NCBI RefSeq assembly: GCF_003234565.1
Contig: NZ_QKTU01000006.1
Location: 62,001 to 126,000 of the forward strand
Direction: 5' to 3'
From: Curtobacterium sp. MCBD17_013
GTDB lineage: Bacteria > Actinomycetota > Actinomycetes > Actinomycetales > Microbacteriaceae
Length of the DNA stretch: 64,000 bases
Below are positions 1 to 64,000 of the stretch, piece by piece; position 1 is the stretch's first letter, and every line of letters begins with the position of its first letter. The notes beneath the pieces were generated by a model, which had not been told where the DNA came from, ran no database searches, and worked only from the letters and a program-made list of their open reading frames with translations. The translations under genes were made by a program, and so were the position numbers.

Positions 1-1035
1 TGCCAACAAAATGGGTCGCACCGAGATTACATTCAGTGCATTGAGCATCGAGAATACCCCTAACTCATCACTGGAGGCTCTCCCGATGACAGTAGGGTCG
101 GCGATCTGGAGGTAGAGCGGAAGGTGGTGCTCCAGGACGGCCATCAGGTCCGCGGGCGACATTGCGTCGTCTGAGCGACGCTTACCCGTAAGAACATCGT
201 AGAGGTCTCGGGGCGCCACGTGCCCACGTTGCACCGTTACAGCATGGCGAATAAACTGAACGAATGTTGATTGACCATCCTCCAGGAAAGCCTCCGAAAC
301 ACTTTGCCATTGTTCGTAGCGTTCGGGGCGGAACTGCGGGGGCGTCTGACTGAGTACGTAGCTTTTCAACAGGTCTGCGGTAGTCAATTCGCGTCCGCGC
401 GTATTGATGATCTCAAATACTCGGTAGGCAGATGCCGGGTCGGGGTGAACGAAGACTGCAAAATACAGTTTGGCGGTAAGGAATTCCGCCCAACTACCCA
501 ATCGCCGGAAGGGGTCGTCCTTCAGGTCTTCAAGAAGCTTATCGCTTATTCGCTTATAGGCGCTCACGAGATAGCTGGCCACGCCGTGTGTGGAATCTGC
601 CTGAGGCAGATCTCGAGCGGGTGATGCAAGTATCTGTTGCAGCGCGGCGTCATCCCTTGGCGAAGATAGCGTTACACGCGGCGTCTCTTCGTCCGTGCCA
701 AAGTCGATCGAGCGGAGGAAGGTCGTCTGGATTCGATCAGCTAGAGCATGTCGCTCATACCGGATCGCCTCATGGTATACGGCCGATGCCAGCAGCGTCA
801 GCGTCAGAATTCGCTGCTGCCCGTCAACAACATCCTTTACGGTCTGATCTCCAGTCACGATGACTAGACCGAGGAAGTAGGTTTCGTCCCCGAGAGCCCC
901 GGATAGGTCCCCGAAGAACTCGTTGATTTCATCGGCACCCCAGGCGTACTCGCGCTGAAATTCGGGTACATTGAATCGTCCACCACCTATGAGAGCACCG
1001 GCGGTCGTAGACGAGGCATTGAGCGGCGTATCCAC
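1..1035 (-). CDS. DUF262 (GmrSD N-terminal-like) defence protein, 3' part outside window
   Basis: Reading the minus strand from a GTG at 1035 gives 345 codons with no stop, running off the left edge, so the C-terminus is missing. The N-terminus carries the DUF262 hallmarks: FNVPEFQREYAW (residues 21-32), YFLG (53-56), the invariant DGQQR (71-75), and later VFEIINTRGRELTTADLLK. DUF262 is the nucleotide-hydrolysing half of GmrSD type IV restriction enzymes and of several phage-defence proteins, often followed by a DUF1524/HNH nuclease that would lie beyond base 1. A TAG stop lies in frame 12 nt upstream of the GTG, and a TAGGCT hexamer sits 6 nt before it, so this is probably a leaderless start. 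GC is clearly lower than in the neighbours, consistent with acquired DNA. Family assignment is firm; the restriction role is inferred. Confidence 0.88.
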   Translation of the reverse strand, partial: MDTPLNASSTTAGALIGGGRFNVPEFQREYAWGADEINEFFGDLSGALGDETYFLGLVIVTGDQTVKDVVDGQQRILTLTLLASAVYHEAIRYERHALADRIQTTFLRSIDFGTDEETPRVTLSSPRDDAALQQILASPARDLPQADSTHGVASYLVSAYKRISDKLLEDLKDDPFRRLGSWAEFLTAKLYFAVFVHPDPASAYRVFEIINTRGRELTTADLLKSYVLSQTPPQFRPERYEQWQSVSEAFLEDGQSTFVQFIRHAVTVQRGHVAPRDLYDVLTGKRRSDDAMSPADLMAVLEHHLPLYLQIADPTVIGRASSDELGVFSMLNALNVISVRPILLA

Positions 1036-1454
1036 GGGATGAGCCTAGTGACAACGAAGTGGAAAGCAACCTTCAATCGGCCATGGGAGCATCTCCTGCT
1101 CACCCTGGCGTGCGAGGCGTTGCGCTACGGGTCCCATACCATGTGGATCCCCTGGCTGCTTCCTTTGGGTATGCCCGGCAGCAACGCGCGCGGCCGGCCG
1201 TGCGCGACTGCTTCTAAAGAGCGCCAGCCGGTCGTGGCGTCCGATCCAGCCCGCCGCAGGAGGAACCCAAGCGAGCACATCCTCTTTACTGTGCATGCTC
1301 GGGGAAGAGGCGAGTGTGCCGGCGGCACCAGAGTTGGTTGAGGGAGAAGCCCCGGCGCGCCGCCCGCTGAACAGGAGTCGGCGGCGAGAACCGCGGCACG
1401 GAGCGGTTCGCTCAAGAAATGCACCAGATGTGCACCAGAGCCACTCCTAGAAAG
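1036..1454. other. Gene-poor junction between the DUF262 gene and tRNA-Ser
   Basis: I find no convincing gene here. The open frames (for example 100 codons from 1039 on the plus strand) resemble nothing I recognise and look compositional. TGCACCAGA occurs twice with an 11-bp period (1420-1428 and 1431-1439), close to the tRNA 3' end. This could be a remnant of an integration site, but no integrase is visible. Confidence 0.4.
1042..1047 (-). promoter_or_regulatory. -10 hexamer for the DUF262 gene (leaderless)
   Basis: TAGGCT on the minus strand ends 6 nt before the GTG start. The same TANNNT spacing recurs at a dozen other genes in the window. Confidence 0.5.
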
Positions 1455-1486
1455 CAGAAAACCCCCGCTCGAACGGGGGTTTTCTG
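1455..1486 (-). terminator. Hairpin terminator after tRNA-Ser
   Basis: A perfect 13-bp inverted repeat (1455-1467 and 1474-1486) has a 6-nt loop; its arms combine a C/G run with an A/T run. It lies directly after the CCA end of the tRNA on the minus strand, and ends in a T-rich arm in either direction. Confidence 0.8.
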
Positions 1487-1576
1487 TGGCGGTACCGGTG
1501 GGATTTGAACCCACGGTGGAGTTGCCCCCACACATGTTTTCGAGACATGCTCCTTAGGCCGCTCGGACACGGTACC
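1487..1576 (-). tRNA. tRNA-Ser (CGA)
   Basis: The minus strand folds as a class II tRNA of 90 nt including an encoded CCA at 1487-1489. Acceptor GGTACCG pairs with CGGTACC, the discriminator is G, the T-arm is GTGGG-TTCAAAT-CCCAC, and the anticodon loop CTCGAAA gives anticodon CGA. The long variable arm fits serine. The 3' end faces the low-GC DUF262 region, the usual polarity for an island integrated at a tRNA. Confidence 0.93.
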
Positions 1577-1706
1577 GCCGACCATCCTACCGCATGCCGG
1601 GAGGCCCGAGGAACGCAGGACCGTCGGCTCGCCGTCCCCAGCGGCACCCGATGCACGGCTGTCCACCGTCCCCGGACGCGGTGACCTGGCGCTGAGCCCG
1701 ACTGCG

Positions 1707-1712
1707 TATCGT
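1707..1712 (+). promoter_or_regulatory. -10 hexamer of the SGNH hydrolase gene
   Basis: TATCGT lies 7 nt before the ATG at 1720, a leaderless arrangement. No Shine-Dalgarno sequence is present. Confidence 0.5.
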
Positions 1713-1719
1713 CCCGGGT

Positions 1720-2697
1720 ATGAAGACGCGCTCTCTCGTGGCACTCGTGTCCTCCGTCGGCGGTGGCCTCGCGGTCGCCGGTGCGGCTGCGCTCGGAGCC
1801 AGGGCGGGCGTCCGGGGGCAGCGCGCCGCGGCACAGCGAGTCGTCGACATGCTGCCGGTGCACGCGGACTGGTGGCGGGAGCGCATCCACCACGAGGGGC
1901 AGCTCACCTACGTGGCGATCGGCGACTCCGCGGCCCAGGGCGTCGGCGCGACGGTCCCGAGCCGGGGCTACGTGGGGTTGCTCGCGCGGCGGGTCCGGCG
2001 GCGGTCGCGGTCCACCCTGCGCGTCGTCAACCTCAGCGTCTCCGGCGCCACGACCTGGGGTGCCCGGCACGAGCAGCTCCCGGTCCTCGGCACGTACACG
2101 CCGGACATCTGCACGGTCGTCATCGGGGCGAACGACATCCTGGACTTCCATCCCGACAAGTTCGAGCGGAACCTCCGCCGCATCTACGCCGCGGTGCCCT
2201 CGCACGCGATCGTCGCGGACCTGCCGTGCATGTTCTTCCGCGAGCGCGAGCGCAAGGTCCAGGTCGCGAACGAGATCGTGCACCGCGTGGCCGCCGAGTT
2301 CGGCCTCACCGTCGCTCCCCTGCACGAGATCACGAAGCGCGTCGGCCTCCGCCGGACCTTCCGCAACACGTACGGCGACCTCTTCCACCCGAACGACAAC
2401 GGCTACCGCATCTGGGCGAGCGCGCTCGAGCCGGCGGTCGACGCCCGTGTCGACACCCTCATGGCGATCCGCCGCTACCTCTCCGCGCGCGAGGTCGAGG
2501 AGCTCGGTCCCCGTGCGGCGGCGGTGGCGGCGGCGCGGGCGGACCAGGACGCCGACACCGCGGACGAGCACAGCCCGGACCTCCAGCACCTGCGGCAGCA
2601 CCGATCGCACGGCAGCCACGTCGCTGGGAACCCGGACGCGCGGACCGAGCGCCACGACGCCGCGAGCCAGCGCGGCGATGTCAGCGGCGCCGCCTAG
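1720..2697 (+). CDS. SGNH/GDSL-family hydrolase
   Basis: A 325-residue protein of the SGNH hydrolase (esterase/lipase) superfamily. Residues 1-30 are an Ala/Gly-rich hydrophobic stretch that could be a signal peptide or anchor. The blocks are in order: GDS with nucleophile Ser70, the block III Gly-Ala-Asn-Asp at 136-139, and the block V Asp220-x-x-His223 (DLFHPND) completing the triad. The last ~70 residues are polar, low in complexity and unlikely to be catalytic. The substrate cannot be told from sequence; acyl esters of lipids or envelope glycans are typical. radA follows only 9 nt later but has its own -10-like hexamer. Confidence 0.85.
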   Translation: MKTRSLVALVSSVGGGLAVAGAAALGARAGVRGQRAAAQRVVDMLPVHADWWRERIHHEGQLTYVAIGDSAAQGVGATVPSRGYVGLLARRVRRRSRSTLRVVNLSVSGATTWGARHEQLPVLGTYTPDICTVVIGANDILDFHPDKFERNLRRIYAAVPSHAIVADLPCMFFRERERKVQVANEIVHRVAAEFGLTVAPLHEITKRVGLRRTFRNTYGDLFHPNDNGYRIWASALEPAVDARVDTLMAIRRYLSAREVEELGPRAAAVAAARADQDADTADEHSPDLQHLRQHRSHGSHVAGNPDARTERHDAASQRGDVSGAA

Positions 2698-2700
2698 CCT
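2695..2700 (+). promoter_or_regulatory. -10 hexamer of radA
   Basis: TAGCCT overlaps the stop codon of the SGNH hydrolase gene and lies 6 nt before the radA ATG. Confidence 0.45.
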
Positions 2701-2706
2701 CGACGC

Positions 2707-4068
2707 ATGGCCAGGGCCCAGACCGCGTACCGCTGCACCGAGTGCGGGTGGACCAGCATCAAGTGGGTCGGCCGCTGCGGTGAGTGCCAGTCGTGGGGCA
2801 CGGTCGAAGACGCGACCGCCACGCAGGCGAGCACCCGTGGCACCGCGGCGATCGCAGTCACCGGTGGCCGGGTCGCCAAGCCGATCACCCAGGCCGTGGG
2901 CGAGCGCGTCACCCACTGGCGCACGGGCATCGGCGAGTTCGACCGCGTGCTCGGCGGTGGCATCGTGCCCGGCGCCGCGATCCTACTGAGCGGCGAGCCC
3001 GGGGTCGGCAAGTCGACACTCCTGCTCGAGGTCGCCTCCCGTGCTGCCGCGGCCGGCAAGCGCGTCCTCTACGTTTCGGCCGAGGAATCCGTGGACCAGG
3101 TCCGGATGCGCGCCGAACGCACGGGGGCGATGCACGACGAGCTCTACCTGGCGAGCGAGGTCGACCTCGCCGTCATCCTGGGGCAGATCGACCAGGTGCA
3201 GCCGGACCTCGTCATCGCCGACTCCGTGCAGACGATCTCGTCGAGTGCGGTCGACGGCATCGCGGGCGGGGTGTCCCAGGTGCGCGAGGTCGCATCGACC
3301 CTCATCCGCGTCGCGAAGGACCGCGCGCTCCCCATCCTCATCGTCGGGCACGTCACCAAGGACGGCACGATCGCCGGTCCCCGGCTGCTCGAGCACCTGG
3401 TCGACGTCGTCTGCCACTTCGAGGGCGACCGCCAGACCGCACTCCGCTTCATCCGCGCGCTCAAGAACCGCTTCGGCCCGACGGACGAGGTCGGCTGCTT
3501 CGACATGACCGGCGACGGCATCCACGAGGTCCCGGACCCGAGCGGCCTGTTCATGTCCCGGGCTGGCGCCCCGGTCAGCGGCACATGCATCACGATCGCC
3601 CTGGAGGGCCGGCGCGCGCTTCCGGTCGAGGTCCAGGCGCTCGTCGTGCCGAGTTCCGCGCCGCAGCCCCGGCGGGTGGTCAACGGCGTCGACTCCTCCC
3701 GCGTCGCGATGCTCCTGGCGGTCCTCGAGCGCCGGGCCGGCATCAAGCTGTCGGACAGCGACGTCTACGTGTCGACCGTCGGCGGCATGCGGCTGACCGA
3801 GCCGGGCGCGGACCTGGCGATCGCCCTGGCACTGGCGAGCGCGGCTCGGGACCGCCCGTATCCGCACACGCTCGCCGCCGCGGGCGAGATCAGCTTGGCG
3901 GGCGAGATCCGCCCGACCACCGGCGAGAAGCAACGGGTGTCCGAGGCCCGGCGGCTCGGGTTCACGACGGTGCTCGGCGCCGACTCCGAGCACCTGCGTG
4001 AGGCGTTACGCGTCGCCTTCGCGATGACCAAGTCGGTGCGCGAGCGCGAGCTCGACGCGGCGTTCTGA
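2707..4068 (+). CDS. radA: DNA repair protein RadA (Sms)
   Basis: A RecA-like branch-migration ATPase that helps process recombination intermediates. The 453 residues are the usual RadA length. An N-terminal zinc finger uses Cys10, Cys13, Cys24 and Cys27; Walker A is GEPGVGKST (96-104); a Walker B-like DLVIADS lies at 167-173; the RadA-specific KNRFG motif is at 253-257. The C-terminal third is the Lon-protease-like domain that lacks protease activity in this family. It runs convergently into the secreted protein gene at 4169. All diagnostic motifs are intact. Confidence 0.97.
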   Translation: MARAQTAYRCTECGWTSIKWVGRCGECQSWGTVEDATATQASTRGTAAIAVTGGRVAKPITQAVGERVTHWRTGIGEFDRVLGGGIVPGAAILLSGEPGVGKSTLLLEVASRAAAAGKRVLYVSAEESVDQVRMRAERTGAMHDELYLASEVDLAVILGQIDQVQPDLVIADSVQTISSSAVDGIAGGVSQVREVASTLIRVAKDRALPILIVGHVTKDGTIAGPRLLEHLVDVVCHFEGDRQTALRFIRALKNRFGPTDEVGCFDMTGDGIHEVPDPSGLFMSRAGAPVSGTCITIALEGRRALPVEVQALVVPSSAPQPRRVVNGVDSSRVAMLLAVLERRAGIKLSDSDVYVSTVGGMRLTEPGADLAIALALASAARDRPYPHTLAAAGEISLAGEIRPTTGEKQRVSEARRLGFTTVLGADSEHLREALRVAFAMTKSVRERELDAAF

Positions 4069-4168
4069 GGCGGACGCGAGCCGCGCCTCCCGATCGCACA
4101 GGACTGGTGACGGGGACGCGGCGGACCCGGGCGCGGCCAGCAGGTCACACTCGGGTCCGGGCCGCGCG

Positions 4169-4756
4169 TCAGACGATCGCGCCGATGGACGTCGCCTCCG
4201 TCGCCGCGAGGTGCTTGTCGATGCTCGTCTTCACGGACTGTGCGTAGTGCTGCATGGCGCTGCCGTACGTGCCCTTGAGGGCCTTCGCCTCGATGGCGGC
4301 GAGACCTGCCTGGCGCTCGGACGTCGAGTCGCCCTTCAGCGCCCGGCGGTCCTGCTCGAGCCCGGCCGGCTTCGACGCCCACGCCGTCTGGGCCTCCTTC
4401 GCGATGGTCTCGACGGCGCTGCCGTAGCCGCCGCCGATCGCCTTCGTCTCGATCGCGTGCACGGCCTCGCGGCGGTCGTGCCCCTTCTTGCCCTTCAGGG
4501 CCGTGACGTCGCTCCGCAGCGTGCTCGGCACCGAGCCGGTCTCGAGTCGGACGGCGTGGGCACGGAGCGTGCGCATCGGGAACGCGAGCGCGACCCGCGT
4601 CGTGGACGACGACGACGACGACGAGGACGACGTGGACGACGACGAGGCGGTCGGCGTCGCAGCGTCCGCGGCGGTGGCGCCGACGCCGAGCGTCAGCGCG
4701 ACGACGGCGCCGGCGGTGGCTGCTCCGATGAGGATGCGGGATGCGGTGGTCTTCAT
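4169..4756 (-). CDS. Secreted protein with a duplicated ~48-residue helical repeat
   Basis: A 195-residue protein that I do not recognise. A signal peptide (about 1-32, ending in TAADAA) is followed by a Ser/Thr linker (35-53) with a poly-Ser run. The mature part has two related segments, about 83-130 and 136-182, each with ALKG, an ET/EAKA-type helix and a GYGSA/GTYGSAM motif. The start is set by a strong AAGGAG 7 nt upstream; longer upstream extension of the frame lacks such support. It is transcribed away from the response regulator gene, sharing a 135-bp intergenic region with a TGTGTA direct repeat, so it is probably a target of that system. Its role may be envelope-related, but that is a guess. 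Confidence 0.8.
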   Translation of the reverse strand: MKTTASRILIGAATAGAVVALTLGVGATAADAATPTASSSSTSSSSSSSSSTTRVALAFPMRTLRAHAVRLETGSVPSTLRSDVTALKGKKGHDRREAVHAIETKAIGGGYGSAVETIAKEAQTAWASKPAGLEQDRRALKGDSTSERQAGLAAIEAKALKGTYGSAMQHYAQSVKTSIDKHLAATEATSIGAIV

Positions 4757-4833
4757 GGTCTGCTCCTTCGCGGCCGACGGTTCCGCGGCCTGCCGATCAT
4801 CCTGCGAGCGCTCCGACACGACGACGTTCGGAC

Positions 4834-4850
4834 TGTGTACGGGTTGTGTA
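4834..4850 (+). promoter_or_regulatory. Direct-repeat site for an OmpR-type regulator
   Basis: TGTGTA occurs at 4834-4839 and 4845-4850, exactly 11 bp apart. That is the spacing used by OmpR/PhoB-family regulators, which bind as head-to-tail dimers. It lies between the secreted protein gene and the response regulator gene, 42 bp before the regulator's ATG. Binding by the adjacent regulator is inferred. Confidence 0.55.
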
Positions 4851-4891
4851 AGGCGTCCTCGATCGACGGAGGGACCGGGTTGGATGGTGTC

Positions 4892-5572
4892 ATGAGCGAC
4901 AGCCGCGGCCTGGTCGTCGTCGTGGAGGACGAGCCGACGATCGCCGACGTGGAGCGCATCTACCTCGCGGATGCCGGCTTCGGTGTCCACATCGCTCGCG
5001 ACGGCCGCGCGGGCCTCGAGGCCATCCGGTCACTCCATCCGGTCGCGGCCCTCATCGACATCGGACTCCCGGGCATCGACGGGATCGAGGTGTGCGCGCA
5101 GCTCCGTGCGGTCGGCGACTGGACGCCCGTGGTGTTCGTCACGGCTCGGGACGCCGAGGTGGACCGCATCCTCGGGTTGGAGCTCGGGGCGGACGACTAC
5201 GTCACGAAGCCGTTCTCGGCGCGGGAGCTGGCAGCGCGCGTCAAGGGCCTCGTCCGCCGGAGCCAGCAGGCGCTGCAGTCCGAGCTGCTCGTCGTCGGGG
5301 AGCTCCGCCTCGACCAGCGCTCGCGGACCGTCCGACTGGCCGATCGTGCGGTCGACCTGACCGCCACGGAGTTCGACCTCCTCGCCTACCTGATGGGGAG
5401 CCCGGGCCAGGTGTTCTCGCGGTCGCAGCTCCTCGCGGCGGTGTGGGGCGTCGCCGACTACCGCGGGAGCCGCACCGTCGACGTGCACGTCGCACAGCTC
5501 CGGGCGAAGCTCGGCGACGCCGTCCCGCTGCGCACCGTCCGCGGCGTCGGCTACGCGTTCGGGCCGGCGTGA
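4892..5572 (+). CDS. OmpR/PhoB-family response regulator
   Basis: A 226-residue two-component regulator. The receiver domain (about 6-120) has the acidic pair Glu12-Asp13, phosphoacceptor Asp56 (LIDIGLPG), Thr84 and Lys106. The C-terminal winged helix (about 130-226) has the DLTATEFDLLAYL and RTVDVHVAQLRAKLG segments and ends in the usual RGVGYAF. The ATG at 4892 gives the standard N-terminus; the same frame stays open far upstream only because of base composition. The stop codon overlaps the histidine kinase start by one base, so the two are co-transcribed. Confidence 0.95.
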   Translation: MSDSRGLVVVVEDEPTIADVERIYLADAGFGVHIARDGRAGLEAIRSLHPVAALIDIGLPGIDGIEVCAQLRAVGDWTPVVFVTARDAEVDRILGLELGADDYVTKPFSARELAARVKGLVRRSQQALQSELLVVGELRLDQRSRTVRLADRAVDLTATEFDLLAYLMGSPGQVFSRSQLLAAVWGVADYRGSRTVDVHVAQLRAKLGDAVPLRTVRGVGYAFGPA

Positions 5573-6969
5573 TGGCGCGCCGGGCCAGCCTCGCCTCGCG
5601 CATCGTCCTCACGACGGTGACCGTCGCGCTCCTGGCGACGTTCGCGACGGTCGGGGTCGCGTACCAGCTCGTCCGCCAGGTCACGATGCAGCAGTCGCGC
5701 GAGCAGCTGCGGGCCACGACCCTCGTCGTCGCGTCGACGCCCCCGCGGGAGCGCCGCACGCTCGTGCGCAACCTCGACCGCACCCACGCCCGGAGCATCC
5801 GCCTGCTCCTGGTGCACGCGGACGGGACGACGGTGCCGAAGCGGACCGGACCGGTCCCCGCGGCCGCGATCCGGCGGGTGCAGATCGCGGGCGTCCTGTC
5901 GGAGCGGGTGCACGCGTCCGGACACGTCTTCCTGCTGCAGGGCGAACGACTGTCGGCCGGGGACACCGTGATCGCGACGCAGGACGTCTCGCTCGTCCGG
6001 TCGGCCACACGGCGCCTGCTCGACCGTCTGCTCGTCGCCGCGCTGTTCGGGGTCGCCGTGGCGGTCGCCGTCGGGATCGTCGTGGCGCGGCTCGTGGTCC
6101 GTCCCCTCCGTCGGGCCGCCGCCGTCGCGCGACGACTCGCCGGTGGGGAGCGCGGGATGGCCGCGGGTGCGGCGACGCACGAGACCATCACGGAGGTCGC
6201 GGACATCGACGACGCCCTCGCCACCCTCGACGCCGCCCTCGCCACGTCCGAGGGGCGTCAGCACGAGTTCCTGCTGTCCGTGTCCCACGAGATCCGCACA
6301 CCGCTCACCGCGATCCGCGGGTACGCGGACGCGCTGGCGGACGGACTCGTCCCGGAACAGGGGGTCGCGGACGTCGGGCGGACCCTGGTGACCGAGACCG
6401 CACGGCTCGACGCCTTCACCCGCGATCTGCTCGAGCTCGCGCGGCTGGAGGCCGACGACTTCCCCCTCCGACCGGAACCGGTCGACGTCGCGGCGATCGC
6501 GACGCAGGCGCTGACCGCGTGGGACGCGCGCGCGGACGGCCTCGGCGTGCGACTCGCCCTGGAGGCACACCACCCGTTGCCGACGTGCGTCTCGGATCCG
6601 ATGCGGGTGCGGCAGCTGCTCGACGGGCTCCTCGAGAACGCCCTCCGCGCAGCCCCGGCCGGTTCGGCGGTGACCGTGCGGATCGCGCCCGGGGACGATC
6701 CGGCGCGGCCGTCCACCACGATCACCGTCGAGGACGGCGGACCGGGCCTCTCGGACGCCGACCTGTCGGAGGCGTTCCAGCGGGGGCTCCTCGCCGATCG
6801 GTACCGCCGGCAGCGCGTGGTCGGCACCGGCCTCGGACTGTCGATCGCCCATCGGCTGGTCGGGCGGCTCGGCGGGTCGCTCCGCGCCGGGCACGCGCCG
6901 GGCGGCGGGGCCGCGTTCACGCTCACCCTCCCGGCGAGCGGCGGCAAGCGCGCGGACTCAAGCAACTGA
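5572..6969 (+). CDS. Sensor histidine kinase
   Basis: A 465-residue membrane kinase partnering the preceding regulator. TM1 is about 9-33, followed by a ~115-residue extracytoplasmic sensor, TM2 about 153-175, and a HAMP linker. The HisKA phosphoacceptor is His239 (SVSHEIRTPL), the N box centres on Asn356, the G1 box is DGGPGLSD (388-395) and the G2 box GTGLGLS (418-424). The start ATG overlaps the upstream TGA. The signal is not apparent. The closest functional analogues are BaeS/CpxA-like envelope sensors, an assignment by architecture only. Confidence 0.95.
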   Translation: MARRASLASRIVLTTVTVALLATFATVGVAYQLVRQVTMQQSREQLRATTLVVASTPPRERRTLVRNLDRTHARSIRLLLVHADGTTVPKRTGPVPAAAIRRVQIAGVLSERVHASGHVFLLQGERLSAGDTVIATQDVSLVRSATRRLLDRLLVAALFGVAVAVAVGIVVARLVVRPLRRAAAVARRLAGGERGMAAGAATHETITEVADIDDALATLDAALATSEGRQHEFLLSVSHEIRTPLTAIRGYADALADGLVPEQGVADVGRTLVTETARLDAFTRDLLELARLEADDFPLRPEPVDVAAIATQALTAWDARADGLGVRLALEAHHPLPTCVSDPMRVRQLLDGLLENALRAAPAGSAVTVRIAPGDDPARPSTTITVEDGGPGLSDADLSEAFQRGLLADRYRRQRVVGTGLGLSIAHRLVGRLGGSLRAGHAPGGGAAFTLTLPASGGKRADSSN

Positions 6970-6980
6970 CCCGCGACCGC

Positions 6981-7100
6981 GCTGAACCGGTGCGTGTTCA
7001 CGCGACCGACCTGCGGCCGCGTGGAACCGGTGCGGACGCACGTCACCGATCTGCGGCCGCGTGGAACCGGTGCGAACCACGCGACCCGGCCCCGGCCCTC
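6981..7100. repeat. 40-nt tandem repeat, about 2.5 copies
   Basis: The 3' gap between the histidine kinase gene and the convergent SseB-like gene holds units with a 40-nt period. The core GAACCGGTGCG recurs at about 6984, 7024 and 7064, and CTGCGGCCGC recurs at 7011 and 7051. The units are degenerate. I see no gene in it and no simple terminator hairpin. Confidence 0.75.
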
Positions 7101-7105
7101 CCGGC

Positions 7106-7486
7106 CTACGCGCGCAGCGCCGCCAACAGGTCCGCGGGCTCGGCCTGCATCGTGTTCGGCCCGGCGATGTCGAAGAACACCTGCTCGAGCACGTCCAGGT
7201 GCGCAGCGATGAACTCCTCGAGCCGCGCGGCGTCGTACACCATGACCTGCCGGACCTTCTCGTCCGGCACCATCGCGGTGTAGGCGTCGACGGACGAGAA
7301 CAGCAGCAGGATGCGCTTGTCGGTGCCCTCGCGGCCGAACACCCGGACCTGCTGGTCCTTCGGACGCCCGGTGACGAGCTTCGGCACGATGACGATGTCG
7401 TGTCGCAGGGCGAACGCGACCGCGGCGACGTCCTGCGCGGCGAGCGCGGCCTCGAGCGGCTCGCTCCGGAACCGTTGCTCGGCCAT
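7106..7486 (-). CDS. SseB N-terminal-domain protein
   Basis: A 126-residue soluble protein resembling the SseB N-terminal domain: an EAALAA-type helix, IVIVPKLVTG, a central ILLLFSSVDAYTAM strand-turn and a C-terminal FFDIAGP segment. The function of these proteins in actinobacteria is undefined; some lie in secretion or stress loci. The ATG overlaps the stop of the upstream membrane-anchored protein gene by one base (TGATG), so the pair is an operon. A longer reading of this frame has no support. Confidence 0.75.
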   Translation of the reverse strand: MAEQRFRSEPLEAALAAQDVAAVAFALRHDIVIVPKLVTGRPKDQQVRVFGREGTDKRILLLFSSVDAYTAMVPDEKVRQVMVYDAARLEEFIAAHLDVLEQVFFDIAGPNTMQAEPADLLAALRA

Positions 7487-8253
7487 CACTGGAGCACGAA
7501 CTGGGTCGAGGTGGCGCTCGTGATGTTCCCCACCGCGACGCCGAGGTGGTAGCTCGCGCCACCCGCGGTCACCGACGGCCGGCTCGAGTCGCAGGTCGAC
7601 GTGGAGGACCGGGTGCGGTCCCACGTGATCGCCGGCGTCGTCAGGGTCTGGCCGCCCTTGATGGTGATGTCCTGGTCGGTGCCGCCGGTCTGGCAGTCCT
7701 TGCTCGACCAGTACGTCTCGGTGCCGCTCGTGATCGTGAGGACCTGCTGGCTCGAGCCGAGGTCCATGTGGCAGCTCGTCGACGCGGTGTTCGTGATGGA
7801 CATCGAGATCTTCGGTTCCTCCGTGGGGCCGTACTGCGTCTTGTCGGTCAGGGCCTTGAGCGTGATCTGCGACTTGCGGCAGGTGGCGCCGTTCTTCGTC
7901 GACCCGGCTGCGGGTGCGGACGTCGCGCCGGCGGTGGCCCCGGCCTCGGGGGTGGCGATCGCGGTCGCGGCCGCGGTGGCTGCGGCGCTCGCTCGTGCCG
8001 ATGCGTTCGCCGCGGCGTCGGCAGCGGCGGCGCGCGCAGCGGCACGCTCGGCCGCGCTCGACGACCGGTGCGCGGACGCAGTCCGGGAGGCGCTGGCCGA
8101 GGGAGCGGGAGCGGCCTCCGATCCGCCGCCGTGGCCGAAGACGATGAGGAGCACGACGACGATGACGAGGAGCAGCGCACCGCCGACGATGGCGCGCCGC
8201 CGCCAGTACACAGCGGCGGGCTGACCGCCGACGGGGTTGCGGAACGACGACAT
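7486..8253 (-). CDS. Membrane-anchored protein with an extracellular beta-rich domain
   Basis: A 255-residue type II membrane protein that I do not recognise by name. A short Arg-rich cytoplasmic N-terminus precedes one transmembrane helix (about 21-39). A long Ala/Ser-rich spacer (about 45-115) follows, then a ~135-residue outer domain with four cysteines (CRKSQ, SCHMDLG, DCQTGG, TCDSSR) that could form two disulphides. Its SMSITNTASTSC segment resembles DUF4232-type domains, weakly. TACCCT 6 nt before the ATG suggests a leaderless promoter. It forms an operon with the SseB-like gene. Confidence 0.75.
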   Translation of the reverse strand: MSSFRNPVGGQPAAVYWRRRAIVGGALLLVIVVVLLIVFGHGGGSEAAPAPSASASRTASAHRSSSAAERAAARAAAADAAANASARASAAATAAATAIATPEAGATAGATSAPAAGSTKNGATCRKSQITLKALTDKTQYGPTEEPKISMSITNTASTSCHMDLGSSQQVLTITSGTETYWSSKDCQTGGTDQDITIKGGQTLTTPAITWDRTRSSTSTCDSSRPSVTAGGASYHLGVAVGNITSATSTQFVLQ

Positions 8254-8259
8254 GCGGAC

Positions 8260-8265
8260 AGGGTA
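8260..8265 (-). promoter_or_regulatory. -10 hexamer of the membrane-anchored protein gene
   Basis: TACCCT on the minus strand, 6 nt before the ATG at 8253. Confidence 0.45.
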
Positions 8266-8316
8266 GGTCCGCTCGGCGGGGTTCCCGCGGAGCGACGCCG
8301 GACCGGCGCGAGCGGC

Positions 8317-8856
8317 TCAGAGGATCTTGAGCATCCGGGTGTTGCCGAGCGTGTTCGGCTTGACCCGGGCGAGGTCGAGGAACTCCGCGACGCCCTCGTC
8401 CGACGACCGCACGAGCTCCGCGTAGACCTCGGGCGACACGACGGACTCCCCGATCTCCAGGTAGCCGTGCTTCGTGAAGAACTCGACCTCGAACGTCAGG
8501 CAGAAGATCCGGCCGATGCCGAGCTGGCGGGCGTCGTGTTCGAGCCCGTCGAGGAGCCGGTGCCCGACGCGCTTGTGGAGCCAGGCGGGGTCGAGCGCGA
8601 GCGTGCGCACCTCGGCGATGTCGTCCCAGAACACCGCGAGCGCGCCACAGCCGATCGGCACCCCATCGGGTCCCTCGGCGATCCGGAACTGCTGGATCGA
8701 GCCGTACAGGGTGACGTTGTCCTTGCCGAGCAGGATCCGCCGCGCCACGTAGGGCTCGATGAGCCGCTGGATGTGTGGCACGTCCGAGGCGAGCGCCGGA
8801 CGGACGAGGATCCCGTGCTCGTCGCGCGCGAGTGCCGCCGGCTCCTGGTCGTCCAT
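8317..8856 (-). CDS. argA: Amino-acid N-acetyltransferase (short actinobacterial NAGS type)
   Basis: A 179-residue GNAT protein of the type represented by Mycobacterium tuberculosis Rv2747, which acetylates glutamate/glutamine at the first step of arginine synthesis. Shared landmarks as I recall the family are VRPALASDVPHI at the start, CGALAVFWDD, the VGHRLLDGL acetyl-CoA loop, the LTFEVEFFTKHGY stretch, and the signature ending VAEFLDLARVKPNTLGNTRML. No amino-acid-kinase domain is present, as expected for this short form. TAGGGT lies 7 nt before the ATG, so the transcript is probably leaderless. It stands alone, away from other arg genes. Confidence 0.88.
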   Translation of the reverse strand: MDDQEPAALARDEHGILVRPALASDVPHIQRLIEPYVARRILLGKDNVTLYGSIQQFRIAEGPDGVPIGCGALAVFWDDIAEVRTLALDPAWLHKRVGHRLLDGLEHDARQLGIGRIFCLTFEVEFFTKHGYLEIGESVVSPEVYAELVRSSDEGVAEFLDLARVKPNTLGNTRMLKIL

Positions 8857-8863
8857 CCGCTCC

Positions 8864-8869
8864 ACCCTA
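8864..8869 (-). promoter_or_regulatory. -10 hexamer of argA
   Basis: TAGGGT on the minus strand, 7 nt before the ATG at 8856. Confidence 0.45.
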
Positions 8870-8981
8870 GCCGGGGTGCCGCGCACACGACGGCCGGGAG
8901 GCGCGGGACCGATCCGCACCGTCCCTCCCGGCCGGTGGGCGGAAGCTGGATCCGACCTGACGGCACACCAGGCACCCGGCG

Positions 8982-8987
8982 TAGCGT
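8982..8987 (+). promoter_or_regulatory. -10 hexamer of the acidic protein gene
   Basis: TAGCGT lies 7 nt before the ATG at 8995. Confidence 0.45.
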
Positions 8988-8994
8988 GCGCGCC

Positions 8995-9357
8995 ATGACT
9001 GACTCCAACGACGCAGCACAGCACCCGGCGGTCCCCCTCGGCAGCGAGGGGCGCCACGCAGCGGAGCCCTCGGGCGACGCCGCAGCACTCGACCACGACC
9101 ACACGCACGACTCGAGCCCGCACACGAACATCGGTGCCCTGGGCGACGACTCGGTGGGGCACATCTTCGACCAGACGAACGGCCTGGCGGACGGCCTCTC
9201 GGGCGACAGCGAGGAGAACGAGGACCTGCAGGGCAGCGAGAGCAGCACCGGCGACGGGCGCCTCACGTTCGACGACACCGAGGGCGGCGGCAACGTGACG
9301 GACGGCGGCGGCTACACGGCCGGCGACGCCCGTGACGGCGAGGTCACCCACCCCTAG
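8995..9357 (+). CDS. Small acidic hydrophilic protein
   Basis: A 120-residue protein very rich in Asp, Glu, Gly, Ser and His, with no membrane segment and no recognised domain. It has a His/Asp patch (HDHTHDSSPH, about 35-44) and an acidic Gly-rich tail. It is probably largely disordered. Support as a gene comes from the TANNNT-ATG arrangement and the strong hairpin directly after it; I cannot name a function. Stress-related disordered proteins in actinobacteria have a similar composition, a weak analogy. Confidence 0.65.
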   Translation: MTDSNDAAQHPAVPLGSEGRHAAEPSGDAAALDHDHTHDSSPHTNIGALGDDSVGHIFDQTNGLADGLSGDSEENEDLQGSESSTGDGRLTFDDTEGGGNVTDGGGYTAGDARDGEVTHP

Positions 9358-9415
9358 CGCCAACGCCCCCGGGCCGGACGACCCGCCCCCTCGCGCGAGA
9401 CGACGCGCCCAGCAG

Positions 9416-9467
9416 GACGCGATCCCCTCCCCACCACCGTTTCCAGTGGTGCGGAGGGGATCGCGTC
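9416..9467. terminator. Bidirectional terminator between the acidic protein gene and clpC
   Basis: A 22-bp near-perfect stem (9416-9437 with 9446-9467) has an 8-nt loop between two convergent genes. Confidence 0.75.
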
Positions 9468-9486
9468 GTGTGTGGGGAGGAGGCCC

Positions 9487-11985
9487 TTACGCCTCGAGCT
9501 CCCCGGCCGGCTCGGCAGCCCCGGCGAGCACTTCCTCGCGACCCGGCTGACGCCCGGTCTCGAACTGGAAGGCACCGTCGGCGAAGTCGACCTTGACGTG
9601 GTCGCCCGCCGTGAGCTCACCCTGCAGGATGTGCTCGGACAGCTGGTCCTCGACCTCGTGCTGCATCGCGCGACGCAGGGGCCGGGCGCCGAGGGCGGGG
9701 TCGAACCCGACCTTGATGAGCTGCTCCTTGGCGGCGAGCGACAGCTCGACGGTCATGTCGCGGTCGAGCAGGCGGTCGGACAGGCGCTTGACGAACAGGT
9801 CGACGATCTGCAGCAGCTCGTCCTGCGACAGCTGCGGGAACACGATGGTGTCGTCGACGCGGTTCAGGAACTCGGGCTTGAAGTGCTTCTTCAGCTCCTC
9901 GTTCACCTTGGCGCGCATCCGGTCGTAGCCGACGGAGGAGTTGCCCTCGACCTGGAACCCGACGGGACCACCCGCGATGCCCTGCGAACCGAGGTTCGTC
10001 GTCATGATGATGACGGTGTTCTTGAAGTCGACCACGCGACCCTGACCATCGGTCAGGCGGCCTTCCTCGAGCACCTGCAGGAGCGAGTTGAAGATGTCCG
10101 GGTGGGCCTTCTCGATCTCGTCGAACAGGACCACGGAGAACGGCTTGCGGCGCACCTTCTCGGTGAGCTGGCCGCCCTCCTCGAACCCGACGAACCCGGG
10201 AGGGGCACCGAACAGCCGCGAGACCGTGTGCTTCTCACCGAACTCCGACATGTCGAGGGAGATCAGCGCGCCCTCGTCGTCGAACAGGAACTCGGCGAGC
10301 GCCTTGGCGAGCTCCGTCTTCCCGACGCCCGTGGGGCCGGCGAAGATGAACGAGCCGGAGGGCCGGTTCGGGTCCTTGAGGCCGGCGCGGGTCCGGCGGA
10401 TCGTCTTCGACAGGGCGGAGATCGCCTCCTCCTGCCCGATCACGCGCTCGTGCAGGGCCTTCTCCATGAAGACGAGGCGCGAGGTCTCCTCTTCCGTGAG
10501 CTTGAACACCGGGATGCCCGTGGCCTGCGCCAGGACCTCGGCGATGATGCCCTCGTCGACGGTGCCGGACGCGGCGACGTCACCCGCACGCCACTGCTTC
10601 TCGAGGCGGAGCCGCTCGCCGAGCAGCTTCTTCTCCTCGTCGCGGAGCGATGCGGCCTTCTCGAAGTCCTGCTCCTCGATGGCGGCTTCCTTCTGCCCGC
10701 GGACCGTCGAGATCTTCTCGTCGAAGTCGCGGAGCTCCGGCGGCGCCGACAGGATCGACAGGCGGAGGCGTGCGCCGGCCTCGTCGATCAGGTCGATGGC
10801 CTTGTCCGGCAGGAAGCGGTCCTGCACGTAGCGGTCGGCCAGGTTCGCCGCGGCGACGATCGCGCCGTCGGTGATCGACACCTTGTGGAACGCCTCGTAC
10901 TTGTCGCGGAGGCCCTTGAGGATGTTGATCGCGTGCGGGAGCGACGGCTCGTTCACCTGGACCGGCTGAAACCGGCGCTCGAGCGCGGCGTCCTTCTCGA
11001 AGTGCTTGCGGTACTCGTCGAGCGTGGTGGCACCGATGGTCTGGAGCTCACCGCGGGCCAGGAGCGGCTTGAGGATCGACGCGGCGTCGATCGCGCCCTC
11101 GGCCGCACCGGCCCCGACGAGCGTGTGGATCTCGTCGATGAAGACGATGATGTCGCCGCGGGTGCGGATCTCCTTCGTGACCTTCTTGAGGCGCTCCTCG
11201 AAGTCACCGCGGTAGCGGGACCCGGCGATGAGCGACCCGAGGTCGAGCGAGTAGAGCTGCTTGTCCTTGAGCGTCTCGGGCACCTCGCCCTTGACGATCG
11301 CCTGGGCGAGGCCCTCGACGACGGCGGTCTTGCCGACGCCCGGCTCGCCGATGAGGACGGGGTTGTTCTTGGAACGGCGGGAGAGGATCTGCATGACCCG
11401 CTCCATCTCCTTCTCGCGCCCGATCACCGGGTCGAGCTTGGCGTCACGCGCGGCCTGGGTGAGGTTGCGACCGAACTGGTCGAGCACCTGCGAACCCTGC
11501 TGTGCACCCTGCTGGTTCTCGCCGCCCACGGCGACGGCCTCCTTGCCCTGGTACCCGGACAGGAGCTGGATGACCTGCTGGCGGACCCGGTTGAGGTCGG
11601 CGCCGAGCTTCACGAGGACCTGGGCGGCGACGCCCTCGCCCTCGCGGATGAGCCCGAGCAGGATGTGCTCCGTGCCGATGTAGTTGTGGCCGAGCTGCAG
11701 CGCCTCGCGCAGGGACAGCTCGAGCACCTTCTTGGCGCGCGGGGTGAACGGGATGTGCCCCGTCGGCTGCTGCTGGCCCTGGCCGATGATGTCCTGGACC
11801 TGCTCGCGGACCGCGTCGAGGGAGATCCCGAGCGACTCGAGTGCCTTGGCGGCGACGCCCTCACCCTCGTGGATGAGACCGAGGAGGATGTGCTCGGTGC
11901 CGATGTAGTTGTGGTTGAGCATCTTCGCCTCTTCCTGGGCGAGGACGACAACACGACGGGCTCGGTCGGTGAATCTCTCGAACAT
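9487..11985 (-). CDS. clpC: ATP-dependent Clp protease ATPase subunit ClpC
   Basis: A Hsp100 unfoldase that feeds substrates to ClpP. The 832 residues show two Clp-N repeats ([13 protein letters not shown] near 27 and 101), AAA1 with Walker A GEPGVGKT (213-220), a central UVR/coiled-coil region ([23 protein letters not shown]), and AAA2 with GPTGVGKT and FLNRVDD. The start is fixed by GGGAG 7 nt upstream. The C-terminal tail is Ala/Gly/Glu-rich. Mycobacterial ClpC1 is essential and is the target of cyclomarin-type antibiotics; that is family knowledge. The upstream region shared with nadK has a candidate ClgR site. Confidence 0.97.
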
Positions 11986-12093
11986 GTGCTCTCCCTTGGC
12001 TCCGAGGGGGTGGAGCCGACAGATGTGCCGGTCCCTGGTGGGCCCGGCGACGTACATCGAGACTAACCAGCGCGCCTCCACGGGGCTGCCCCT

Positions 12094-12107
12094 GTTCGCC
12101 GTGGGCG
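12094..12107. promoter_or_regulatory. Candidate ClgR box upstream of clpC
   Basis: GTTCGC-CGTGG-GCG matches the GTTCGC-N5-GCG element described for the Streptomyces Clp regulator ClgR, as I recall it. It sits about 110 bp upstream of the clpC start in the divergent clpC-nadK region. A ClgR gene is not in the window. Confidence 0.45.
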
Positions 12108-12191
12108 TGACCCACGTGCGCAGTCGGTCCGGACGGCCCGGGAGGCGGTGCTCGCCTCGCCTGACCCTGGCCGCGGTCAGGTGGTCACCGC

Positions 12192-12197
12192 TACCCT
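12192..12197 (+). promoter_or_regulatory. -10 hexamer of nadK
   Basis: TACCCT lies 7 nt before the ATG at 12205. Confidence 0.45.
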
Positions 12198-12204
12198 CCG
12201 GACC

Positions 12205-13152
12205 ATGGAGGCACCACTCGTCGGGATCGTGATGCACCCCTCGAAGGACGTCCGGGCGTCGGTCGAGACCCTGCAGCGCTGGCACGCGTCGGGGCGGGGT
12301 CAGCTCGTCGCGCGCCGGATCGACGCCGCGCGGCTCGGCCCGGGGATCGAGGTGCTCGACGACGTCGAGTTCTGCGAGCGGGTCGACCTCGTCGTGTCCC
12401 TCGGTGGCGACGGCACGATGCTCGGGTCGATGCGCCTCGTGGCCGCCCGTCCGGTGCCGGTCCTCGGGGTGAACTACGGCAACGTCGGGTTCCTCGTCGA
12501 GATCGAGCCGGACGAACTCGCGGCGGCGCTCGAACGGATGTCCGCCGGTGACTACTCGCTCGAGCCGCACCACGCGCTCGAGGCCGTGCTGACGTGGTCG
12601 GGTGCCCGCACGAACTACCTCGCGTTCAACGACCTGACGATCGTCCGGCGCCCCGGCGCCGGGCAGGTCTCGGCCGACCTGACGATCGGGGGCCTCACGT
12701 ACGGGTACTACCGCGCCGACGCCGTCGTCGCCTCGACCCCTGCCGGCTCCACCGCCTACAACTACGCCGCCGGGGGCCCGGTGCTCTCCCCCGCCCTGTC
12801 CGGCTCGGTCGTGACGCCCGTCGCCCCGATGGCCGGGATCGACCGCTCGGTGGTCCTCGCGGCGAAGGAGCGCTACCGGTTCGACATCGCCGAGGGCACG
12901 CGGAGCGCCGCGCTCGAGGTCGACGGGCTCGTCGTCGGCGAGGTCGCCACCGGTGCGCAACTCGAGGTCCGGCTGCGCAAGAACGCCGGCACGGTGATCC
13001 GCCTCGACGCCGAGCGCCACGGGCGGACCGGCCGGGTCAAGCTGAGCCTGCTCGATCTCCCGGTGCGACCGGACCAGCTCATCGAGCTCATCCCCTCCGA
13101 GGTGCGGCAGCGGCTGCGGCAGCACGACCGACCGGAGCCCGACGAGGGCTGA
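12205..13152 (+). CDS. nadK: NAD kinase
   Basis: Phosphorylates NAD to NADP; 315 residues, the family length. The GGDGTML catalytic loop is present (about 67-73 from the chosen start), followed by NYGNVGFLVE, FNDLTIVR in place of the more common NEV/NDI, and STPAGSTAYNYAAGGP, the conserved nucleotide-binding TPxGSTAY. The ATG at 12205 is chosen over the in-frame upstream start because it gives the normal N-terminus and has the leaderless TACCCT hexamer. It is divergent from clpC and convergent with the sigma factor gene, and is not next to recN, its frequent neighbour in other actinobacteria. Confidence 0.94.
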   Translation: MEAPLVGIVMHPSKDVRASVETLQRWHASGRGQLVARRIDAARLGPGIEVLDDVEFCERVDLVVSLGGDGTMLGSMRLVAARPVPVLGVNYGNVGFLVEIEPDELAAALERMSAGDYSLEPHHALEAVLTWSGARTNYLAFNDLTIVRRPGAGQVSADLTIGGLTYGYYRADAVVASTPAGSTAYNYAAGGPVLSPALSGSVVTPVAPMAGIDRSVVLAAKERYRFDIAEGTRSAALEVDGLVVGEVATGAQLEVRLRKNAGTVIRLDAERHGRTGRVKLSLLDLPVRPDQLIELIPSEVRQRLRQHDRPEPDEG

Positions 13153-13226
13153 GGCCGCGCCTCCAGGACGGGAGGCCCGGTGCAGGACCACCGGAGCGGC
13201 CCACGCGACCGTCGGGACCGACGACG

Positions 13227-13262
13227 ACGGCCCGCCCGAGTCGTGTGACTCGGACGGGCCGT
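13227..13262. terminator. Convergent terminator between nadK and the sigma factor gene
   Basis: A 16-bp stem (13227-13242 with 13247-13262, one mismatch) with a 4-nt loop. Confidence 0.75.
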
Positions 13263-13347
13263 TCCCATCACCCCGCCGGATCGCCTTCCCACAGGACGAC
13301 CCGACTCCCCGCACCGACCCCGTCCGGGTCGGCCGTGGTCCTGGACC

Positions 13348-14394
<1,047 letters not shown>

Positions 14395-14837
14395 GGCTGA
14401 CTCTCCTTCGCGGTGACGGTTGACGGGGGCCGAACCGGCTGGGCCGGGCCGGATCACGTCGGACGGTGTCGTTCGGCGCTGGTCCTGCTGCCCCTCCATC
14501 GGGGCGTGCAACGAGTAAAGCGGGCCGGAGGTGTACCCCACAAATCGTTTCCTGCTTTTCCCAGGGATCTCCGTGCTTCGTCATCGCGGACCCCCGGGTG
14601 GGGGTACGGGACCACTCCGCCGACCGGCCCTCCGATCCCGAAGATGCTGGGGGAAGAGCCCGGAAATCCGCGGATCCTCGCCCGCGTCCGAACCGATTCC
14701 GGGACTGTACCCCGCCCTGTCACCCGGCGGCCGACACGTTCCGGGGTACGCGTGCGGATGGGGCCCCCGCGGCACGTCCGTACCCCTTTTCGGCAACGAT
14801 CCCGTAACACGCTCGTCACCCGGGGGTCGATCGGCGG
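14395..14837. promoter_or_regulatory. Motif-rich upstream region of the sigma factor gene
   Basis: This 443-bp gap has no gene that I can support. GTACCCC, or its complement GGGGTAC, occurs five times: 14533-14539, 14601-14607, 14707-14713, 14743-14749 and 14780-14786, alternating in orientation. Such density is far above chance for a 7-mer. The region presumably carries the sigma factor promoter and binding sites for an unidentified regulator. Confidence 0.55.
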
Positions 14838-14969
14838 TCACCAGCTCGGTTCGAGCCAGTCCGTGCGTCGCTGGGTCCCCTCCGCTTCGGCGTCGAGGTC
14901 GAACTCGTCGTACTCGCTCTCGATGTCCCCGACGAACGAGCGGGCGACGGCATGCAGCAGATCGGTCAT
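14838..14969 (-). CDS. 43-residue acidic small protein
   Basis: An ATG-to-TGA frame on the minus strand encodes 43 residues: a short amphipathic start (MTDLLHAVARSFVGD), an acidic middle (IESEYDEFDLDAEAEG) and a Trp-containing end (DWLEPSW). I do not recognise it. Codon use is typical of a real gene here (G/C third positions), but the ribosome binding site is weak. It lies between the 88-residue membrane protein gene and the sigma factor gene on the same strand. Confidence 0.5.
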   Translation of the reverse strand: MTDLLHAVARSFVGDIESEYDEFDLDAEAEGTQRRTDWLEPSW

Positions 14970-15050
14970 GCCGGCGATGCTGACCAGCCCCGACGACGGC
15001 GGGGTGAACGGCTCGTGTCGCGGCGCTGACCGCCGGACGTCCGGGAGCGA

Positions 15051-15317
15051 CTACTCCGCGGACTGCGGCGAGGCGGGGACGGCTGCGGGGCGGCTCGGCG
15101 CCTGCACGTCACGCGGCCCCGCGGTACCCGCGCCGGGTCCACCGGCGGCACGCTCCGCGGTGAAACGGGCGCGTTCCTCCCGTTCGAGCTTGGCGTAGGT
15201 CGCGCGCTCGGTGCGGTCGGCCCGGATGATCGCCCGCATGACGAACCAGAACACCAGGCCGACGACGACGGTCGGCGTCAGCGAGAAGATGATCCCGGTC
15301 ACGACTCCATGAGGCAC
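15051..15317 (-). CDS. Small single-pass membrane protein
   Basis: An 88-residue protein with one transmembrane helix (about 5-29, GIIFSLTPTVVVGLVFWFVMRAII). A charged cytoplasmic helix follows (RADRTERATYAKLEREERARF), then a Pro/Ala-rich tail. I do not recognise a family. The start is taken as the GTG at 15317, which puts the membrane helix at the N-terminus; upstream sequence in the frame is Arg/Pro-rich and implausible. lysS lies on the same strand further left. Confidence 0.68.
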   Translation of the reverse strand: MPHGVVTGIIFSLTPTVVVGLVFWFVMRAIIRADRTERATYAKLEREERARFTAERAAGGPGAGTAGPRDVQAPSRPAAVPASPQSAE

Positions 15318-15527
15318 GCGACCATGGTACGTCCCGGTGCTCGGGGTGCCGTGCGGGGGACCTGAGCGCACGGCCAGCGAGCGGAGCCCGTCCGCCGTGT
15401 GCGCACGCCGACGACGAGTGCGCATGCGCCCGCACGTCCCGTTGTCGTCCGTGTGCGCAGGAGTGCGTCGACTGCCGTGCTCGCAGGCTCGCCCGGGGCT
15501 AGCGTCGCGCAACGCTGGCGCGTTGCC

Positions 15528-17087
15528 CTAAGCTCCAGCCCCCTTGACGAGCGGGAACAGGATCGTCTCGCGGATCCCGAGGCCCGTGATCGCCATGAGC
15601 AGGCGGTCGATGCCCATCCCCATCCCGCCCGACGGCGGCATGCCGTGCTCGAGGGCGCGCAGGAACTCCTCGTCGACGCGCATGGCCTCGACGTCGCCGC
15701 CCGCGGCGAGCTTCGCCTGCTCGACGAACCGCTCGCGTTGCACCACCGGGTCGACGAGCTCGGAGTACGCCGTGGCGAGCTCGAACCCGCGGACGTAGAG
15801 GTCCCACTTCTCGACGACGCCCGGGCGCGACCGGTGCTCCCGCGTCAGCGGGGACGTGTCCACCGGGAAGTTCATGACGAACGTCGGGCGCTCGAGCGAG
15901 TCGATGACGAAGTGCTCCCAGAGCTCCTCGACGTACTTGCCGTGGGTGGCGTGCGCGACCTCGACGCCCTCGGCCTCGGCGAGCGCCTGCAGCTCGGCGA
16001 GCGGGGTGTCGGGCGTGATCTCGCGACCGGCCGCGGCCGAGAGCGACCCGTACATGTCGATGCGGTCCCACTCGCCGCCGAGGTCGTACTCGGTGCCGTC
16101 GGCGAGCGTCACGACGAGCCCGCCCGTGACGGCGAGCGCGGCGTTCTGCACGAGCTCCTGCGTCAGGTCGGCCATCTGCTCGTAGTTGCCGTAGGCCTGG
16201 TACGCCTCGAGCATCGCGAACTCGGGCGAGTGCGTGGAGTCGGCGCCCTCGTTCCGGAAGTTCCGGTTGATCTCGAACACACGCTCGATGCCGCCGACGA
16301 CCGCGCGCTTGAGGAACAGCTCGGGCGCGATCCGGAGGTACAGCTCGGTGTCGAACGCGTTCGAGTGCGTCACGAACGGGCGGGCCGACGCGCCACCGTG
16401 CTGGGTCTGCAGCATCGGCGTCTCGACCTCGAGGTAGTCGTGGGCCGCGAACGTCGCGCGGAGCGACTGCATCACGCCGGCACGTGCGCGCACGGTGGTG
16501 CGGGCCTGCTCGCGGACGATGAGGTCGAGGTAGCGGGCGCGGACCCGGGTCTCCTCGCTCAACTCGGTGTGCAGGTTCGGCAGCGGCAGGATCGCCTTCG
16601 CCGCGATCGCCCAGTCGTCGACCATGACGCTCAGCTCGCCGCGGCGGGACGAGATCACGCGGCCGTGCACGAACACGTGGTCACCGAGGTCGACGAACTC
16701 CTTCCAGCGCGCGAGCGACTCGTCCCCGACCTCGGCGAGCGACACCATCGCCTGGATGCGGGAGCCGTCGCCGGACTGGAGGGTCGCGAAGCACAGCTTG
16801 CCCGTGTTCCGCGCGTGCACCACGCGGCCGGCGAGCCCGACGACGTCGTCGGTCTCCTCGCCGCTCGGCAGGTCGGCGTGCTCGGCGCGGACCGCGGGGA
16901 TCGTCGTCGTGATCCCGAGCTCGACCGGGTAGGCCTCGATGCCCGCCGCCAGCAACCGCTCCCGCTTGTCGAGGCGCACCTGACGCTGCTCGCTCGTCTC
17001 GGCCGCGGCGGCTGCCTCGGCGTCGATGCGGGCGGTCTCGAGGGCGACGGCCTCGGGGTCGGTGGTGTCAGCGGGTTCGTCGGTCAT
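15528..17087 (-). CDS. lysS: Lysyl-tRNA synthetase, class II
   Basis: Charges tRNA-Lys; 519 residues. After a charged N-terminal extension comes the OB-fold anticodon-binding domain ([31 protein letters not shown]). The class II catalytic core follows, with motif 2 ([20 protein letters not shown]) and motif 3 ([20 protein letters not shown]). The internal MPPSGG segment preceding motif 3 is typical of LysS. TAGCAT (17125-17130, minus strand) is a plausible -10 about 40 nt upstream of the start. lysS ends the ftsH-fol block, as in mycobacteria. Confidence 0.97.
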
Positions 17088-17198
17088 CGCGCGCGCAGCT
17101 CCGGGGGTCGTGGGGGATGCGTCGATGCTACCGGCCCACCACGGCGCAGCCGGCCGGGAGACGCCGGCCGGGAGACGCTGGCCGGGGACCGCGCACCG

Positions 17199-17897
17199 CT
17201 ACAGCGCCTGCTGCCCGTCCGCCTGCGCGAGCGCGTTCTCGACGGCGGACCGGACGAGCGCACCGAGCACCCGTCCCGGGTGGTCGACGCCGATCGCCGC
17301 CAGCGTCCCGGCGGCCTGGTCGACGATCGCGCTCGAGAAGTCCACCGCGGCCCGGACCGCGTCGGCGTAGGCGGCGCGGTCGGCCTCACGGACGACGACC
17401 GGCTCGGCACCCATCTCGACCACGAGCGCCTGCGCGATCGGCAACACCGGCGCGGGCGAGGTCACCGCGCAGTAGGCGTCCCGGAGGCGGGCGAGGTCGA
17501 CGCTCGTGCCCGTGAACGCCATCGCGGGGTGGATCGCCAGCGGGATGACGCCCTGGGCGGTCGCGGGCGCGAGGACCCCGACCCCGTGGTCCGGGCTCGT
17601 GTGCACGACGAGCTGTCCCGCCTGCCAGATGCCGGCGTCGGCCAGACCCTGCACGAGCCCCGGCAGCTGGTCGTCCGGCACGGCGAGCAGGACGAGTTCG
17701 CTCCGCTCGACGAGTTCCGGGGTCCCGAGCACGGGCGCGCCGGGCAGGAGCGCCTCGGCCCGGTCGAGTCCCGCGTCGGAGACCGCGGTGATGCCGACGA
17801 CCGCGTGCCCCGCGTTCGCGAGCGCGGCGCCGAGCACCGGGCCCACCCGGCCCGCACCGACGACGCCGACCCCGAGTCGTCCGGCCCGCTCGCTCAT
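17199..17897 (-). CDS. DUF2520 Rossmann-fold protein
   Basis: A 232-residue protein with an N-terminal NAD(P)-binding Rossmann motif (VGVVGAGRVGPVLGAAL, about 8-24) and a C-terminal DUF2520 helical domain (IHPAMAFTG onwards). Relatives such as M. tuberculosis Rv3603c sit immediately before panC, and the pair often behaves as one pantothenate unit. Here panC is absent and lysS follows after 111 nt. A ketopantoate-reductase-like role has been suggested for this family but is not shown by the sequence. GGAGG precedes the ATG; the start overlaps the upstream stop by 4 nt. Confidence 0.85.
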   Translation of the reverse strand: MSERAGRLGVGVVGAGRVGPVLGAALANAGHAVVGITAVSDAGLDRAEALLPGAPVLGTPELVERSELVLLAVPDDQLPGLVQGLADAGIWQAGQLVVHTSPDHGVGVLAPATAQGVIPLAIHPAMAFTGTSVDLARLRDAYCAVTSPAPVLPIAQALVVEMGAEPVVVREADRAAYADAVRAAVDFSSAIVDQAAGTLAAIGVDHPGRVLGALVRSAVENALAQADGQQAL

Positions 17898-19615
17898 CGT
17901 GGTCCTCCGTCCGGTCGTGGCACGTGCTCCCACCCAACGGGTGCGGTGACCGACGCGGGGTCGGCGCCCCGGGCCTCCCGGTCGTCACGCCACCGGTGCG
18001 AGGTGTCGGCGGCGGCCGCGCGGACGGCCTCGGCCTCGGTGCCGGAGAACAGCCGCATCGCGTCGGGCACGGCGAGCGCGCCGATGCGCGCGACGACCGG
18101 TCCGTGCACGGTGTGCACGTGGACCTCGGCGAGCCCGAGCGCGCGCTCGAGGGGGCCCTGTGCCACCCGGATGCTCTGCACGCGCGGCAGGGGCACGACG
18201 ACGAGCGACCGCCAGACCGCGCCGAGGCGGAGCAGCACCGCCCCGGGGACGCTCCGGTAGCCGTTGCGACGCCAGGACAGCGGTCGGAGCCAGGCGCCGC
18301 GACCGGGTGACCGCGTGAACCCACCGGCGTCACCCGACCCCGTCAGGCTGCCCTGCACGACGTCGACCGCGGCGGCCGAGCCCTCCTGCAGGCTGGCGAA
18401 GGAGGCGGCGGGCCCGGCGACCGCGGTGCCGACGAGCTCCGGCAGGATGATCTCGAGCACCGCACGGACGTCCGCGGTGTCACCGACGGGCAGCACGACC
18501 GAGGACGTCTGCTGGTTCTGACGGGAGCCGCCGGCGTGCGAGGCGCGGTTGACGCGGACGTCCCACCAGCCGAACGGACGCCACAGCAGCGGCTGCGTGA
18601 CCGCGACGGCGTGGATGCGCCCGGGCGGCAGGGTCTCGTTCGAGGTCGACACGAGGCCGTAGCCGATGCGGATCCCGTCCGGGGTCGCCGCGATCGAGTA
18701 CTGCAGCGACTTCGTGAAGCGGCGGACCGTGACCCCGACGGCGCCGATCATCGCCGGGAACAACGTCACGAGCAGGAAGTACTGGCCCGTCACGGCGACG
18801 CTCACGATGATGCCGACCGCGGCGAGGGCGAGCACGACGGTCGTGTTCGACAGGAGCACGGAGCCGATGAGCCGCCCGGTGTGCACGCGCACGACGCGCG
18901 TGGCGCGCACCGCGGCGGGGTCGAGTTCCGGGGCCAGGAACTCCGTCATCCGCTCGTCGACGAACCGTCCCGCCGGCCGGGAGGCCCGGGACCCGCCCGG
19001 CACGTCGGCGCGGGCACCGCTCGCCAGCAGCAGGATGCGCTGCCGCAGGTCGTCGGCCGGCCGCGAGCCGAGGTACGCCAGCTGCACGTTCGCGTCGTTG
19101 CCCGCCTGCGAGATCTCGAGCCGGGCCGTGCCGACGAGCCGGGCCACGAACGGGCGGACGACGTTGACGGCCTGGATGCGGTCGAGGCGGGCCTTGCGGT
19201 GGTTCCGGAACAGCACGCCCGAGCGGACCTCGACGACCTCGCCGGTCACGCGGAAGGTGTGCATGCGCCAGGACAGCGTGAACAGGCCGATGAGCACGAG
19301 GATGAACACGAGCACCCCGAGGAGCGCGACGCCCACGTAGTCGTGGCGGACGACGTAGTCGATCGGGTCGCCCTGCTCGCCGCCCCGGGCACCACCCGGG
19401 ATCACGAGGTCGAGCAGCCGCTCGCGGAGGGTGTTGACCACCCACCCGAGGATCACGAGCAACGCGATCCCTCCGCGGAGCAGCGGCGTCAGCGGGTGCA
19501 GGCGGTGCCACGTCCCGTCGGTCAGGTCGGCGGCCGCGGCGGCGTCGCCCTGCCGGTGGGGCTGCGGGAGCGGCGGCAGCGGCGGCAGCGGCGGGCCGGA
19601 CGGCCGGGAGGTCAC
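17894..19615 (-). CDS. PH-domain membrane protein (YdbT-like, several bPH_2 domains)
   Basis: A 573-residue membrane protein with paired helices near residues 47-65 (GGIALLVILGWVV), 94-114 (VALLGVLVFILVLIGLF) and two in the middle (VLLSNTTVVLALAAVGIIVSV, YFLLVTLFPAMIGAVGVTV). These are interspersed with bPH_2/DUF304 segments such as RVTGEVVEVRSGVLFRNHRKARLDRIQAVNV. The GTG start overlaps the stop of the smaller PH protein gene (GTGA), so the two are translationally coupled, like Bacillus YdbS-YdbT. The Bacillus pair is linked to resistance to amylolysin; the role here is unknown. The N-terminus is Pro/Leu-rich. Confidence 0.85.
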   Translation of the reverse strand: MTSRPSGPPLPPLPPLPQPHRQGDAAAAADLTDGTWHRLHPLTPLLRGGIALLVILGWVVNTLRERLLDLVIPGGARGGEQGDPIDYVVRHDYVGVALLGVLVFILVLIGLFTLSWRMHTFRVTGEVVEVRSGVLFRNHRKARLDRIQAVNVVRPFVARLVGTARLEISQAGNDANVQLAYLGSRPADDLRQRILLLASGARADVPGGSRASRPAGRFVDERMTEFLAPELDPAAVRATRVVRVHTGRLIGSVLLSNTTVVLALAAVGIIVSVAVTGQYFLLVTLFPAMIGAVGVTVRRFTKSLQYSIAATPDGIRIGYGLVSTSNETLPPGRIHAVAVTQPLLWRPFGWWDVRVNRASHAGGSRQNQQTSSVVLPVGDTADVRAVLEIILPELVGTAVAGPAASFASLQEGSAAAVDVVQGSLTGSGDAGGFTRSPGRGAWLRPLSWRRNGYRSVPGAVLLRLGAVWRSLVVVPLPRVQSIRVAQGPLERALGLAEVHVHTVHGPVVARIGALAVPDAMRLFSGTEAEAVRAAAADTSHRWRDDREARGADPASVTAPVGWEHVPRPDGGPR

Positions 19616-20118
19616 AGCCCGACCCGTCGGCTCTCGGCCATCGCGACGAGTTCGTCGCGCAGGCGGTCCGCGTCGGCCTCGGGGAGCCCGGGCAGCCGGA
19701 CGTTCGTGCTCGCCGCCGCCGTCACGAACCGGAGGTCGCTCAGACCGAGGGCACGACCGAGCGGCCCGCGGCTGATGTCGACGAGCTGCATGCGGCCGTA
19801 CGGGACGGCGATGAACCGCTGGAACATGAGTCCGCGCCGCACCACGAGGTCGTCGTCGCGGAGGGCGTACCCGATCGACCGGATCCGCCGGGGCGTGAAG
19901 GCAGCGACGAGGGCGGTGACCACCGCGGCGGCGAGCCCGATGAGCGTCCACACGAGCGCGGTCGTCGGTGAGGACCCCCGGAACGCCACGCCGATGAGGA
20001 AGCACCCGGCGGTGATGACCACCCCGACGACGAGGACGGTGACGAGTTCGGTCCAGACCAGGCGCGGCGACACCCGGCTCCAGGGGATCCCCGGCAGGTC
20101 GAGACGTTCCCTCGGCAT
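19612..20118 (-). CDS. PH-domain membrane protein (YdbS-like)
   Basis: A 168-residue protein with two adjacent transmembrane helices (about 26-46 and 55-75). One bPH_2 domain follows: YALRDDDLVVRRGLMFQRFIAVPYGRMQLVDISRGPLGRALGL is the typical core. The ATG at 20118 puts the first helix at the N-terminus. It lies 38 nt after the DUF3180 gene and overlaps the larger PH protein gene by 4 nt. It probably forms a complex with that protein, an inference from the coupled arrangement. Confidence 0.85.
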   Translation of the reverse strand: MPRERLDLPGIPWSRVSPRLVWTELVTVLVVGVVITAGCFLIGVAFRGSSPTTALVWTLIGLAAAVVTALVAAFTPRRIRSIGYALRDDDLVVRRGLMFQRFIAVPYGRMQLVDISRGPLGRALGLSDLRFVTAAASTNVRLPGLPEADADRLRDELVAMAESRRVGL

Positions 20119-20156
20119 CGGTCCCCCTGTCGTCGGCGTCGCTGCTGCCGGGTCGG

Positions 20157-20633
20157 TCAGATCGCGGTCGTCCCACCCGGGTCGGAGTCGTCGTCGTCCC
20201 GGGGCGGCACCGTGCACATGTGCTCCGCGACGAGCGCACACACCATGAGCACCAGACCACCGAACACCGCGACGACGCTGGGCAGGATGGAGCCTAGCGC
20301 GGGGACGACGGCCCGCGTGAGGACGAACGCGAGCCCGCCGCCCGTGAACGCGCCGAACAGCACGCCGCAGATGCTCGAGGCCTTGGCGAGGACCACCACC
20401 CGCGTCGCGTAGAAGGCGTCGACGGGGCGGGTCGCGGTGCCACGGGCGTGCCGACGGACCGGGATCGCCATGAGCACGAGCGCGATGCCGATGAAGCCCA
20501 GGGTCAGCCCGAGCGCCGACGAGAGCACGATGACGGGCCGCTGCCGGGACGCCAGGGCAGCGTCGAGGGCGAACCCGGCGACACCGGCGACGATCGCGAC
20601 GCTGATCAGGGTGGAGGCGCGGGTGTGTCTCAC
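20157..20633 (-). CDS. DUF3180 membrane protein
   Basis: A 158-residue protein with four predicted transmembrane helices (about 8-28, 36-58, 82-108 and 112-138) and a strongly acidic C-terminus (PPRDDDDSDPGG). A DUF3180 protein follows folK in the same position in M. tuberculosis (Rv3605c), which supports the assignment. Its function is unknown. The GTG start overlaps the folK stop (GTGA). Confidence 0.82.
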   Translation of the reverse strand: MRHTRASTLISVAIVAGVAGFALDAALASRQRPVIVLSSALGLTLGFIGIALVLMAIPVRRHARGTATRPVDAFYATRVVVLAKASSICGVLFGAFTGGGLAFVLTRAVVPALGSILPSVVAVFGGLVLMVCALVAEHMCTVPPRDDDDSDPGGTTAI

Positions 20634-21169
20634 TGGGGTGCTCCCGGGAGCTCGGACGGACGGGACGCGAACAGTCGGGGTTCCTCGACGCGGACGGTGT
20701 CGTCGCCGACCGCGGCGAGCAGCGCGGCGACCGGACCGGCGCCGGGGAGGACCGCGTCGGGGTCGGCGTCGAGCCAGGGCGCGAGCACGAACGCCCGCTC
20801 GGCGGCCCGGGGATGCGGGAGCGTCAGGTCGGCGGCGTCGAGCACGACGTCGTCGACGGCCACGATGTCGAGGTCGAGCGTCCGGTCCCCCCACCGCTCG
20901 ACGCGGACCCGGCCGTGGGCGTCCTCGATGTCGTGCAGCGCGGCGAGGAGTGCGTGCGGCTCGAGATCGGTGTCGACCACGACCACCCCGTTGCGGTACC
21001 GGGGCTTCGTCTCGTCGGGCCCGGAGAGGGTCATCGCGACGGACTCGACCTCGTGCGATGCGGCCACCGGGCGCACCCCCGGCACCGCGAGGATCGCCGC
21101 AGCGGCCTCGCGCAGGGTCGACCCCCGGTCGCCGAGGTTGGCGCCGAGGGCGATGACGGCGCGCCTCAC
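20630..21169 (-). CDS. folK: 2-amino-4-hydroxy-6-hydroxymethyldihydropteridine pyrophosphokinase
   Basis: Transfers pyrophosphate from ATP to the pterin in folate synthesis. The 179 residues show ALGANLGDRGSTLREA at the N-terminus, the NGVVVVDTDLEPHALLAALHDIE loop, and the signature RWGDRTLDLDIVAVDD with the Asp pair that binds magnesium. The closing LPHPRAAERAFVLAPW is typical. The GTG start overlaps the folB stop (GTGA), part of a tightly coupled folP-folB-folK unit. Confidence 0.95.
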   Translation of the reverse strand: MRRAVIALGANLGDRGSTLREAAAAILAVPGVRPVAASHEVESVAMTLSGPDETKPRYRNGVVVVDTDLEPHALLAALHDIEDAHGRVRVERWGDRTLDLDIVAVDDVVLDAADLTLPHPRAAERAFVLAPWLDADPDAVLPGAGPVAALLAAVGDDTVRVEEPRLFASRPSELPGAPQ

Positions 21170-21543
21170 GGGTCGACCCGCGCGGAGCGGTCCCGGCGGA
21201 TGGTGATCGACACGTCCGCGAACGGCACCGTGATCGGCGCCTGGGGCTTGTGCACGGTGACCTCGGTGGCGAGTGCCGCCGGGTGCCCCAGGACGACGGC
21301 GGCGATGCGCTCCGCCAGGGTCTCGATGAGGTCGACGGGGTCGGACTCGACGGCCGCGACGACCTGCTCGGCGAGCACGCCGTAGTGCACCGTGCGGTCG
21401 AGGTCGTCGGGGCCCGCGGCGGCACGGGCGTCGACCTCGACGGCGACGTCGACGACGAAGTCCTGCCCGTCGGCGCGCTCGTGGTCGAAGACCCCGTGGT
21501 GACCGCGGGCCCGGACCCCCGTGAGGCGGATGACGTCGTTCAC
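21166..21543 (-). CDS. folB: Dihydroneopterin aldolase
   Basis: Cleaves 7,8-dihydroneopterin to the hydroxymethylpterin used by FolK. The 125 residues include GVRARGHHGVFDHERADGQDFVVDV at the start, the VHYGVLAEQV segment, LIETLAERIA, and VTVHKPQAPI with the conserved Lys. The GTG start overlaps the folP stop (GTGA). Confidence 0.94.
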   Translation of the reverse strand: MNDVIRLTGVRARGHHGVFDHERADGQDFVVDVAVEVDARAAAGPDDLDRTVHYGVLAEQVVAAVESDPVDLIETLAERIAAVVLGHPAALATEVTVHKPQAPITVPFADVSITIRRDRSARVDP

Positions 21544-22514
21544 GATCGCGCGGCCCTCCAGGCGTCCCAGACGTCGAGCACCGCGCGGTTCGGGGCGGGG
21601 TCGTGGACCCGGACGCCCCAGGCCCCACGCTCGGCGGCGAGCAGCGTGATCGCCGCGGTCGCCAGGTCCCGGTCCCGGGGTGCGGCGTCCGGATCGCTCC
21701 CGACGCCGGCGAGGAAGCGCTTGCGTGACGCCGCGACGAGCACCGGGAGCCCGAGCGACGCGAAGCGCTCGTACCCGGCCAGGATCTCCCAGTTCTGCCG
21801 ACCGTGCTTCGCGAACCCGAGCCCCGGGTCCACGACGACCTGGTCCGGGTGCACACCGAGCACGATGAGCTCCGCGACCCGGAGTTCGAGCTCGCGGCGG
21901 ACGTCCTCGACGGCGTCCTCGTACACGGCGTTCCGGTGCATCACGTCGCTGTGGCCGCGCCAGTGCATGACGACGAAGCCCGCACCACTCGCGGCGACGA
22001 CGCGGGCCATGTCGGGGTCGGCCAACCCGCCGGAGACGTCGTTGACGATCGACGCCCCGAGCTCGAGCGACCGCTCGGCCGTCGCCGCGTTCATCGTGTC
22101 GACGCTCACCGTGATGCCCTCGGCGACCAGGTCCTGCACGACCGGCAGCACGCGACGCTGTTCCTCGTCGACCGGCACCCGCGGCGCACCCGGCCGGGTG
22201 GATTCGCCGCCGACGTCGACGAGGTCGGCGCCGTCGGCCACGAGCCGGCGCGCGTGCGTCACGGCGGCGTCGCGTCGGTGGTGTTCGCCACCGTCGCTGA
22301 ACGAGTCGGGCGTCACGTTGAGGATGCCCATGATCCGCGCCCGGCCCGGCGTCGATGGGGCCGCGCCCGCCGCACGCGCCGACCGGCGACGCGTCGCCGC
22401 CTCCTGCTGCAGGGCAGGGAGGTCGATGGCGACGGTCGCCGGTTCGGCTGCGGCGGCGCGGGCGCGGCTCGCCTCGGAGATCCGGCGCTCGCGCCGGCTG
22501 GGGAGGTCGGTCAT
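21540..22514 (-). CDS. folP: Dihydropteroate synthase
   Basis: Condenses the pterin pyrophosphate with p-aminobenzoate; the target of sulphonamides. The 324 residues are longer than usual because of a charged N-terminal extension of about 58 residues. The core then begins with IMGILNVTPDSFSDGG (61-76), followed by VDVGGESTRPG, VSVDT, IVNDVSGG and VDPGLGFAKHG. It starts 9 nt after the ftsH stop, where many actinobacteria have folE between the two; folE is absent here. Confidence 0.95.
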   Translation of the reverse strand: MTDLPSRRERRISEASRARAAAAEPATVAIDLPALQQEAATRRRSARAAGAAPSTPGRARIMGILNVTPDSFSDGGEHHRRDAAVTHARRLVADGADLVDVGGESTRPGAPRVPVDEEQRRVLPVVQDLVAEGITVSVDTMNAATAERSLELGASIVNDVSGGLADPDMARVVAASGAGFVVMHWRGHSDVMHRNAVYEDAVEDVRRELELRVAELIVLGVHPDQVVVDPGLGFAKHGRQNWEILAGYERFASLGLPVLVAASRKRFLAGVGSDPDAAPRDRDLATAAITLLAAERGAWGVRVHDPAPNRAVLDVWDAWRAARS

Positions 22515-22523
22515 CCCGCTGGC

Positions 22524-24521
22524 CTACGCCGGCGCGATACCGGGGTTCCCGCGCGGGGCCCGTGCCCGACGCGGCTTCGCCGGGGGCTCGGAGTCGATGC
22601 CGCCGTCGACGGCGCCCTCGTCCACCGGCGCCTTGACCGGCAGCGAGATCGCGGGCAGGTCGCTCACGGGGCGGCTGTCGCTCGAGAGCCACTGCGGGCG
22701 CTCGGGCAGCTTCCGGACGTCCTTGAAGATCTCGGCGAGCTCGTTCTGGTCGAGCGTCTCCTTCTCGAGGAGGGCGCCCGCCAGGTGGTCGAGGATGTCG
22801 CGGTTCGCGTTGATGACCTGGTAGGCCTCGTCGTGCGCGGACTCGAGCAGGGCACGGACCTCGGCGTCGACGGTCTCGGCTATGTTCTCCGAGTAGTCGC
22901 GCTGGGCGCCCATGTCGCGGCCGAGGAACGGCTCGCCCGACCCCTGGCCGAGCTTGACCGAACCGACCGCCGTGCTCATGCCGTACTCGGTGACCATCTT
23001 GCGTGCGGTCGCCGTGGCCTTCTCGATGTCGTTCGACGCACCCGTGGTGGGGTCGTGGAACACGATCTCCTCGGCGACACGACCGCCCATGGCGTAGGCG
23101 AGCTGGTCGAGCAGCTCGTTGCGCGTGACCGAGTACTTGTCCTCGAGCGGGAGCACCATCGTGTACCCGAGGGCACGACCGCGCGGGAGGATCGTGATCT
23201 TCGTGACGGGGTCGGTGTGCCGCATGGCCGAGGCCGCGAGCGCGTGACCGCCCTCGTGGTACGCGGTGATGAGGCGCTCCTGGTCGCTCATGACGCGGGT
23301 CCGCCGCTGCGGACCGGCCATGACGCGGTCGACGGCCTCGTCCAGCGCGCGGTTGTCGATGAGCTGCGCGTTCGAGCGCGCGGTGAGCAGCGCGGCCTCG
23401 TTGAGGACGTTCGCCAGGTCGGCACCCGTGAACCCGGGGGTCTTGCGGGCGAGGACGTCGAGGTCGACGCTCGCGGCGAGGGGCTTGCCCTTGCCGTGCA
23501 CCTGCAGGATCTGCTTGCGGCCGATGAGGCTCGGGGCGTCGACGCCGATCTGGCGGTCGAAGCGGCCCGGCCGGAGGAGCGCGGGGTCGAGCACGTCGGG
23601 ACGGTTCGTCGCGGCGATGAGGATGACGTTCGTCTTGACGTCGAAGCCGTCCATCTCGACGAGGAGCTGGTTCAGCGTCTGCTCGCGCTCGTCGTTGCCA
23701 CCGCCGATGCCGGCACCGCGGTGGCGACCGACGGCGTCGATCTCGTCGACGAAGATGATCGCGGGAGCGTTCTGCTTGGCCTGGTCGAACAGGTCACGGA
23801 CGCGGCTCGCACCGACACCGACGAACATCTCGACGAAGTCCGAACCGGAGATCGAGAAGAACGGCACCCCGGCCTCGCCGGCGACGGCGCGGGCGAGCAG
23901 GGTCTTGCCGGTCCCGGGAGGGCCGTACAGCAGCACGCCCTTCGGGATCCGCGCGCCGACCGCCTGGAACTTGGCCGGCTCCTTCAGGAACTCCTTGATC
24001 TCCTGGAGCTCCTCGATGGCCTCGTCCGCGCCGGCGACGTCGGCGAAGGTGACCTGCGGGTTCTCCTTGTTGTTCATCTTCGCGCGGGACTTGCCGAACT
24101 GCATGACGCGCGAGCCGCCGCCCTGGGCGCTCGACAGGAGGAACCAGAACACCAGACCGATGACGAGGAACGGCAGGAACGTCAGCAGGAGCGAGACGAA
24201 CACGTTCGACTGCTGGACGGTGTCGTTGTAGCCCTTCGACAGGTTCGCCTTGTCGACCGCCGAGACGACGTCCGGCCCACGCGGGGTGGAGTAGTAGAAC
24301 TGCTCCGTCTGGTTGCCGTCCTTGAGCACGAGGTCGACGCGCTGCTCGGTGGAGTTGATGGTGGCAGAGGCGACCTTGCCGTCACCGAGCTGCTCGAGGC
24401 CCTTCTGCGTCGTGATCTGCGACGTCCCGGACTGACTGATCACGGCCCAGCCGATCCAGATCCCGATGACCGCGATGATCACGTACAGGTACGGCCCACG
24501 GAAGATGCGCTTGAAGTCCAT
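22524..24521 (-). CDS. ftsH: ATP-dependent zinc metalloprotease FtsH
   Basis: A membrane-bound AAA+ protease for quality control; 665 residues. TM1 is about 11-29 and TM2 about 109-131 flank the extracytoplasmic domain. Walker A is GPPGTGKT (200-207), Walker B IIFVDE (255-260), and the second region of homology [20 protein letters not shown] (304-323). The zinc site is HEGGH (422-426), with the third ligand Asp in the ASNDIEKAT stretch. The C-terminal tail ends in a basic, Pro-rich region. TATGCT (24575-24580, minus strand) is a possible -10 about 55 nt before the start. It heads the fol operon. Confidence 0.97.
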
Positions 24522-24647
24522 GTGATCCGGGCGACACGCCCGACACCTTTCTCTGCCGATGTTGCGTGGAAGTCAGCATACGGCCGGGACTCTGTGGGGC
24601 GAGTGGGTGTCCTCCGAGGGCGAACTCGACGTCCGGAGGGCCGTTCG

Positions 24648-25199
24648 TCAGGAGTAGACGTGCGGCGCCAGGACCCCGACACCACGCAGGTTGCGGTAAC
24701 GCTCGTCGTAGTCGAGGCCGTACCCGATCACGAACGCGTCCGGGATGTCGAAGCCGACGTACTTGACGTCCACCTGCACCTTGGCCGCCTCGGGCTTGCG
24801 GAGCAACGCGACGATCTCGACGCTCGCGGCCCCGCGGCTCACGAGGTTCTGCCGGAGCCAGGACAGGGTGAGCCCGGAGTCGATGATGTCCTCGACGATG
24901 AGGACGTCGCGGCCGTGCAGGTCGGTGTCGAGGTCCTTGAGGATCCGCACGACGCCGGACGACTTGGTGCCGGACCCGTAGGACGACACCGCCATCCAGT
25001 CCATGGTGATCGGGAGCTTGAGCTCACGCGAGAAGTCCGCCATCACCATGACCGCGCCCTTGAGCACGCCGACGAGCAGCGGGTCGCGCCCGGTGTAGTC
25101 GGCCTCGACCGCGCGGGCGAGCTCGGCGATCCGGGCGTCGATCTGCTCGGCGGTGAACAGGACCTCGCTCAGGTCGGCCTGGACGTCGGTGAGTTCCAC
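24648..25199 (-). CDS. hpt: Hypoxanthine phosphoribosyltransferase
   Basis: Salvages hypoxanthine/guanine with PRPP; 183 residues. The pyrophosphate loop is LKGA (46-49), the flexible loop [11 protein letters not shown] is at 72-82, and the PRPP motif [14 protein letters not shown] at 99-112. [25 protein letters not shown] is the base-binding C-terminal signature. It starts with GTG 19 nt after tilS, the widespread tilS-hpt-ftsH order. Confidence 0.96.
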
Positions 25200-25218
25200 G
25201 GGGGCGTGCCCTCTCTGG

Positions 25219-26349
25219 TCAGTGGTGCGCCGGGCCGGTGCCGCCCGGGTCTCCCAGGATACGGCCGGGCGACCCCGGCCCGGACTCGGACACCGGCCGC
25301 CCGGACCCGGACACCCGCCCGGACGTCGTGCTCGCGAACAGCAGGCGGTCGCCCTCGCGCCGCACGCGGACGCCGGGCAGGTCGATCGGCCCCTGTCCCG
25401 ACCAGTCCGTCACGAGCCGGCACACCTCGAGCGTCTGGAGCCGCGAGAGCACGACGCCGAACTCCCCCTCGACCGCGAGGCGCACGAGTCGCTGCCGCAG
25501 GGCCGGCGGGTTGGCCGCGAGTCCCGACACGGACACCGCGATGCCCGCCTCGGCGTGCTCCGCGAGTTCCTCGGCGAGCTCCTCGGCGAAGTGGTCGAGC
25601 GCGCTCGCGTCTTCGCGGATCTGGTCGGCGGTGCGAGCCAGGGCCTCGACCACGCCGTCGCCGAGCTCCTCGGCGAGCACCGGCAGCACGCGCGCGCGCA
25701 CCCGGACCCGGGCGAACGCGGGGTCGTTGTTCTGTGGGTCCGTCCACGGCTCCAGGCCGCTCTCGGCACAGGCCGCGACGGTCGTCGCCCGCCGGACGCC
25801 GAGCAGCGGGCGGGCGAGCAGCGGCCCGGGCGCCACCGGTGCCGGTGACCGCGCCGGCATGCCCGACAGGCTGTCCGGACCGCTGCCGCGCAGGAGGCCG
25901 AGCAGGACCGTCTCGGCCTGGTCGTCCATCGTGTGCCCGACCAGGACCAGCGGCGACCGCTCCGCCGCGGCGACGGCCGCGATCGCCCGGTACCGGGCCT
26001 CCCGGGCGGCGGCCTCCGGCCCACCCGCGTCACCGACGCGGACGTGGTCGACGACGACGGGCGCGAGCCCGAGCGCCTCCGCCTGCCGGGAGGCCGCGCT
26101 CGCGACCGCCCCGCTGCCCGCCTGGAGGCCGTGGTCGACGACGACGGCGCCCGCGCGGAGGCCCTGCCGGGGCGCCTCGAACGCGGTCGCGGCCGTGAGT
26201 GCGAGCGAATCGGGGCCGCCGCTCAGCGCCACGAGGACGAGGTCACCGGAGGCGAGGGCGCCCGCCGAACGGGCGTCCGCGAGGGACGTCCGCACCGCGC
26301 GGCGCACGGCGGCGACTGCGGGTCCGAGCCGGGGCCGGTGCATGTCCAC
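25219..26349 (-). CDS. tilS: tRNA(Ile)-lysidine synthetase
   Basis: Modifies C34 of tRNA-Ile(CAU) to lysidine so that AUA is read as Ile. The 376 residues contain the PP-loop SGGPDS (43-48), [28 protein letters not shown], and [11 protein letters not shown]. The tail is Gly/Pro/Ser-rich. The GTG at 26349 is preferred over the ATG at 26343 because TAACGT lies 6 nt before it, the leaderless pattern; neither start has a strong ribosome binding site. It is divergent from ppa. Confidence 0.93.
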
Positions 26350-26355
26350 CCTGTA

Positions 26356-26361
26356 ACGTTA
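26356..26361 (-). promoter_or_regulatory. -10 hexamer of tilS
   Basis: TAACGT on the minus strand lies 6 nt before the GTG at 26349. It is part of a palindromic TAACGTTA in the tilS-ppa gap. Confidence 0.45.
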
Positions 26362-26406
26362 TCGGCGCTGTAGGACCGCAGAACCATCCACATCGAGGAG
26401 TGCCAC

Positions 26407-26895
26407 ATGGCCGCGTACGACGTCGTCATCGAGATCCCCAAGGGCAGCCGCAACAAGTACGAGGTCGACCACGAGACCGGTCGGGTGTACCTGGACCGCG
26501 TCCTGTTCACGTCGTTCGTCTACCCCACCGACTACGGCTTCTTCGAGAACACCCTCGGGCTCGACGGCGACCCCGTGGACGCCCTCGTCCTGCTCGAGTA
26601 CCCCGCGTTCCCCGGCGTCGGCGTCAAGGTCCGCCCGGTCGGCGTGTTCAAGATGAGCGACGAGGCCGGCTCCGACGCCAAGGTGCTCTGCGTCCCGGCG
26701 AAGGACCCGCGCTGGCAGCACATCCAGGACATCGCCGACGTCGACGAGCAGACGAAGGCCGAGATCGCCCACTTCTTCGAGCGCTACAAGGACCTCGAGC
26801 CGGGCAAGTTCGTCAACGCCGAGGGCTGGGGTGACGCCGCCGAGGCCGAGGAGATCGTCGCGGCGGGCTTCGCCGCGTACCAGCCGGGCCACTGA
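26407..26895 (+). CDS. ppa: Inorganic pyrophosphatase
   Basis: A family I soluble pyrophosphatase of 162 residues. [17 protein letters not shown] opens the protein, [24 protein letters not shown] carries the D-x-D-P-x-D metal-binding signature, and KDLEPGKFV is typical of the C-terminus. GAGGAG lies 7 nt before the ATG. It is divergent from tilS, with a strong hairpin after the stop. Confidence 0.97.
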
Positions 26896-26947
26896 GTCCG
26901 TCGCGCCCCGAGGCGCGGCGCTGGCCAGGCGGCCGGCTGGGAGAAGT

Positions 26948-26984
26948 GAAGGCGGCGGGTGCCCATGGGGCGCCCGCCGCCTTC
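26948..26984 (+). terminator. Hairpin terminator after ppa
   Basis: A 17-bp stem with one mismatch (26948-26964 with 26968-26984) and a 3-nt loop, about 50 nt downstream of ppa. Confidence 0.7.
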
Positions 26985-26995
26985 GTCCGGTGACG

Positions 26996-27050
26996 ACCCC
27001 ACCCGAAGGGGTCGGCACCGTCATCGGCTCGGAACCCCACCCGAAGGGGT
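26996..27050. repeat. Two copies of a 17-nt hairpin repeat
   Basis: ACCCCACCCGAAGGGGT occurs at 26996-27012 and 27034-27050, 38 nt apart and identical. Each copy can form a 5-6 bp hairpin by itself. They sit between the ppa terminator and the convergent NlpC/P60 gene and may act as terminator elements for that gene on the minus strand. Confidence 0.7.
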
Positions 27051-27063
27051 CCCGGCCGGGTCA

Positions 27064-28533
27064 TCAGAGCGAGCCGGTGGGGCGCGCCACGTAGGGGACG
27101 ATCTGGTACGTGTACACAGCGTAGTTCCGTACGCTGAGTCCCGGCTTGGGGGCCTCGACCATCCGACCGCCGCCGGCGTAGATCGTGTCGTGGTACATCC
27201 CCGCCGGGTTCGTGCCCGTCGTCGAGTAGAAGATGATGTCGCCCGGCTGCGCCTGGGACAGCGGCACGAGTCGGCCGAGCGCGGCGAAGTGCTCGTACTG
27301 CCAGTCGACCCGGTGCCCACCGACGGCCACGCCGACGCTGCTGTACGCGGCCATCACGAGCCCCGAGCAGTCGTAGGAGTTCGGACCGGCGGCACCGAAC
27401 AGGTACGGCTTGCCGATCTGGGCGGACGCGAACGCCAGCGCTGCGGAGCCCTTGGACGGTGAGGACGAGCCGGTGCTCGACGTCGGCGGCTTCGGCGCGG
27501 GCGCGGTGACGGGCTTCGGCGCAGGCGCGGCCGGCTTCGGGGCAGGCGCGGCCGGCTTCGGGGCAGGCGCGGCCGGTTTGGGCGCTGCGACGGGCTTCGG
27601 GGCCGGCGCGACCGGCTTCGGCGCGGGCGCGGTGGCGGGCTTCGGGGCCGTGCCCGTCCCGGTCGGCTTCGAACCGGTCGGCTTCGACGCCGCGGGCTTC
27701 GACGCGGTCGTCCCGGTGCTCCCGGTGGCGGCGGCCTTCGTCGTGCCGGCGCCCCCACTGGTCGTCGAGGTCGCGATCGCCCGCTCGGCTTGCTTCGCCT
27801 GCTGGTCGGCGAAGTACGCGGCCTCGGTGGTCGCCGTCGTTCCCTTGAGGTACGCCAGCTGGTCGAAGAGCGTCGACTGCTGGTCCTGCACGCTCTTGAG
27901 CCGTCCGGCGGCGCTCGCGGCCTGGTCGTTCGCGTCGGACAGCGACGTCTTGGCGGCCGTGGTGGCCTTGCCGAGCGCGGTCTCGGCCGCGGAGGCCTGG
28001 TGCTGCAGGGCGTCGACCTGCCGCTGGTCGGCCTCGGCGTCGGCGAGGATGCCCGCCGAGCGAGCCGACAGGTGCGACATCGTGCCGACCTGGTACAGCA
28101 GGTCCTTCGCGTCGGCGCCGTCGACGAGCATCGCCGTCGAGAGGTCGCCGCCGCCCGTCCGCGAGAGCTCGACCACGAGGCCGGCGACCTGCTGGGCGGA
28201 GACCTTCGCCTTCGCCTCGGCCTGCTTCGACTGGCGCGTCAGGGTGTCGACCCGGGTCTGCGCCGCCTGCTGTCGCGATGCCGCCCGCTGGTACGCCTCA
28301 CCGGCCTGCTGCTCGGCGACCGAGGCCCGCTCCGCCTGGGTCTGGAGCGCGTCGAGCGACGAGGTCAACGTGTCGACCTGGTGCTGCGTCGCCGCCTGGG
28401 ACTGCTTCGCCGCCTGCACGTCGGCCCACGAGGGAGCGGACGGACTGGCCGACGCCGGTGCGGCGACGGTGAACGTCAGTCCGAGCACCGCGAGGGTCGC
28501 GGCGCCTCCGATGAGGACGCGTGCTGGCTTCAT
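27064..28533 (-). CDS. Secreted NlpC/P60 peptidoglycan endopeptidase (RipA-like)
   Basis: A 489-residue exported cell-wall hydrolase. The signal peptide is about 1-30, a long coiled coil about 35-250, a low-complexity Ala-Pro-Lys linker with APKP repeats about 275-365, and a C-terminal NlpC/P60 domain with catalytic Cys389 (YDCSGLV) and His448 (MYHDTIYAGGG). Such enzymes cut the peptide stem (gamma-D-Glu to DAP-type bonds) during cell separation and are held inactive by the coiled coil; that mechanism is family knowledge. It lies 31 nt after the M23 gene, whose N-terminal half is clearly related. Confidence 0.93.
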   Translation of the reverse strand: MKPARVLIGGAATLAVLGLTFTVAAPASASPSAPSWADVQAAKQSQAATQHQVDTLTSSLDALQTQAERASVAEQQAGEAYQRAASRQQAAQTRVDTLTRQSKQAEAKAKVSAQQVAGLVVELSRTGGGDLSTAMLVDGADAKDLLYQVGTMSHLSARSAGILADAEADQRQVDALQHQASAAETALGKATTAAKTSLSDANDQAASAAGRLKSVQDQQSTLFDQLAYLKGTTATTEAAYFADQQAKQAERAIATSTTSGGAGTTKAAATGSTGTTASKPAASKPTGSKPTGTGTAPKPATAPAPKPVAPAPKPVAAPKPAAPAPKPAAPAPKPAAPAPKPVTAPAPKPPTSSTGSSSPSKGSAALAFASAQIGKPYLFGAAGPNSYDCSGLVMAAYSSVGVAVGGHRVDWQYEHFAALGRLVPLSQAQPGDIIFYSTTGTNPAGMYHDTIYAGGGRMVEAPKPGLSVRNYAVYTYQIVPYVARPTGSL

Positions 28534-28564
28534 GCGGGTCAGTGCCTCCTGGGCGCGCTCGTGG

Positions 28565-29932
28565 TCATACCGAGATCCCCCGCGCAGCCATGAAGGGGAC
28601 CGGGTCGACGGCAGCGCCGCTCACCCGGGTCTCGAAGTGGAGGTGGCAGCCGGTCGACCAGCCGGTCGAGCCGACGAGCGCGATCTGCTGTCCCGCGACC
28701 ACGGTCTGGCCCGCGTGGACCAGGAACCCGCCGTTGACGATGTGGCCGTACGCCGTCGAGATGCCGCCACCGTTGTCGATGATGACCTCGTTGCCGTAAC
28801 CCCCGCCGTTCGCGGCGAAGGTGACGGTCCCGCTGTGGGCGGCGTAGATCGGCGCACCACAGCCCGGCGCGAGGTCGACCCCGGCGTGCAGGGCGTACGC
28901 ACCGGTGTAGGGGTCGACGCGGTAGCCGTAGGGGCTCGTCTGGTACCCGGCGGACGGGCGGACCCAGCCCGACCCGTTCGGCGTCGTGGTGGTGGTGCCC
29001 GTGCTCGTCTGCGCGCCGGCGCCCCCGGTCCGGGCGGCAGCGGCGGCGCGAGCGGCAGCCGCCCGAGCAGCAGCAGCGGCTCGCGCGGCAGCGGCGGCTC
29101 GCGCGGCAGCCGCGGCCTTGGCGACGGCGACGCCCTTGTCGTAGTTCGCCTGCACGTTCTTGGCGTTCGTCGTCAGGAGGACGAGCTGCGCCTGCAACCG
29201 CGCCTGGTTGTCGTTCTGGTCGTCGAGAGCGCTCTGCGCGGCCGTCGCGGCGTCGTTCGCGTCGGCCAGTTTCTGCTGCGCGGCGTCACGGAGCGTTCCG
29301 AGCGCCTTCTTCGCCACCCCGGCCTGGTCGGTCAGCGCCTGCGCCGTGCCGCGGTCCTGGCTCGCCTGCTCGTAGATGCCGTCGGCCTGCTCGGACAGCT
29401 TCGACATCGCGCCGAGCTGGTAGAGCAGGTCCTTCGCTCCGGACGGGTGTGCCAGGAGGTTCGAGGTGACGTCGTTGTTCGACGAGCGTCCGAGCTGCGC
29501 GGCGAGCTGCCCGGCCTGGCGCTCCGACGCGGCCGCGGTCTTGCGGGCCTCGTCCGCCTGCGTCCGGAGCTTCTGCTCCTTGAGCGCGGCCTCGTCGTAC
29601 TCGGTCTGCGCCGTCTGGTAGGCCTCGCCGGCCTTCTCCGCGGCGGCCTGCTTGGCCGACACCTGGGACTGGAGGGACGCGATGAGTCCCTTGATCTCGG
29701 TCACCTTCGCCTGCTGGGCGGCCTGGGACGCCTTGGCCGCCTGGACGTCGGACCAGCTCGGGTAGGACGTGGCGGACGCCGACGAGGGCGTCCCGGTCGC
29801 GGCGAGGACACCCCCCGTGAGCGCGACGACGACGGCGAGGACGAGGGCACGGGGTCGGCTCGCGGGGACGGCGAGGGCCCGAGCGGCGCGTCGGGGCGCG
29901 GATCGGCGGCTGATGGAGGAGGAAGAAGTCAT
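28565..29932 (-). CDS. Secreted M23 peptidoglycan endopeptidase with coiled coil
   Basis: A 455-residue exported hydrolase. A long Arg-rich signal region is about 1-53. The coiled coil (about 58-270) is similar in sequence and layout to that of the NlpC protein (PSWSDVQAAKASQAA, GEAYQTAQ, AKDLLYQLGAMSKLS). An Ala/Arg repeat follows (272-301), then an M23 LytM domain with zinc ligands in HAGVD (349-353), AYGHI and HLH (430-432). All M23 metal ligands appear intact, so an active enzyme is expected. It is first in the operon and has direct repeats upstream. Confidence 0.93.
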   Translation of the reverse strand: MTSSSSISRRSAPRRAARALAVPASRPRALVLAVVVALTGGVLAATGTPSSASATSYPSWSDVQAAKASQAAQQAKVTEIKGLIASLQSQVSAKQAAAEKAGEAYQTAQTEYDEAALKEQKLRTQADEARKTAAASERQAGQLAAQLGRSSNNDVTSNLLAHPSGAKDLLYQLGAMSKLSEQADGIYEQASQDRGTAQALTDQAGVAKKALGTLRDAAQQKLADANDAATAAQSALDDQNDNQARLQAQLVLLTTNAKNVQANYDKGVAVAKAAAAARAAAAARAAAAARAAAARAAAAARTGGAGAQTSTGTTTTTPNGSGWVRPSAGYQTSPYGYRVDPYTGAYALHAGVDLAPGCGAPIYAAHSGTVTFAANGGGYGNEVIIDNGGGISTAYGHIVNGGFLVHAGQTVVAGQQIALVGSTGWSTGCHLHFETRVSGAAVDPVPFMAARGISV

Positions 29933-29971
29933 CGGTCTCGATTTCGTAACAGCACGGCGAGGCGCACCCGA

Positions 29972-30005
29972 GTCACACTGTCAACAGTCGCAACAGTAAC
30001 AACAG
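29972..30005 (-). promoter_or_regulatory. 9-bp direct repeats upstream of the hydrolase operon
   Basis: CAACAG recurs at 29982, 29991 and 30000, exactly 9 bp apart, with a GTCACA-like sequence beside it (29972-29977). The array lies 50-73 bp before the M23 start. MtrA, which controls cell-wall hydrolases in mycobacteria, is described as binding loose 9-bp direct repeats of GTCACAgcg type, so MtrA is the obvious candidate. That is inference. Confidence 0.45.
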
Positions 30006-30224
30006 GGGTGTCGGACACTCCACCCCCCTGGCGAGGGGCATGGGGCACCGACGTCGGACCCACGGGGAACGACGGCACGGGGTTCTCTCTGCGGCGAGTG
30101 AACCCGGATGCCCCGGTCACGACGCCCGCGACACGCCGACCGGCGAGGCGGTATCCGCTCGGTTTGGCATTCGCGGCGAGCTTCCGTATGCTGGTTCTCC
30201 GGTAGCTGTGAAGCATCGCTTGAC

Positions 30225-30297
30225 GGCCCCATCGTTTAGTGGCCTAGGACACCGCCCTTTCACGGCGGCAGCACGGGTTCGAATCCCGTTGGGGTCA
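30225..30297 (+). tRNA. tRNA-Glu (TTC)
   Basis: A 73-nt cloverleaf. Acceptor GGCCCCA pairs with TGGGGTC (one G-T), the anticodon loop CTTTCAC gives TTC, the T-loop is TTCGAAT, and the discriminator is A. CCA is not encoded. Confidence 0.95.
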
Positions 30298-30340
30298 CTG
30301 CAGGCGGGGTGTCCGGCGCCGCCCACAACTCAACAAGCAT

Positions 30341-30417
30341 GGCCCTGTAGCGCAGTTGGTTAGCGTGCCGCCCTGTCACGGCGGAGGTCGCGGGTTCAAG
30401 TCCCGTCAGGGTCGCCA
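30341..30417 (+). tRNA. tRNA-Asp (GTC)
   Basis: Acceptor GGCCCTG pairs with CAGGGTC, the anticodon is GTC, the T-loop is TTCAAGT, and the discriminator is G. CCA is encoded at 30415-30417. It follows tRNA-Glu by 43 nt. Confidence 0.95.
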
Positions 30418-30477
30418 TGGCGTCCGGTCCTCGGACCGAGTCGTCCCGGGCACCACTCGATCCATCGAGTCGCCCAC

Positions 30478-30553
30478 GGCTGGATAGCTCAGTTGGTAGA
30501 GCGTTCGACTGAAAATCGAAAGGTCCACGGATCGATGCCGTGTCCAGCCACCA
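30478..30553 (+). tRNA. tRNA-Phe (GAA)
   Basis: Acceptor GGCTGGA pairs perfectly with TCCAGCC, the anticodon loop CTGAAAA gives GAA, and the discriminator is A. CCA is encoded at 30551-30553. It is last of the Glu-Asp-Phe tRNA cluster. Confidence 0.95.
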
Positions 30554-30557
30554 TCGC

Positions 30558-30583
30558 AAGGCCCTCGCGGGAGCGGGGGCCTT
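30558..30583 (+). terminator. Hairpin terminator after tRNA-Phe
   Basis: AAGGCCC (30558-30564) pairs with GGGCCTT (30577-30583) and is followed by a mixed T/C stretch. Confidence 0.65.
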
Positions 30584-30670
30584 CGTCGTTCCCGACTGCC
30601 GCCGATCGGACTCCCGCCGAGCGTTGAACACGTCGTGTCCCGTTGAACAACGGCATCGCGGGGTGCAACA

Positions 30671-30733
30671 GGACGGCGGGTGTGCGGAGCCGGGCGGCGC
30701 GTGTGCGAAGCCGAACGGCGGGTGTGCGAAGCG
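30671..30733. repeat. 21-nt tandem repeat, three copies
   Basis: Three near-identical 21-nt units (30671-30691, 30692-30712, 30713-30733) share the core GTGTGCGRAGC, with a degenerate fourth start. The array lies in the gap between tRNA-Phe and the MFS gene. It could be read as seven-residue repeats in frame with the MFS gene, but the better MFS start is downstream. Confidence 0.75.
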
Positions 30734-30801
30734 GGACGCGACGGGTGGCGGGGGCGGGACGGTCCTCCCGGCCGGGACGGGCCTCCCGGCATACTGAGCG
30801 G

Positions 30802-32079
30802 ATGACGGAGCCGGGTCGGACGACGGGGGCGGCGGAACCCGCCACGGTGTGGCGCAACGCACCGTTCCTCCGGCTGTGGAGCGGCGAGTCGGCGAGCGCG
30901 GTCGGCAGTGAGCTCGCCGTGCTGGCGATCCCGACCCTTGCGGTCACGGTGCTCGCCGCCTCGACGTTCGAGATCGGCGTCCTCACCGCGCTCGAGACGG
31001 TGGCGTTCCTCGTCATCGGGTTGCCCGCGGGCGCCTGGGTGGACCGGATGCGGAAGCGCCGGGTGATGCTCGCGGCGGACCTGACCCGCGCGTTGCTCCT
31101 GGCGACCATCCCCGTCGCGTGGCTGCTCGGCGCGCTGACGATCTGGCAGCTCATGGTCGTGGCGGCCCTGGTCGGCGCGGCGACGGTGTTCTTCGACGTG
31201 GCGTACCAGAGCTACCCGCCGATGATCCTGCCGTCGGCGCTCCTCGGCGACGCGAACGGCAAGCTCGAGGCGTCACAGCAGGTCGCGCGCGTCGGGGGTC
31301 CCGCGGCCTCGGGTGCCCTGCTCGCGGCGCTGCGGCCGGCGCTCGTCGTCGGGATCGACGCGCTGAGCTACCTCGCGTCGTTCGTCGCACTCCTCGGGAT
31401 CCGGGACGACGAGCAGCCGCGGCCCGAGCACGAACGCCTGCCACTCGTGACCGAGATCCGCGAGGGCCTGGCGTTCGTGTTCCACCAGCCGCTCCTGGTC
31501 CGGGTCGTCCTGTGCACGGCCGGCTTGAACCTGTTCTCGGGGATCGGGGGGACGGTGCTGCCGCTCCTCGTCCTCCGCGACCTGCACCTCGGCACGCTCG
31601 TGTGGGGCGCCGCGACGAGCGTCGGCGCGGTCGGGGGACTCCTCGGCGCGCTGGCCGCCGGCAGGGTGGCCCGACGCGTCGGCGAGGGCACGGCGATCCC
31701 CGTCGCGGCCGTCGCGGCCGGGGTCGGGGCGCTGCTGCTCGCGACGCCGGGGCTGGTGCCGACGCTCGCGGTCCCGCTGCTCGTGCTGGCCGAGTTCCTC
31801 ACGAGCGCCGGTGTCCTCGTCTACAACATCACGCAGGTCACCTACCGGCAGCGGATCTGTCCGCCGCGCCTCCTCGGCCGGATGAACGCGTCGATCCGGT
31901 TCGTGGTGTGGGGCGTGGTGCCCATCGGGGGCATCGCGGCGGGACTGCTCGGCACGTGGCTCGGTGTCGAGGCGACCATGTGGGTCGCCGGCATCGGTGC
32001 CCTGCTCGCGGCGCTGCCCGTCCTGCTCTCGCCCCTGCTCGGCATGCGGGAACTCCCGGCCGAGCCCGCCGCCGCGTAG
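30802..32079 (+). CDS. MFS transporter (EntS/MFS_3-type exporter)
   Basis: A 425-residue integral membrane protein with about 12 transmembrane helices. FRLWSGESASAVGSELAVLAIP near the start and the cytoplasmic loop AGAWVDRMRKRRVMLAADLTRA (about 75-96) are typical of MFS_3/DHA3 drug or siderophore exporters. VFFDVAYQSYPPMILP and NASIRFVVWGVVPIGGIAAG are further family segments. The ATG at 30802 puts a short cytoplasmic N-terminus before helix 1; the frame runs upstream through a tandem repeat, which I exclude. The substrate cannot be inferred. Confidence 0.87.
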   Translation: MTEPGRTTGAAEPATVWRNAPFLRLWSGESASAVGSELAVLAIPTLAVTVLAASTFEIGVLTALETVAFLVIGLPAGAWVDRMRKRRVMLAADLTRALLLATIPVAWLLGALTIWQLMVVAALVGAATVFFDVAYQSYPPMILPSALLGDANGKLEASQQVARVGGPAASGALLAALRPALVVGIDALSYLASFVALLGIRDDEQPRPEHERLPLVTEIREGLAFVFHQPLLVRVVLCTAGLNLFSGIGGTVLPLLVLRDLHLGTLVWGAATSVGAVGGLLGALAAGRVARRVGEGTAIPVAAVAAGVGALLLATPGLVPTLAVPLLVLAEFLTSAGVLVYNITQVTYRQRICPPRLLGRMNASIRFVVWGVVPIGGIAAGLLGTWLGVEATMWVAGIGALLAALPVLLSPLLGMRELPAEPAAA

Positions 32080-32107
32080 TCACGACGGGCTCGGGAGCAG
32101 GGACCGG

Positions 32108-32977
32108 TCAGGCGGTCTCGACGGGGTGCAGGTCGAGCGTGCAGCACTTGACGCCACCGCCGCCGAGCACCAGCTCGGACAGGTCGACCCCGATCGGGTT
32201 GTACCCGCGCTGGCGGAGCTGCTCGGCGAAGGTCGTCGCGCGGGCCGCGATGACGACGTTGTGGCCGTCGCTGTAGGAGTTGAGCCCGAGGATCGCGGCG
32301 TCCTCCTCGGTGGCGATGATCGCGTCGGGGAACCGGCGGTGGAGCTCGGCGAGCGAGGCCTCGTCGAACGCGGACTCCAGGTAGGCGATGTTCGCGACGC
32401 CGTCCACCGGCTCGGGGTCGAGGACCGCGATCGCGGTGTCGAGGTGGTAGAACGCCGGGTTGACGAGCTTCAGGGTGACGACCTCGCGGCCGTACACGCG
32501 GGCGATCTCCTCGTGCGAGGTGCTGTCGCTGCGGAACCCGGTGCCGGCCAGGATGACGTCGCCGACGAGCAGGAAGTCGCCCTCGCCCTCGTTCGTCTCG
32601 ACCGGCTCGGCGACGCGGAGGCCGTGCTCGCGGAACCAGTCCATGTACGCGGGGCCCTCGGGCTGGCGCTCCGGGTACTGGAACTTCGCGCCGTAGGCGA
32701 CGCCGTCGAGCACGAACCCGCCGTTGGCCGCGTAGACCATGTCGGGCAGCCCCTCGATCGGGTCGATGAAGTGGATGTCGAACCCGAGCCGCTCGTACGT
32801 GTCGACGAGGGTCTGCCACTGGGCGACCGCCTTCGCGGTGTCGGTCGGCTCCTCGGGGTGCATCCAGGGGTTGATGCGGTAGCTCACGGTGTAGTGCGTC
32901 GGCTTGCACATGAGGACGGTGCGCTTGGTCGCCGTGCGGGCGGGCGCTGGGGTGGTGGCGGGGGCCGGGTTCGACAA
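32108..32977 (-). CDS. ddaH: Dimethylarginine dimethylaminohydrolase / amidinotransferase family
   Basis: A 289-residue guanidino-modifying enzyme that releases citrulline from methylated arginines, or hydrolyses a related guanidino substrate. Family landmarks are MCKPTHYTVSYRINPWM (about 23-39), NEGEGDFLL with the acidic catalytic residue, the catalytic His in NPAFYHLDTA, and the nucleophile Cys278 in GGGGVKCCTL. The start is a TTG with AGGAG 5 nt upstream. It is divergent from an Lrp-type regulator that probably controls it. In other actinobacteria this enzyme often sits with rocD; no rocD is here. Confidence 0.85.
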   Translation of the reverse strand: MSNPAPATTPAPARTATKRTVLMCKPTHYTVSYRINPWMHPEEPTDTAKAVAQWQTLVDTYERLGFDIHFIDPIEGLPDMVYAANGGFVLDGVAYGAKFQYPERQPEGPAYMDWFREHGLRVAEPVETNEGEGDFLLVGDVILAGTGFRSDSTSHEEIARVYGREVVTLKLVNPAFYHLDTAIAVLDPEPVDGVANIAYLESAFDEASLAELHRRFPDAIIATEEDAAILGLNSYSDGHNVVIAARATTFAEQLRQRGYNPIGVDLSELVLGGGGVKCCTLDLHPVETA

Positions 32978-33216
32978 GGGGTCTCCTGGGCGGCGGACCC
33001 GAGCCTGCCAGGGGACACCGTTCGAGGAGCGCTGGGGTGAGGTGCAGGCTCACTCACCCGTGGACGAGGCGGACCAGGTCGACGCCCCGGCACAGTGTGC
33101 CACGCGGCGCTCCCCGCGGACAGACCCCGCCGTGGGGGTGTCGCGGCGGCGCCGATCGCATGTGCGTCCGCGCAGGATCCGTGCGCCTGCTCCGGGGCGG
33201 ACGCAACGACCGCGCG

Positions 33217-33222
33217 TAGCAT
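33217..33222 (+). promoter_or_regulatory. -10 hexamer of the Lrp-type regulator gene
   Basis: TAGCAT lies 7 nt before the ATG at 33230 and itself overlaps a possible ATG at 33221, which argues for the downstream start. Confidence 0.45.
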
Positions 33223-33229
33223 GACGGCG

Positions 33230-33667
33230 ATGGATTCGCTCGACCACCGCATCCTCGACCAACTCCGCGAGAACGCCCGCGCCGGCTACGGCGACATCGG
33301 CGCGGTGGTCGGGCTCTCGGCGTCCGCGGTGAAGCGCCGCGTGGACCGCCTGGTGGCCGATGACGTCATCCAGGGCTTCACGATCAAGGTCGACCCCGCT
33401 GTCGAGGAACGCGGCACCGAGGCCTGGGTCGAGCTGTACTGCCGCGGCACCGTCTCGCCCGACGAACTCCGCGCCGTGCTCGAGAACGTGCCCGAGGTCG
33501 TCGACGCCGGAACGGTCACCGGGAGCGCCGACGCCGTCGTGCACATGCGGAGTCGGGACATCGCGTCGCTCGAGGAAGCCCTCGACCGCGTCCGCTCCGC
33601 CCCGCACGTCGACCACACCCGCAGTGCGATCGTGCTGTCGCGACTCGTCTCGCGCGAGTCGCTGTGA
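33230..33667 (+). CDS. Lrp/AsnC-family transcriptional regulator
   Basis: A 145-residue regulator. The N-terminal winged helix (MDSLDHRILDQLRENARAGYGDIGAVVGLSASAVKRRVDRLVADDVIQGFTIKV) is followed by an Lrp ligand-binding (RAM) domain. The start at 33230 gives the canonical LDHRIL opening and matches a leaderless promoter; an ATG 9 nt upstream is the alternative. Divergent from ddaH, it probably responds to an amino acid such as arginine or a methylated derivative (inference). Confidence 0.9.
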   Translation: MDSLDHRILDQLRENARAGYGDIGAVVGLSASAVKRRVDRLVADDVIQGFTIKVDPAVEERGTEAWVELYCRGTVSPDELRAVLENVPEVVDAGTVTGSADAVVHMRSRDIASLEEALDRVRSAPHVDHTRSAIVLSRLVSRESL

Positions 33668-34095
33668 GCGTGGCACCGCGCACGACCCGGACGCCGGTCC
33701 GCCGCTCCGTCCCGCGCTCGCCCGGGAGGCCCGGCACCCGTCGCGCGGGCACCGCTCCGGCCCGCGTCCTGGTCACCGCCGCCACCGTCGCCTACCTCGC
33801 GAACTGCGCGTGGGGCATCGCGGTCGCGACCGGCGTCATCCGGACGAAGCGGCTCCGGGTCGTGCACCACGCGCTGTTCGTCGTGACGGCGACCCTGACC
33901 GGCGCCGCCGTGACGACGCCCGTGTGGACCCGCTCGCGGGCCGCGGCGTTCCTCCTGCCCGCACTCGTGCCCCTCGCCGCCGCACCGCGCATCCCCGCCC
34001 GATCGCGTGCACACTGGAGAGTCGCGGTCGCGGCGGCACCGTCCTACCTCGGCGCCGTGCTCGGACTCCGCGCGGGACGGCCCGAGCGCTCCTGA
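33664..34095 (+). CDS. Small membrane protein
   Basis: A 143-residue protein with an Arg/Pro-rich N-terminus and roughly four hydrophobic segments (about 34-56, 68-86, 91-107, 117-134). I do not recognise a family. Its GTG start overlaps the lrp-type gene stop (GTGA), so it is co-translated with the regulator. A copy of the interspersed GGGAGGCCCGG motif lies inside its 5' end (33724-33734), which may explain the odd N-terminus. Confidence 0.62.
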
Positions 34096-34159
34096 CCCGG
34101 GAGCCGGCCCACCCGCGTGCACCGGGCCTCCCGTCCGACCGCCGGGAAGGACAGCGGCA

Positions 34160-35020
34160 GTGGAGCTCATCGAGGCGATCAGACGGCGACGGACGACGAA
34201 CGGGGCGTTCCTGCCCGATCCCGTCTCCGAGGAACACCAGCGTCTGCTGATCGAGCTCGCCGGGCGGGCGCCCTCGCAGCTCAACAGCCAGCCGTGGCGG
34301 TTCGTGCTCGTCGAGGAACGGCCGACGATCGAGCGGATCGCCGCGATCAGCGGCTCGTCGATGACGCGGACGATGGCCGAGGGCACGTTCTTCGAGCGGT
34401 ACAAGCCGTACTTCCGGTTCTCGAAGGCCGAGATGGAGGCCCGGCGCGACGGCATGCTGTTCGACAAGCTGCCCGCGCCGCTCCGACCGTTCACGAAGCA
34501 GGTGTTCACGCCCCGCGGCCAGAAGCTCATGAACACGCTGCGGGTGCCGCAGACCCTCGGCGAGGAGAACCGGAAGCTCGTCGCGGGATCACCGCTGCTG
34601 ATGGGGGTGATGCTCGACCGGCACGAGTACCGGCACGAGGAGACGAACGCGTTCTACTCCGTGTTCAGCATGGGCGCGGCGATGGAGAACATCTGGCTCG
34701 CCACGACCCAGCTCGGCATGGGCATCCAGTTCGTGTCGTTCCCGATGGAGATCCCGAGCGCCTGGGCCGAGGTCGAGGACGTCCTCGGGGTGCCGGACGA
34801 CCTCGAGCTCATGGCCGTGTACCGGCTCGGGTACCTGCCGCCCGAGCGCCGCCGGCCCGCGATCGACTGGGTGTCGAACGAGCGGAAGCGGCCGTCGCAG
34901 TACGTGTTCCGCGGGACGTGTCGCACGCCGCAGACGGGCTGGGACGACGCACCGCTCGTGACGCCGATCGAGGACGACCCGGCGGCCGACGCGACGACCT
35001 CGGGGAGGGACGCGTCGTGA
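34160..35020 (+). CDS. Nitroreductase-family protein
   Basis: A 286-residue flavin oxidoreductase. [21 protein letters not shown] at the N-terminus and the FMN-phosphate segment [13 protein letters not shown] (about 39-51) are typical. The second conserved region, [22 protein letters not shown], and the C-terminal [17 protein letters not shown] complete the fold. GAAGG lies 8-9 nt before the GTG start. It overlaps the next gene by 4 nt (GTGA). The substrate is unknown. Confidence 0.85.
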
Positions 35021-35814
35021 CGGGGGTCGCTCCCGTCCTGACGACCGCCCCGGCACTGCCCGGCCGCGCGTTCATCCGGCAGGGGTGGCACGACGTCGTG
35101 TTCCTGCACTGGCGGGTCGACGTGTCGGCCGTGGCCCCGCTCCTCCCGGCCGGCGTCCGACCGGACACCATGGGCGCGGACGGCGTCGACGACGGGGTGA
35201 CCACCTGGGTCGGCCTCATCGGGTTCCGGTTCACGGACACCGCGTTCCCGCCGCTCGCGCCGATGCGGCGGCTCGGGACGTTCGTCGAGGTCAACGTGCG
35301 GGTCTACACGGTCGACGACCGGGGGCGGCACGGCGTCGTGTTCCTGTCGCTGGACGCGGGCCGGTTCCTGCCGGCGGTCGCGGCACGGGCGATGCTCGGG
35401 CTGCCGTACCACTGGGCGCACGCGGCGACGCGGTGGGGCGGGGACGGGACGCGCGGCCGGGGTGCCGCCGCTGGCCGACACGGCGAGGGCGGCCGCGTGG
35501 CGTACGCGATGCGGCGCCACGGGTCCTCGGCGCGCTCGCGGTTCGCCGTGCACGTCGGTGCGCCCATCGCCGAACCGTCACCGCTCGAGCAGTTCCTGAC
35601 CGCCCGGTGGGGCATGCACGTCCACCGCTTCGGGGCGACCCGGTTCTGGCCGAACGAGCACCCGGCCTGGCCCCTGCACCACGCGAGGGCCGAGTCGGTG
35701 CACGACGACCTGATGGGCGAGGTCGGGCTGCCGCGCTCGCTCGCCGACGTCCCGCCGGACTCCGTGCTGTGGTCGCCCGGTGTGACGACGTCGTTCGCCC
35801 GCGGGACGGCCTGA
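35017..35814 (+). CDS. DUF2071 (YqjF-like) protein
   Basis: A 265-residue protein of the DUF2071/acetoacetate-decarboxylase-like fold: [77 protein letters not shown] and LTARWGMH are the usual stations. The biochemical role of the family is not established. It is co-translated with the nitroreductase gene (GTGA overlap), so the two may act in one redox or detoxification step. Confidence 0.82.
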
Positions 35815-35876
35815 GCCGAGCGGCACGACATCCGACGGTCGTGACGGGTGCGACCGGCGCGATCGGCGCGACCGCG

Positions 35877-38800
35877 TCAGACCCGCAGCTCCACGAACGC
35901 CCGATCCGGCACCCCGAACCGGTGCGCCGTGATCGTCACGGTCTGCTCGCGGAGGAACGGCAGCATCTCGACGAGTCCGGCCTCGACCACGGGGCCCGCG
36001 TGCACCGCCACGTCGATCGAGGCACCGAGGGCCTCCTCGAGCGCCAACGGGTCGCCGCCGAGCAGGCGGATCCGGGCGCCGGGACCACCGAACGCGGTGT
36101 GCGGCACCGGCTCGTACGTCGGCGACAGGACCGCGGCGAGCTCGTCCTCGGGCGTGGGCTCGTCCGACGACCACTGCTCACGGAACACCGCGCCGGCCGC
36201 CGCGCGCCCGAGCCACTCGTCGTCGGACTCGACGACGTGGTCGACGACGTGGAGCGGGGACCGCGGACCGGCGAACAGCTGCACGAGGCTGCCGGGCAAC
36301 GGCACCGCGGTGCTGACGAGCACGTGGGCGCGGGCGGCGGTCGCGGCGACGAGCACGCGGACGAGGTCACCGGCCGACGTGCCCTCGGACGCGCGGACGA
36401 TGACCGACTGGGGCCGGTAGCGGAGCACGTTGCGTTCCACCCCGAGACCGGCGGTGTCCGCCGGGCGGGCGAACTCCGCGGAGCGCGCGGCGACGTCGCT
36501 CCGTGCCCCGGACCGCACCCGGTCGAACTCCTCGAACGTCAGGCCGCTCCGCGCGGCCTCGATCACGGCCGCGATCCGGGCCGGGACGCCGTGCAGTCGG
36601 ATGCTGCCGTGCGGGGTGTGCGGCGTGGGCTCCCAGCGGCCGAGTGTCGCGACCGACAGCGGGGCGCCCGACTTGGTGCCGGTGCCGATCGCGGAGCGCT
36701 TCCAGCCGCCGGTGGGCTGTCGGCGGACCAGGGTGCCGGTCGTCGCACGGTTCACGAACAGGTCACCCGCCTGCACGCGGTCGAGCCAGCGGGCGACCTC
36801 GTCGGTGTCGAGGGAGTGGATGCCCGCGGCGAGACCGTAGTCCGTGCCGTTCTGGATCGCGATCGCGTCGTCGAGGGTCTCGGCCTCGACGATCCCGAGC
36901 ACGGGTGCGGGCACGGGCGTCTGGTGGAACGTGCTGCCCTGTCGGACGCCGTCGCGGATGCCCGGGGACCAGAGCCGCCCGGAGTCGTCCAGGGGCCGCG
37001 GCTGCAGGAGCCACGACTCCCCCGGTCCGAGCTCGGTGAGTGCCTGCCGCACACTCCCCCGGGGCTCGTCGACGAGCGGTCCCATCTGGGCGGCGGGGTC
37101 GTCGGGCCAGGCGACGCGGAGGCTCCGGGTCGCGTCGACGAGCAGCCGGCGGAACCGGTCGTCCTCACGCACGGCACCGACGAGGACGACGAGCGACGCC
37201 GCCGCGCGGTCCTGCCCGGCGTGGGCGAAGGCGCTCCGCACGACGTCGCGGACGGCGAGGTCGACGTCGGCGGACGGCGTCACGACGATCGCGTTCGTGC
37301 CGGTCGTCGCGGCGGTGAGCGGGAGGCCCGCCCTCCACCAGGCGAAGGACCGCGCGGTGTCCGCCGTGCCCGTGAGGAGCACGCGGTCGACCGCGGGGTG
37401 GGCGACGAGGTCGCGGCCGAGCCGGTCGACGTCGAGGTCGACGAGGACGAGCAGCGAGTGCGGCACCCCGGCGTCCCACAGGACGTCGGCCACGAGCGCA
37501 CCGGTCCGCCGAGCGGCCGGTGCCGGCTTGAGCACGACACCGCTGCCGGCCGCGATCGCCGCCAGGACGTCCCCTGCGACGACGGCGATCGGGGAGGTCC
37601 AGGTCGGCACGACGACGGTGAGGCGCGGCGGCACCGGGGTCGCGCCCGTGATGTCCGCGAGGTGACGGGCGCGGTCGGCGGCGTGGTGTGCGGCGTCGAC
37701 GGCTCGGCCCACCTCGGCGTCTGCCTCGGCGAGCGTCGAGCCCGTCTCGGCGACGGCGACCTCGACGAGGTCGCCCCGCCGGACCTCGAGCTCGTGGGCG
37801 ATGAGGTCGAGCAACTCGGCGCGGTCCTGCGGGTCCTGCCGTCCCCAGTTCACGCCCGCCTGCGCGGTGGCTGCGACGATGCGCTCGAGCCGGTTCCGGT
37901 CGGCGACGCCCGCGTTCCGGATCGTCTGCCGACCGAGCGACGATCCCGGCACGCGACGCAGCACCTCGCCGGCCCAGGCGCGGTTGGCGCGGATGGTCGG
38001 GTCGGTGCCCTGCGCGTTGTGGAAGTCGGCGACGTGCGGCGGGGGTCCGAGCGGGGCCGTGCGGTCCTGGGTGCGGAACGTCGACGGGACGGGGTCGTCC
38101 AGCGCCTCGACCGCGGCCAGGTACCGCTCGCGCCGCTGCTCGGACCCGGCGCTCGCGGTGTCGGTCGTCGTCGAGGAACCCGCGGCCTGCTCGGGGTCCG
38201 CCAGCTCGTACAACCGCCGGGCGAGGTACCCGACGGCGGCGTCGTACTCGTCGGGGTCGACGACCGGTGTGACGAGGAACACCGACCCGACGTCGGCCCG
38301 GACGGCCTGCAGGTGGGTGCCGTCCACGCCGAGGAGCATGCCGAGTTGGAGGGCGTCGACGACACCACGGCGCTCGGCGAGCACGCGGGCGGTGGCGAGG
38401 TCGTACAGGTCGTGCCCGAGGACCTCGATCCGGACGGCGTCCGTCCGCGCGGGCGTCAGCGCGGCGTCGAGCAGGCGGAGGGTCGCCGCCTGGATCTCCT
38501 GTGTGGTGCCGAACGTGGCCAGCGGGCGGTCGTGGAGCGCTGCCTCCACCCGTTCGACGGGGTCGGCGGCGCCGGCGTCGATCCGGACGGTGATCGGTGA
38601 TCCGCCCCGGGCGCGGCGGGCCTGCGACCAGGCGGTGAGGTCGTCGAGGGCACGCCGGGTGTCCGGCACCGCGGCGGGCAGGGTGAGGCCCGCCGGGAGC
38701 TCGAGGAACTCGGGCCGGTCGAGCAGGGTCCGGAACACCGCGAGCGTCAGGTCGAGGTCGTCGTGGGTGTCCACCCGGAGCGTGACGCGGCTGCCACCCG

Positions 38801-39428
38801 CCACGGCCGCCCGGTACAGCGGCAGCAGGCGCTCGACTCCGCGGACGACGGTGTCGTCGAACGCCCAGAGCACGGGCTGCGGGAGCGCCACGGCGACCGA
38901 GGTGGTGACGCGGTCCACGCCGTCGCGGTCGAGCAGGTCGATGGTGCGCCGGAGCTGCCGGTCGGACTCGTCGTCACCGGACACCGGGCGTCCGAGCGGC
39001 AGGACGTCGAGCACCGTGCCCGGGACCGCCAGCTTGGCGAGGGCGGCGCCGAGGCGTGCCGGTGCGGCGTCGACCACGAGGTGTCCGGCCATGCGGCGCA
39101 GCACACGGCGTGCCGGTGGGACGACGGCCCACGGCATCATCTGCGCGAACCCACCGCCGACGGTGGCCGCGCCGCGGAGGTGCCAGGCGACCGGGTCCGG
39201 GACCTCACGCGCGAGTCGTTCGAGGTGCTGCGCGGCGACCTTCGGGTCCTGCGGTCGGCCGACGCGGTCGATGAACCCGAGCGTGACGTCGAGGCCGCGC
39301 TCGTCGCGGAGCACCCCCGCGAGCCGGACGGCCCCGGCGTCCGGCCGGAGCATCGCGGCCGCCGCGGTCCAACGGCGGACGAGGGCGACCGCGTCGTCGG
39401 TGCAGTCCTGGAGGCGCGGGTCCGGCAT
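35877..39428 (-). CDS. PutA-like protein with degenerate proline dehydrogenase and aldehyde dehydrogenase active sites
   Basis: An intact 1183-residue frame collinear with actinobacterial PutA (proline dehydrogenase, then glutamate-semialdehyde dehydrogenase). The active sites are lost. In the ALDH half the catalytic Cys of GQKCSAAS is Arg741 (GQDRAAAS), the Glu of AETSGKNA is Ala707 (AATTGTNA), the Asn of PWNFP is Thr611 (TWTSP), and EFFGP reads PVPAP (838-842). In the PRODH half the Lys of VSVKVSS is Ser177, LQAYLPD reads LPAAVPD (250-256), and RLVKGA(Y/N) reads RIDAGAA (282-288); the Arg pair near 404-405 is retained. No frameshift or stop is present. TACCAT 6 nt before the ATG suggests leaderless expression. 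The canonical motifs are from memory of the family; a non-enzymatic role is inference. Confidence 0.85.
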   Translation of the reverse strand: MPDPRLQDCTDDAVALVRRWTAAAAMLRPDAGAVRLAGVLRDERGLDVTLGFIDRVGRPQDPKVAAQHLERLAREVPDPVAWHLRGAATVGGGFAQMMPWAVVPPARRVLRRMAGHLVVDAAPARLGAALAKLAVPGTVLDVLPLGRPVSGDDESDRQLRRTIDLLDRDGVDRVTTSVAVALPQPVLWAFDDTVVRGVERLLPLYRAAVAGGSRVTLRVDTHDDLDLTLAVFRTLLDRPEFLELPAGLTLPAAVPDTRRALDDLTAWSQARRARGGSPITVRIDAGAADPVERVEAALHDRPLATFGTTQEIQAATLRLLDAALTPARTDAVRIEVLGHDLYDLATARVLAERRGVVDALQLGMLLGVDGTHLQAVRADVGSVFLVTPVVDPDEYDAAVGYLARRLYELADPEQAAGSSTTTDTASAGSEQRRERYLAAVEALDDPVPSTFRTQDRTAPLGPPPHVADFHNAQGTDPTIRANRAWAGEVLRRVPGSSLGRQTIRNAGVADRNRLERIVAATAQAGVNWGRQDPQDRAELLDLIAHELEVRRGDLVEVAVAETGSTLAEADAEVGRAVDAAHHAADRARHLADITGATPVPPRLTVVVPTWTSPIAVVAGDVLAAIAAGSGVVLKPAPAARRTGALVADVLWDAGVPHSLLVLVDLDVDRLGRDLVAHPAVDRVLLTGTADTARSFAWWRAGLPLTAATTGTNAIVVTPSADVDLAVRDVVRSAFAHAGQDRAAASLVVLVGAVREDDRFRRLLVDATRSLRVAWPDDPAAQMGPLVDEPRGSVRQALTELGPGESWLLQPRPLDDSGRLWSPGIRDGVRQGSTFHQTPVPAPVLGIVEAETLDDAIAIQNGTDYGLAAGIHSLDTDEVARWLDRVQAGDLFVNRATTGTLVRRQPTGGWKRSAIGTGTKSGAPLSVATLGRWEPTPHTPHGSIRLHGVPARIAAVIEAARSGLTFEEFDRVRSGARSDVAARSAEFARPADTAGLGVERNVLRYRPQSVIVRASEGTSAGDLVRVLVAATAARAHVLVSTAVPLPGSLVQLFAGPRSPLHVVDHVVESDDEWLGRAAAGAVFREQWSSDEPTPEDELAAVLSPTYEPVPHTAFGGPGARIRLLGGDPLALEEALGASIDVAVHAGPVVEAGLVEMLPFLREQTVTITAHRFGVPDRAFVELRV

Positions 39429-39434
39429 CCTCCG

Positions 39435-39440
39435 ATGGTA
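39435..39440 (-). promoter_or_regulatory. -10 hexamer of the PutA-like gene
   Basis: TACCAT on the minus strand, 6 nt before the ATG at 39428. Confidence 0.45.
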
Positions 39441-39573
39441 TTCGGGCGGTCCGACGGGACCTGGGGGCGCGCCCGGCGCGCGGTGGACGCGGGCCGAGTG
39501 TCGCCCGTCCCCCACCGGGAGGGCCGGGCCGCGGCGGGAGGCGCACGGCCGCGGCGACCACGGGTGCGGCCGG

Positions 39574-40515
39574 TCAGTGGAAGCGGTGGTCCTGGATCGT
39601 CATGCGCGGACCGAACGACGGCTTCCGGAAGCCGCTGCCCGTGATGAGCCGCATGACCCGTTCCCGGTGTCCGCGCCACGGCTCGAGGAGCTCGAGCATG
39701 CCGTCGTCGTCGACCGGAGCGCCGGCGAGCGCCCATCCCACGACGGCCGGCAGGTGGTAGTCGCCGACGCTCGGTGAGTCCGGGTCGCCGTGGGAGCGCT
39801 GCGTGGTCTCGGCGGCGGTCCACACGCCGATGCCCGGGATCGACATGAGGCGTTCCGCCACGACACTGCCGCCACGACCGAGGGACAGGGTCCGCTCGAG
39901 CGACGCGGCGACCCGCACGGCGCGCATCACCGTCGCCGAGCGGCCGGGCTCGATCCCCGCCCGGTGCCACTCCCAGCTCGGCACCCGCGCCCAGGTGTCG
40001 GCGTCGGGCGGGACCGCCATGCCCTCGGGGGCGGGGCCAGGCGCCGGGGTGCCGTACCGCCGGACGAGGGACCGCCAGGCGCGCCAGGCCTGGCGGCTCG
40101 TGACCTTCTGCTCGAGGATCGCGGGCACGAGCATCGCGACGACGGTGTTCGTGCGGCAGAGGCGTAACCCCGGCTGACGGTGTCGCGCCGCGGCGAGGAA
40201 GGCGTTGCCGCTGACGTCGAACCCCGTCCAGTCGTCACCCCGACCGAGGAGTTCCGGCGCGTGCGCGATCGCCCACTCGGCGCCGTCGCCCCAGGTGGAC
40301 ACCCGGACCTCGTCGCCGACGGCGCGGACGGCGACGGTCACGGGACCGGCGGGCGTGCGGAGCGCGAGCCAGGTCGTGGCGTCGACCTGTCGGAAGGCAG
40401 GGTCCCCCGTGCCGCGCATGAGCGGGCGCAGCGTGGCCCGGACGTCGACGTGGTGCCCGGGCCGGTAGACGGTGTCGTGTCGCTGCGCCGGGGGTGCGGC
40501 AGGTTCGACGATCAC
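39574..40515 (-). CDS. DNA-3-methyladenine glycosylase II-type protein (AlkA-like, HhH-GPD)
   Basis: A 313-residue base-excision glycosylase. The N-terminal half is a TBP-like fold. The HhH-GPD half includes ILEQKVTSRQAWRAWRSLVRRYG, the hairpin SIPGIGVWTAAET and the catalytic Asp region SPSVGDYHLP. It would remove alkylated purines. GTG at 40515 is chosen because TACGAT lies 7 nt before it (leaderless pattern). It is adjacent to, but separate from, the PutA-like gene. Confidence 0.87.
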   Translation of the reverse strand: MIVEPAAPPAQRHDTVYRPGHHVDVRATLRPLMRGTGDPAFRQVDATTWLALRTPAGPVTVAVRAVGDEVRVSTWGDGAEWAIAHAPELLGRGDDWTGFDVSGNAFLAAARHRQPGLRLCRTNTVVAMLVPAILEQKVTSRQAWRAWRSLVRRYGTPAPGPAPEGMAVPPDADTWARVPSWEWHRAGIEPGRSATVMRAVRVAASLERTLSLGRGGSVVAERLMSIPGIGVWTAAETTQRSHGDPDSPSVGDYHLPAVVGWALAGAPVDDDGMLELLEPWRGHRERVMRLITGSGFRKPSFGPRMTIQDHRFH

Positions 40516-40522
40516 GCGGAGG

Positions 40523-40528
40523 ATCGTA
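40523..40528 (-). promoter_or_regulatory. -10 hexamer of the glycosylase gene
   Basis: TACGAT on the minus strand, 7 nt before the GTG at 40515. Confidence 0.45.
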
Positions 40529-40669
40529 CGTGGCGGCGGTGACATCGCCGAACCGGCCGGGGTGGGCCTCCCGGGAAGCGGAGGGGATGCCGTCGTCGAC
40601 CCGGTCCGCGATGATGGGGACCACCGCGCGGCCGGACGGGCCGGGCCCGACACCACGGAGTGCTCCCTC

Positions 40670-41698
40670 ATGCGCATCGGCATCCTCACCAGCGGCGGCG
40701 ACTGCCCGGGGCTCAACGCGGTCATCCGCGGCGCCGTCGTCAAGGGCATCGCGATCCACGGGCACGAGTTCGTGGGGTTCCGTGACGGCTGGCGCGGCGT
40801 GGTGCAGGCGGACGTCGTGCCGCTCGGTCGCAAGGAGATCCAGGGGATCGCCAAGCAGGGCGGGACGATCCTCGGCACGAGCCGGACGAACCCGTTCGAG
40901 GGCGAGAACGGGGGCGCCGCGGCGATCGCGGCGAACCTCGACCGGCTCGGCATCGACGCGATCATCGCGATCGGCGGCGAGGGCACCCTCGCCGCCGCGC
41001 GCCGCCTCACGGACGCGGGCCTCAAGATCGTCGGGGTGCCGAAGACCGTCGACAACGACCTGAGCGCGACGGACTACACGTTCGGCTTCGACACCGCGGT
41101 GCAGATCGCGACCGACGCCATGGACCGGCTCCGGACGACGGGCGAGTCGCACAGCCGCTGCATGGTCGCCGAGGTGATGGGACGCCACGTCGGGTGGATC
41201 GCCCTGCACAGCGGCATGGCGGCCGGGGCGCACGCGATCCTCATCCCCGAGCAGAAGACGAGCATGGCGCAGATCGCGGACTGGGTGCGCTCGGCCCACG
41301 ACCGCGGTCGGGCGCCGCTCGTCGTCGTCGCCGAGGGGTTCGTGCCGGACCAGGAGGACGACCCGCACTCGGAGCGTGGCCTCGACGCGTTCGGTCGCCC
41401 GCGCCTGGGCGGCATCGGCGAGCGCCTCGCACCGCTCATCGAGGGCATGACGGGCATCGAGACCCGCGCCACGACGCTCGGCCACATCCAGCGCGGCGGG
41501 ACCCCGACGTCGTACGACCGGGTGCTGTCCACGCGGCTCGGGATGGCGGCGATCGACTCCGTGGTCGAGGGACGCTGGGGCCGCATGGTCGCGCTGCGCG
41601 GGACGGACATCGTGCACGTGTCGTTCGCCGACGCGATCGGCGAGCTCAAGACGGTGCCGCAGGAGCGCTACGACGAGGCGGCGATCCTGTTCGGCTGA
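40670..41698 (+). CDS. pfkA: 6-phosphofructokinase
   Basis: A 342-residue phosphofructokinase. TSGGDCPGLNAVIRG opens the ATP site; the substrate motif is PKTVDND (124-130), with the catalytic Asp; MGRHVGWIALHSG and LGHIQRGGTP complete the active site. The nucleotide motif is GGEGT (102-106), with Gly where PPi-dependent enzymes have Asp, combined with the Lys of PKT. That pairing is the actinobacterial group III type, expected to use ATP. GGAG lies 9 nt before the ATG. Confidence 0.95.
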   Translation: MRIGILTSGGDCPGLNAVIRGAVVKGIAIHGHEFVGFRDGWRGVVQADVVPLGRKEIQGIAKQGGTILGTSRTNPFEGENGGAAAIAANLDRLGIDAIIAIGGEGTLAAARRLTDAGLKIVGVPKTVDNDLSATDYTFGFDTAVQIATDAMDRLRTTGESHSRCMVAEVMGRHVGWIALHSGMAAGAHAILIPEQKTSMAQIADWVRSAHDRGRAPLVVVAEGFVPDQEDDPHSERGLDAFGRPRLGGIGERLAPLIEGMTGIETRATTLGHIQRGGTPTSYDRVLSTRLGMAAIDSVVEGRWGRMVALRGTDIVHVSFADAIGELKTVPQERYDEAAILFG

Positions 41699-41720
41699 CC
41701 GCATGGCGCTGGCGTCGCAG

Positions 41721-41746
41721 CTGACGTACAATTCTGCGTACGTCAG
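41721..41746 (+). promoter_or_regulatory. Operator/promoter of the yefM-yoeB operon
   Basis: A perfect 9-bp inverted repeat, CTGACGTAC (41721-41729) and GTACGTCAG (41738-41746), overlaps a TACAAT -10 hexamer (41727-41732). An AGGAGG ribosome binding site (41745-41750) follows. This suits autoregulation by the antitoxin or the complex. Confidence 0.7.
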
Positions 41747-41755
41747 GAGGTCACA

Positions 41756-42007
41756 ATGCGCATCCTCAGCTACTCGGAGACGCGTTCCCACTTCGCCGAG
41801 ACCCTCAACGCCGTCACGGACGACCGCGAGGAGGTCGTGGTCACGCGCGCGGGCCACGAATCGGTCGTGCTCGTGTCCCTCGACGACTACGAGTCCCTGA
41901 AGGAGACCGCCTACCTGCTGAGGAACCCCGCGAACGCCCGGCGGCTGCTCGCCTCGATCGAGCGCCTGGAGCGCGGGGAGGGCACGGAGCGGGACCTGGA
42001 CGAGTGA
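41756..42007 (+). CDS. yefM: YefM-type antitoxin (Phd/YefM family)
   Basis: An 83-residue antitoxin. The N-terminal Phd/YefM DNA-binding fold (MRILSYSETRSHFAETLNAVTDDREEVVVTRAGHESVVLVSLDDYESLKET) is followed by a flexible C-terminal arm (LLRNPANARRLLASIERL) that would wrap the toxin. It has the strongest ribosome binding site in the neighbourhood and overlaps the toxin start by 4 nt, the usual arrangement for making excess antitoxin. Confidence 0.94.
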   Translation: MRILSYSETRSHFAETLNAVTDDREEVVVTRAGHESVVLVSLDDYESLKETAYLLRNPANARRLLASIERLERGEGTERDLDE

Positions 42008-42264
42008 AGTACGTCTGGGACGACGCTGCCTGGGCCGACTCCGAGTGGTGGCAACAGCAGGACCGGAAGATCGTCAAGCGGATCAACGGGCTGCTCCGTG
42101 ACATCGCGCGCAACGGCAACGAGGGCATCGGCAGACCGGAGCCGCTCAAGCACGGGTTCCGTGGGTACTGGTCCCGGCGCATCACGGACGAGCACCGTCT
42201 CGTGTACCGCGTCACGGACGACAGCGTCCTCATCGCGCAGTGCCGGTACCACCACGACGAGTGA
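42004..42264 (+). CDS. yoeB: YoeB-type mRNA interferase toxin
   Basis: An 86-residue RelE-fold ribonuclease that cuts mRNA at the ribosome. It aligns without gaps to E. coli YoeB in the catalytic region: Glu46 (PEPLKHG), Arg65 (EEHRLVY-like DEHRLVYRV) and His83 are all in place. The residue after His83 is His84 (RYHHDE), where E. coli has Tyr84. The GTG start overlaps the antitoxin stop. The toxin should be active unless the Tyr-to-His change matters. Confidence 0.94.
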   Translation: MKYVWDDAAWADSEWWQQQDRKIVKRINGLLRDIARNGNEGIGRPEPLKHGFRGYWSRRITDEHRLVYRVTDDSVLIAQCRYHHDE

Positions 42265-42289
42265 GGACGCCGGACCGCGCGCCGCGGAC

Positions 42290-42295
42290 TACCGT
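42290..42295 (+). promoter_or_regulatory. -10 hexamer of the aldo/keto reductase gene
   Basis: TACCGT lies 7 nt before the ATG at 42303. Confidence 0.45.
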
Positions 42296-42302
42296 CGTCC
42301 CC

Positions 42303-43286
42303 ATGCAGAGTCGCACCTTGGGCAGGACTGGTCGGGACGTGTCCGTCATCGGGCTCGGGACGTGGCAGCTCGGGGGTGACTGGGGTGACGTGCCGGAGTC
42401 CGACGCGATGGCACTCCTCGACGCCTCGGCCGAGGCCGGCGTCACGCTGTTCGACACCGCGGACGTGTACGGGGACGGCCGGAGCGAGCAGCTCATCGGT
42501 CGGTGGCGCGCCGCCAACCCGGACGTGCCGCTGACCGTCGCCACGAAGATGGGTCGCCGCGCCGACCAGGTCCCCGCGAACTACGTCGCCGCCAACTTCC
42601 GCACGTGGGTGGACCGCTCGCGCCGGAACCTGGGCCAGGACACGCTCGACCTCGTGCAGCTCCACTGCCCGCCCACCGCCGTGTTCGAGGACGACGCGGT
42701 GTACGACGCGCTCGACGCCCTGGTCGCCGACGGCTCCATCGCCGCGTACGGCGTGAGCGTCGAGGAGACCGACCAGGCGCTCACCGCGATCGCCCGGCCG
42801 GGTGTCGCGAGCGTGCAGATCATCCTCAACGCGTTCCGCCTCAAGCCGCTCGACGCGGTCCTGCCCGCCGCCCGGGAGGCCGGGGTCGGCATCCTCGCCC
42901 GCGTCCCGCTCGCCTCGGGGCTGCTCTCGGGCAAGTACACGACCGAGACGACCTTCGCCTCGCAGGACCACCGGACGTACAACCGCCACGGCGAGGCGTT
43001 CGACCAGGGCGAGACGTTCAGCGGCGTCGACTTCGAGGACGGCGTGCACGCGGCGCAGGAGTTCGCCGCGGCCGTGCCCGAGGGCGTCTCCGTCCCGCAG
43101 GCCGCGCTCGCCTGGATCGTCGAACAGGACGGCGTCACGGCGGCGATCCCGGGCGCCCGGAACGTCGAGCAGGCCCGGTCGAACGCGGCGGCGGGGTCCC
43201 TGCCGGCGCTCGGGGCGGACCTCGACCGGCGGGTCCACGAGGTGTACGACCGCTGGTTCCGAGCGTCCGTGCACGACCGGTGGTGA
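42303..43286 (+). CDS. Aldo/keto reductase
   Basis: A 327-residue NADPH-dependent (alpha/beta)8 oxidoreductase. The catalytic tetrad is visible: Asp51 (LFDTADVYG), Tyr56, Lys82 (VATKMG) and His121 (VQLHCPP). GLGTWQLGG marks the first strand and AIPGARNVEQARSNAAAG the cofactor-binding C-terminus. It belongs to the general stress/YajO-type AKR group by overall pattern; the substrate is unknown. It lies 38 nt after yoeB but has its own leaderless -10. Confidence 0.92.
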   Translation: MQSRTLGRTGRDVSVIGLGTWQLGGDWGDVPESDAMALLDASAEAGVTLFDTADVYGDGRSEQLIGRWRAANPDVPLTVATKMGRRADQVPANYVAANFRTWVDRSRRNLGQDTLDLVQLHCPPTAVFEDDAVYDALDALVADGSIAAYGVSVEETDQALTAIARPGVASVQIILNAFRLKPLDAVLPAAREAGVGILARVPLASGLLSGKYTTETTFASQDHRTYNRHGEAFDQGETFSGVDFEDGVHAAQEFAAAVPEGVSVPQAALAWIVEQDGVTAAIPGARNVEQARSNAAAGSLPALGADLDRRVHEVYDRWFRASVHDRW

Positions 43287-43316
43287 CGCTCCCGTGACCG
43301 CGGGCCGGGCCTCCCG

Positions 43317-44306
43317 GTGAGCGAGCGCACACGCGCGGTCGTCGTCCGGACCGGTACCGGACCGGTCGTCGAGGACCACGAGGTGGGCGCCCCGGGTCCG
43401 GACGAGGTCCTGGTCGACGTCGCCTATTCGAGCGTCAACTACAAGGACGGCATGGCGCTGGCGGGTGACCCGGGCGTGCAGCGCGCCGACCCACTCGTAC
43501 CGGGCATCGACGTCGTCGGGACGGTCCGCGCGGTCGGCGACGGCACCGCCTCCGCCCCGGCCCCGGGCACCCTCGTGACGCTCAACGGCGCCGGGCTCGG
43601 CGAGACCCGCGACGGCGGGTACGCCGGTCTCGCGGTCGTCCCCGCCGCGGTGCTCCTGCCGGTCCCCGCGGGCATCACGGCGCAACGGGCCGCCGCGATC
43701 GGCACGGCCGGGTACACGGCCGCGCTCAGCGTGCTCGCGCTCGAGCGGTTCGTCACGCCGGGCGCCGGTACGGTGCTCGTCACGGGAGCGTCGGGCGGGG
43801 TCGGGTCGATCGCGGTCGCGCTGCTGGCGGCGCGGGGACACCGGGTCGCCGCGTCGACGGGTCGGCCGCAGCACACCGAGGCCCTGCGCCGGCTCGGAGC
43901 GGCCGAGGTGGTGGACCGCCACGACTTCGACACCCCGGGCCGTCCGGTGCAGCGCCCACGGTGGGCCGGTGCGGTCGACAGCGTCGGGGGTGCGACGCTC
44001 GTGAACGTGCTGGCGCAGACCGCGTGGGGCGGCGCCGTGACGGCGTGCGGGCTGGCGCAGGACGCGCGGATGGCCGGGTCGGTCCTCCCGTTCATCCTGC
44101 GCTCGGTCGCGCTGCTCGGCGTCGACTCGGTCGCGGCACCGCGCGACCTGCGCGAACGGGCGTGGGCGCTCCTCGCCGCGGACCTCGATCCGGCGCTGCT
44201 CGACAGCGTGACGACGACCGTGGGACTCGCCGACGTGGTCGCCGTCGGCCGGGAGGTCCTGGCCGGGCGGGTGCATGGGCGCACGGTCGTCGACGTGCGC
44301 GCCTGA
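43317..44306 (+). CDS. MDR-family quinone/acryloyl-CoA reductase (YhdH/AcuI-like)
   Basis: A 329-residue zinc-independent medium-chain oxidoreductase. SSVNYKDGMALAG near residue 39 and PGIDVVGTV are typical of YhdH/AcuI. The NADP-binding VTGASGGVGSIAVALLAARGH, the GAVDSVGG loop, CGLAQ, and FILRSVALLGVDSVAAP complete the signature. AcuI reduces acryloyl-CoA to propionyl-CoA; whether this member does so is inference. GTG is the start; a copy of the interspersed GC-rich motif ends just before it. Confidence 0.87.
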   Translation: MSERTRAVVVRTGTGPVVEDHEVGAPGPDEVLVDVAYSSVNYKDGMALAGDPGVQRADPLVPGIDVVGTVRAVGDGTASAPAPGTLVTLNGAGLGETRDGGYAGLAVVPAAVLLPVPAGITAQRAAAIGTAGYTAALSVLALERFVTPGAGTVLVTGASGGVGSIAVALLAARGHRVAASTGRPQHTEALRRLGAAEVVDRHDFDTPGRPVQRPRWAGAVDSVGGATLVNVLAQTAWGGAVTACGLAQDARMAGSVLPFILRSVALLGVDSVAAPRDLRERAWALLAADLDPALLDSVTTTVGLADVVAVGREVLAGRVHGRTVVDVRA

Positions 44307-44348
44307 CACCGTCACCTCGCCCGCGGGTTCCCCCGCATTGCATGTCAA

Positions 44349-44374
44349 GTGATTGTGAAATCACCTCCTAGGAT
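44349..44374 (+). promoter_or_regulatory. Promoter and palindromic operator of the GntR-family gene
   Basis: GTGATTGTGAAATCAC (44349-44364) has perfect 5-bp arms around a 6-bp centre and lies just before a TAGGAT -10 hexamer (44369-44374). The leader is about 36 nt with AAAGG before the ATG. Position over the -35 suggests repression, probably by the GntR protein itself. Confidence 0.6.
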
Positions 44375-44416
44375 TCGGGTACGCGTCCCGACCCTCGTGC
44401 CCGAAAGGTCGCCCCC

Positions 44417-45139
44417 ATGCCGGTCCCCCAGCCCTCCGCCGACGCCGCACCGCGCCGCCTGCTCCGCGACGTGGTGTTCGACAAGATGCTCGCGGCGATC
44501 CACGACGGAACGCTGCAGCCCGGCGAACGGCTCAACGACGACGAGCTCGTGCGCTGGCTCGGCGTCTCCCGCACGCCCATCCGCGAAGCCATCGCCAAGC
44601 TCGTCGACTACGGCCTGGTCGAGATGGAGGCGAACCGATACACGCGCATCGCCACCCCGACCGGTCGGCAGTACCACGAGGCGTTCTCGGTGCTGTTCGG
44701 GTTCGCCGAACTCGCCGCCCGCTGGGCGTTCCCCCGGTTCACCGACGAGGACACCGACGCGCTCGACGCCCTGCTCGCGGACGTCCGCACCCACGCCGCG
44801 GCGAGGGACCGGGCCGTGGACGACGACGTGCACTCCCTCATCGGGTTCCTCGTCGACCACGCGGACAACGCGCTGCTCACGAAGCTGAGCGCCTCGGTCC
44901 TCGCCCGGGCGCGCTTCGTGACCGTCGGCAGCGCCGAACCCGTGTTCGCCGCCGCGGCGGACGCGGTCGCCAGCCTCCGTGACGCGGCCACCGGCCGGGA
45001 CGGCGAGGCCGGTGCCGCCGCCGTCCGCGCCCTCGCCGACGGCATGGCCGACCACCTCGACGCCGTCCGGGCCGCCGACCTCGCGACCGCCGAGCCCGAG
45101 GAAGCCGCGCTCGTCATCACCTCCGGTCCCGGGATCTGA
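44417..45139 (+). CDS. GntR-family transcriptional regulator (FCD type)
   Basis: A 240-residue regulator. The N-terminal winged helix (LLRDVVFDKMLAAIHDGTLQPGERLNDDELVRWLGVSRTPIREAIAKLVDYGLVEME, about 15-70) is classic GntR. The C-terminal all-helical domain resembles FCD/VanR sensors. It is followed after 5 nt by an orphan ABC ATPase gene, with which it is probably co-transcribed. The effector is unknown. Confidence 0.9.
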   Translation: MPVPQPSADAAPRRLLRDVVFDKMLAAIHDGTLQPGERLNDDELVRWLGVSRTPIREAIAKLVDYGLVEMEANRYTRIATPTGRQYHEAFSVLFGFAELAARWAFPRFTDEDTDALDALLADVRTHAAARDRAVDDDVHSLIGFLVDHADNALLTKLSASVLARARFVTVGSAEPVFAAAADAVASLRDAATGRDGEAGAAAVRALADGMADHLDAVRAADLATAEPEEAALVITSGPGI

Positions 45140-45144
45140 CCCGG

Positions 45145-45948
45145 GTGAGCACCGGCACCACCTCCGACAGCCCCCTGGTCGACGCACGGGGCCTCCGCGT
45201 CACCCGCGGCGGACGCGACCTCGTGCACGAGGTCGACCTCGTCGTGCGCGCCGGGGAGCACTGGGCGCTCCTCGGACCGAACGGCGCCGGCAAGTCGACA
45301 CTGCTCGCCGTGCTCGGCGCGACGAGCCACCCCAGCGCCGGCAGCGTCGACCTGCTCGGACGGCGACTCGGCCGCACCGACGTGCGGGAGCTCCGCGAGC
45401 ACATCGGCCACGTCGACCCGCGCCACCGGATGCTCACGCCGCTCTCGGTCCTCGACACCGTGCTGACCGGGCTCACGGGCACGACCGACCTCATGATGCG
45501 GTGGGAACCGACCCCCGAGCAGCGCGCACTCGCCCTCGAGCACATCGCCGACGTCGGGCTGCGCGACCGGTCGGACGCGTCCTGGGCCGTCCTGTCGCAG
45601 GGCGAGCGCGGTCGCACGCTCATCGCCCGGGCGCTCATGTCCGAGCCGCGCCTGCTCCTGCTCGACGAGCCCGCCACCGGCCTCGACGTCGCGGCCCGCG
45701 AGCACCTGCTCGAGACGGTCGACGCCCTCCGCCACCGGCACCCCGAGCTCGCGAGCGTCATGGTGACGCACCACCTCGAGGACCTGCCCGCGTCGACGTC
45801 GCACGCGATGCTCCTCCGCGACGGCGGAGTGGTCGCCGCGGGCCGCGCGGACGACGTCATCACGTCCGAGGCCGTGTCCGCCTGCTTCGCGTTCCCGCTC
45901 GCGATCACGCGCACCGACGGACGCTGGCAGGCACGCCGCGCCGACTGA
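45145..45948 (+). CDS. ABC transporter ATP-binding protein (no adjacent permease)
   Basis: A 267-residue ATPase. Walker A is GPNGAGKST, the signature is LSQGERGR, Walker B LLLLDEPATGLD, and the switch His is in VMVTHHLED. Similarity is to the FepC/ModF-like single ATPases. No membrane subunit is encoded next to it: the permease genes downstream are on the other strand and belong to a sugar importer that lacks its own ATPase, the usual situation for MsiK-energised systems. Its partner is therefore unknown. Confidence 0.88.
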   Translation: MSTGTTSDSPLVDARGLRVTRGGRDLVHEVDLVVRAGEHWALLGPNGAGKSTLLAVLGATSHPSAGSVDLLGRRLGRTDVRELREHIGHVDPRHRMLTPLSVLDTVLTGLTGTTDLMMRWEPTPEQRALALEHIADVGLRDRSDASWAVLSQGERGRTLIARALMSEPRLLLLDEPATGLDVAAREHLLETVDALRHRHPELASVMVTHHLEDLPASTSHAMLLRDGGVVAAGRADDVITSEAVSACFAFPLAITRTDGRWQARRAD

Positions 45949-45982
45949 GCCGGGAGGCGCGGCACCGGCCCGACGATCCGCG

Positions 45983-46807
45983 CTACTTCGCGGTCACGCC
46001 GCCGAGCATGCCCGAGATGAACCGCCGCTGCAGGAAGAAGTAGAGCACGACGATCGGGAGGGCGACGATCACGCCCGCGGCCGACAGGAGCGAGTAGTCG
46101 GTCAGGTGCTCGCCTTGGAAGAACGCGAGACCGAGCGGCGCGGTCCGGTGGTCCTCGCTCGTGATGAGGACGAGCGGGAGCAGGAACTCGTTCCAGGTCC
46201 ACATCGCCAGGAGCACGCCCATCGTCATGATCGGCGCGATGGACGCGGGGACGACGACCCGCCACAGCAGCCGGACGTCGCGCGCACCGTCGAGCCGCGC
46301 GGCCTCGATCACCTCGGTCGGGAACGTCCGGAACTGGTTCCGCATCCAGAAGATCCCGAACGCGAGCGACTGCGCGGTCTGGGGCAGGATGAGGCTCTCG
46401 TACGTGTCCGTCAGGCCCACACCCCGCAGGTCGAAGTACAGCGGGATGATGAACGCCTCGGCCGGCAGCATGAGCCCGGCGAGCATCACGAAGAACACGA
46501 TCCCGGACCCGGCGAAGTCGAGGCGCGCGAACGCGAACCCGGCGAACACCGCGAGCACCGTCGTCAGCAGCACGACGGACACCGTCACGACGACGCTCGA
46601 CAGCATGTACGACCCGAAGTGCCCCTGGCTCCACGCGTCCCCGAAGTTCCCGAGGTCGATCCGGGTCGGCAGCGTGAACGAGCCGGTGTTCTCGGTCGCC
46701 GGGGTGACGGCCGAGAACAGCACACCGACGAGCGGGACGATCGCGAACAGGGCGAAGAGGCTCAGGACGACGTAGTCGACGACCTTCTCGCGCGTGGTGA
46801 TCCTCAT
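45983..46807 (-). CDS. Carbohydrate ABC transporter permease (MalG type)
   Basis: A 274-residue inner-membrane permease with six predicted helices. The EAA loop reads EAARLDGARDVRLLWRVVVP, the docking site for the ATPase. The C-terminus RRFISGMLGGVTAK is typical of MalG-type subunits. The ATG overlaps the stop of the other permease (ATGA). It is the last gene of the importer operon. Confidence 0.94.
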   Translation of the reverse strand: MRITTREKVVDYVVLSLFALFAIVPLVGVLFSAVTPATENTGSFTLPTRIDLGNFGDAWSQGHFGSYMLSSVVVTVSVVLLTTVLAVFAGFAFARLDFAGSGIVFFVMLAGLMLPAEAFIIPLYFDLRGVGLTDTYESLILPQTAQSLAFGIFWMRNQFRTFPTEVIEAARLDGARDVRLLWRVVVPASIAPIMTMGVLLAMWTWNEFLLPLVLITSEDHRTAPLGLAFFQGEHLTDYSLLSAAGVIVALPIVVLYFFLQRRFISGMLGGVTAK

Positions 46808-47742
46808 TCGGTGTCCTTCGGCTGGATCCGGTTCACGAGTGCCGTGACGATCATGATCACGACGGTCAGGGTGACCGCGACGGCGGCAGCTGCGCCGACC
46901 TGGCCCGTGTTGAACGCGCGGTTGTACGCCTCGAACGCCGGTACGGTCGTCGAGTTGCCCGGACCGCCGCGCGTGGTGATGTACACGAGGTCGAAGGTCT
47001 TGAGCGCCGACACGATCGTCAGGGTCAGCGCCACCGCGATCTGCCCGCGGAGCGACGGCAACGTGATGGAGAAGAACTCGCGCGCCGCCCCGGCACCGTC
47101 GAGCCGCGCCGCCTCGAACAGCGCGGGCGCGATGTTGCCGACGCCCGAGAGGAACAGCACGAGGCACAGCCCGACGTTGAGCCACGTGCCCACGAACCCG
47201 ATCGCGGGCAGCGCCGTGCCGTAGTCGCCGAGCCACACCCGCGCCAGGCCGCCGAGTCCGACGAGCCGGAGGACCTGGTTGAGCAGGCCGTCGGTGGAGT
47301 AGATCGACACCCAGATCGTCGCGACGACGACCGACGCGATGACCTGCGGCAGGAACAGCACGGTCCGGAACACGCTCATCCCCGGCAGCGCGTTCGCCCG
47401 CGAGATGAGCGCCGTCAGGAACAACGCGAGCGCGACCGGCACTGCGCAGTAGAACACCATGAGCACGAGTGCGTGGAGGAACGCCCCGCGGAGCTCGGCG
47501 TCCTGCACGACGTCGACGTAGTTCGCGAACCCGGCCCAGGTCGCGGTCGACAGGCCGTCCCAGTCGAAGAACGAGTACTGCACAGTCTGCAGGAACGGCC
47601 ACCCGAGGAACACCGCGAACACGACGAACGCGGGCAGCACGTACAGGTACGGGACGAGGCTGCGCCTGCGTCGCCGCCGCGGCTGCGTCCGAACGCGGAC
47701 CGCGGGTGCGGGTGCGGTGACCCGGGGCAGGGCGTCGACCAT
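46804..47742 (-). CDS. Carbohydrate ABC transporter permease (MalF type)
   Basis: A 312-residue permease with an Arg-rich cytoplasmic N-terminus. YLYVLPAFVVFAVFLGWPFLQTVQYSFFDWDG is the typical first helix of MalF/UgpA proteins, and the EAA loop is EAARLDGAGAAREFFSITLP. It begins 2 nt after the binding-protein gene stop and overlaps the MalG-type gene. Confidence 0.94.
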   Translation of the reverse strand: MVDALPRVTAPAPAVRVRTQPRRRRRRSLVPYLYVLPAFVVFAVFLGWPFLQTVQYSFFDWDGLSTATWAGFANYVDVVQDAELRGAFLHALVLMVFYCAVPVALALFLTALISRANALPGMSVFRTVLFLPQVIASVVVATIWVSIYSTDGLLNQVLRLVGLGGLARVWLGDYGTALPAIGFVGTWLNVGLCLVLFLSGVGNIAPALFEAARLDGAGAAREFFSITLPSLRGQIAVALTLTIVSALKTFDLVYITTRGGPGNSTTVPAFEAYNRAFNTGQVGAAAAVAVTLTVVIMIVTALVNRIQPKDTE

Positions 47743-47744
47743 GC

Positions 47745-49106
47745 TCAGCCGCGGCTCTTGCCGAACGCCGCGTAGTCCGTCTGCAGGGTCTGCGTGAACT
47801 CCTGCGGCGTCGCCTTGCCCGCGACGAGGTCCTGCGCCGCGGCGGTGAGGGTGTCGTAGAACGTCGGGGTCGCGTAGTCGAGGTAGGGCGTGATGCCGTT
47901 CGCCTGCGAGATCTCCTTGTACTCGCTCGTGATGTCGCCCGAGATCGTGCCCGAGGCCGGGGTGTCGCTGCTCGGGACGACCGTGGGCAGGTTGCCCGTC
48001 TTCACGAGGGTCTCGGACGCCTTCGCGTTCGTGATGAAGTCGACGTACGCGGCCGCGGCGTCCGGGTGCTTCGTCTTCGAGGTCAGCGCCCACGCGAGCC
48101 CCTCGCCGCCCATGGTGACCGGCGTGTCCGAGCCCTTCGGGGTGAGCGCCGTGAAGCCGATGTCCTTCGCGGCGGCGGCGGCCTCGAGCGTCGCCTCGTA
48201 CCAGGTCCCGGTCACGAGGAACGCGGACTGCCCCTTGCCGAAGGCCGCGACGGCGTCGTCACGCGAGACCCCGTTGGCACCCGGCGTGATGTAGCCCTTC
48301 TCCTGCCAGCCCTGGATCGTCTTCGCCGCGGTGACCTCGTCGGAGCCGGTCCACGAGCCGCGCTCCGACGTGACGAGGTCGTTCACCGCGTCGTGCCCGG
48401 CGAGCGCCGAGAGCACGAAGCCGTACAGGTGGATGCCCGGGCTCTTCTCGACGTCGCCGTAGCTGAGCGGCAGCGATCCGGCCGCCTTGACCTTCGCCAT
48501 GTCCTCGGTGAGCTCGGACACGGTCGTCGGGGGGTTCGTGATCCCGGCCTTCGCGAGCACCGCCTTGTCGTAGTACAGCCCGACGAGCTCACCCGTCTGC
48601 GAGACGCCGTACAGGTGGTCGCCCTGCCAGGTCGTGCCGTTCGACGAGAACGAGTTGAGCTTGAGCAGGCTCGACGGGTAGTAGTCGTTCCAGCCGTACA
48701 GCTTCGCGTAGTCGTCGACGGGACGGAGCAGTCCGGCCTTGACGAACGCGCCCATGTCCGGGTAGCCCTGGTTCGCCTGCACGACGTCGGGCGGGTTGTC
48801 CCCGGAGAGCGCGAGCTTCAGCGTCGTCTTGAGGTCCGCGAACGACCGCGAGACCCGCTTGACGGTGATGTTCGGGTGCGCCTTCTCGAACGCCGCGTTG
48901 AGCTGCTGCTGCGCCTCGTCGATGCCGCCGTCGGTGTTCTGGTCCCACACCGTCAGGGTCGTCCGGCCCGATCCGACGCTCTTCGACACGGGGCCGAGGC
49001 TCTGGTCGCTCGAGGCGGACGTGCCGCCGGGGGTGCACGCTGCGAGGCCCAGCGCGAGCGCGGTCGCCACACCGACGAGGAGCGGTGCCTTCCTGGTGGT
49101 CTTCAT
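47745..49106 (-). CDS. Sugar ABC transporter substrate-binding lipoprotein
   Basis: A 453-residue extracellular solute-binding protein (family 1). The lipobox is LAAC with lipidated Cys24. WDQNTDGGIDEAQQQLNAAFEKAHPNITV and the DNPPDVVQANQGYPDMGAF segment are typical of oligosaccharide binders. It is first gene of the importer; no ATPase is encoded nearby. Together with the GH4 enzyme it suggests uptake of a di- or oligosaccharide (inference). Confidence 0.93.
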   Translation of the reverse strand: MKTTRKAPLLVGVATALALGLAACTPGGTSASSDQSLGPVSKSVGSGRTTLTVWDQNTDGGIDEAQQQLNAAFEKAHPNITVKRVSRSFADLKTTLKLALSGDNPPDVVQANQGYPDMGAFVKAGLLRPVDDYAKLYGWNDYYPSSLLKLNSFSSNGTTWQGDHLYGVSQTGELVGLYYDKAVLAKAGITNPPTTVSELTEDMAKVKAAGSLPLSYGDVEKSPGIHLYGFVLSALAGHDAVNDLVTSERGSWTGSDEVTAAKTIQGWQEKGYITPGANGVSRDDAVAAFGKGQSAFLVTGTWYEATLEAAAAAKDIGFTALTPKGSDTPVTMGGEGLAWALTSKTKHPDAAAAYVDFITNAKASETLVKTGNLPTVVPSSDTPASGTISGDITSEYKEISQANGITPYLDYATPTFYDTLTAAAQDLVAGKATPQEFTQTLQTDYAAFGKSRG

Positions 49107-49191
49107 GGTTCGTTCCGATCTCCGGGTCGCGGGGAGCGCGGCGGCGGTGGAGGTGGTGGGCGGGTGTGGTGGTGGTGACGGAGCGGGCCGG

Positions 49192-50250
49192 TCAGGCGGC
49201 CGGGAGCAGGGCCTCCCGGAGGAACGCCCAGTCGCCGTCCGGACGGTGCCGGTCGACGAACGCGACGAGGTCGGCAGGTCGCGGTGCGCTCGCGGCACCG
49301 CCGAGTCCGGTGACGGACATCGACGCGCACAGCCCCGCGAACCGGAGGCGCGTGCGGAGGTCCCAGCCGCGCGATGCCGACGCCATGAACGTGGCGACGA
49401 AGACGTCGCCGGCGCCGGTGGGGTCGACGACCGGGACGGTCACGGTCGGGACCTCGACCACCGTACCGGTGCCGCCGTCGACGGCGACGACGCCCGCCGC
49501 GCCACGCGTGACGACGGCGAGCGGGACCCGCTCGGCGAGCACGCGTGCGGCGGCGACGGCGTCGTCGGTGCGGGTGTAGCGCATCGCCTCGACGTCGTTC
49601 GGCACGAACACGTCGACCTCGGCGAGGCGGTCGAGCACGTGCGACCCCCACTCGCCGGTGTGGTCCCAGCCGACACCGCCGACGACGGTCGTGCCCGCCG
49701 CGCGCAGCCGGGCGACCCATGGCGGCAGCTCGTGCGCGATGCCGACGTGCGTCGCGCCGACGGGCCCGAGGTCGTCCGGGAGCTCGAGGTGCCCGAGGGC
49801 CTCCTGGTAGGTGATGAAGCTCCGGTCGTGCGCACCGGTGAGGGCCACCGTGACGGGGCTCTGGTGTCCGGGCACCAGCTCGAGCAGGCTCGTGTCGAGG
49901 TCCGGCTCGGCGTCGAGCACGGCGCGGACGTGGGTGCCCAGCGGGTCGTCGCCGAGGCGGGCGAGGATCCGCGTGCTCGCACCGGCCCGGGCCGCGGCGA
50001 CCGCGCGGTTCGCGACACCGCCGGGCGTCACGGTGAACCCGTCGGCGTACACCTCGGTGCCGGGTTCGGGCACGGAGACGCCCGAGAACACGACGTCGCA
50101 GAAGACGTCGCCCGCGAACAGCAGATCGATCGCACCGGGCAGGTCGGCCGCAGCGGGCAGGCCCGCCGCACCGGGCAGGCCGGCGGCGCGGGGCAGGCCG
50201 GTGGCGGGCAGGTCCGTCCCGCCGGGGTCGGCGCGCTGGCTGTCGGTCAC
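49192..50250 (-). CDS. PfkB-family carbohydrate kinase
   Basis: A 352-residue ribokinase-fold kinase. GDVFCDVVFSGV opens the core near residue 47, GGVANRAVAAARAGA is the first PfkB signature region, and DPTGAGDVFVATFMA the second, with the catalytic Asp. Before the core lies an extension of about 40 residues containing five LPxxxx hexapeptides encoded by an 18-nt tandem repeat; no other start codon is obvious. It is divergent from the DeoR-GH4 pair and on the same strand as the importer, 85 nt before the lipoprotein gene. Confidence 0.88.
   Translation of the reverse strand: MTDSQRADPGGTDLPATGLPRAAGLPGAAGLPAAADLPGAIDLLFAGDVFCDVVFSGVSVPEPGTEVYADGFTVTPGGVANRAVAAARAGASTRILARLGDDPLGTHVRAVLDAEPDLDTSLLELVPGHQSPVTVALTGAHDRSFITYQEALGHLELPDDLGPVGATHVGIAHELPPWVARLRAAGTTVVGGVGWDHTGEWGSHVLDRLAEVDVFVPNDVEAMRYTRTDDAVAAARVLAERVPLAVVTRGAAGVVAVDGGTGTVVEVPTVTVPVVDPTGAGDVFVATFMASASRGWDLRTRLRFAGLCASMSVTGLGGAASAPRPADLVAFVDRHRPDGDWAFLREALLPAA
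50125..50211 (-). repeat. 18-nt minisatellite in the PfkB-type kinase gene
   Basis: About five units (four of 18 nt, one of 15 nt) end in CGGGCAG-type sequence on the plus strand and encode hexapeptides such as LPGAAG and LPAAAD. Confidence 0.75.
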
Positions 50251-50267
50251 GGAGGCTCCTCGTCATC

Positions 50268-50405
50268 GCGGTTCCGCGTCCGGGTGCGTGCTGCACGACG
50301 TCGCGGTTCCGCCCGATGTCCTGCAAGCCTGTGCACTCGGTGTTTCCGGCACATTACCGAAGTGACGCGGTTCTGTTAATCCTGTTCATCTCCGGTGCGG
50401 TTCTG
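50268..50405. promoter_or_regulatory. Four copies of GCGGTTCYG in the pfkB-deoR intergenic region
   Basis: GCGGTTCCG at 50268-50276 and 50303-50311, and GCGGTTCTG at 50367-50375 and 50397-50405, all in one orientation in a 200-bp divergent promoter region. These are likely operators for the adjacent DeoR-family regulator, controlling both directions. Confidence 0.6.
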
Positions 50406-50438
50406 CTCGGGTTTGCCCGAAGTCGAGCACGGCGTGGT

Positions 50439-50444
50439 TAGAGT
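50439..50444 (+). promoter_or_regulatory. -10 hexamer of the DeoR-type gene
   Basis: TAGAGT lies 6 nt before the ATG at 50451. Confidence 0.45.
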
Positions 50445-50450
50445 GACGGC

Positions 50451-51227
50451 ATGATCCTGCGCGAACGGCAGAACCGCATCATCAGCGCCCTGCGCGCCGA
50501 GGGTGCCGCCTCCGTGCGGGAACTCGCCGCCGCGCTCGACGTGAGCGAGGCGACGATCCGCCGCGACCTCGAGGTGCTCGACCGTAACGGCGAGCTGACC
50601 CGCACGTACGGCGGTGCGGTCCTGAAGCCCGGCACGACCGTCGAGGACCACGGCCGCGTCCGCGCCGAGGGGCCGTTCGACGACGGGCGCGACCTCGATC
50701 TCAAGGAACGGATGGCCGAGGCCGCGGCCGCGATGGTCGCCGACGGGAACGTCGTGCTGCTCGACATCGGCACCACGACGCCGCTGCTCGCGCGCCGCCT
50801 GCACGGCCGTGACGTCACCGTCGTCACCTCGAACCTCGCCGTCTTCGACGAGCTCCGCGACGACCGCGCCGTGCGGCTCGTCCTGCTCGGCGGCGTGGTC
50901 CGCCGCAACTACCGCACGCTCGTCGGGTCCCTCGCCGAGCTCGCGCTGAGCCAGATCAGCGCCGACGTCCTGTTCCTGTCGTGCACCGGGGTGCGCGCGA
51001 ACGGGCACGTCGTCGACAACATGGCCGTGGAGGCCCCCATCAAGCAGTCGATGATCGCGGCGTCGGACAAGGTCGTCCTGCTCGCGTCCGAGGCCAAGTT
51101 CCCCGGGACCGGAGCCCTCCGGCTCTGCTCCCTCACCGACGTCGACGCCCTGGTCACCACCACGGGCGCCCCCGACGACACGCTCGCACTGTGCCGGAAC
51201 GCCGGCGGAGAGGTCACCATCGCATGA
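50451..51227 (+). CDS. DeoR-family transcriptional regulator
   Basis: A 258-residue sugar-responsive repressor. The N-terminal DeoR helix-turn-helix (RERQNRIISALRAEGAASVRELAAALDVSEATIRRDLEVLDRNGELTRTYGGAV) is textbook. The C-terminal DeoRC domain has LLDIGTTTPLLARRL and VTSNLAVFDEL, the phospho-sugar-binding type. The stop overlaps the GH4 gene start (ATGA). It probably represses both this operon and the divergent kinase and importer genes. Confidence 0.94.
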   Translation: MILRERQNRIISALRAEGAASVRELAAALDVSEATIRRDLEVLDRNGELTRTYGGAVLKPGTTVEDHGRVRAEGPFDDGRDLDLKERMAEAAAAMVADGNVVLLDIGTTTPLLARRLHGRDVTVVTSNLAVFDELRDDRAVRLVLLGGVVRRNYRTLVGSLAELALSQISADVLFLSCTGVRANGHVVDNMAVEAPIKQSMIAASDKVVLLASEAKFPGTGALRLCSLTDVDALVTTTGAPDDTLALCRNAGGEVTIA

Positions 51228-52582
51228 AGCTCTGCATCCTCGGAGGCGGCGGGTTCCGCACGCCGTACGTGTACCAGGCACTGCTCCGCGACACCGGCAC
51301 GCCCCGCGTGGACGAGGTCGCGCTGTACGACGTCGACGAACGCCGCCTCGCCGCCATGGTCGCGATCCTCACCGAGCTCGCGGCCGGGTTCGAGGACGCG
51401 CCGCGACTCGTGCCGACCACGGTCCTTCAGGACGCCGTGGCGGGGAGCCAGTACGTGTTCGCCGCGCTCCGCGTCGGCGGCCTGGAGGGACGGCGTTGCG
51501 ACGAGCACGTCGCCCTCGACCTCGACGTGCTCGGCCAGGAGACCACGGGACCCGGCGGCCTCGCGTACGCGATCCGCACCGTCCCGGTCATGGTCGAGGC
51601 GGCCCGGGTCATCGCGGACCTCGCACCCGACGCCTACGTCATGAACTTCACGAACCCCGCGGGCATCATCACCGAGGCGATGCAGACCGTGCTCGGCGAC
51701 CGCGTGCTCGGCATCTGCGACACCCCGTCCGGTCTCGGGCGTCGCGTCGCGGGCACCCTCGGGCTCGACCACACGCGGGTGCAGATGGACTACGTCGGGC
51801 TCAACCACCTCGGCTGGATGCGCCGCGTCCTGTACGACGGCCGCGACGTCCTGCCCGAGCTGCTGGCGGACGACGCCCGCCTCGCCGCCATGGAGGAGGG
51901 TCACGTCTTCGGACTCGACTGGATCCGCTCCCTCGGCGCGATCCCGAACGAGTACCTCTTCTACTACTACTTCAACCGCGACGCCGTGCGGACGATCATC
52001 GACTCCGGCAAGACCCGCGGTGACTTCCTCGCCGAGTCCCAGGGCGCCTTCTACGACCGGGCCACGGCCGCGGGGAACGGGGTCGCCGATCTCTGGCGCG
52101 AGACCGTCGCCCGGCGCAGCGCCTCGTACATGGCCGAGGCGAAGGGCGGCACGCAGGACGAGCCCGTCGACCCGAAGGAGCGCGAGACCGACCCCGCGCA
52201 CCAGGGCTACGCGGGGGTCGCCCTCGGCGTGATGGCCGCGATCAGCCGGAACGAACGGCAGACGATGATCCTCAACGTCCGGAACCGCGGCACGATCCAG
52301 GGCCTGCCCGACGACGCCGTGGTCGAGGTGCCCACGATGGTCGACGCGAACGGCGTGCACCCGCTGACGACGGAGCAGCCGGACCTCCACCAGATCGGGC
52401 TCATGGCGCAGGTCAAGGACGTCGAGCGGCACACGATCGCCGCCGGGCTCACCGGGTCGCGATCGGAGGCCCTGCAGGCGTTCGCACTCCATCCGCTCGT
52501 CGACAGCGTCACGGTCGCGCGCTCGTTGCTCGACGGGTACGTCGCGCGGATCCCCGAGGTGGCGGCCGTCCTGACGCACTGA
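51224..52582 (+). CDS. Glycoside hydrolase family 4 (6-phospho-beta-glucosidase type)
   Basis: A 452-residue NAD- and metal-dependent glycosidase. The Rossmann start is ILGGGGFRTP (5-14), NFTNPAG at 141-147, metal ligand Cys165 (GICDTPSG), and His195 (GLNHLGW). GH4 enzymes work by a redox-elimination mechanism. Most bacterial members of this subgroup cleave 6-phospho-beta-glucosides delivered by a PTS, yet here the neighbours are an ABC importer and a PfkB kinase. Overlap with deoR shows co-translation. Confidence 0.93.
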   Translation: MKLCILGGGGFRTPYVYQALLRDTGTPRVDEVALYDVDERRLAAMVAILTELAAGFEDAPRLVPTTVLQDAVAGSQYVFAALRVGGLEGRRCDEHVALDLDVLGQETTGPGGLAYAIRTVPVMVEAARVIADLAPDAYVMNFTNPAGIITEAMQTVLGDRVLGICDTPSGLGRRVAGTLGLDHTRVQMDYVGLNHLGWMRRVLYDGRDVLPELLADDARLAAMEEGHVFGLDWIRSLGAIPNEYLFYYYFNRDAVRTIIDSGKTRGDFLAESQGAFYDRATAAGNGVADLWRETVARRSASYMAEAKGGTQDEPVDPKERETDPAHQGYAGVALGVMAAISRNERQTMILNVRNRGTIQGLPDDAVVEVPTMVDANGVHPLTTEQPDLHQIGLMAQVKDVERHTIAAGLTGSRSEALQAFALHPLVDSVTVARSLLDGYVARIPEVAAVLTH

Positions 52583-52627
52583 CCGAGCCGGATCCGGCGT
52601 GTGGGCGGACGGGGCCGACCCGTCGGT

Positions 52628-53434
52628 TCACTCGGCGCGGGGCGGCTCGCCCCCGATCCCCTCGCGCCGGACCGCCGCCTCGAGGAACGCCCGCGCCCGG
52701 TCCGCGCCCCGGAGGAGATCCGGCACCTCGGTCCCCAGACCCGCCACCACGTCGTCGATGCCCGACAGCCCCGCCCGGGCGAGGAGCCGCTTCTCGTTCG
52801 TCACCCACTCGCCGCGACGTGCCAGGACGGCGTGCCCGGCGTGGCACGCGGCCTCGCTGATGAGACCCGCGCACTGCGCGACCCGTCCGTGGCGGGCGTG
52901 GCCTTCCTTCGCGTAGTGCAGGGTCAGGTCGGCGTTCGTCCACCACACGCCGGGGGCGGCCGTGCGGAGCGCCTCCGGGTACTCCCACCGGGGCACCTGC
53001 CCACGGAGGGTGCGGTTCGAGGCCAGTTCCGCCAGGAGGATGGTGCTCGGCAGGCCCGCCTGGTGGAACAGCAGGGGCTCGATGGTGAACCGTCCGCGGA
53101 CGGCGTCGTCGTGGACCGCGTCGATGAGGTCGAGGTCGCGGTAGTGGATGTCGACGGACCGTCCGTCCACGGTGACCGCGCCGCCACCGTTGAAGATCCT
53201 GCCCCAGCCACCGAGTCCGGTCAGGTGCCCGGGCCACCCGAGGTCCCGGACGACCTGCGGATCGAACGCGTCGCGGTGGTAGACCGCCACGTCCCAGTCA
53301 CTGTCCGGGCGGTTCGTCCCCTGCGCTCGGGAACCGCCGAGTGCGACGGCCTCCACGCCGGGGAGCGCTGCCAGGCGGTCGGCGACGTGGTCGAGGAACG
53401 CGTCGTCGTCGAGGGTGTGCTGGGGGGAGGACAT
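52628..53434 (-). CDS. Nucleotidyltransferase-domain protein
   Basis: A 268-residue protein with a pol-beta-like nucleotidyltransferase motif GGSRAQGTNRPDSDWDVAV (about 33-51), containing the GS and DxD catalytic elements. DGRSVDIHYRD provides a possible third carboxylate. The C-terminal part is helical and resembles the DUF4037/aminoglycoside adenylyltransferase type, weakly. It follows the MarR gene by 21 nt and is probably its target. The substrate is unknown; a resistance role is possible but unproven. Confidence 0.8.
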   Translation of the reverse strand: MSSPQHTLDDDAFLDHVADRLAALPGVEAVALGGSRAQGTNRPDSDWDVAVYHRDAFDPQVVRDLGWPGHLTGLGGWGRIFNGGGAVTVDGRSVDIHYRDLDLIDAVHDDAVRGRFTIEPLLFHQAGLPSTILLAELASNRTLRGQVPRWEYPEALRTAAPGVWWTNADLTLHYAKEGHARHGRVAQCAGLISEAACHAGHAVLARRGEWVTNEKRLLARAGLSGIDDVVAGLGTEVPDLLRGADRARAFLEAAVRREGIGGEPPRAE

Positions 53435-53455
53435 CGGTCAGCGCTCCGGCATCCG

Positions 53456-53950
53456 TCAGCCGCGCTCGTCGCCGATGCCGAGCCCGAGCAGCCGCCGCCG
53501 GTCGAACTCGCCGGCGGCTCCGCTGAACAGGTCGAATCCGCGCACGACGGCCGCCCGATCCTGGTCGGACAGCCGGGCCAGGACCCGCTCGATCCCCTCG
53601 GTCCGCCGACGCGTCACGTCCTCGACGAGCGCGATCGCCCGTCGCGTCGGCACCACCAGGGTCTCGCGGCGGGAACTCGGCGCGCTGTTCCGCCGGACCC
53701 AGCCGTCCCGCTCCAGGCGGTCGACCGTCCGCGTGAGCGTCGACGGACTCGCACCGGTCTCCTCGGCGAGGACCCCCGCGCGGACCGGCCCACGCGCCAC
53801 GAGCACCACGAGGATCCGGAGCTGCGGGACGGTCACCTGCTCGAGCGCGGACTCGAGCGAGGCGGCGACGATCCCGAGCATCGCCCGCGAGGCGAGCACG
53901 GCAGCCGACGGCGGGAGCACGGCGGTCAGGTCCTCGGCGGCGGCGTCCAT
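53456..53950 (-). CDS. MarR-family transcriptional regulator
   Basis: A 164-residue winged-helix regulator. VTVPQLRILVVLVARGPVRAGVLAEETGASPSTLTRTVDRLERDGWVRRNSAPSSRRETLVVPT (about 46-110) is the full MarR core with the Arg-rich wing. The ATG at 53950 is chosen over a TTG further upstream in the same frame. It leads an operon with the nucleotidyltransferase gene. Confidence 0.88.
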   Translation of the reverse strand: MDAAAEDLTAVLPPSAAVLASRAMLGIVAASLESALEQVTVPQLRILVVLVARGPVRAGVLAEETGASPSTLTRTVDRLERDGWVRRNSAPSSRRETLVVPTRRAIALVEDVTRRRTEGIERVLARLSDQDRAAVVRGFDLFSGAAGEFDRRRLLGLGIGDERG

Positions 53951-54052
53951 GGGATCCCCAGACTGACACAACGGAGGCGTTCGCGACAGGGCCGGCCGAC
54001 CCGCGACGGGCGACCGGCGACCGGCCGACCAGCGGCCCGCTCCCGGCCCTGC

Positions 54053-55384
54053 CTACGCCGACGCGGCGGCAGCGGCCCTGGCGGCGGCGGGCAGGGCCTC
54101 CAGGACGCGACCGATGGCGCGGTCGTCGTGCGCGGCCGTCAGGAACCACGCCTCGAACACGCTCGGCGGCAGCGTGACGCCCGCGTCGAGCATGGCGTGG
54201 AAGAACGGCGGGTACCGCCAGGCCTCCTGCGCACGGACGTCGTCGTAGGTCCGCGGCGGCTCGGCGGTGAACGCGAACGAGAACAGGTTCCCCGCGCGCT
54301 GCACGGTGTGGGCGACGCCCTCGGCGGTCAGCGCCGCGGAGACCGCGCCGGACAGCAGGTCGGCGGTGCGGTCGAGGTGCGCGTACACGGCGTCGTCGGC
54401 GGCGCGGAGCGTGGCGAGCCCGGCCGCGACGGCGAGCGGGTTCCCGGACAGGGTCCCCGCCTGGTACACGGGACCGAGCGGCACCAGGAAGTCCATGACC
54501 TCGGCCCGACCGCCCAGGGCCGCCAGGGGCATCCCGCCGCCGACGACCTTGCCGAACGTGATGAGGTCGGGCTGCCATCCGGTGCCGTCGGGGACGACAC
54601 CGGCGGCCTCGAGACCCCACCACCCGGCCGGGCCGACGCGGAACCCGGTGAGGACCTCGTCGAGGATGAGCAGCGCGCCCTGCTCCTGGACGATCTGCGC
54701 GAGCGCCCGGTTGAACCCCGGCTCGGGCGCGAGCACGCCCATGTTCGCGGCGGCGGCCTCGACGATCACCGCGGCGATCCGCTCGTGGTGCTCGTCGAAC
54801 GCGGCCCGGACGGCGTCGAGGTCGTTGTACGGCAGCACGAGGGTCTGCGCGGCGGTCTCGGCGGTGATGCCGGCGGATCCGGGCAGTGCGAGCGTCGCCA
54901 CCCCCGACCCGGCCTCGGCGAGCAGGGAGTCCGAGTGGCCGTGGTAGTGCCCCGCGAACTTCACGAGCAGGTCCCGGCCGGTGTAGCCACGGGCCAGACG
55001 GATCGCGGTCATCGTCGCCTCGGTCCCGGTCGAGACGAGCCGGAGCTTCTCGATCGGACCGGCGCCGCCGACGCGGACGCGCTGCTCGACGAGTTCCGCG
55101 AGCTCGGTCTCGCCCGGCGTGGAGGCACCGAACGAGAGCCCGCGGCCAGCGGCCTCCTGCACAGCGGCGACCGTGCCGGGGTGGGCGTGCCCGAGGATCG
55201 CCGGACCCCACGACGCCACGAGGTCGACGTACTCGCGCCCCTCGGCGTCGGTGACGTACGGCCCCTGCGCGGCCACGAGGAAGCGGGGCGTCCCACCGAC
55301 CGAGCCGTAGGCCCGCACCGGGGAGTTCACGCCGCCGGGGATCGCGTGCTTCGCGCGGCCGAACAGCTCGTCGTTCGTCGTCAT
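54053..55384 (-). CDS. hemL: Glutamate-1-semialdehyde 2,1-aminomutase
   Basis: Makes 5-aminolevulinate in the C5 pathway; 443 residues. [14 protein letters not shown] at the start, [16 protein letters not shown] for PLP-phosphate contact, [20 protein letters not shown] and the PLP Lys279 in [12 protein letters not shown] are all present. The C-terminus is an Ala-rich tail. The ATG overlaps the hemB stop (ATGA). It is last in the leftward haem operon. Confidence 0.97.
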
Positions 55385-56472
55385 CGGGTCGACTTCCCCA
55401 CGCTCGAGAGTTCCACGGTCTCGGCACCGGCCGCCGGGGTGGCGCCGCTGACCCGGCCGCTCGCACCGGACTCCTGGCGCAGCCGCTTCGCCAGGTCGAC
55501 GGCGAAGTAGGTCAGGATCGCGTCCGCACCGGCACGCTTGATGCCGAGGACGCTCTCCATCGCGGCGGCGTCGCGGTCGATCCAGCCGTTCTGCGCGGCC
55601 GCCGTGATCATCGCGTACTCGCCGCTGATCTGGTAGGCCCACACCGGCACCGGCGAGATCGCCTTGGCGGCGGCGAGCACGTCGAGGTAGCTCATCGCGG
55701 GCTTCACCATGACGACGTCCGCGCCCTCCTCGATGTCGAGCTCGACCTCGCGCAGGCCCTCGCGCCCGTTGCCGGAGTCGATCTGGTAGGTGCGGCGGTC
55801 GCCGACGAGCGTCGACGCGACGGCCTCGCGGAACGGCCCGTAGAACGCGCTCGCGTACTTCGCCGCGTACGCCAGGAGGGCCGTGCCCGGGTGACCGGCG
55901 CCGTCCAACGCGTCGCGGGCGGCGGCGATCTGGCCGTCCATCATCCCGCTCATGCACACGAGCTCGGCGCCGGCCTCGGCCTGGGCCACCGCCATGTCGC
56001 GGTAGCGCTCGAGCGTCGCGTCGTTGTCGACCGAGCCGTCCGCAGCGAGCACCCCGCAGTGACCGTGGTCGGTGAACTCGTCGAGGCACAGGTCGGACTG
56101 GACGACGAGCGCGTCGCCCACTTCCTCCTTCGCCACACGGATCGCCACGTTGAGGATGCCGTCCGGATCGGTGGCGCCCGAACCGGTGGCGTCCTTGTGC
56201 TGCGGGACGCCGAAGAGGTTCACGCCGCCGATGCCGACCTCGGCCGCCTCGACGAGCGCGCGCCGGAACGAGTCGAGCGAGTGCTGCTCCACCCCGGGCA
56301 TGCTCGTGATCGGCACCGCGGCGTCGGCGCCCTCGCGGATGAACATCGGCAGGATCAGCTCGGCGGGGTGCAGACGGGTCTCGGCCACGAGCCGACGCAT
56401 CGCGGGCGTCGCGCGGAGACGGCGCGGGCGCACCTGGGGGAACTGGCCGACGGGGGAGTGGGGTGCGGACAC
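55381..56472 (-). CDS. hemB: Porphobilinogen synthase (5-aminolevulinate dehydratase)
   Basis: Condenses two 5-aminolevulinates; 363 residues. The Schiff-base lysines are Lys205 ([17 protein letters not shown]) and Lys257 ([11 protein letters not shown]). The metal region reads [11 protein letters not shown] (129-139): two of the three Cys of zinc-type enzymes are kept and the middle one is Asp131. GTG at 56472 is taken because AGGAAG lies 6 nt upstream; a GTG at 56478 overlapping the hemD stop is the alternative. The C-terminus has a ~25-residue tail. Confidence 0.95.
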
Positions 56473-56474
56473 GG

Positions 56475-57248
56475 TCACCTTCCTGGTTGTGTGTCGAGGA
56501 GCGGGGCGAGGACCTCGACGACGGCGTCGAGCAACGATGCGGTGGTCCGGGCGGCGGCGACGCCGTGGACGGGGAGGCCGAGCGCGCGGGCGTCGGCGGC
56601 GGTCCCGGGCCCGATGCACACGAGCCGGGTCCGGCGGTCGAGCGGGACGAGCCGGGCCGCGACCTCGCCCGCGACACTGCCGCTCGTGACGAGCACGGCG
56701 TCCGGTGGGCGGGGCACCACGACCGGTCCGGTGCCGGTCCCCACGGTACGGTACGCCTCGACGTCGTCCACGTCGAGGCCGCGGGCACGCAACCCCGCGA
56801 CGAGCGTCGGGGCCGCGATCGCGCTCCGCGGGAACAGCACCCGGCCCGCCGTGCCCGGCACCATGGCGGCCAGGTCGGCCGCTGACGCCGCGGCCGGCAC
56901 CAGGTCGACCCGCCACCCGGCATCGGTACACGCCGCCGCGGTCGCGTGGCCCACGGCCGCCAACCGCGTTCCGGCCGGGAGGCCCGACAACCGCTCCGCC
57001 ACGCGCCGCACCGCCGTCGCACTCGTCACGACGATCCAGGCGTACGTCCCGGCGGCGAGGGCGTCGACGGCGGCCGCGAACGCGGCGGGGTCGGCGGGGT
57101 CGGTGTCGGTGATGAGCGGGACGACGAGCGGTTCCAGGGCCCGGTGCCGGGCCTCCCGGGCGACCCGCTCGCCCCAGGTGCCGCCGCGCGGGACGAGCAC
57201 GGTGGGACGCCGGGCGTCCCGGGCCCCCGGACCGCCGCCGGCGCGCAC
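56475..57248 (-). CDS. hemD: Uroporphyrinogen-III synthase
   Basis: Closes hydroxymethylbilane with inversion of ring D; 257 residues. The family is poorly conserved, but [70 protein letters not shown] and [12 protein letters not shown] follow the HemD pattern, and the position between hemC and hemB supports it. The start is a GTG 60 nt after hemC. The interspersed GC-rich motif occurs twice in or near its coding sequence. Confidence 0.9.
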
Positions 57249-57308
57249 GCCCGTGCTCGTCGCGGGAGTTCCGGCGCCGGTGTCGCTCGTGCTGGCCGTG
57301 GTCGGTGC

Positions 57309-58283
57309 CTACTCGCTGCTCAGGTGGAAGTCGGCGAGATCGGCGGCGCCGTTCGCCAGGAGCTCCTCGGCGACCCGGCGGGCGACGTCGCGGGCCTCGT
57401 CGAGGCGCTCGTGCGCGGGGCCGGGCTCGAGGTGTGCGCCGTGCGACGCGGTGCGGTACTCGGTGCCGTCGGGCCGGTACACGGTCGCGCTCACGAGCAG
57501 GAGCTCCGCGTCGACGACCGCGTGTGCCCCGATCGGAGCGGTGCAGCCGGCCTCGAGGCGGGCGAGGACCTCGCGCTCGGCGGTGACCGTGAGCCGGGAC
57601 TCCGCGTGCTCGATGCCGCGGAGGCCCCGCTCGAGCGCGCGGTCGCCCTGGTCCCCACGGACCTCGATCGCCAGCGCCCCCTGCCCGGGCGCGGTCGGCC
57701 AGAAGCCGAGGCCGATGAGCTCGGTGGCGTCGGCGAGACGACCGAGGCGCCCCAGGCCGGCGGCGGACAGCATGACCGCGTCGAGGTCGACCCCGACCCG
57801 GGCGAGGCGCGTGTCGACGTTCCCGCGGATGTCGACGATCTCGACGTCCGGGCGACGACGGCGGAGCTGCGCGGCCCGGCGCGGCGATCCCGTGCCGACC
57901 CGCGCACCCTCGGGGAGGGTCTCGAGCGTCAGACCGTCGCGGGCGCAGAGGGCGTCACGGGCGTCCGCACGGCGGGGCACCGCGCCGACCCGCAGGCCGG
58001 GGTACGGCGCCGTCGGCAGGTCCTTGAGCGAGTGGACGAGGACGTCGACCTCGCCGGCGACCAGGGCCTCGCGGAGCGCGGACGCGAACACGCCCGTGCC
58101 ACCGAGGGTCGCCAGGGACTCGCTCGTCCGGTCGCCCTCGCTGTGCACGGTGACGAGCTCGACGGGCCGACCCGCCGCCTTGCCGAGCGCGGCGGCCGCG
58201 GCCTGCGACTGCGCGAGCGCGAGCGCGCTGCCGCGGGTCCCGACACGGATCGGGGTGGGTCCCGCCTCGGCCTCGGGGCTCAC
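57309..58283 (-). CDS. hemC: Hydroxymethylbilane synthase (porphobilinogen deaminase)
   Basis: Polymerises four porphobilinogens; 324 residues. [13 protein letters not shown] opens the protein, VHSLKDLPT (83-91) and [11 protein letters not shown] (130-140) are active-site segments, and the dipyrromethane cofactor Cys is Cys247 ([13 protein letters not shown]). The GTG start overlaps the hemH stop (GTGA). Confidence 0.97.
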
Positions 58284-59533
58284 GGCGCGAGCCCGGCGAC
58301 CGCCGGCTTGAACCCGGCCCGCACGTTCTCACAGCACCCCGGGCGGCAGACGTCGTACCAGGGGCCGATGTCGGTGAGGTGCGGGCGGTCGGCGACGGGG
58401 GTGCCCTGCACGCGCTCGAGCACGAGGTCGACGAGACCGGCGACGTACGCGGGGTCGACCCCCGGCGTGGGCGTCCGGATCGACCAGAAGCCGAGCTCCT
58501 GCGCCGTCTCCGTGGCCTCCTCGTCGAGGTCCCACATGACCTCCATGTGGTCGCTGACGAAGCCGAGCGGGACGATGAGCACGGCACGGGTGGGACCGCC
58601 CGCGAGCTCCTCGTTCATGTAGTCGTTGATGTCCGGCTCGAGCCACGGCATGCTCGGCGGCCCCGACCGTGACTGGTAGACGAGTTTCCAGGCGGGCTTC
58701 GACGCGCCCTGGAGCGCGGCGCCCTCGGGCGACGCGAGGAGCTCGGCCCACGCGGCGTCGAGGACGACCTCGGCCACGGCCTCGTGCTGCGCCTCGTACG
58801 CGCCGTGCTCCCCGAAGCCCCGGAAGTCGGGGCCGGAGCGTGCCGCGTCGCTCGACGGGATCGAGTGCGTCGAGAAGAGCACCCGGAGTTCCGTCCCGAC
58901 GTCGAGGCCCTCGTTCTCGGCGATCGCCCGTGCGATGCCGTCGCGGACGCCGTCGACGAACGGCCGGACGAACCCGGGGTGGTCGAAGAACTGGCGCACC
59001 TTGTCGATCCGCACGGTGTCCATGAGCTCCGTCGCATCGAGCACGCGCGCGAAGTCCTCGCGGTACTGCCGGCAGCTCGAGTAGGAGCTGTAGGCGCTCG
59101 TGGCGATCGCGATGAGGTTCGTGGCGCCCTCGGCGGCGGCCTCCTGGACGGCGTCCTCGAGGTAGGGCGCCCAGTTCCGGTTGCCCCAGAGCACCGGCAG
59201 GTCGATCCCCCGCCGGGCCAACTCGGCCTCGAGCGCTGCCTTGAGCGCGCGGTTCTGCGCGTTGATCGGGCTCACACCGCCGAAGTGCCGGTAGTGGTGC
59301 GCGACCTCCTCGAGCCGCTCGTCCGGGATCCCGCGCCCGCGCGTGACGTTCCGGAGGAACGGGATGACGTCCTCTTGTCCCTCCGGTCCACCGAACCCGG
59401 CGAGGAGGATCGCGTCGTACGCGGTCGGTTCGCTCACGTGCTCCGGGCCGCCCGCGGCGGCCGGCGTGGCCGCCAGGACGGCCCGACCGTTCGTGATGCC
59501 GGTCGCGCTGGGGGTGTCGGTGATCTCGGTCAC
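58280..59533 (-). CDS. hemH: Coproporphyrin III ferrochelatase
   Basis: Inserts iron into coproporphyrin III in the actinobacterial route (also called CpfC); 417 residues. AILLAGFGGPEGQEDVIPFLRNV, SSYSSCRQYRED, the metal-site His in FSTHSIP, and VPLGFVSDHMEVMWDLDEE are standard. Cys154 together with Cys396, Cys400 and Cys401 (CRPGCC at the C-terminus) fit the [2Fe-2S] cluster known in actinobacterial ferrochelatases. The GTG overlaps the hemQ stop (GTGA), so the last two steps are translationally coupled. Confidence 0.95.
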   Translation of the reverse strand: MTEITDTPSATGITNGRAVLAATPAAAGGPEHVSEPTAYDAILLAGFGGPEGQEDVIPFLRNVTRGRGIPDERLEEVAHHYRHFGGVSPINAQNRALKAALEAELARRGIDLPVLWGNRNWAPYLEDAVQEAAAEGATNLIAIATSAYSSYSSCRQYREDFARVLDATELMDTVRIDKVRQFFDHPGFVRPFVDGVRDGIARAIAENEGLDVGTELRVLFSTHSIPSSDAARSGPDFRGFGEHGAYEAQHEAVAEVVLDAAWAELLASPEGAALQGASKPAWKLVYQSRSGPPSMPWLEPDINDYMNEELAGGPTRAVLIVPLGFVSDHMEVMWDLDEEATETAQELGFWSIRTPTPGVDPAYVAGLVDLVLERVQGTPVADRPHLTDIGPWYDVCRPGCCENVRAGFKPAVAGLAP

Positions 59534-60273
59534 GACAGGACCTCCGGGAGTTCGGTGGTTTCGATGCGGCGGCCCGTGAAGAACGGGACCTCCTCGCGCA
59601 CGTGGCGCCGGGCCTCCGTGTACCGGAGGTCCCGCATGAGGTCGACGAGGTCGACGAGCTCGGGGGACTCGAGCGGCAGGATCCACTCGTAGTCGCCGAG
59701 CGCGAAGCTCGCGACCGTGTTCGTGAGCACGCGGCGGAACTTCGCCCCCTGTCGGCCGTGGTCCGCGAGCATCTGGCGGCGGTCCTCCTCGGGCAGGAGG
59801 TACCACTCGTAGGACCGCACGAACGGGTAGACCGTCAGCCAGGCCTCCGGGTCCTTGCCACGCAGGAACGCCGGCGTGTGCCGCTTGTTGAACTCGGCGT
59901 CGCGGTGCATGCCCATCGCGTGCCACACGGGAGCGGCCTCCACCAGGAGTGCCGTGCGGCGGAGGTCGCGGAGCGCGGCCTGGATCGCCTGGGCGTCGTC
60001 GCCGTGCAGCCACACCATGAGGTCGGCGTCGGCGCGGAACCCGGAGACGTCGTAGAAGCCGCGCACGGTGACGCCGTGCTGGGCCGCCCGCGCGACCGCG
60101 GCGTCGAGCTCCGGCACGGCGTCCGCCGCGAAGGGAGCGACGGCGCCCACCGGACGCCGGAAGACCGCCCACAGCGTGTAGGCGGTCAGGAGGGTCTCGT
60201 CGATGCCGGAGTCGGACGGCGAGGCGGAGGGTTCGGTGCTGTGCGCGGGCGCGCTGGAACTCATGGGATCCAT
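59530..60273 (-). CDS. hemQ: Coproheme decarboxylase (HemQ/ChdC)
   Basis: Converts coprohaem to haem b, the final step of the coproporphyrin-dependent pathway; 247 residues. DLMVWLHGDDAQAIQ, the LTVYPFVRSYEWYLL stretch with Tyr149 at the position of the catalytic Tyr, and proximal-ligand candidate His173 (DHGRQGAKF) identify it. The start is ambiguous: ATG at 60273 (AAGGA too close) or at 60264 (AAGGA 11 nt away). Confidence 0.94.
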   Translation of the reverse strand: MDPMSSSAPAHSTEPSASPSDSGIDETLLTAYTLWAVFRRPVGAVAPFAADAVPELDAAVARAAQHGVTVRGFYDVSGFRADADLMVWLHGDDAQAIQAALRDLRRTALLVEAAPVWHAMGMHRDAEFNKRHTPAFLRGKDPEAWLTVYPFVRSYEWYLLPEEDRRQMLADHGRQGAKFRRVLTNTVASFALGDYEWILPLESPELVDLVDLMRDLRYTEARRHVREEVPFFTGRRIETTELPEVLS

Positions 60274-60417
60274 TGTCCTTCGGTCGGATGGTGGTCGCCT
60301 CGGCTCCGTTGCCGCACACCCAGCGCACTGCTCCGCGTGTCGCTCACCGCTGCTGTCGCGGTGCCGCGCACGCTGCCCGGGCGCGGGCTGTGTGGGGCGG
60401 GTGACCCCGGCCGGTGC

Positions 60418-60666
60418 CTACCGGCGGCGGATCACCGAGACGACGATACCCCCGACGACCAGGACGCCCCCTGCGAAGGCTGCCAAGTAGGGCACGGGGT
60501 GGTCCTCGAACCCCTGCCGCGTGCGGTGCACCGCCACGCCGAGCTGCTTCGGCACGTCGAACCAGTCCTCGATCGCGTCGAGGGTGTCGAACAGCTGCGC
60601 GCGGGTGGCCGCCACGCGGCGGTCGAGCGCGGCGAAGTCGGGTCCGTTGTCGTGGGTGTCGCTCAC
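60418..60666 (-). CDS. DUF3618 small membrane protein
   Basis: An 82-residue protein: a soluble helix (FAALDRRVAATRAQLFDTLDAIEDWFD, typical of DUF3618), a short linker, and one C-terminal transmembrane helix (about 58-78, VPYLAAFAGGVLVVGGIVVSVI) ending in RRR. GTG start. It follows the holin-X-like gene by 13 nt. Such proteins commonly pair with holin-X proteins in actinobacteria; their role is unknown. Confidence 0.8.
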   Translation of the reverse strand: MSDTHDNGPDFAALDRRVAATRAQLFDTLDAIEDWFDVPKQLGVAVHRTRQGFEDHPVPYLAAFAGGVLVVGGIVVSVIRRR

Positions 60667-60679
60667 TGGTCGTCCCGTC

Positions 60680-61144
60680 TCAGAAGGTGCCGTCGACGTC
60701 CGGCCGGCGGCTGCTCTGCTGCACCGGCGGCTTCGGCTTGCGGCCCATGCCGCGGACGGCGTTGACGTCGTTCTTCACGCTCTGGATCGTGCGCGCCGGC
60801 AGCGGCGGGAGGCCGGTCTTGATCCGGCGGTACCCCAGCAGTCCGAGGACCGCGGCGATGATGAGCAGCACGACCGCGACGATGATCGCCGCGAGCCAGC
60901 CCGGCATCACCGTGGCGAGACCGAGGACCGCCGCCGTCAGGAACACGCCGATCGCGTAGAACAGGATCACGACCGCGACGATGAGGAACGCCGCCGCGAA
61001 CGCGAAGACCTTCGCCTTCTGGAGCATCTCCGCCTTGAGCAGCGCGAGCTCGCCCCTGACGAGTTCGCGGACCAGCCGCGGGACGTCGCTGACCAGGCCG
61101 AACAACGACCGCGAGCGGCGTTCACCGCTTCGGGTATCGGACAT
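60680..61144 (-). CDS. Holin-X / phage-holin-superfamily membrane protein
   Basis: A 154-residue protein with an amphipathic N-terminal helix (LVSDVPRLVRELVRGELALLKAEMLQKAK) and two long transmembrane helices (about 48-75 and 82-107). It matches the actinobacterial Holin-X pattern, which is not evidence of phage. AAGGAG lies 7 nt before the ATG. It lies inside the haem cluster between the YtxH-like and DUF3618 genes. Confidence 0.82.
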   Translation of the reverse strand: MSDTRSGERRSRSLFGLVSDVPRLVRELVRGELALLKAEMLQKAKVFAFAAAFLIVAVVILFYAIGVFLTAAVLGLATVMPGWLAAIIVAVVLLIIAAVLGLLGYRRIKTGLPPLPARTIQSVKNDVNAVRGMGRKPKPPVQQSSRRPDVDGTF

Positions 61145-61196
61145 CGTGCTTGCTCCTTCCGGCACCGGGGTCACGGTGCCTCGGCCGTTCGGACGG

Positions 61197-61457
61197 TCAG
61201 GACTCCGAGGAGCCGCCCGAGCCCTTGGGCCCGGCCTTGCGCACGACCTTCTTCGTGGTCTCACCGATGAAGTCCGCGACGTCGGGCGTCCGGTCGGCGA
61301 TGAAGTCCTCGATGGTGTGCACCTGCTTCTGCACACCGTCGCTGTTCCAGACGCGCGTGGTCGCCGAGCGGATCTGCTCGTACCGCGCACGTCCGGCGCG
61401 GGCGCCGAGCACGTAGCCGACTCCGACGCCGGTCAGGAAGATCAGTCTGCCTCGCAT
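61197..61457 (-). CDS. YtxH-like small protein
   Basis: An 86-residue protein with an N-terminal hydrophobic helix carrying the glycine pattern GVGVGYVLGARAGRARYEQIR (about 10-30), typical of YtxH-like general-stress proteins. A helical body and a Lys/Gly/Ser tail follow. AGAGG precedes the ATG. It is first of the three small membrane proteins between hemY and hemQ. Confidence 0.8.
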   Translation of the reverse strand: MRGRLIFLTGVGVGYVLGARAGRARYEQIRSATTRVWNSDGVQKQVHTIEDFIADRTPDVADFIGETTKKVVRKAGPKGSGGSSES

Positions 61458-61554
61458 GTTGGGACCTCTCGGTTGTGGCATGCGCCGAGCGGTATGCATC
61501 GGCGAACGGACGGGACTCCGCCCACAGTAGCCCCCGGCCGCCCTGTCGGTTCGG

Positions 61555-62904
61555 TCAGGCGTCGAGGATGCCGGCGGCCACCGACCGGCTCGTCGCGACG
61601 ACACCGGCCAGACCCCGGCCGACGCTCGCCTCGCCGACGCCGAGCACACCCTCGGCGAGGCCGGCCGGCTCGGTGTCCGGAGCACGCCAGCGGACCCGGG
61701 CGGCGCCGATCACGACGCCCGCGTCGATCGGCACCCCGAGCAGCGCCGCGGCGTCCGCGGTGGCGGTCTCGGCGACGGCGCTGTCCGGGTCCACCGCCAG
61801 GCTCGTGCCGACACCGATGGCGTCCGCGCCGTCGCGCGCGGACAGCGCGTAGCTGAGCCGGAGGACGTGCCGTCCGCCCGCGCGCTCGGCGAGCCAGGGC
61901 CACTTGACGGTCGCGTGCGTGATCGCCTTCGCCCGCACGCGCTCGGCGTCCGGGTGCACGAGCATCCCGGTGCCGCGGGGCGCCGCGTCGAGGTCCGGCT
62001 GGTCCACCACGAGGGTGACGAGTTCGATCGCCGCGTCCCGCTGGCCGACGAGCCGGGACGGGTCCGCGACGTCCGCGACGACGTGGTCCGCCACCAGCCG
62101 CTCGGCCGGACCCGGGCGTCCCGTGCCGCTGCCGTCGTCGACGGGGACGACGTCCACCGCCGTGCGGTCGATCCGGACGGCGCGGGTGCCGAGACGGACG
62201 TCGACCCCGTACGTGTCGAGGTCCGCCACGAGCTCGTCGACGAGCCGGGCGATGCCACCACGGATCCCCGCGACCGCCGACCCCGCCGGCGCCTTGGCCC
62301 GCTGCGCCAGGACCGCCCGGCCGAGCGACCCCTCGCGCAGGAGGGCGGCGCGGAGGCCCGGCGCGACGCGGTCGAGGTCGAGCTCGTCCGGGTGGGTCGA
62401 GTGCACCCCCGCCGCGACCGGCACGACGAGGTCGTCGAGGACGCGGTCCCCCATGCGTCGGCGCACGAGCTCGCCGAGCGTCCGGGCCTTCGCGCCCACC
62501 GGTCCGGGCAGCAGCGAGTCCATCTGCGCGCGCAGGGCCCCCGACGTGCCCACGACCGCGATGACGTCCGCCGCCGTCGGGCTCCCCGGGATCCCGAGGA
62601 GGCCCGCCTGCGGGAGCGGTGCCACCCGTCCGTCACGCGTCATGAGCCAGGCACCGCGGGGGTCCGGGGTCACGATCTCGTTGCCGAGGCCGAGCTCGAT
62701 CGCCAGCGTGCCGACAGTGTCCCCGCGGGTCGCGAACGACTCCGCGCCGAGGTCGAGCTCGATGCCCGCCACCGTGTGCCGGTCGACGATCCCACCGAGC
62801 CGGTCGGACGCCTCGACGAGCACCACGTCGGCGCCGCCCTTGGCGAGGTCACGCGCGGCGACGAGGCCGCCCACGCCGCCGCCGACCACCACGACGGCGG
62901 TCAT
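61555..62904 (-). CDS. hemY: Coproporphyrinogen III oxidase (HemY/CgoX type)
   Basis: Oxidises coproporphyrinogen III to coproporphyrin III using FAD; 449 residues. [35 protein letters not shown] is the FAD dinucleotide-binding motif at the N-terminus. [11 protein letters not shown] and [13 protein letters not shown] are family segments, and the C-terminal [22 protein letters not shown] is the second FAD contact region. Because HemQ is present, the coproporphyrinogen activity is preferred over protoporphyrinogen oxidation (family knowledge). The ATG overlaps the hemE stop (ATGA). Confidence 0.94.
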
Positions 62905-64000
62905 GCGCCGAGCCCCTCGTGCGCGCTGCGGCCGGCACCGGTCGTGCGGCCGTCGCCGGTCGCGCGGCCGTCGCCGAGGTCGTGCACGAGGCCGACGACG
63001 CGCGTCAGCACCGTGGGGTCCGTCTCGGGTGGCACGCCGTGCCCGAGGTTCACGACGTGCGCACGCGCGGCACCACCGCGCACCACGACGTCCCGCACGT
63101 GGGCCTCGAGCACCGGCCACGGCGCGGCGAGCATCGCGGGGTCGATGTTGCCCTGCAGGGTCACGTCGGCGTCGGCCACGCGGCGCGCGGCGTCGTCGAG
63201 GGGGATCCGCCAGTCGACGCCGACCGCATCGGCCCCGACGGCCGCCATGTCGGCGAGCACCTCGCCACTGCCGACACCGAAGTGGATCGTCGGCACACCG
63301 AGGTCGGCCACGTGCGCCAGGGCCCGCGCGGAGTGTGGGGCGACCCGCGCCGTGTAGTCGGCGCGGGACAGCGACCCGACCCAGGAGTCGAACAGCTGCG
63401 CCGCGGACGCGCCGGCGAGCACCTGCGCGCGGAGGAACACCCCCGAGACGTCCGCTGCCCATCCGAGCAGGCGGTCCCAGGTCTCGGGGTCGGCGTGCAT
63501 GAGGGTCCGCGCACGGATGTGGTCCTTGCTCGGGCCGCCCTCGACGAGGTAGGCGGCGAGCGTGAAGGGGGCCCCGGCGAACCCGATGAGCGGCGTCGTG
63601 CCGAGCTCCGCGACGGTCCGGGCCACGGCCTCCGCGATCGGGGTGAGGGCGCTCGGGTCGAGGGACTCGAGCGCCGCGACGTCCGCCGCGGTGCGGATCG
63701 GCCGGCCGAGCACCGGACCCCGACCGGGGACGATGTCGACGTCGACGCCCGCGAGCTTGATCGGGACGACGATGTCGCTGAAGAAGATGCCGGCGTCGAC
63801 GCCGTGGCGCCGGACCGGCTGCAGGGTGATCTCGGACGCCATCGCCGGGTCGAGGCAGGCGTCGAGCATCGCGGTGCCGACACGGAGCTCCCGGTACTCG
63901 GGCAGGGACCGCCCGGCCTGCCGCATGAACCACACCGGCAGGCGCTCGGGGCGGTCCCCGCGGAGCGCCCGGACGAGCGGGGCATCCGCGGTCCGGCCGT
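62901..64000 (-). CDS. hemE: Uroporphyrinogen decarboxylase, N-terminus cut by window end
   Basis: Decarboxylates uroporphyrinogen III to coproporphyrinogen III. The frame is open to base 64000 with no start, so the first residues are missing. The visible part opens [20 protein letters not shown], then the signature [56 protein letters not shown] and [12 protein letters not shown], all normal. After the domain there is a short extension with the hexapeptide pattern [18 protein letters not shown], encoded by an 18-nt tandem repeat. Confidence 0.95.

Follow-up and report, generated by a model that had tools for sequence, protein, structure and literature searches.

The 64,000-nucleotide stretch of the Curtobacterium sp. 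MCBD17_013 genome analysed here (the window) carries a long PutA-like gene, putA2, whose product is substituted at catalytic positions of both PutA domains. The question raised by this locus is whether such a gene is decaying or is kept for a role other than catalysis. The original prediction, made from the window sequence, was of a pseudoenzyme that selection retains for something other than catalysis, such as regulation, scaffolding or proline sensing, and comparison with related genomes points the same way, the residues having been lost in place while dN/dS is low.

Domain organisation and active sites of the window protein

The putA2 frame is open from start to stop codon (Table 1), and the Pfam domains of its product, Pro_dh (residues 149-408, E 2e-18) and Aldedh (residues 501-917, E 3e-74), are in the order of PutA. 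Among PDB entries, PutA 5ux5 matches best (E 1e-184); the alignment is collinear between residue 7 and approximately residue 1012, and there is a weak additional match at residues 1115-1173. A PRODH domain followed by an ALDH domain in one chain, as expected of PutA, is thus present, and the unbroken, PutA-collinear frame of 1183 codons described at the outset is borne out. The NCBIfam PutA equivalog NF008869 gave 195 bits against a cut-off of 747, a comparison made without an intact actinobacterial PutA as control. In domain arrangement as in sequence, the protein follows a bifunctional PutA (PRODH and GSALDH) of type-B length, the nearest structure being 5ux5, and it lies within the type-B length range of 1100-1200 given in PMC5293562.

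Residues were assigned by alignment with 37 PutA1 proteins, the second PutA of the genus, and other intact PutAs. On the PRODH side, the window protein contains S177 for K, P251 for Q, A253 for Y, A285 for K and A288 for N; the catalytic and FAD residues equivalent to K177, Q251, K285 and Y386 are therefore S, P, A and V. On the ALDH side, the catalytic Asn, Glu and Cys are replaced by T611, A707 and R741, and residues 838-842 read PVPAP, versus EYFGP in PutA. The catalytic substitutions originally named are confirmed by this alignment. Catalytic residues at shifted positions, raised together with the prediction as the result that would speak against it, were looked for in three alignments and none was seen; the residues were lost in place. 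Judged by residues, the FAD and NAD pockets are preserved in part, since R282, H339, W610 and K634, which we take to belong to them (W610 and K634 presumably to the latter), are retained. An assembly error is unlikely to be the source of the substitutions because another genome of the same species (G178) encodes a protein with 99% amino acid identity (1171/1182) and identical substitutions.

Table 1. Features of the putA2 locus (window positions; residues numbered as in the window protein)
Feature	Positions	Strand	Remarks
DDAH/arginine-deiminase-like gene	32108..32977	-	putA neighbour in several other genera too
Lrp/AsnC-type regulator	33095..33667	+	putA neighbour in several other genera too
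DUF2071 gene	35020..35814	+	convergent neighbour; conserved locus
putA2	35877..39428	-	ATG at 39428, stop codon at 35877 (included); putative 1183-aa PutA-like pseudoenzyme
C-terminal region	35880..36653	-	residues 926-1183, in place of type-B C-terminal domain; dN/dS 0.029 in eroded copies
ALDH/GSALDH domain	36678..37928	-	residues 501-917; N611T, F612S, E707A, C741R, E838P, G841A; kept W610, K634, Q739, N712
Codon 741	37206..37208	-	Arg for catalytic Cys
Codon 707	37308..37310	-	Ala for conserved Glu (ETSGKN motif)
Codon 611	37596..37598	-	Thr for oxyanion-hole Asn
PRODH barrel	38205..38984	-	residues 149-408; K177S, Q251P, Y253A, K285A, N288A, Y386V; kept R282, H339, Y401, R404, R405
Codon 177	38898..38900	-	Ser for substrate-binding Lys
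TACCAT hexamer	39435..39440	-	TANNNT-type -10 hexamer 6 nt before ATG; leaderless-type promoter
Conserved ORF upstream of putA2	39577..40530	-	translated stretch without Pfam match; resembles a DNA glycosylase
6-phosphofructokinase gene	40472..41698	+	edge of conserved neighbourhood

Repeated loss of catalytic residues in Curtobacterium

PutA matches, two or three per genome, were found in all 66 Curtobacterium genomes searched. The 63 full-length PutA2 orthologues that were compared (1178-1192 aa) were picked by requiring an open frame of 1000 aa or more, which in part accounts for the absence of stops among them; those left out were G009 and G026, in which PutA2 is split over two frames, and G180, where it runs into a contig end. 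The G026 genome is 65% complete, and PutA1 is split there too.

In contrast to bifunctional PutA, K177 and C741 are both missing from 33/63 orthologues, among them the window protein, and both present in 25; K177 is lost in 37 proteins in total and C741 in 34. The gene tree requires at least eight losses of K177, at least seven of C741 and at least six double losses, counts that are provisional since 21/63 nodes of this FastTree phylogeny have support below 0.9. When wider cores are considered, a core being scored as lost once any of its four (PRODH) or three (ALDH) residues is changed, 17 proteins keep both, 38 neither, seven the PRODH core only and one the ALDH core only, with at least nine PRODH and at least 13 ALDH losses on the tree. 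Several of these proteins have lost just one core, in some cases through one conservative substitution (N611S), after which activity may persist. G167, the sister of the window protein, keeps 15/16 ALDH positions but has C741A. The replacements vary by lineage, C741 being changed to R, A, S, P, T and others, and K177 to A, S, D, R, T and others. Motif-intact orthologues occur within Curtobacterium and, in other genera, at the corresponding locus, suggesting that PutA2 had an active ancestor whose conserved catalytic motif was lost. The loss originally described for the window gene is thus no isolated case; across the genus, loss comes in degrees and has recurred, and many orthologues still have a catalytic appearance.

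In all 63 orthologues the start codon is preceded, at a distance of 5-8 nt, by a TANNNT hexamer. A strict consensus scan at putA2 found neither a sigma-70 promoter nor a terminator; the promoter-like hexamer reported earlier is real in the leaderless sense.

Purifying selection on eroded copies

Across 20 pairs of eroded PutA2, in which some genomes occur more than once, dN/dS ranged from 0.021 to 0.058 (smallest LR against 1, 60), and for the window gene and its same-species partner it was 0.041 (LR 98). Values near 1 across orthologues, the second result that the original prediction had named against itself, were not found. Joint estimates were 0.042 for eroded PutA2 (11 pairs), 0.019 for intact PutA2 (six pairs) and 0.021 for PutA1 (nine pairs); the eroded copies are under purifying selection, with dN/dS of about 0.04. 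By parts, their PRODH barrel gave 0.060, the ALDH domain 0.027 and the C-terminal region 0.029. Where dS was measured for both genes in eroded pairs, the PutA2 and PutA1 values were of similar magnitude, so that a hidden overlapping gene need not be invoked. Constraint is weaker in one pair from another genus, G133/G447 (dN/dS 0.132); the g96 pairs G133/G422 and G422/G275 had saturated dS and were unused.

The absence of stops, initially offered as the argument against decay, is a weak one, since a neutral GC-rich copy gains few of them: third-position GC is about 94%, and neutral simulation of 13 species pairs produced 0.7-1.9 stops per pair, with none in 16-47% of runs. Neutral decay is rejected by dN/dS, for which the lack of stops alone would be insufficient. 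First- and second-position GC was mostly higher in the sampled eroded copies than in the two intact ones, which hints at partial relaxation. Of the 439 positions that are otherwise universal, losses affected 13/24 in the active sites and 72/415 outside them (Fisher p 9e-5, with an active-site list that is our own and was compiled after inspection of the alignment). In the window protein, 94/439 are substituted.

Genomic context and the second PutA

Ten intact putA loci of other genera have both the Lrp and the DDAH-like genes within about 10 kb. Judged by these neighbours, PutA2 is the native-locus copy, at a locus common to the putatively active putA of several other genera. A MarR gene is found at 60/63 PutA2 loci, being absent in the window species and G158, and stands divergently beside putA in G062, G145 and G093. 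No Lrp, DDAH-like or PFK neighbour was seen at the eroded copies of G107, G075 and G131.

PutA1, the second PutA, belongs to a different clade, with about 45-48% identity to PutA2. It was obtained at full length from 37/66 genomes, and its core residues are intact in 37/37 checked. The canonical second putA whose presence was to be looked for thus exists, but it is of another clade, and the window gene is the native-locus copy. PutA1 of the window strain has a one-base gap and eight changes at sites invariant in 35/35 others.

Eroded PutA copies were also found in seven more Microbacteriaceae genera. In other genera, an eroded copy occurs in 6/18 two-copy genomes versus 0/22 single-copy genomes, the latter being 22 of 63 one-match genomes and nearly all best-scoring, so that a low-scoring eroded single copy could be missed. 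The two-copy set comprises 18/19 genomes, G103 being left out; of these, L226 (G130) is not complete, and in L222 (G069) residue 177 falls in a gap. Both copies look intact in 12/18, so that erosion is not an obligatory consequence of having a second PutA. In G447, an eroded PutA is present but there is just one Pro_dh match, a misfit to the two-copy rule unless its assembly (96% complete, 210 contigs) misses a copy.

Possible function of PutA2

We consider it somewhat better than an even chance that PutA2 is a conserved pseudoenzyme derived from the native putA, that the second PutA freed it from catalysis, and that a non-catalytic function alone is now selected. PutA2 would have descended in place from the active native putA of the bacterial family, and the native protein probably had a second function, older than the losses, which needed the fold and not catalysis (binding of a ligand, a cofactor or a partner protein). 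PutA1 of the other clade would have taken over proline oxidation, leaving both active sites of PutA2 free to erode several times independently, presumably to inactivity, while the non-catalytic function stayed under selection. Since the ALDH module and C-terminal region are more strongly constrained than the PRODH barrel, they would more likely form the working part. Sensing of a ligand or binding of a partner appears to be the most likely mode, given that R404 and R405, the arginine pair facing the proline carboxylate side, as well as W610 and K634 are kept in the window protein.

In oligomeric enzymes, the role of partner subunit is a common route for pseudoenzymes, and PutA2 might be a regulatory or structural subunit of active PutA1, tuning its activity in mixed oligomers. 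The co-occurrence of both copies in Curtobacterium genomes and the strong constraint on the ALDH and C-terminal parts would fit such a role, as would a general statement on such pseudoenzymes in PMC10650815. It is nevertheless rather unlikely, PutA1 being of another clade and so distant in sequence, and its copy in the window strain carrying the gap and invariant-site changes where PutA2 is conserved. That the active sites were rebuilt for a new reaction would agree with the constraint on PutA2 and with the retained pocket residues, in the roles we assume for them; this is improbable, as the catalytic positions differ by lineage, which fits loss rather than one new reaction, and the old sites persist in intact orthologues.

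Some copies might still run one half-reaction, making PutA2 a family in transition and not a fully non-catalytic one. The eight proteins with a single core and the nearly complete ALDH site of G167 are in line with this, but the loss of K177 and C741 together in over half of the orthologues, including the window protein, leaves it a slim prospect. Decay masked by the rarity of stops in a GC-rich genome is very improbable: the stop-free simulation runs, the raised GC at codon positions 1 and 2, the many substituted universal positions and the split frames in 2/66 genomes would be expected of it, whereas dN/dS is far from 1 in all 20 eroded pairs, length and promoter hexamer are conserved and the gene is present in 66/66 genomes.

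For the preferred reading, a conserved pseudoenzyme, partial precedents exist. Trifunctional PutA of E. coli, an enzyme and DNA-binding repressor, is one for a non-enzymatic second function (PMC5293562). However, it keeps catalysis and has an N-terminal ribbon-helix-helix domain; none was found in the window protein by the Pfam scan, and the 5ux5 match starts at residue 7. ALDH16A1, a human protein, is not a PutA and has no PRODH half. Like PutA2 it has an ALDH fold lacking the catalytic residues, and it is thought to act via protein contacts (PMC10650815). In the fungal Dis3L2/Ssd1 pseudonucleases, the active site was mutated at least four times and a second function conserved (PMC8097288); that enzyme is unrelated, and its second function is backed by phenotype. 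Searches of the open literature turned up no PutA pseudoenzyme.

The repeated loss of both sites of a two-site, 1200-residue enzyme under strong selection amounts to a natural experiment in which the role of the fold is separated from that of the chemistry, and one genus offers intact, half-eroded and fully eroded PutA2 for direct comparison. A hidden role is thereby predicted for a well-known metabolic enzyme, and "proline dehydrogenase" annotations in such genomes can mislead on function. Chances are about even that the native PutA of Microbacteriaceae carries an old catalysis-independent function, perhaps proline/NAD sensing or a scaffold. If so, this function would be general enough for both catalytic residues to have been dropped at least six times in one genus, with erosion also in seven others, while the full-length frame was kept, and PutA would count among the moonlighting proteins of actinobacteria, though lacking the DNA-binding domain to which trifunctional PutAs owe their moonlighting.

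Active-site residues of PutA2

The PutA-like protein of the window (PutA2, 1183 aa) is encoded by an uninterrupted frame, as originally predicted: translation gave no internal stop, and Pfam places Pro_dh before Aldedh, the PutA order. The alignment with PutA 5ux5 spans most of its length, and its named relatives, at 64-69% identity, are from Curtobacterium apart from one listed as a Microbacteriaceae bacterium. The catalytic residues listed earlier as substituted are indeed changed in place in the alignments (S177, P251, A253, A285, A288, T611, A707 and R741, with PVPAP in place of EYFGP). For Sinorhizobium PutA, PMC12398946 assigns Lys265 and Arg488/Arg489 to proline and P5C and Asn707 to the oxyanion, and also names Glu810 and Cys844; by a residue matching made here and not taken from that paper, window PutA2 keeps the two arginines but has lost the Lys, Asn, Glu and Cys.

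The search for a second, canonical putA, proposed as a check on the original prediction, found one (PutA1, 47%), these two being the Pro_dh matches of the window genome, where a third was not found. All 66 Curtobacterium genomes searched have two or three matches apiece. Among 63 full-length PutA2 and 37 PutA1 compared, the seven core residues (K177, Q251, Y253, K285, N611, E707 and C741, window numbering) are retained in all PutA1. Relative to the same-species genome G178, whose PutA2 is 99% identical to that of the window, the window strain's putA1 shows a gap of one base close to codon 1031 and 23 amino-acid differences, 14 of them derived in the window strain; eight changes fall at sites invariant in 35/35 other genomes. 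Because of these alterations and the absence of a third Pro_dh match, PutA may not oxidise proline in the window strain; the assembly could also be wrong here.

Graded and repeated loss

In PutA2, K177 is lost in 37/63 sequences and C741 in 34/63; both are lost in 33 and kept in 25. When any single change among four PRODH (proline dehydrogenase) or three ALDH (aldehyde dehydrogenase) residues is scored as loss of that core, 17 proteins keep both of these wide cores, 38 neither, seven only PRODH and one only ALDH. A severe form, with at least two of the four PRODH and two of the three ALDH residues changed, is found in 22/63, including the window. On a tree of the PutA2 proteins with three intact PutAs from other genera as outgroup, allowing loss only and only partly supported (21/63 nodes under 0.9), the minimum number of losses is 8 for K177, 7 for C741 and 6 for both, or 9 and 13 with the wide cores. 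Cys741 is replaced by R, A, S, P, T or others, and Lys177 by A, S, D, R, T or others. In G167, the sister of the window strain, the PRODH site is eroded and ALDH is changed at one of 16 positions, the Cys. R282, R405, Q739 and P842 are identical in 63/63 PutA2.

Selection on PutA2

Pairwise dN/dS (own script; GY94-type codon model, F3x4) was 0.021-0.058 in 20 PutA2 pairs with both wide cores lost, far from the refuting value of 1 (smallest likelihood ratio against 1, 60), and 0.041 between the window strain and G178. The original argument from the lack of stops proves little alone at such a high GC content, according to simulation; constraint is shown by dN/dS. Jointly estimated values were 0.042 for eroded PutA2 (11 pairs), 0.019 for intact PutA2 (6) and 0.021 for PutA1 (9; residues 1-1000), and within eroded PutA2 dN/dS is higher in the barrel of PRODH (0.060) and in the linker (0.076) than in ALDH (0.027) and the C-terminal part (0.029). 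Constraint is therefore relaxed about twofold but still present. Of 439 positions conserved across PutA1, outgroups and intact PutA2, the eroded set lost 85 and kept 213, and the window protein deviates at 94. Active-site positions, from our own list of 24 drawn up after the alignment was viewed, are over-represented among those lost (13/24 vs 72/415 others).

Promoter and gene neighbourhood

The promoter-like hexamer noted originally was borne out: TANNNT lies 5-8 nt upstream of the start codon in 63/63 PutA2. The PutA2 neighbours PFK, a conserved ORF without a Pfam domain, Lrp/AsnC and DDAH-like genes also surround intact putA in G062 and G145 of other genera, and the last two occur together near intact putA at 10 loci outside Curtobacterium; native neighbours were not seen within the fetched 10 kb at the remaining intact loci. 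Since these neighbours are shared with some intact putA loci, PutA2 is read as the native copy. PutA1 falls in a separate clade that also takes in PutAs from other families in the order (midpoint-rooted tree).

A MarR-family gene is present within the fetched stretch at 60/63 PutA2 loci (absent in G000, the window genome, G178 and G158), and is divergent and directly upstream of putA2 in the three loci viewed (L118, L122 and L127). Relatives are divergent beside putA in G062, G145 and G093; in G064 one lies about 1.8 kb off. This regulator goes with native putA across genera and persists next to eroded copies. In the same-species genome, putA2 and the DUF2071 gene have an extra ORF of ~260 aa between them; at this place the window strain has 62 bases only.

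Features of the putA loci
Feature	Location	Strand	Remark
putA2	35877-39428	-	window
TACCAT hexamer	39440-39435	-	window instance of TANNNT
Candidate contact surface	37794-37949		residues 494-545; many PutA2-fixed positions, variable in other native PutAs
putA1, window strain	G000:C35:8523-11944 (L194)		outside window
MarR-family gene	L118:7418-7933		beside PutA2
Extra ORF	L189:11107-11892		same-species genome
Eroded copies	L228 (G131), L230 (G075), L217 (G107), L116 (G138)		other genera
Eroded copies	L234-L237 and L240		one genus
Eroded copies	L245, L248, L096		other genera

Eroded PutA in other Microbacteriaceae

One eroded PutA occurs in 6/18 two-copy genomes (G075, G093, G107, G131, G133 and G138) vs 0/22 single-copy genomes examined (Fisher p 0.005, ignoring shared descent), and the second copies of those six keep the tested residues. 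A wider search added eroded copies in G447, G422, G275, G320 and G225, as well as one in G321 that is partly eroded, giving seven genera besides Curtobacterium, counted by genus numbers. A second Pro_dh gene was found in G422, G275, G320, G225, G321, G133, G138 and G093; none was found in G447 (eroded copy L235). The clade of second, intact copies excludes the eroded ones (midpoint-rooted tree). Both copies look intact in 12/18 two-copy genomes, so erosion can occur but need not. No native neighbours were found around the eroded copies of G107, G075 and G131. Constraint outside Curtobacterium is less well measured (G133/G447 dN/dS 0.132).

Possible function

No PutA pseudoenzyme was found among the titles and abstract openings of the best matches in the open full-text literature (for several lists, the top 8-20 of up to 687 papers), nor any open full-text paper with Curtobacterium and putA as whole words. 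On the ALDH side, the dead relative already known is ALDH16A1 (PMC10650815).

At forty positions PutA2, eroded and intact, is fixed (at least 95%) for a residue that differs from that of native PutAs in 22 other genomes. Of these positions, eight lie within residues 501-550, a stretch otherwise variable. The stretch at residues 494-545 is a candidate contact surface, with the caveat that sequences of a single genus are always closer to each other. Partnership with PutA1 is less likely: in the window strain PutA1 is altered by the gap and the eight changes, whereas PutA2 is conserved. We favour a function of PutA2 that would be non-catalytic. The active sites were lost independently many times while the protein was kept, which suggests that this selected function was already there before those losses, since otherwise a separate invention would be needed in each lineage; PMC8097288 explains repeated losses in fungal Ssd1/Dis3L2, where the protein was likewise kept, by a function older than the losses.
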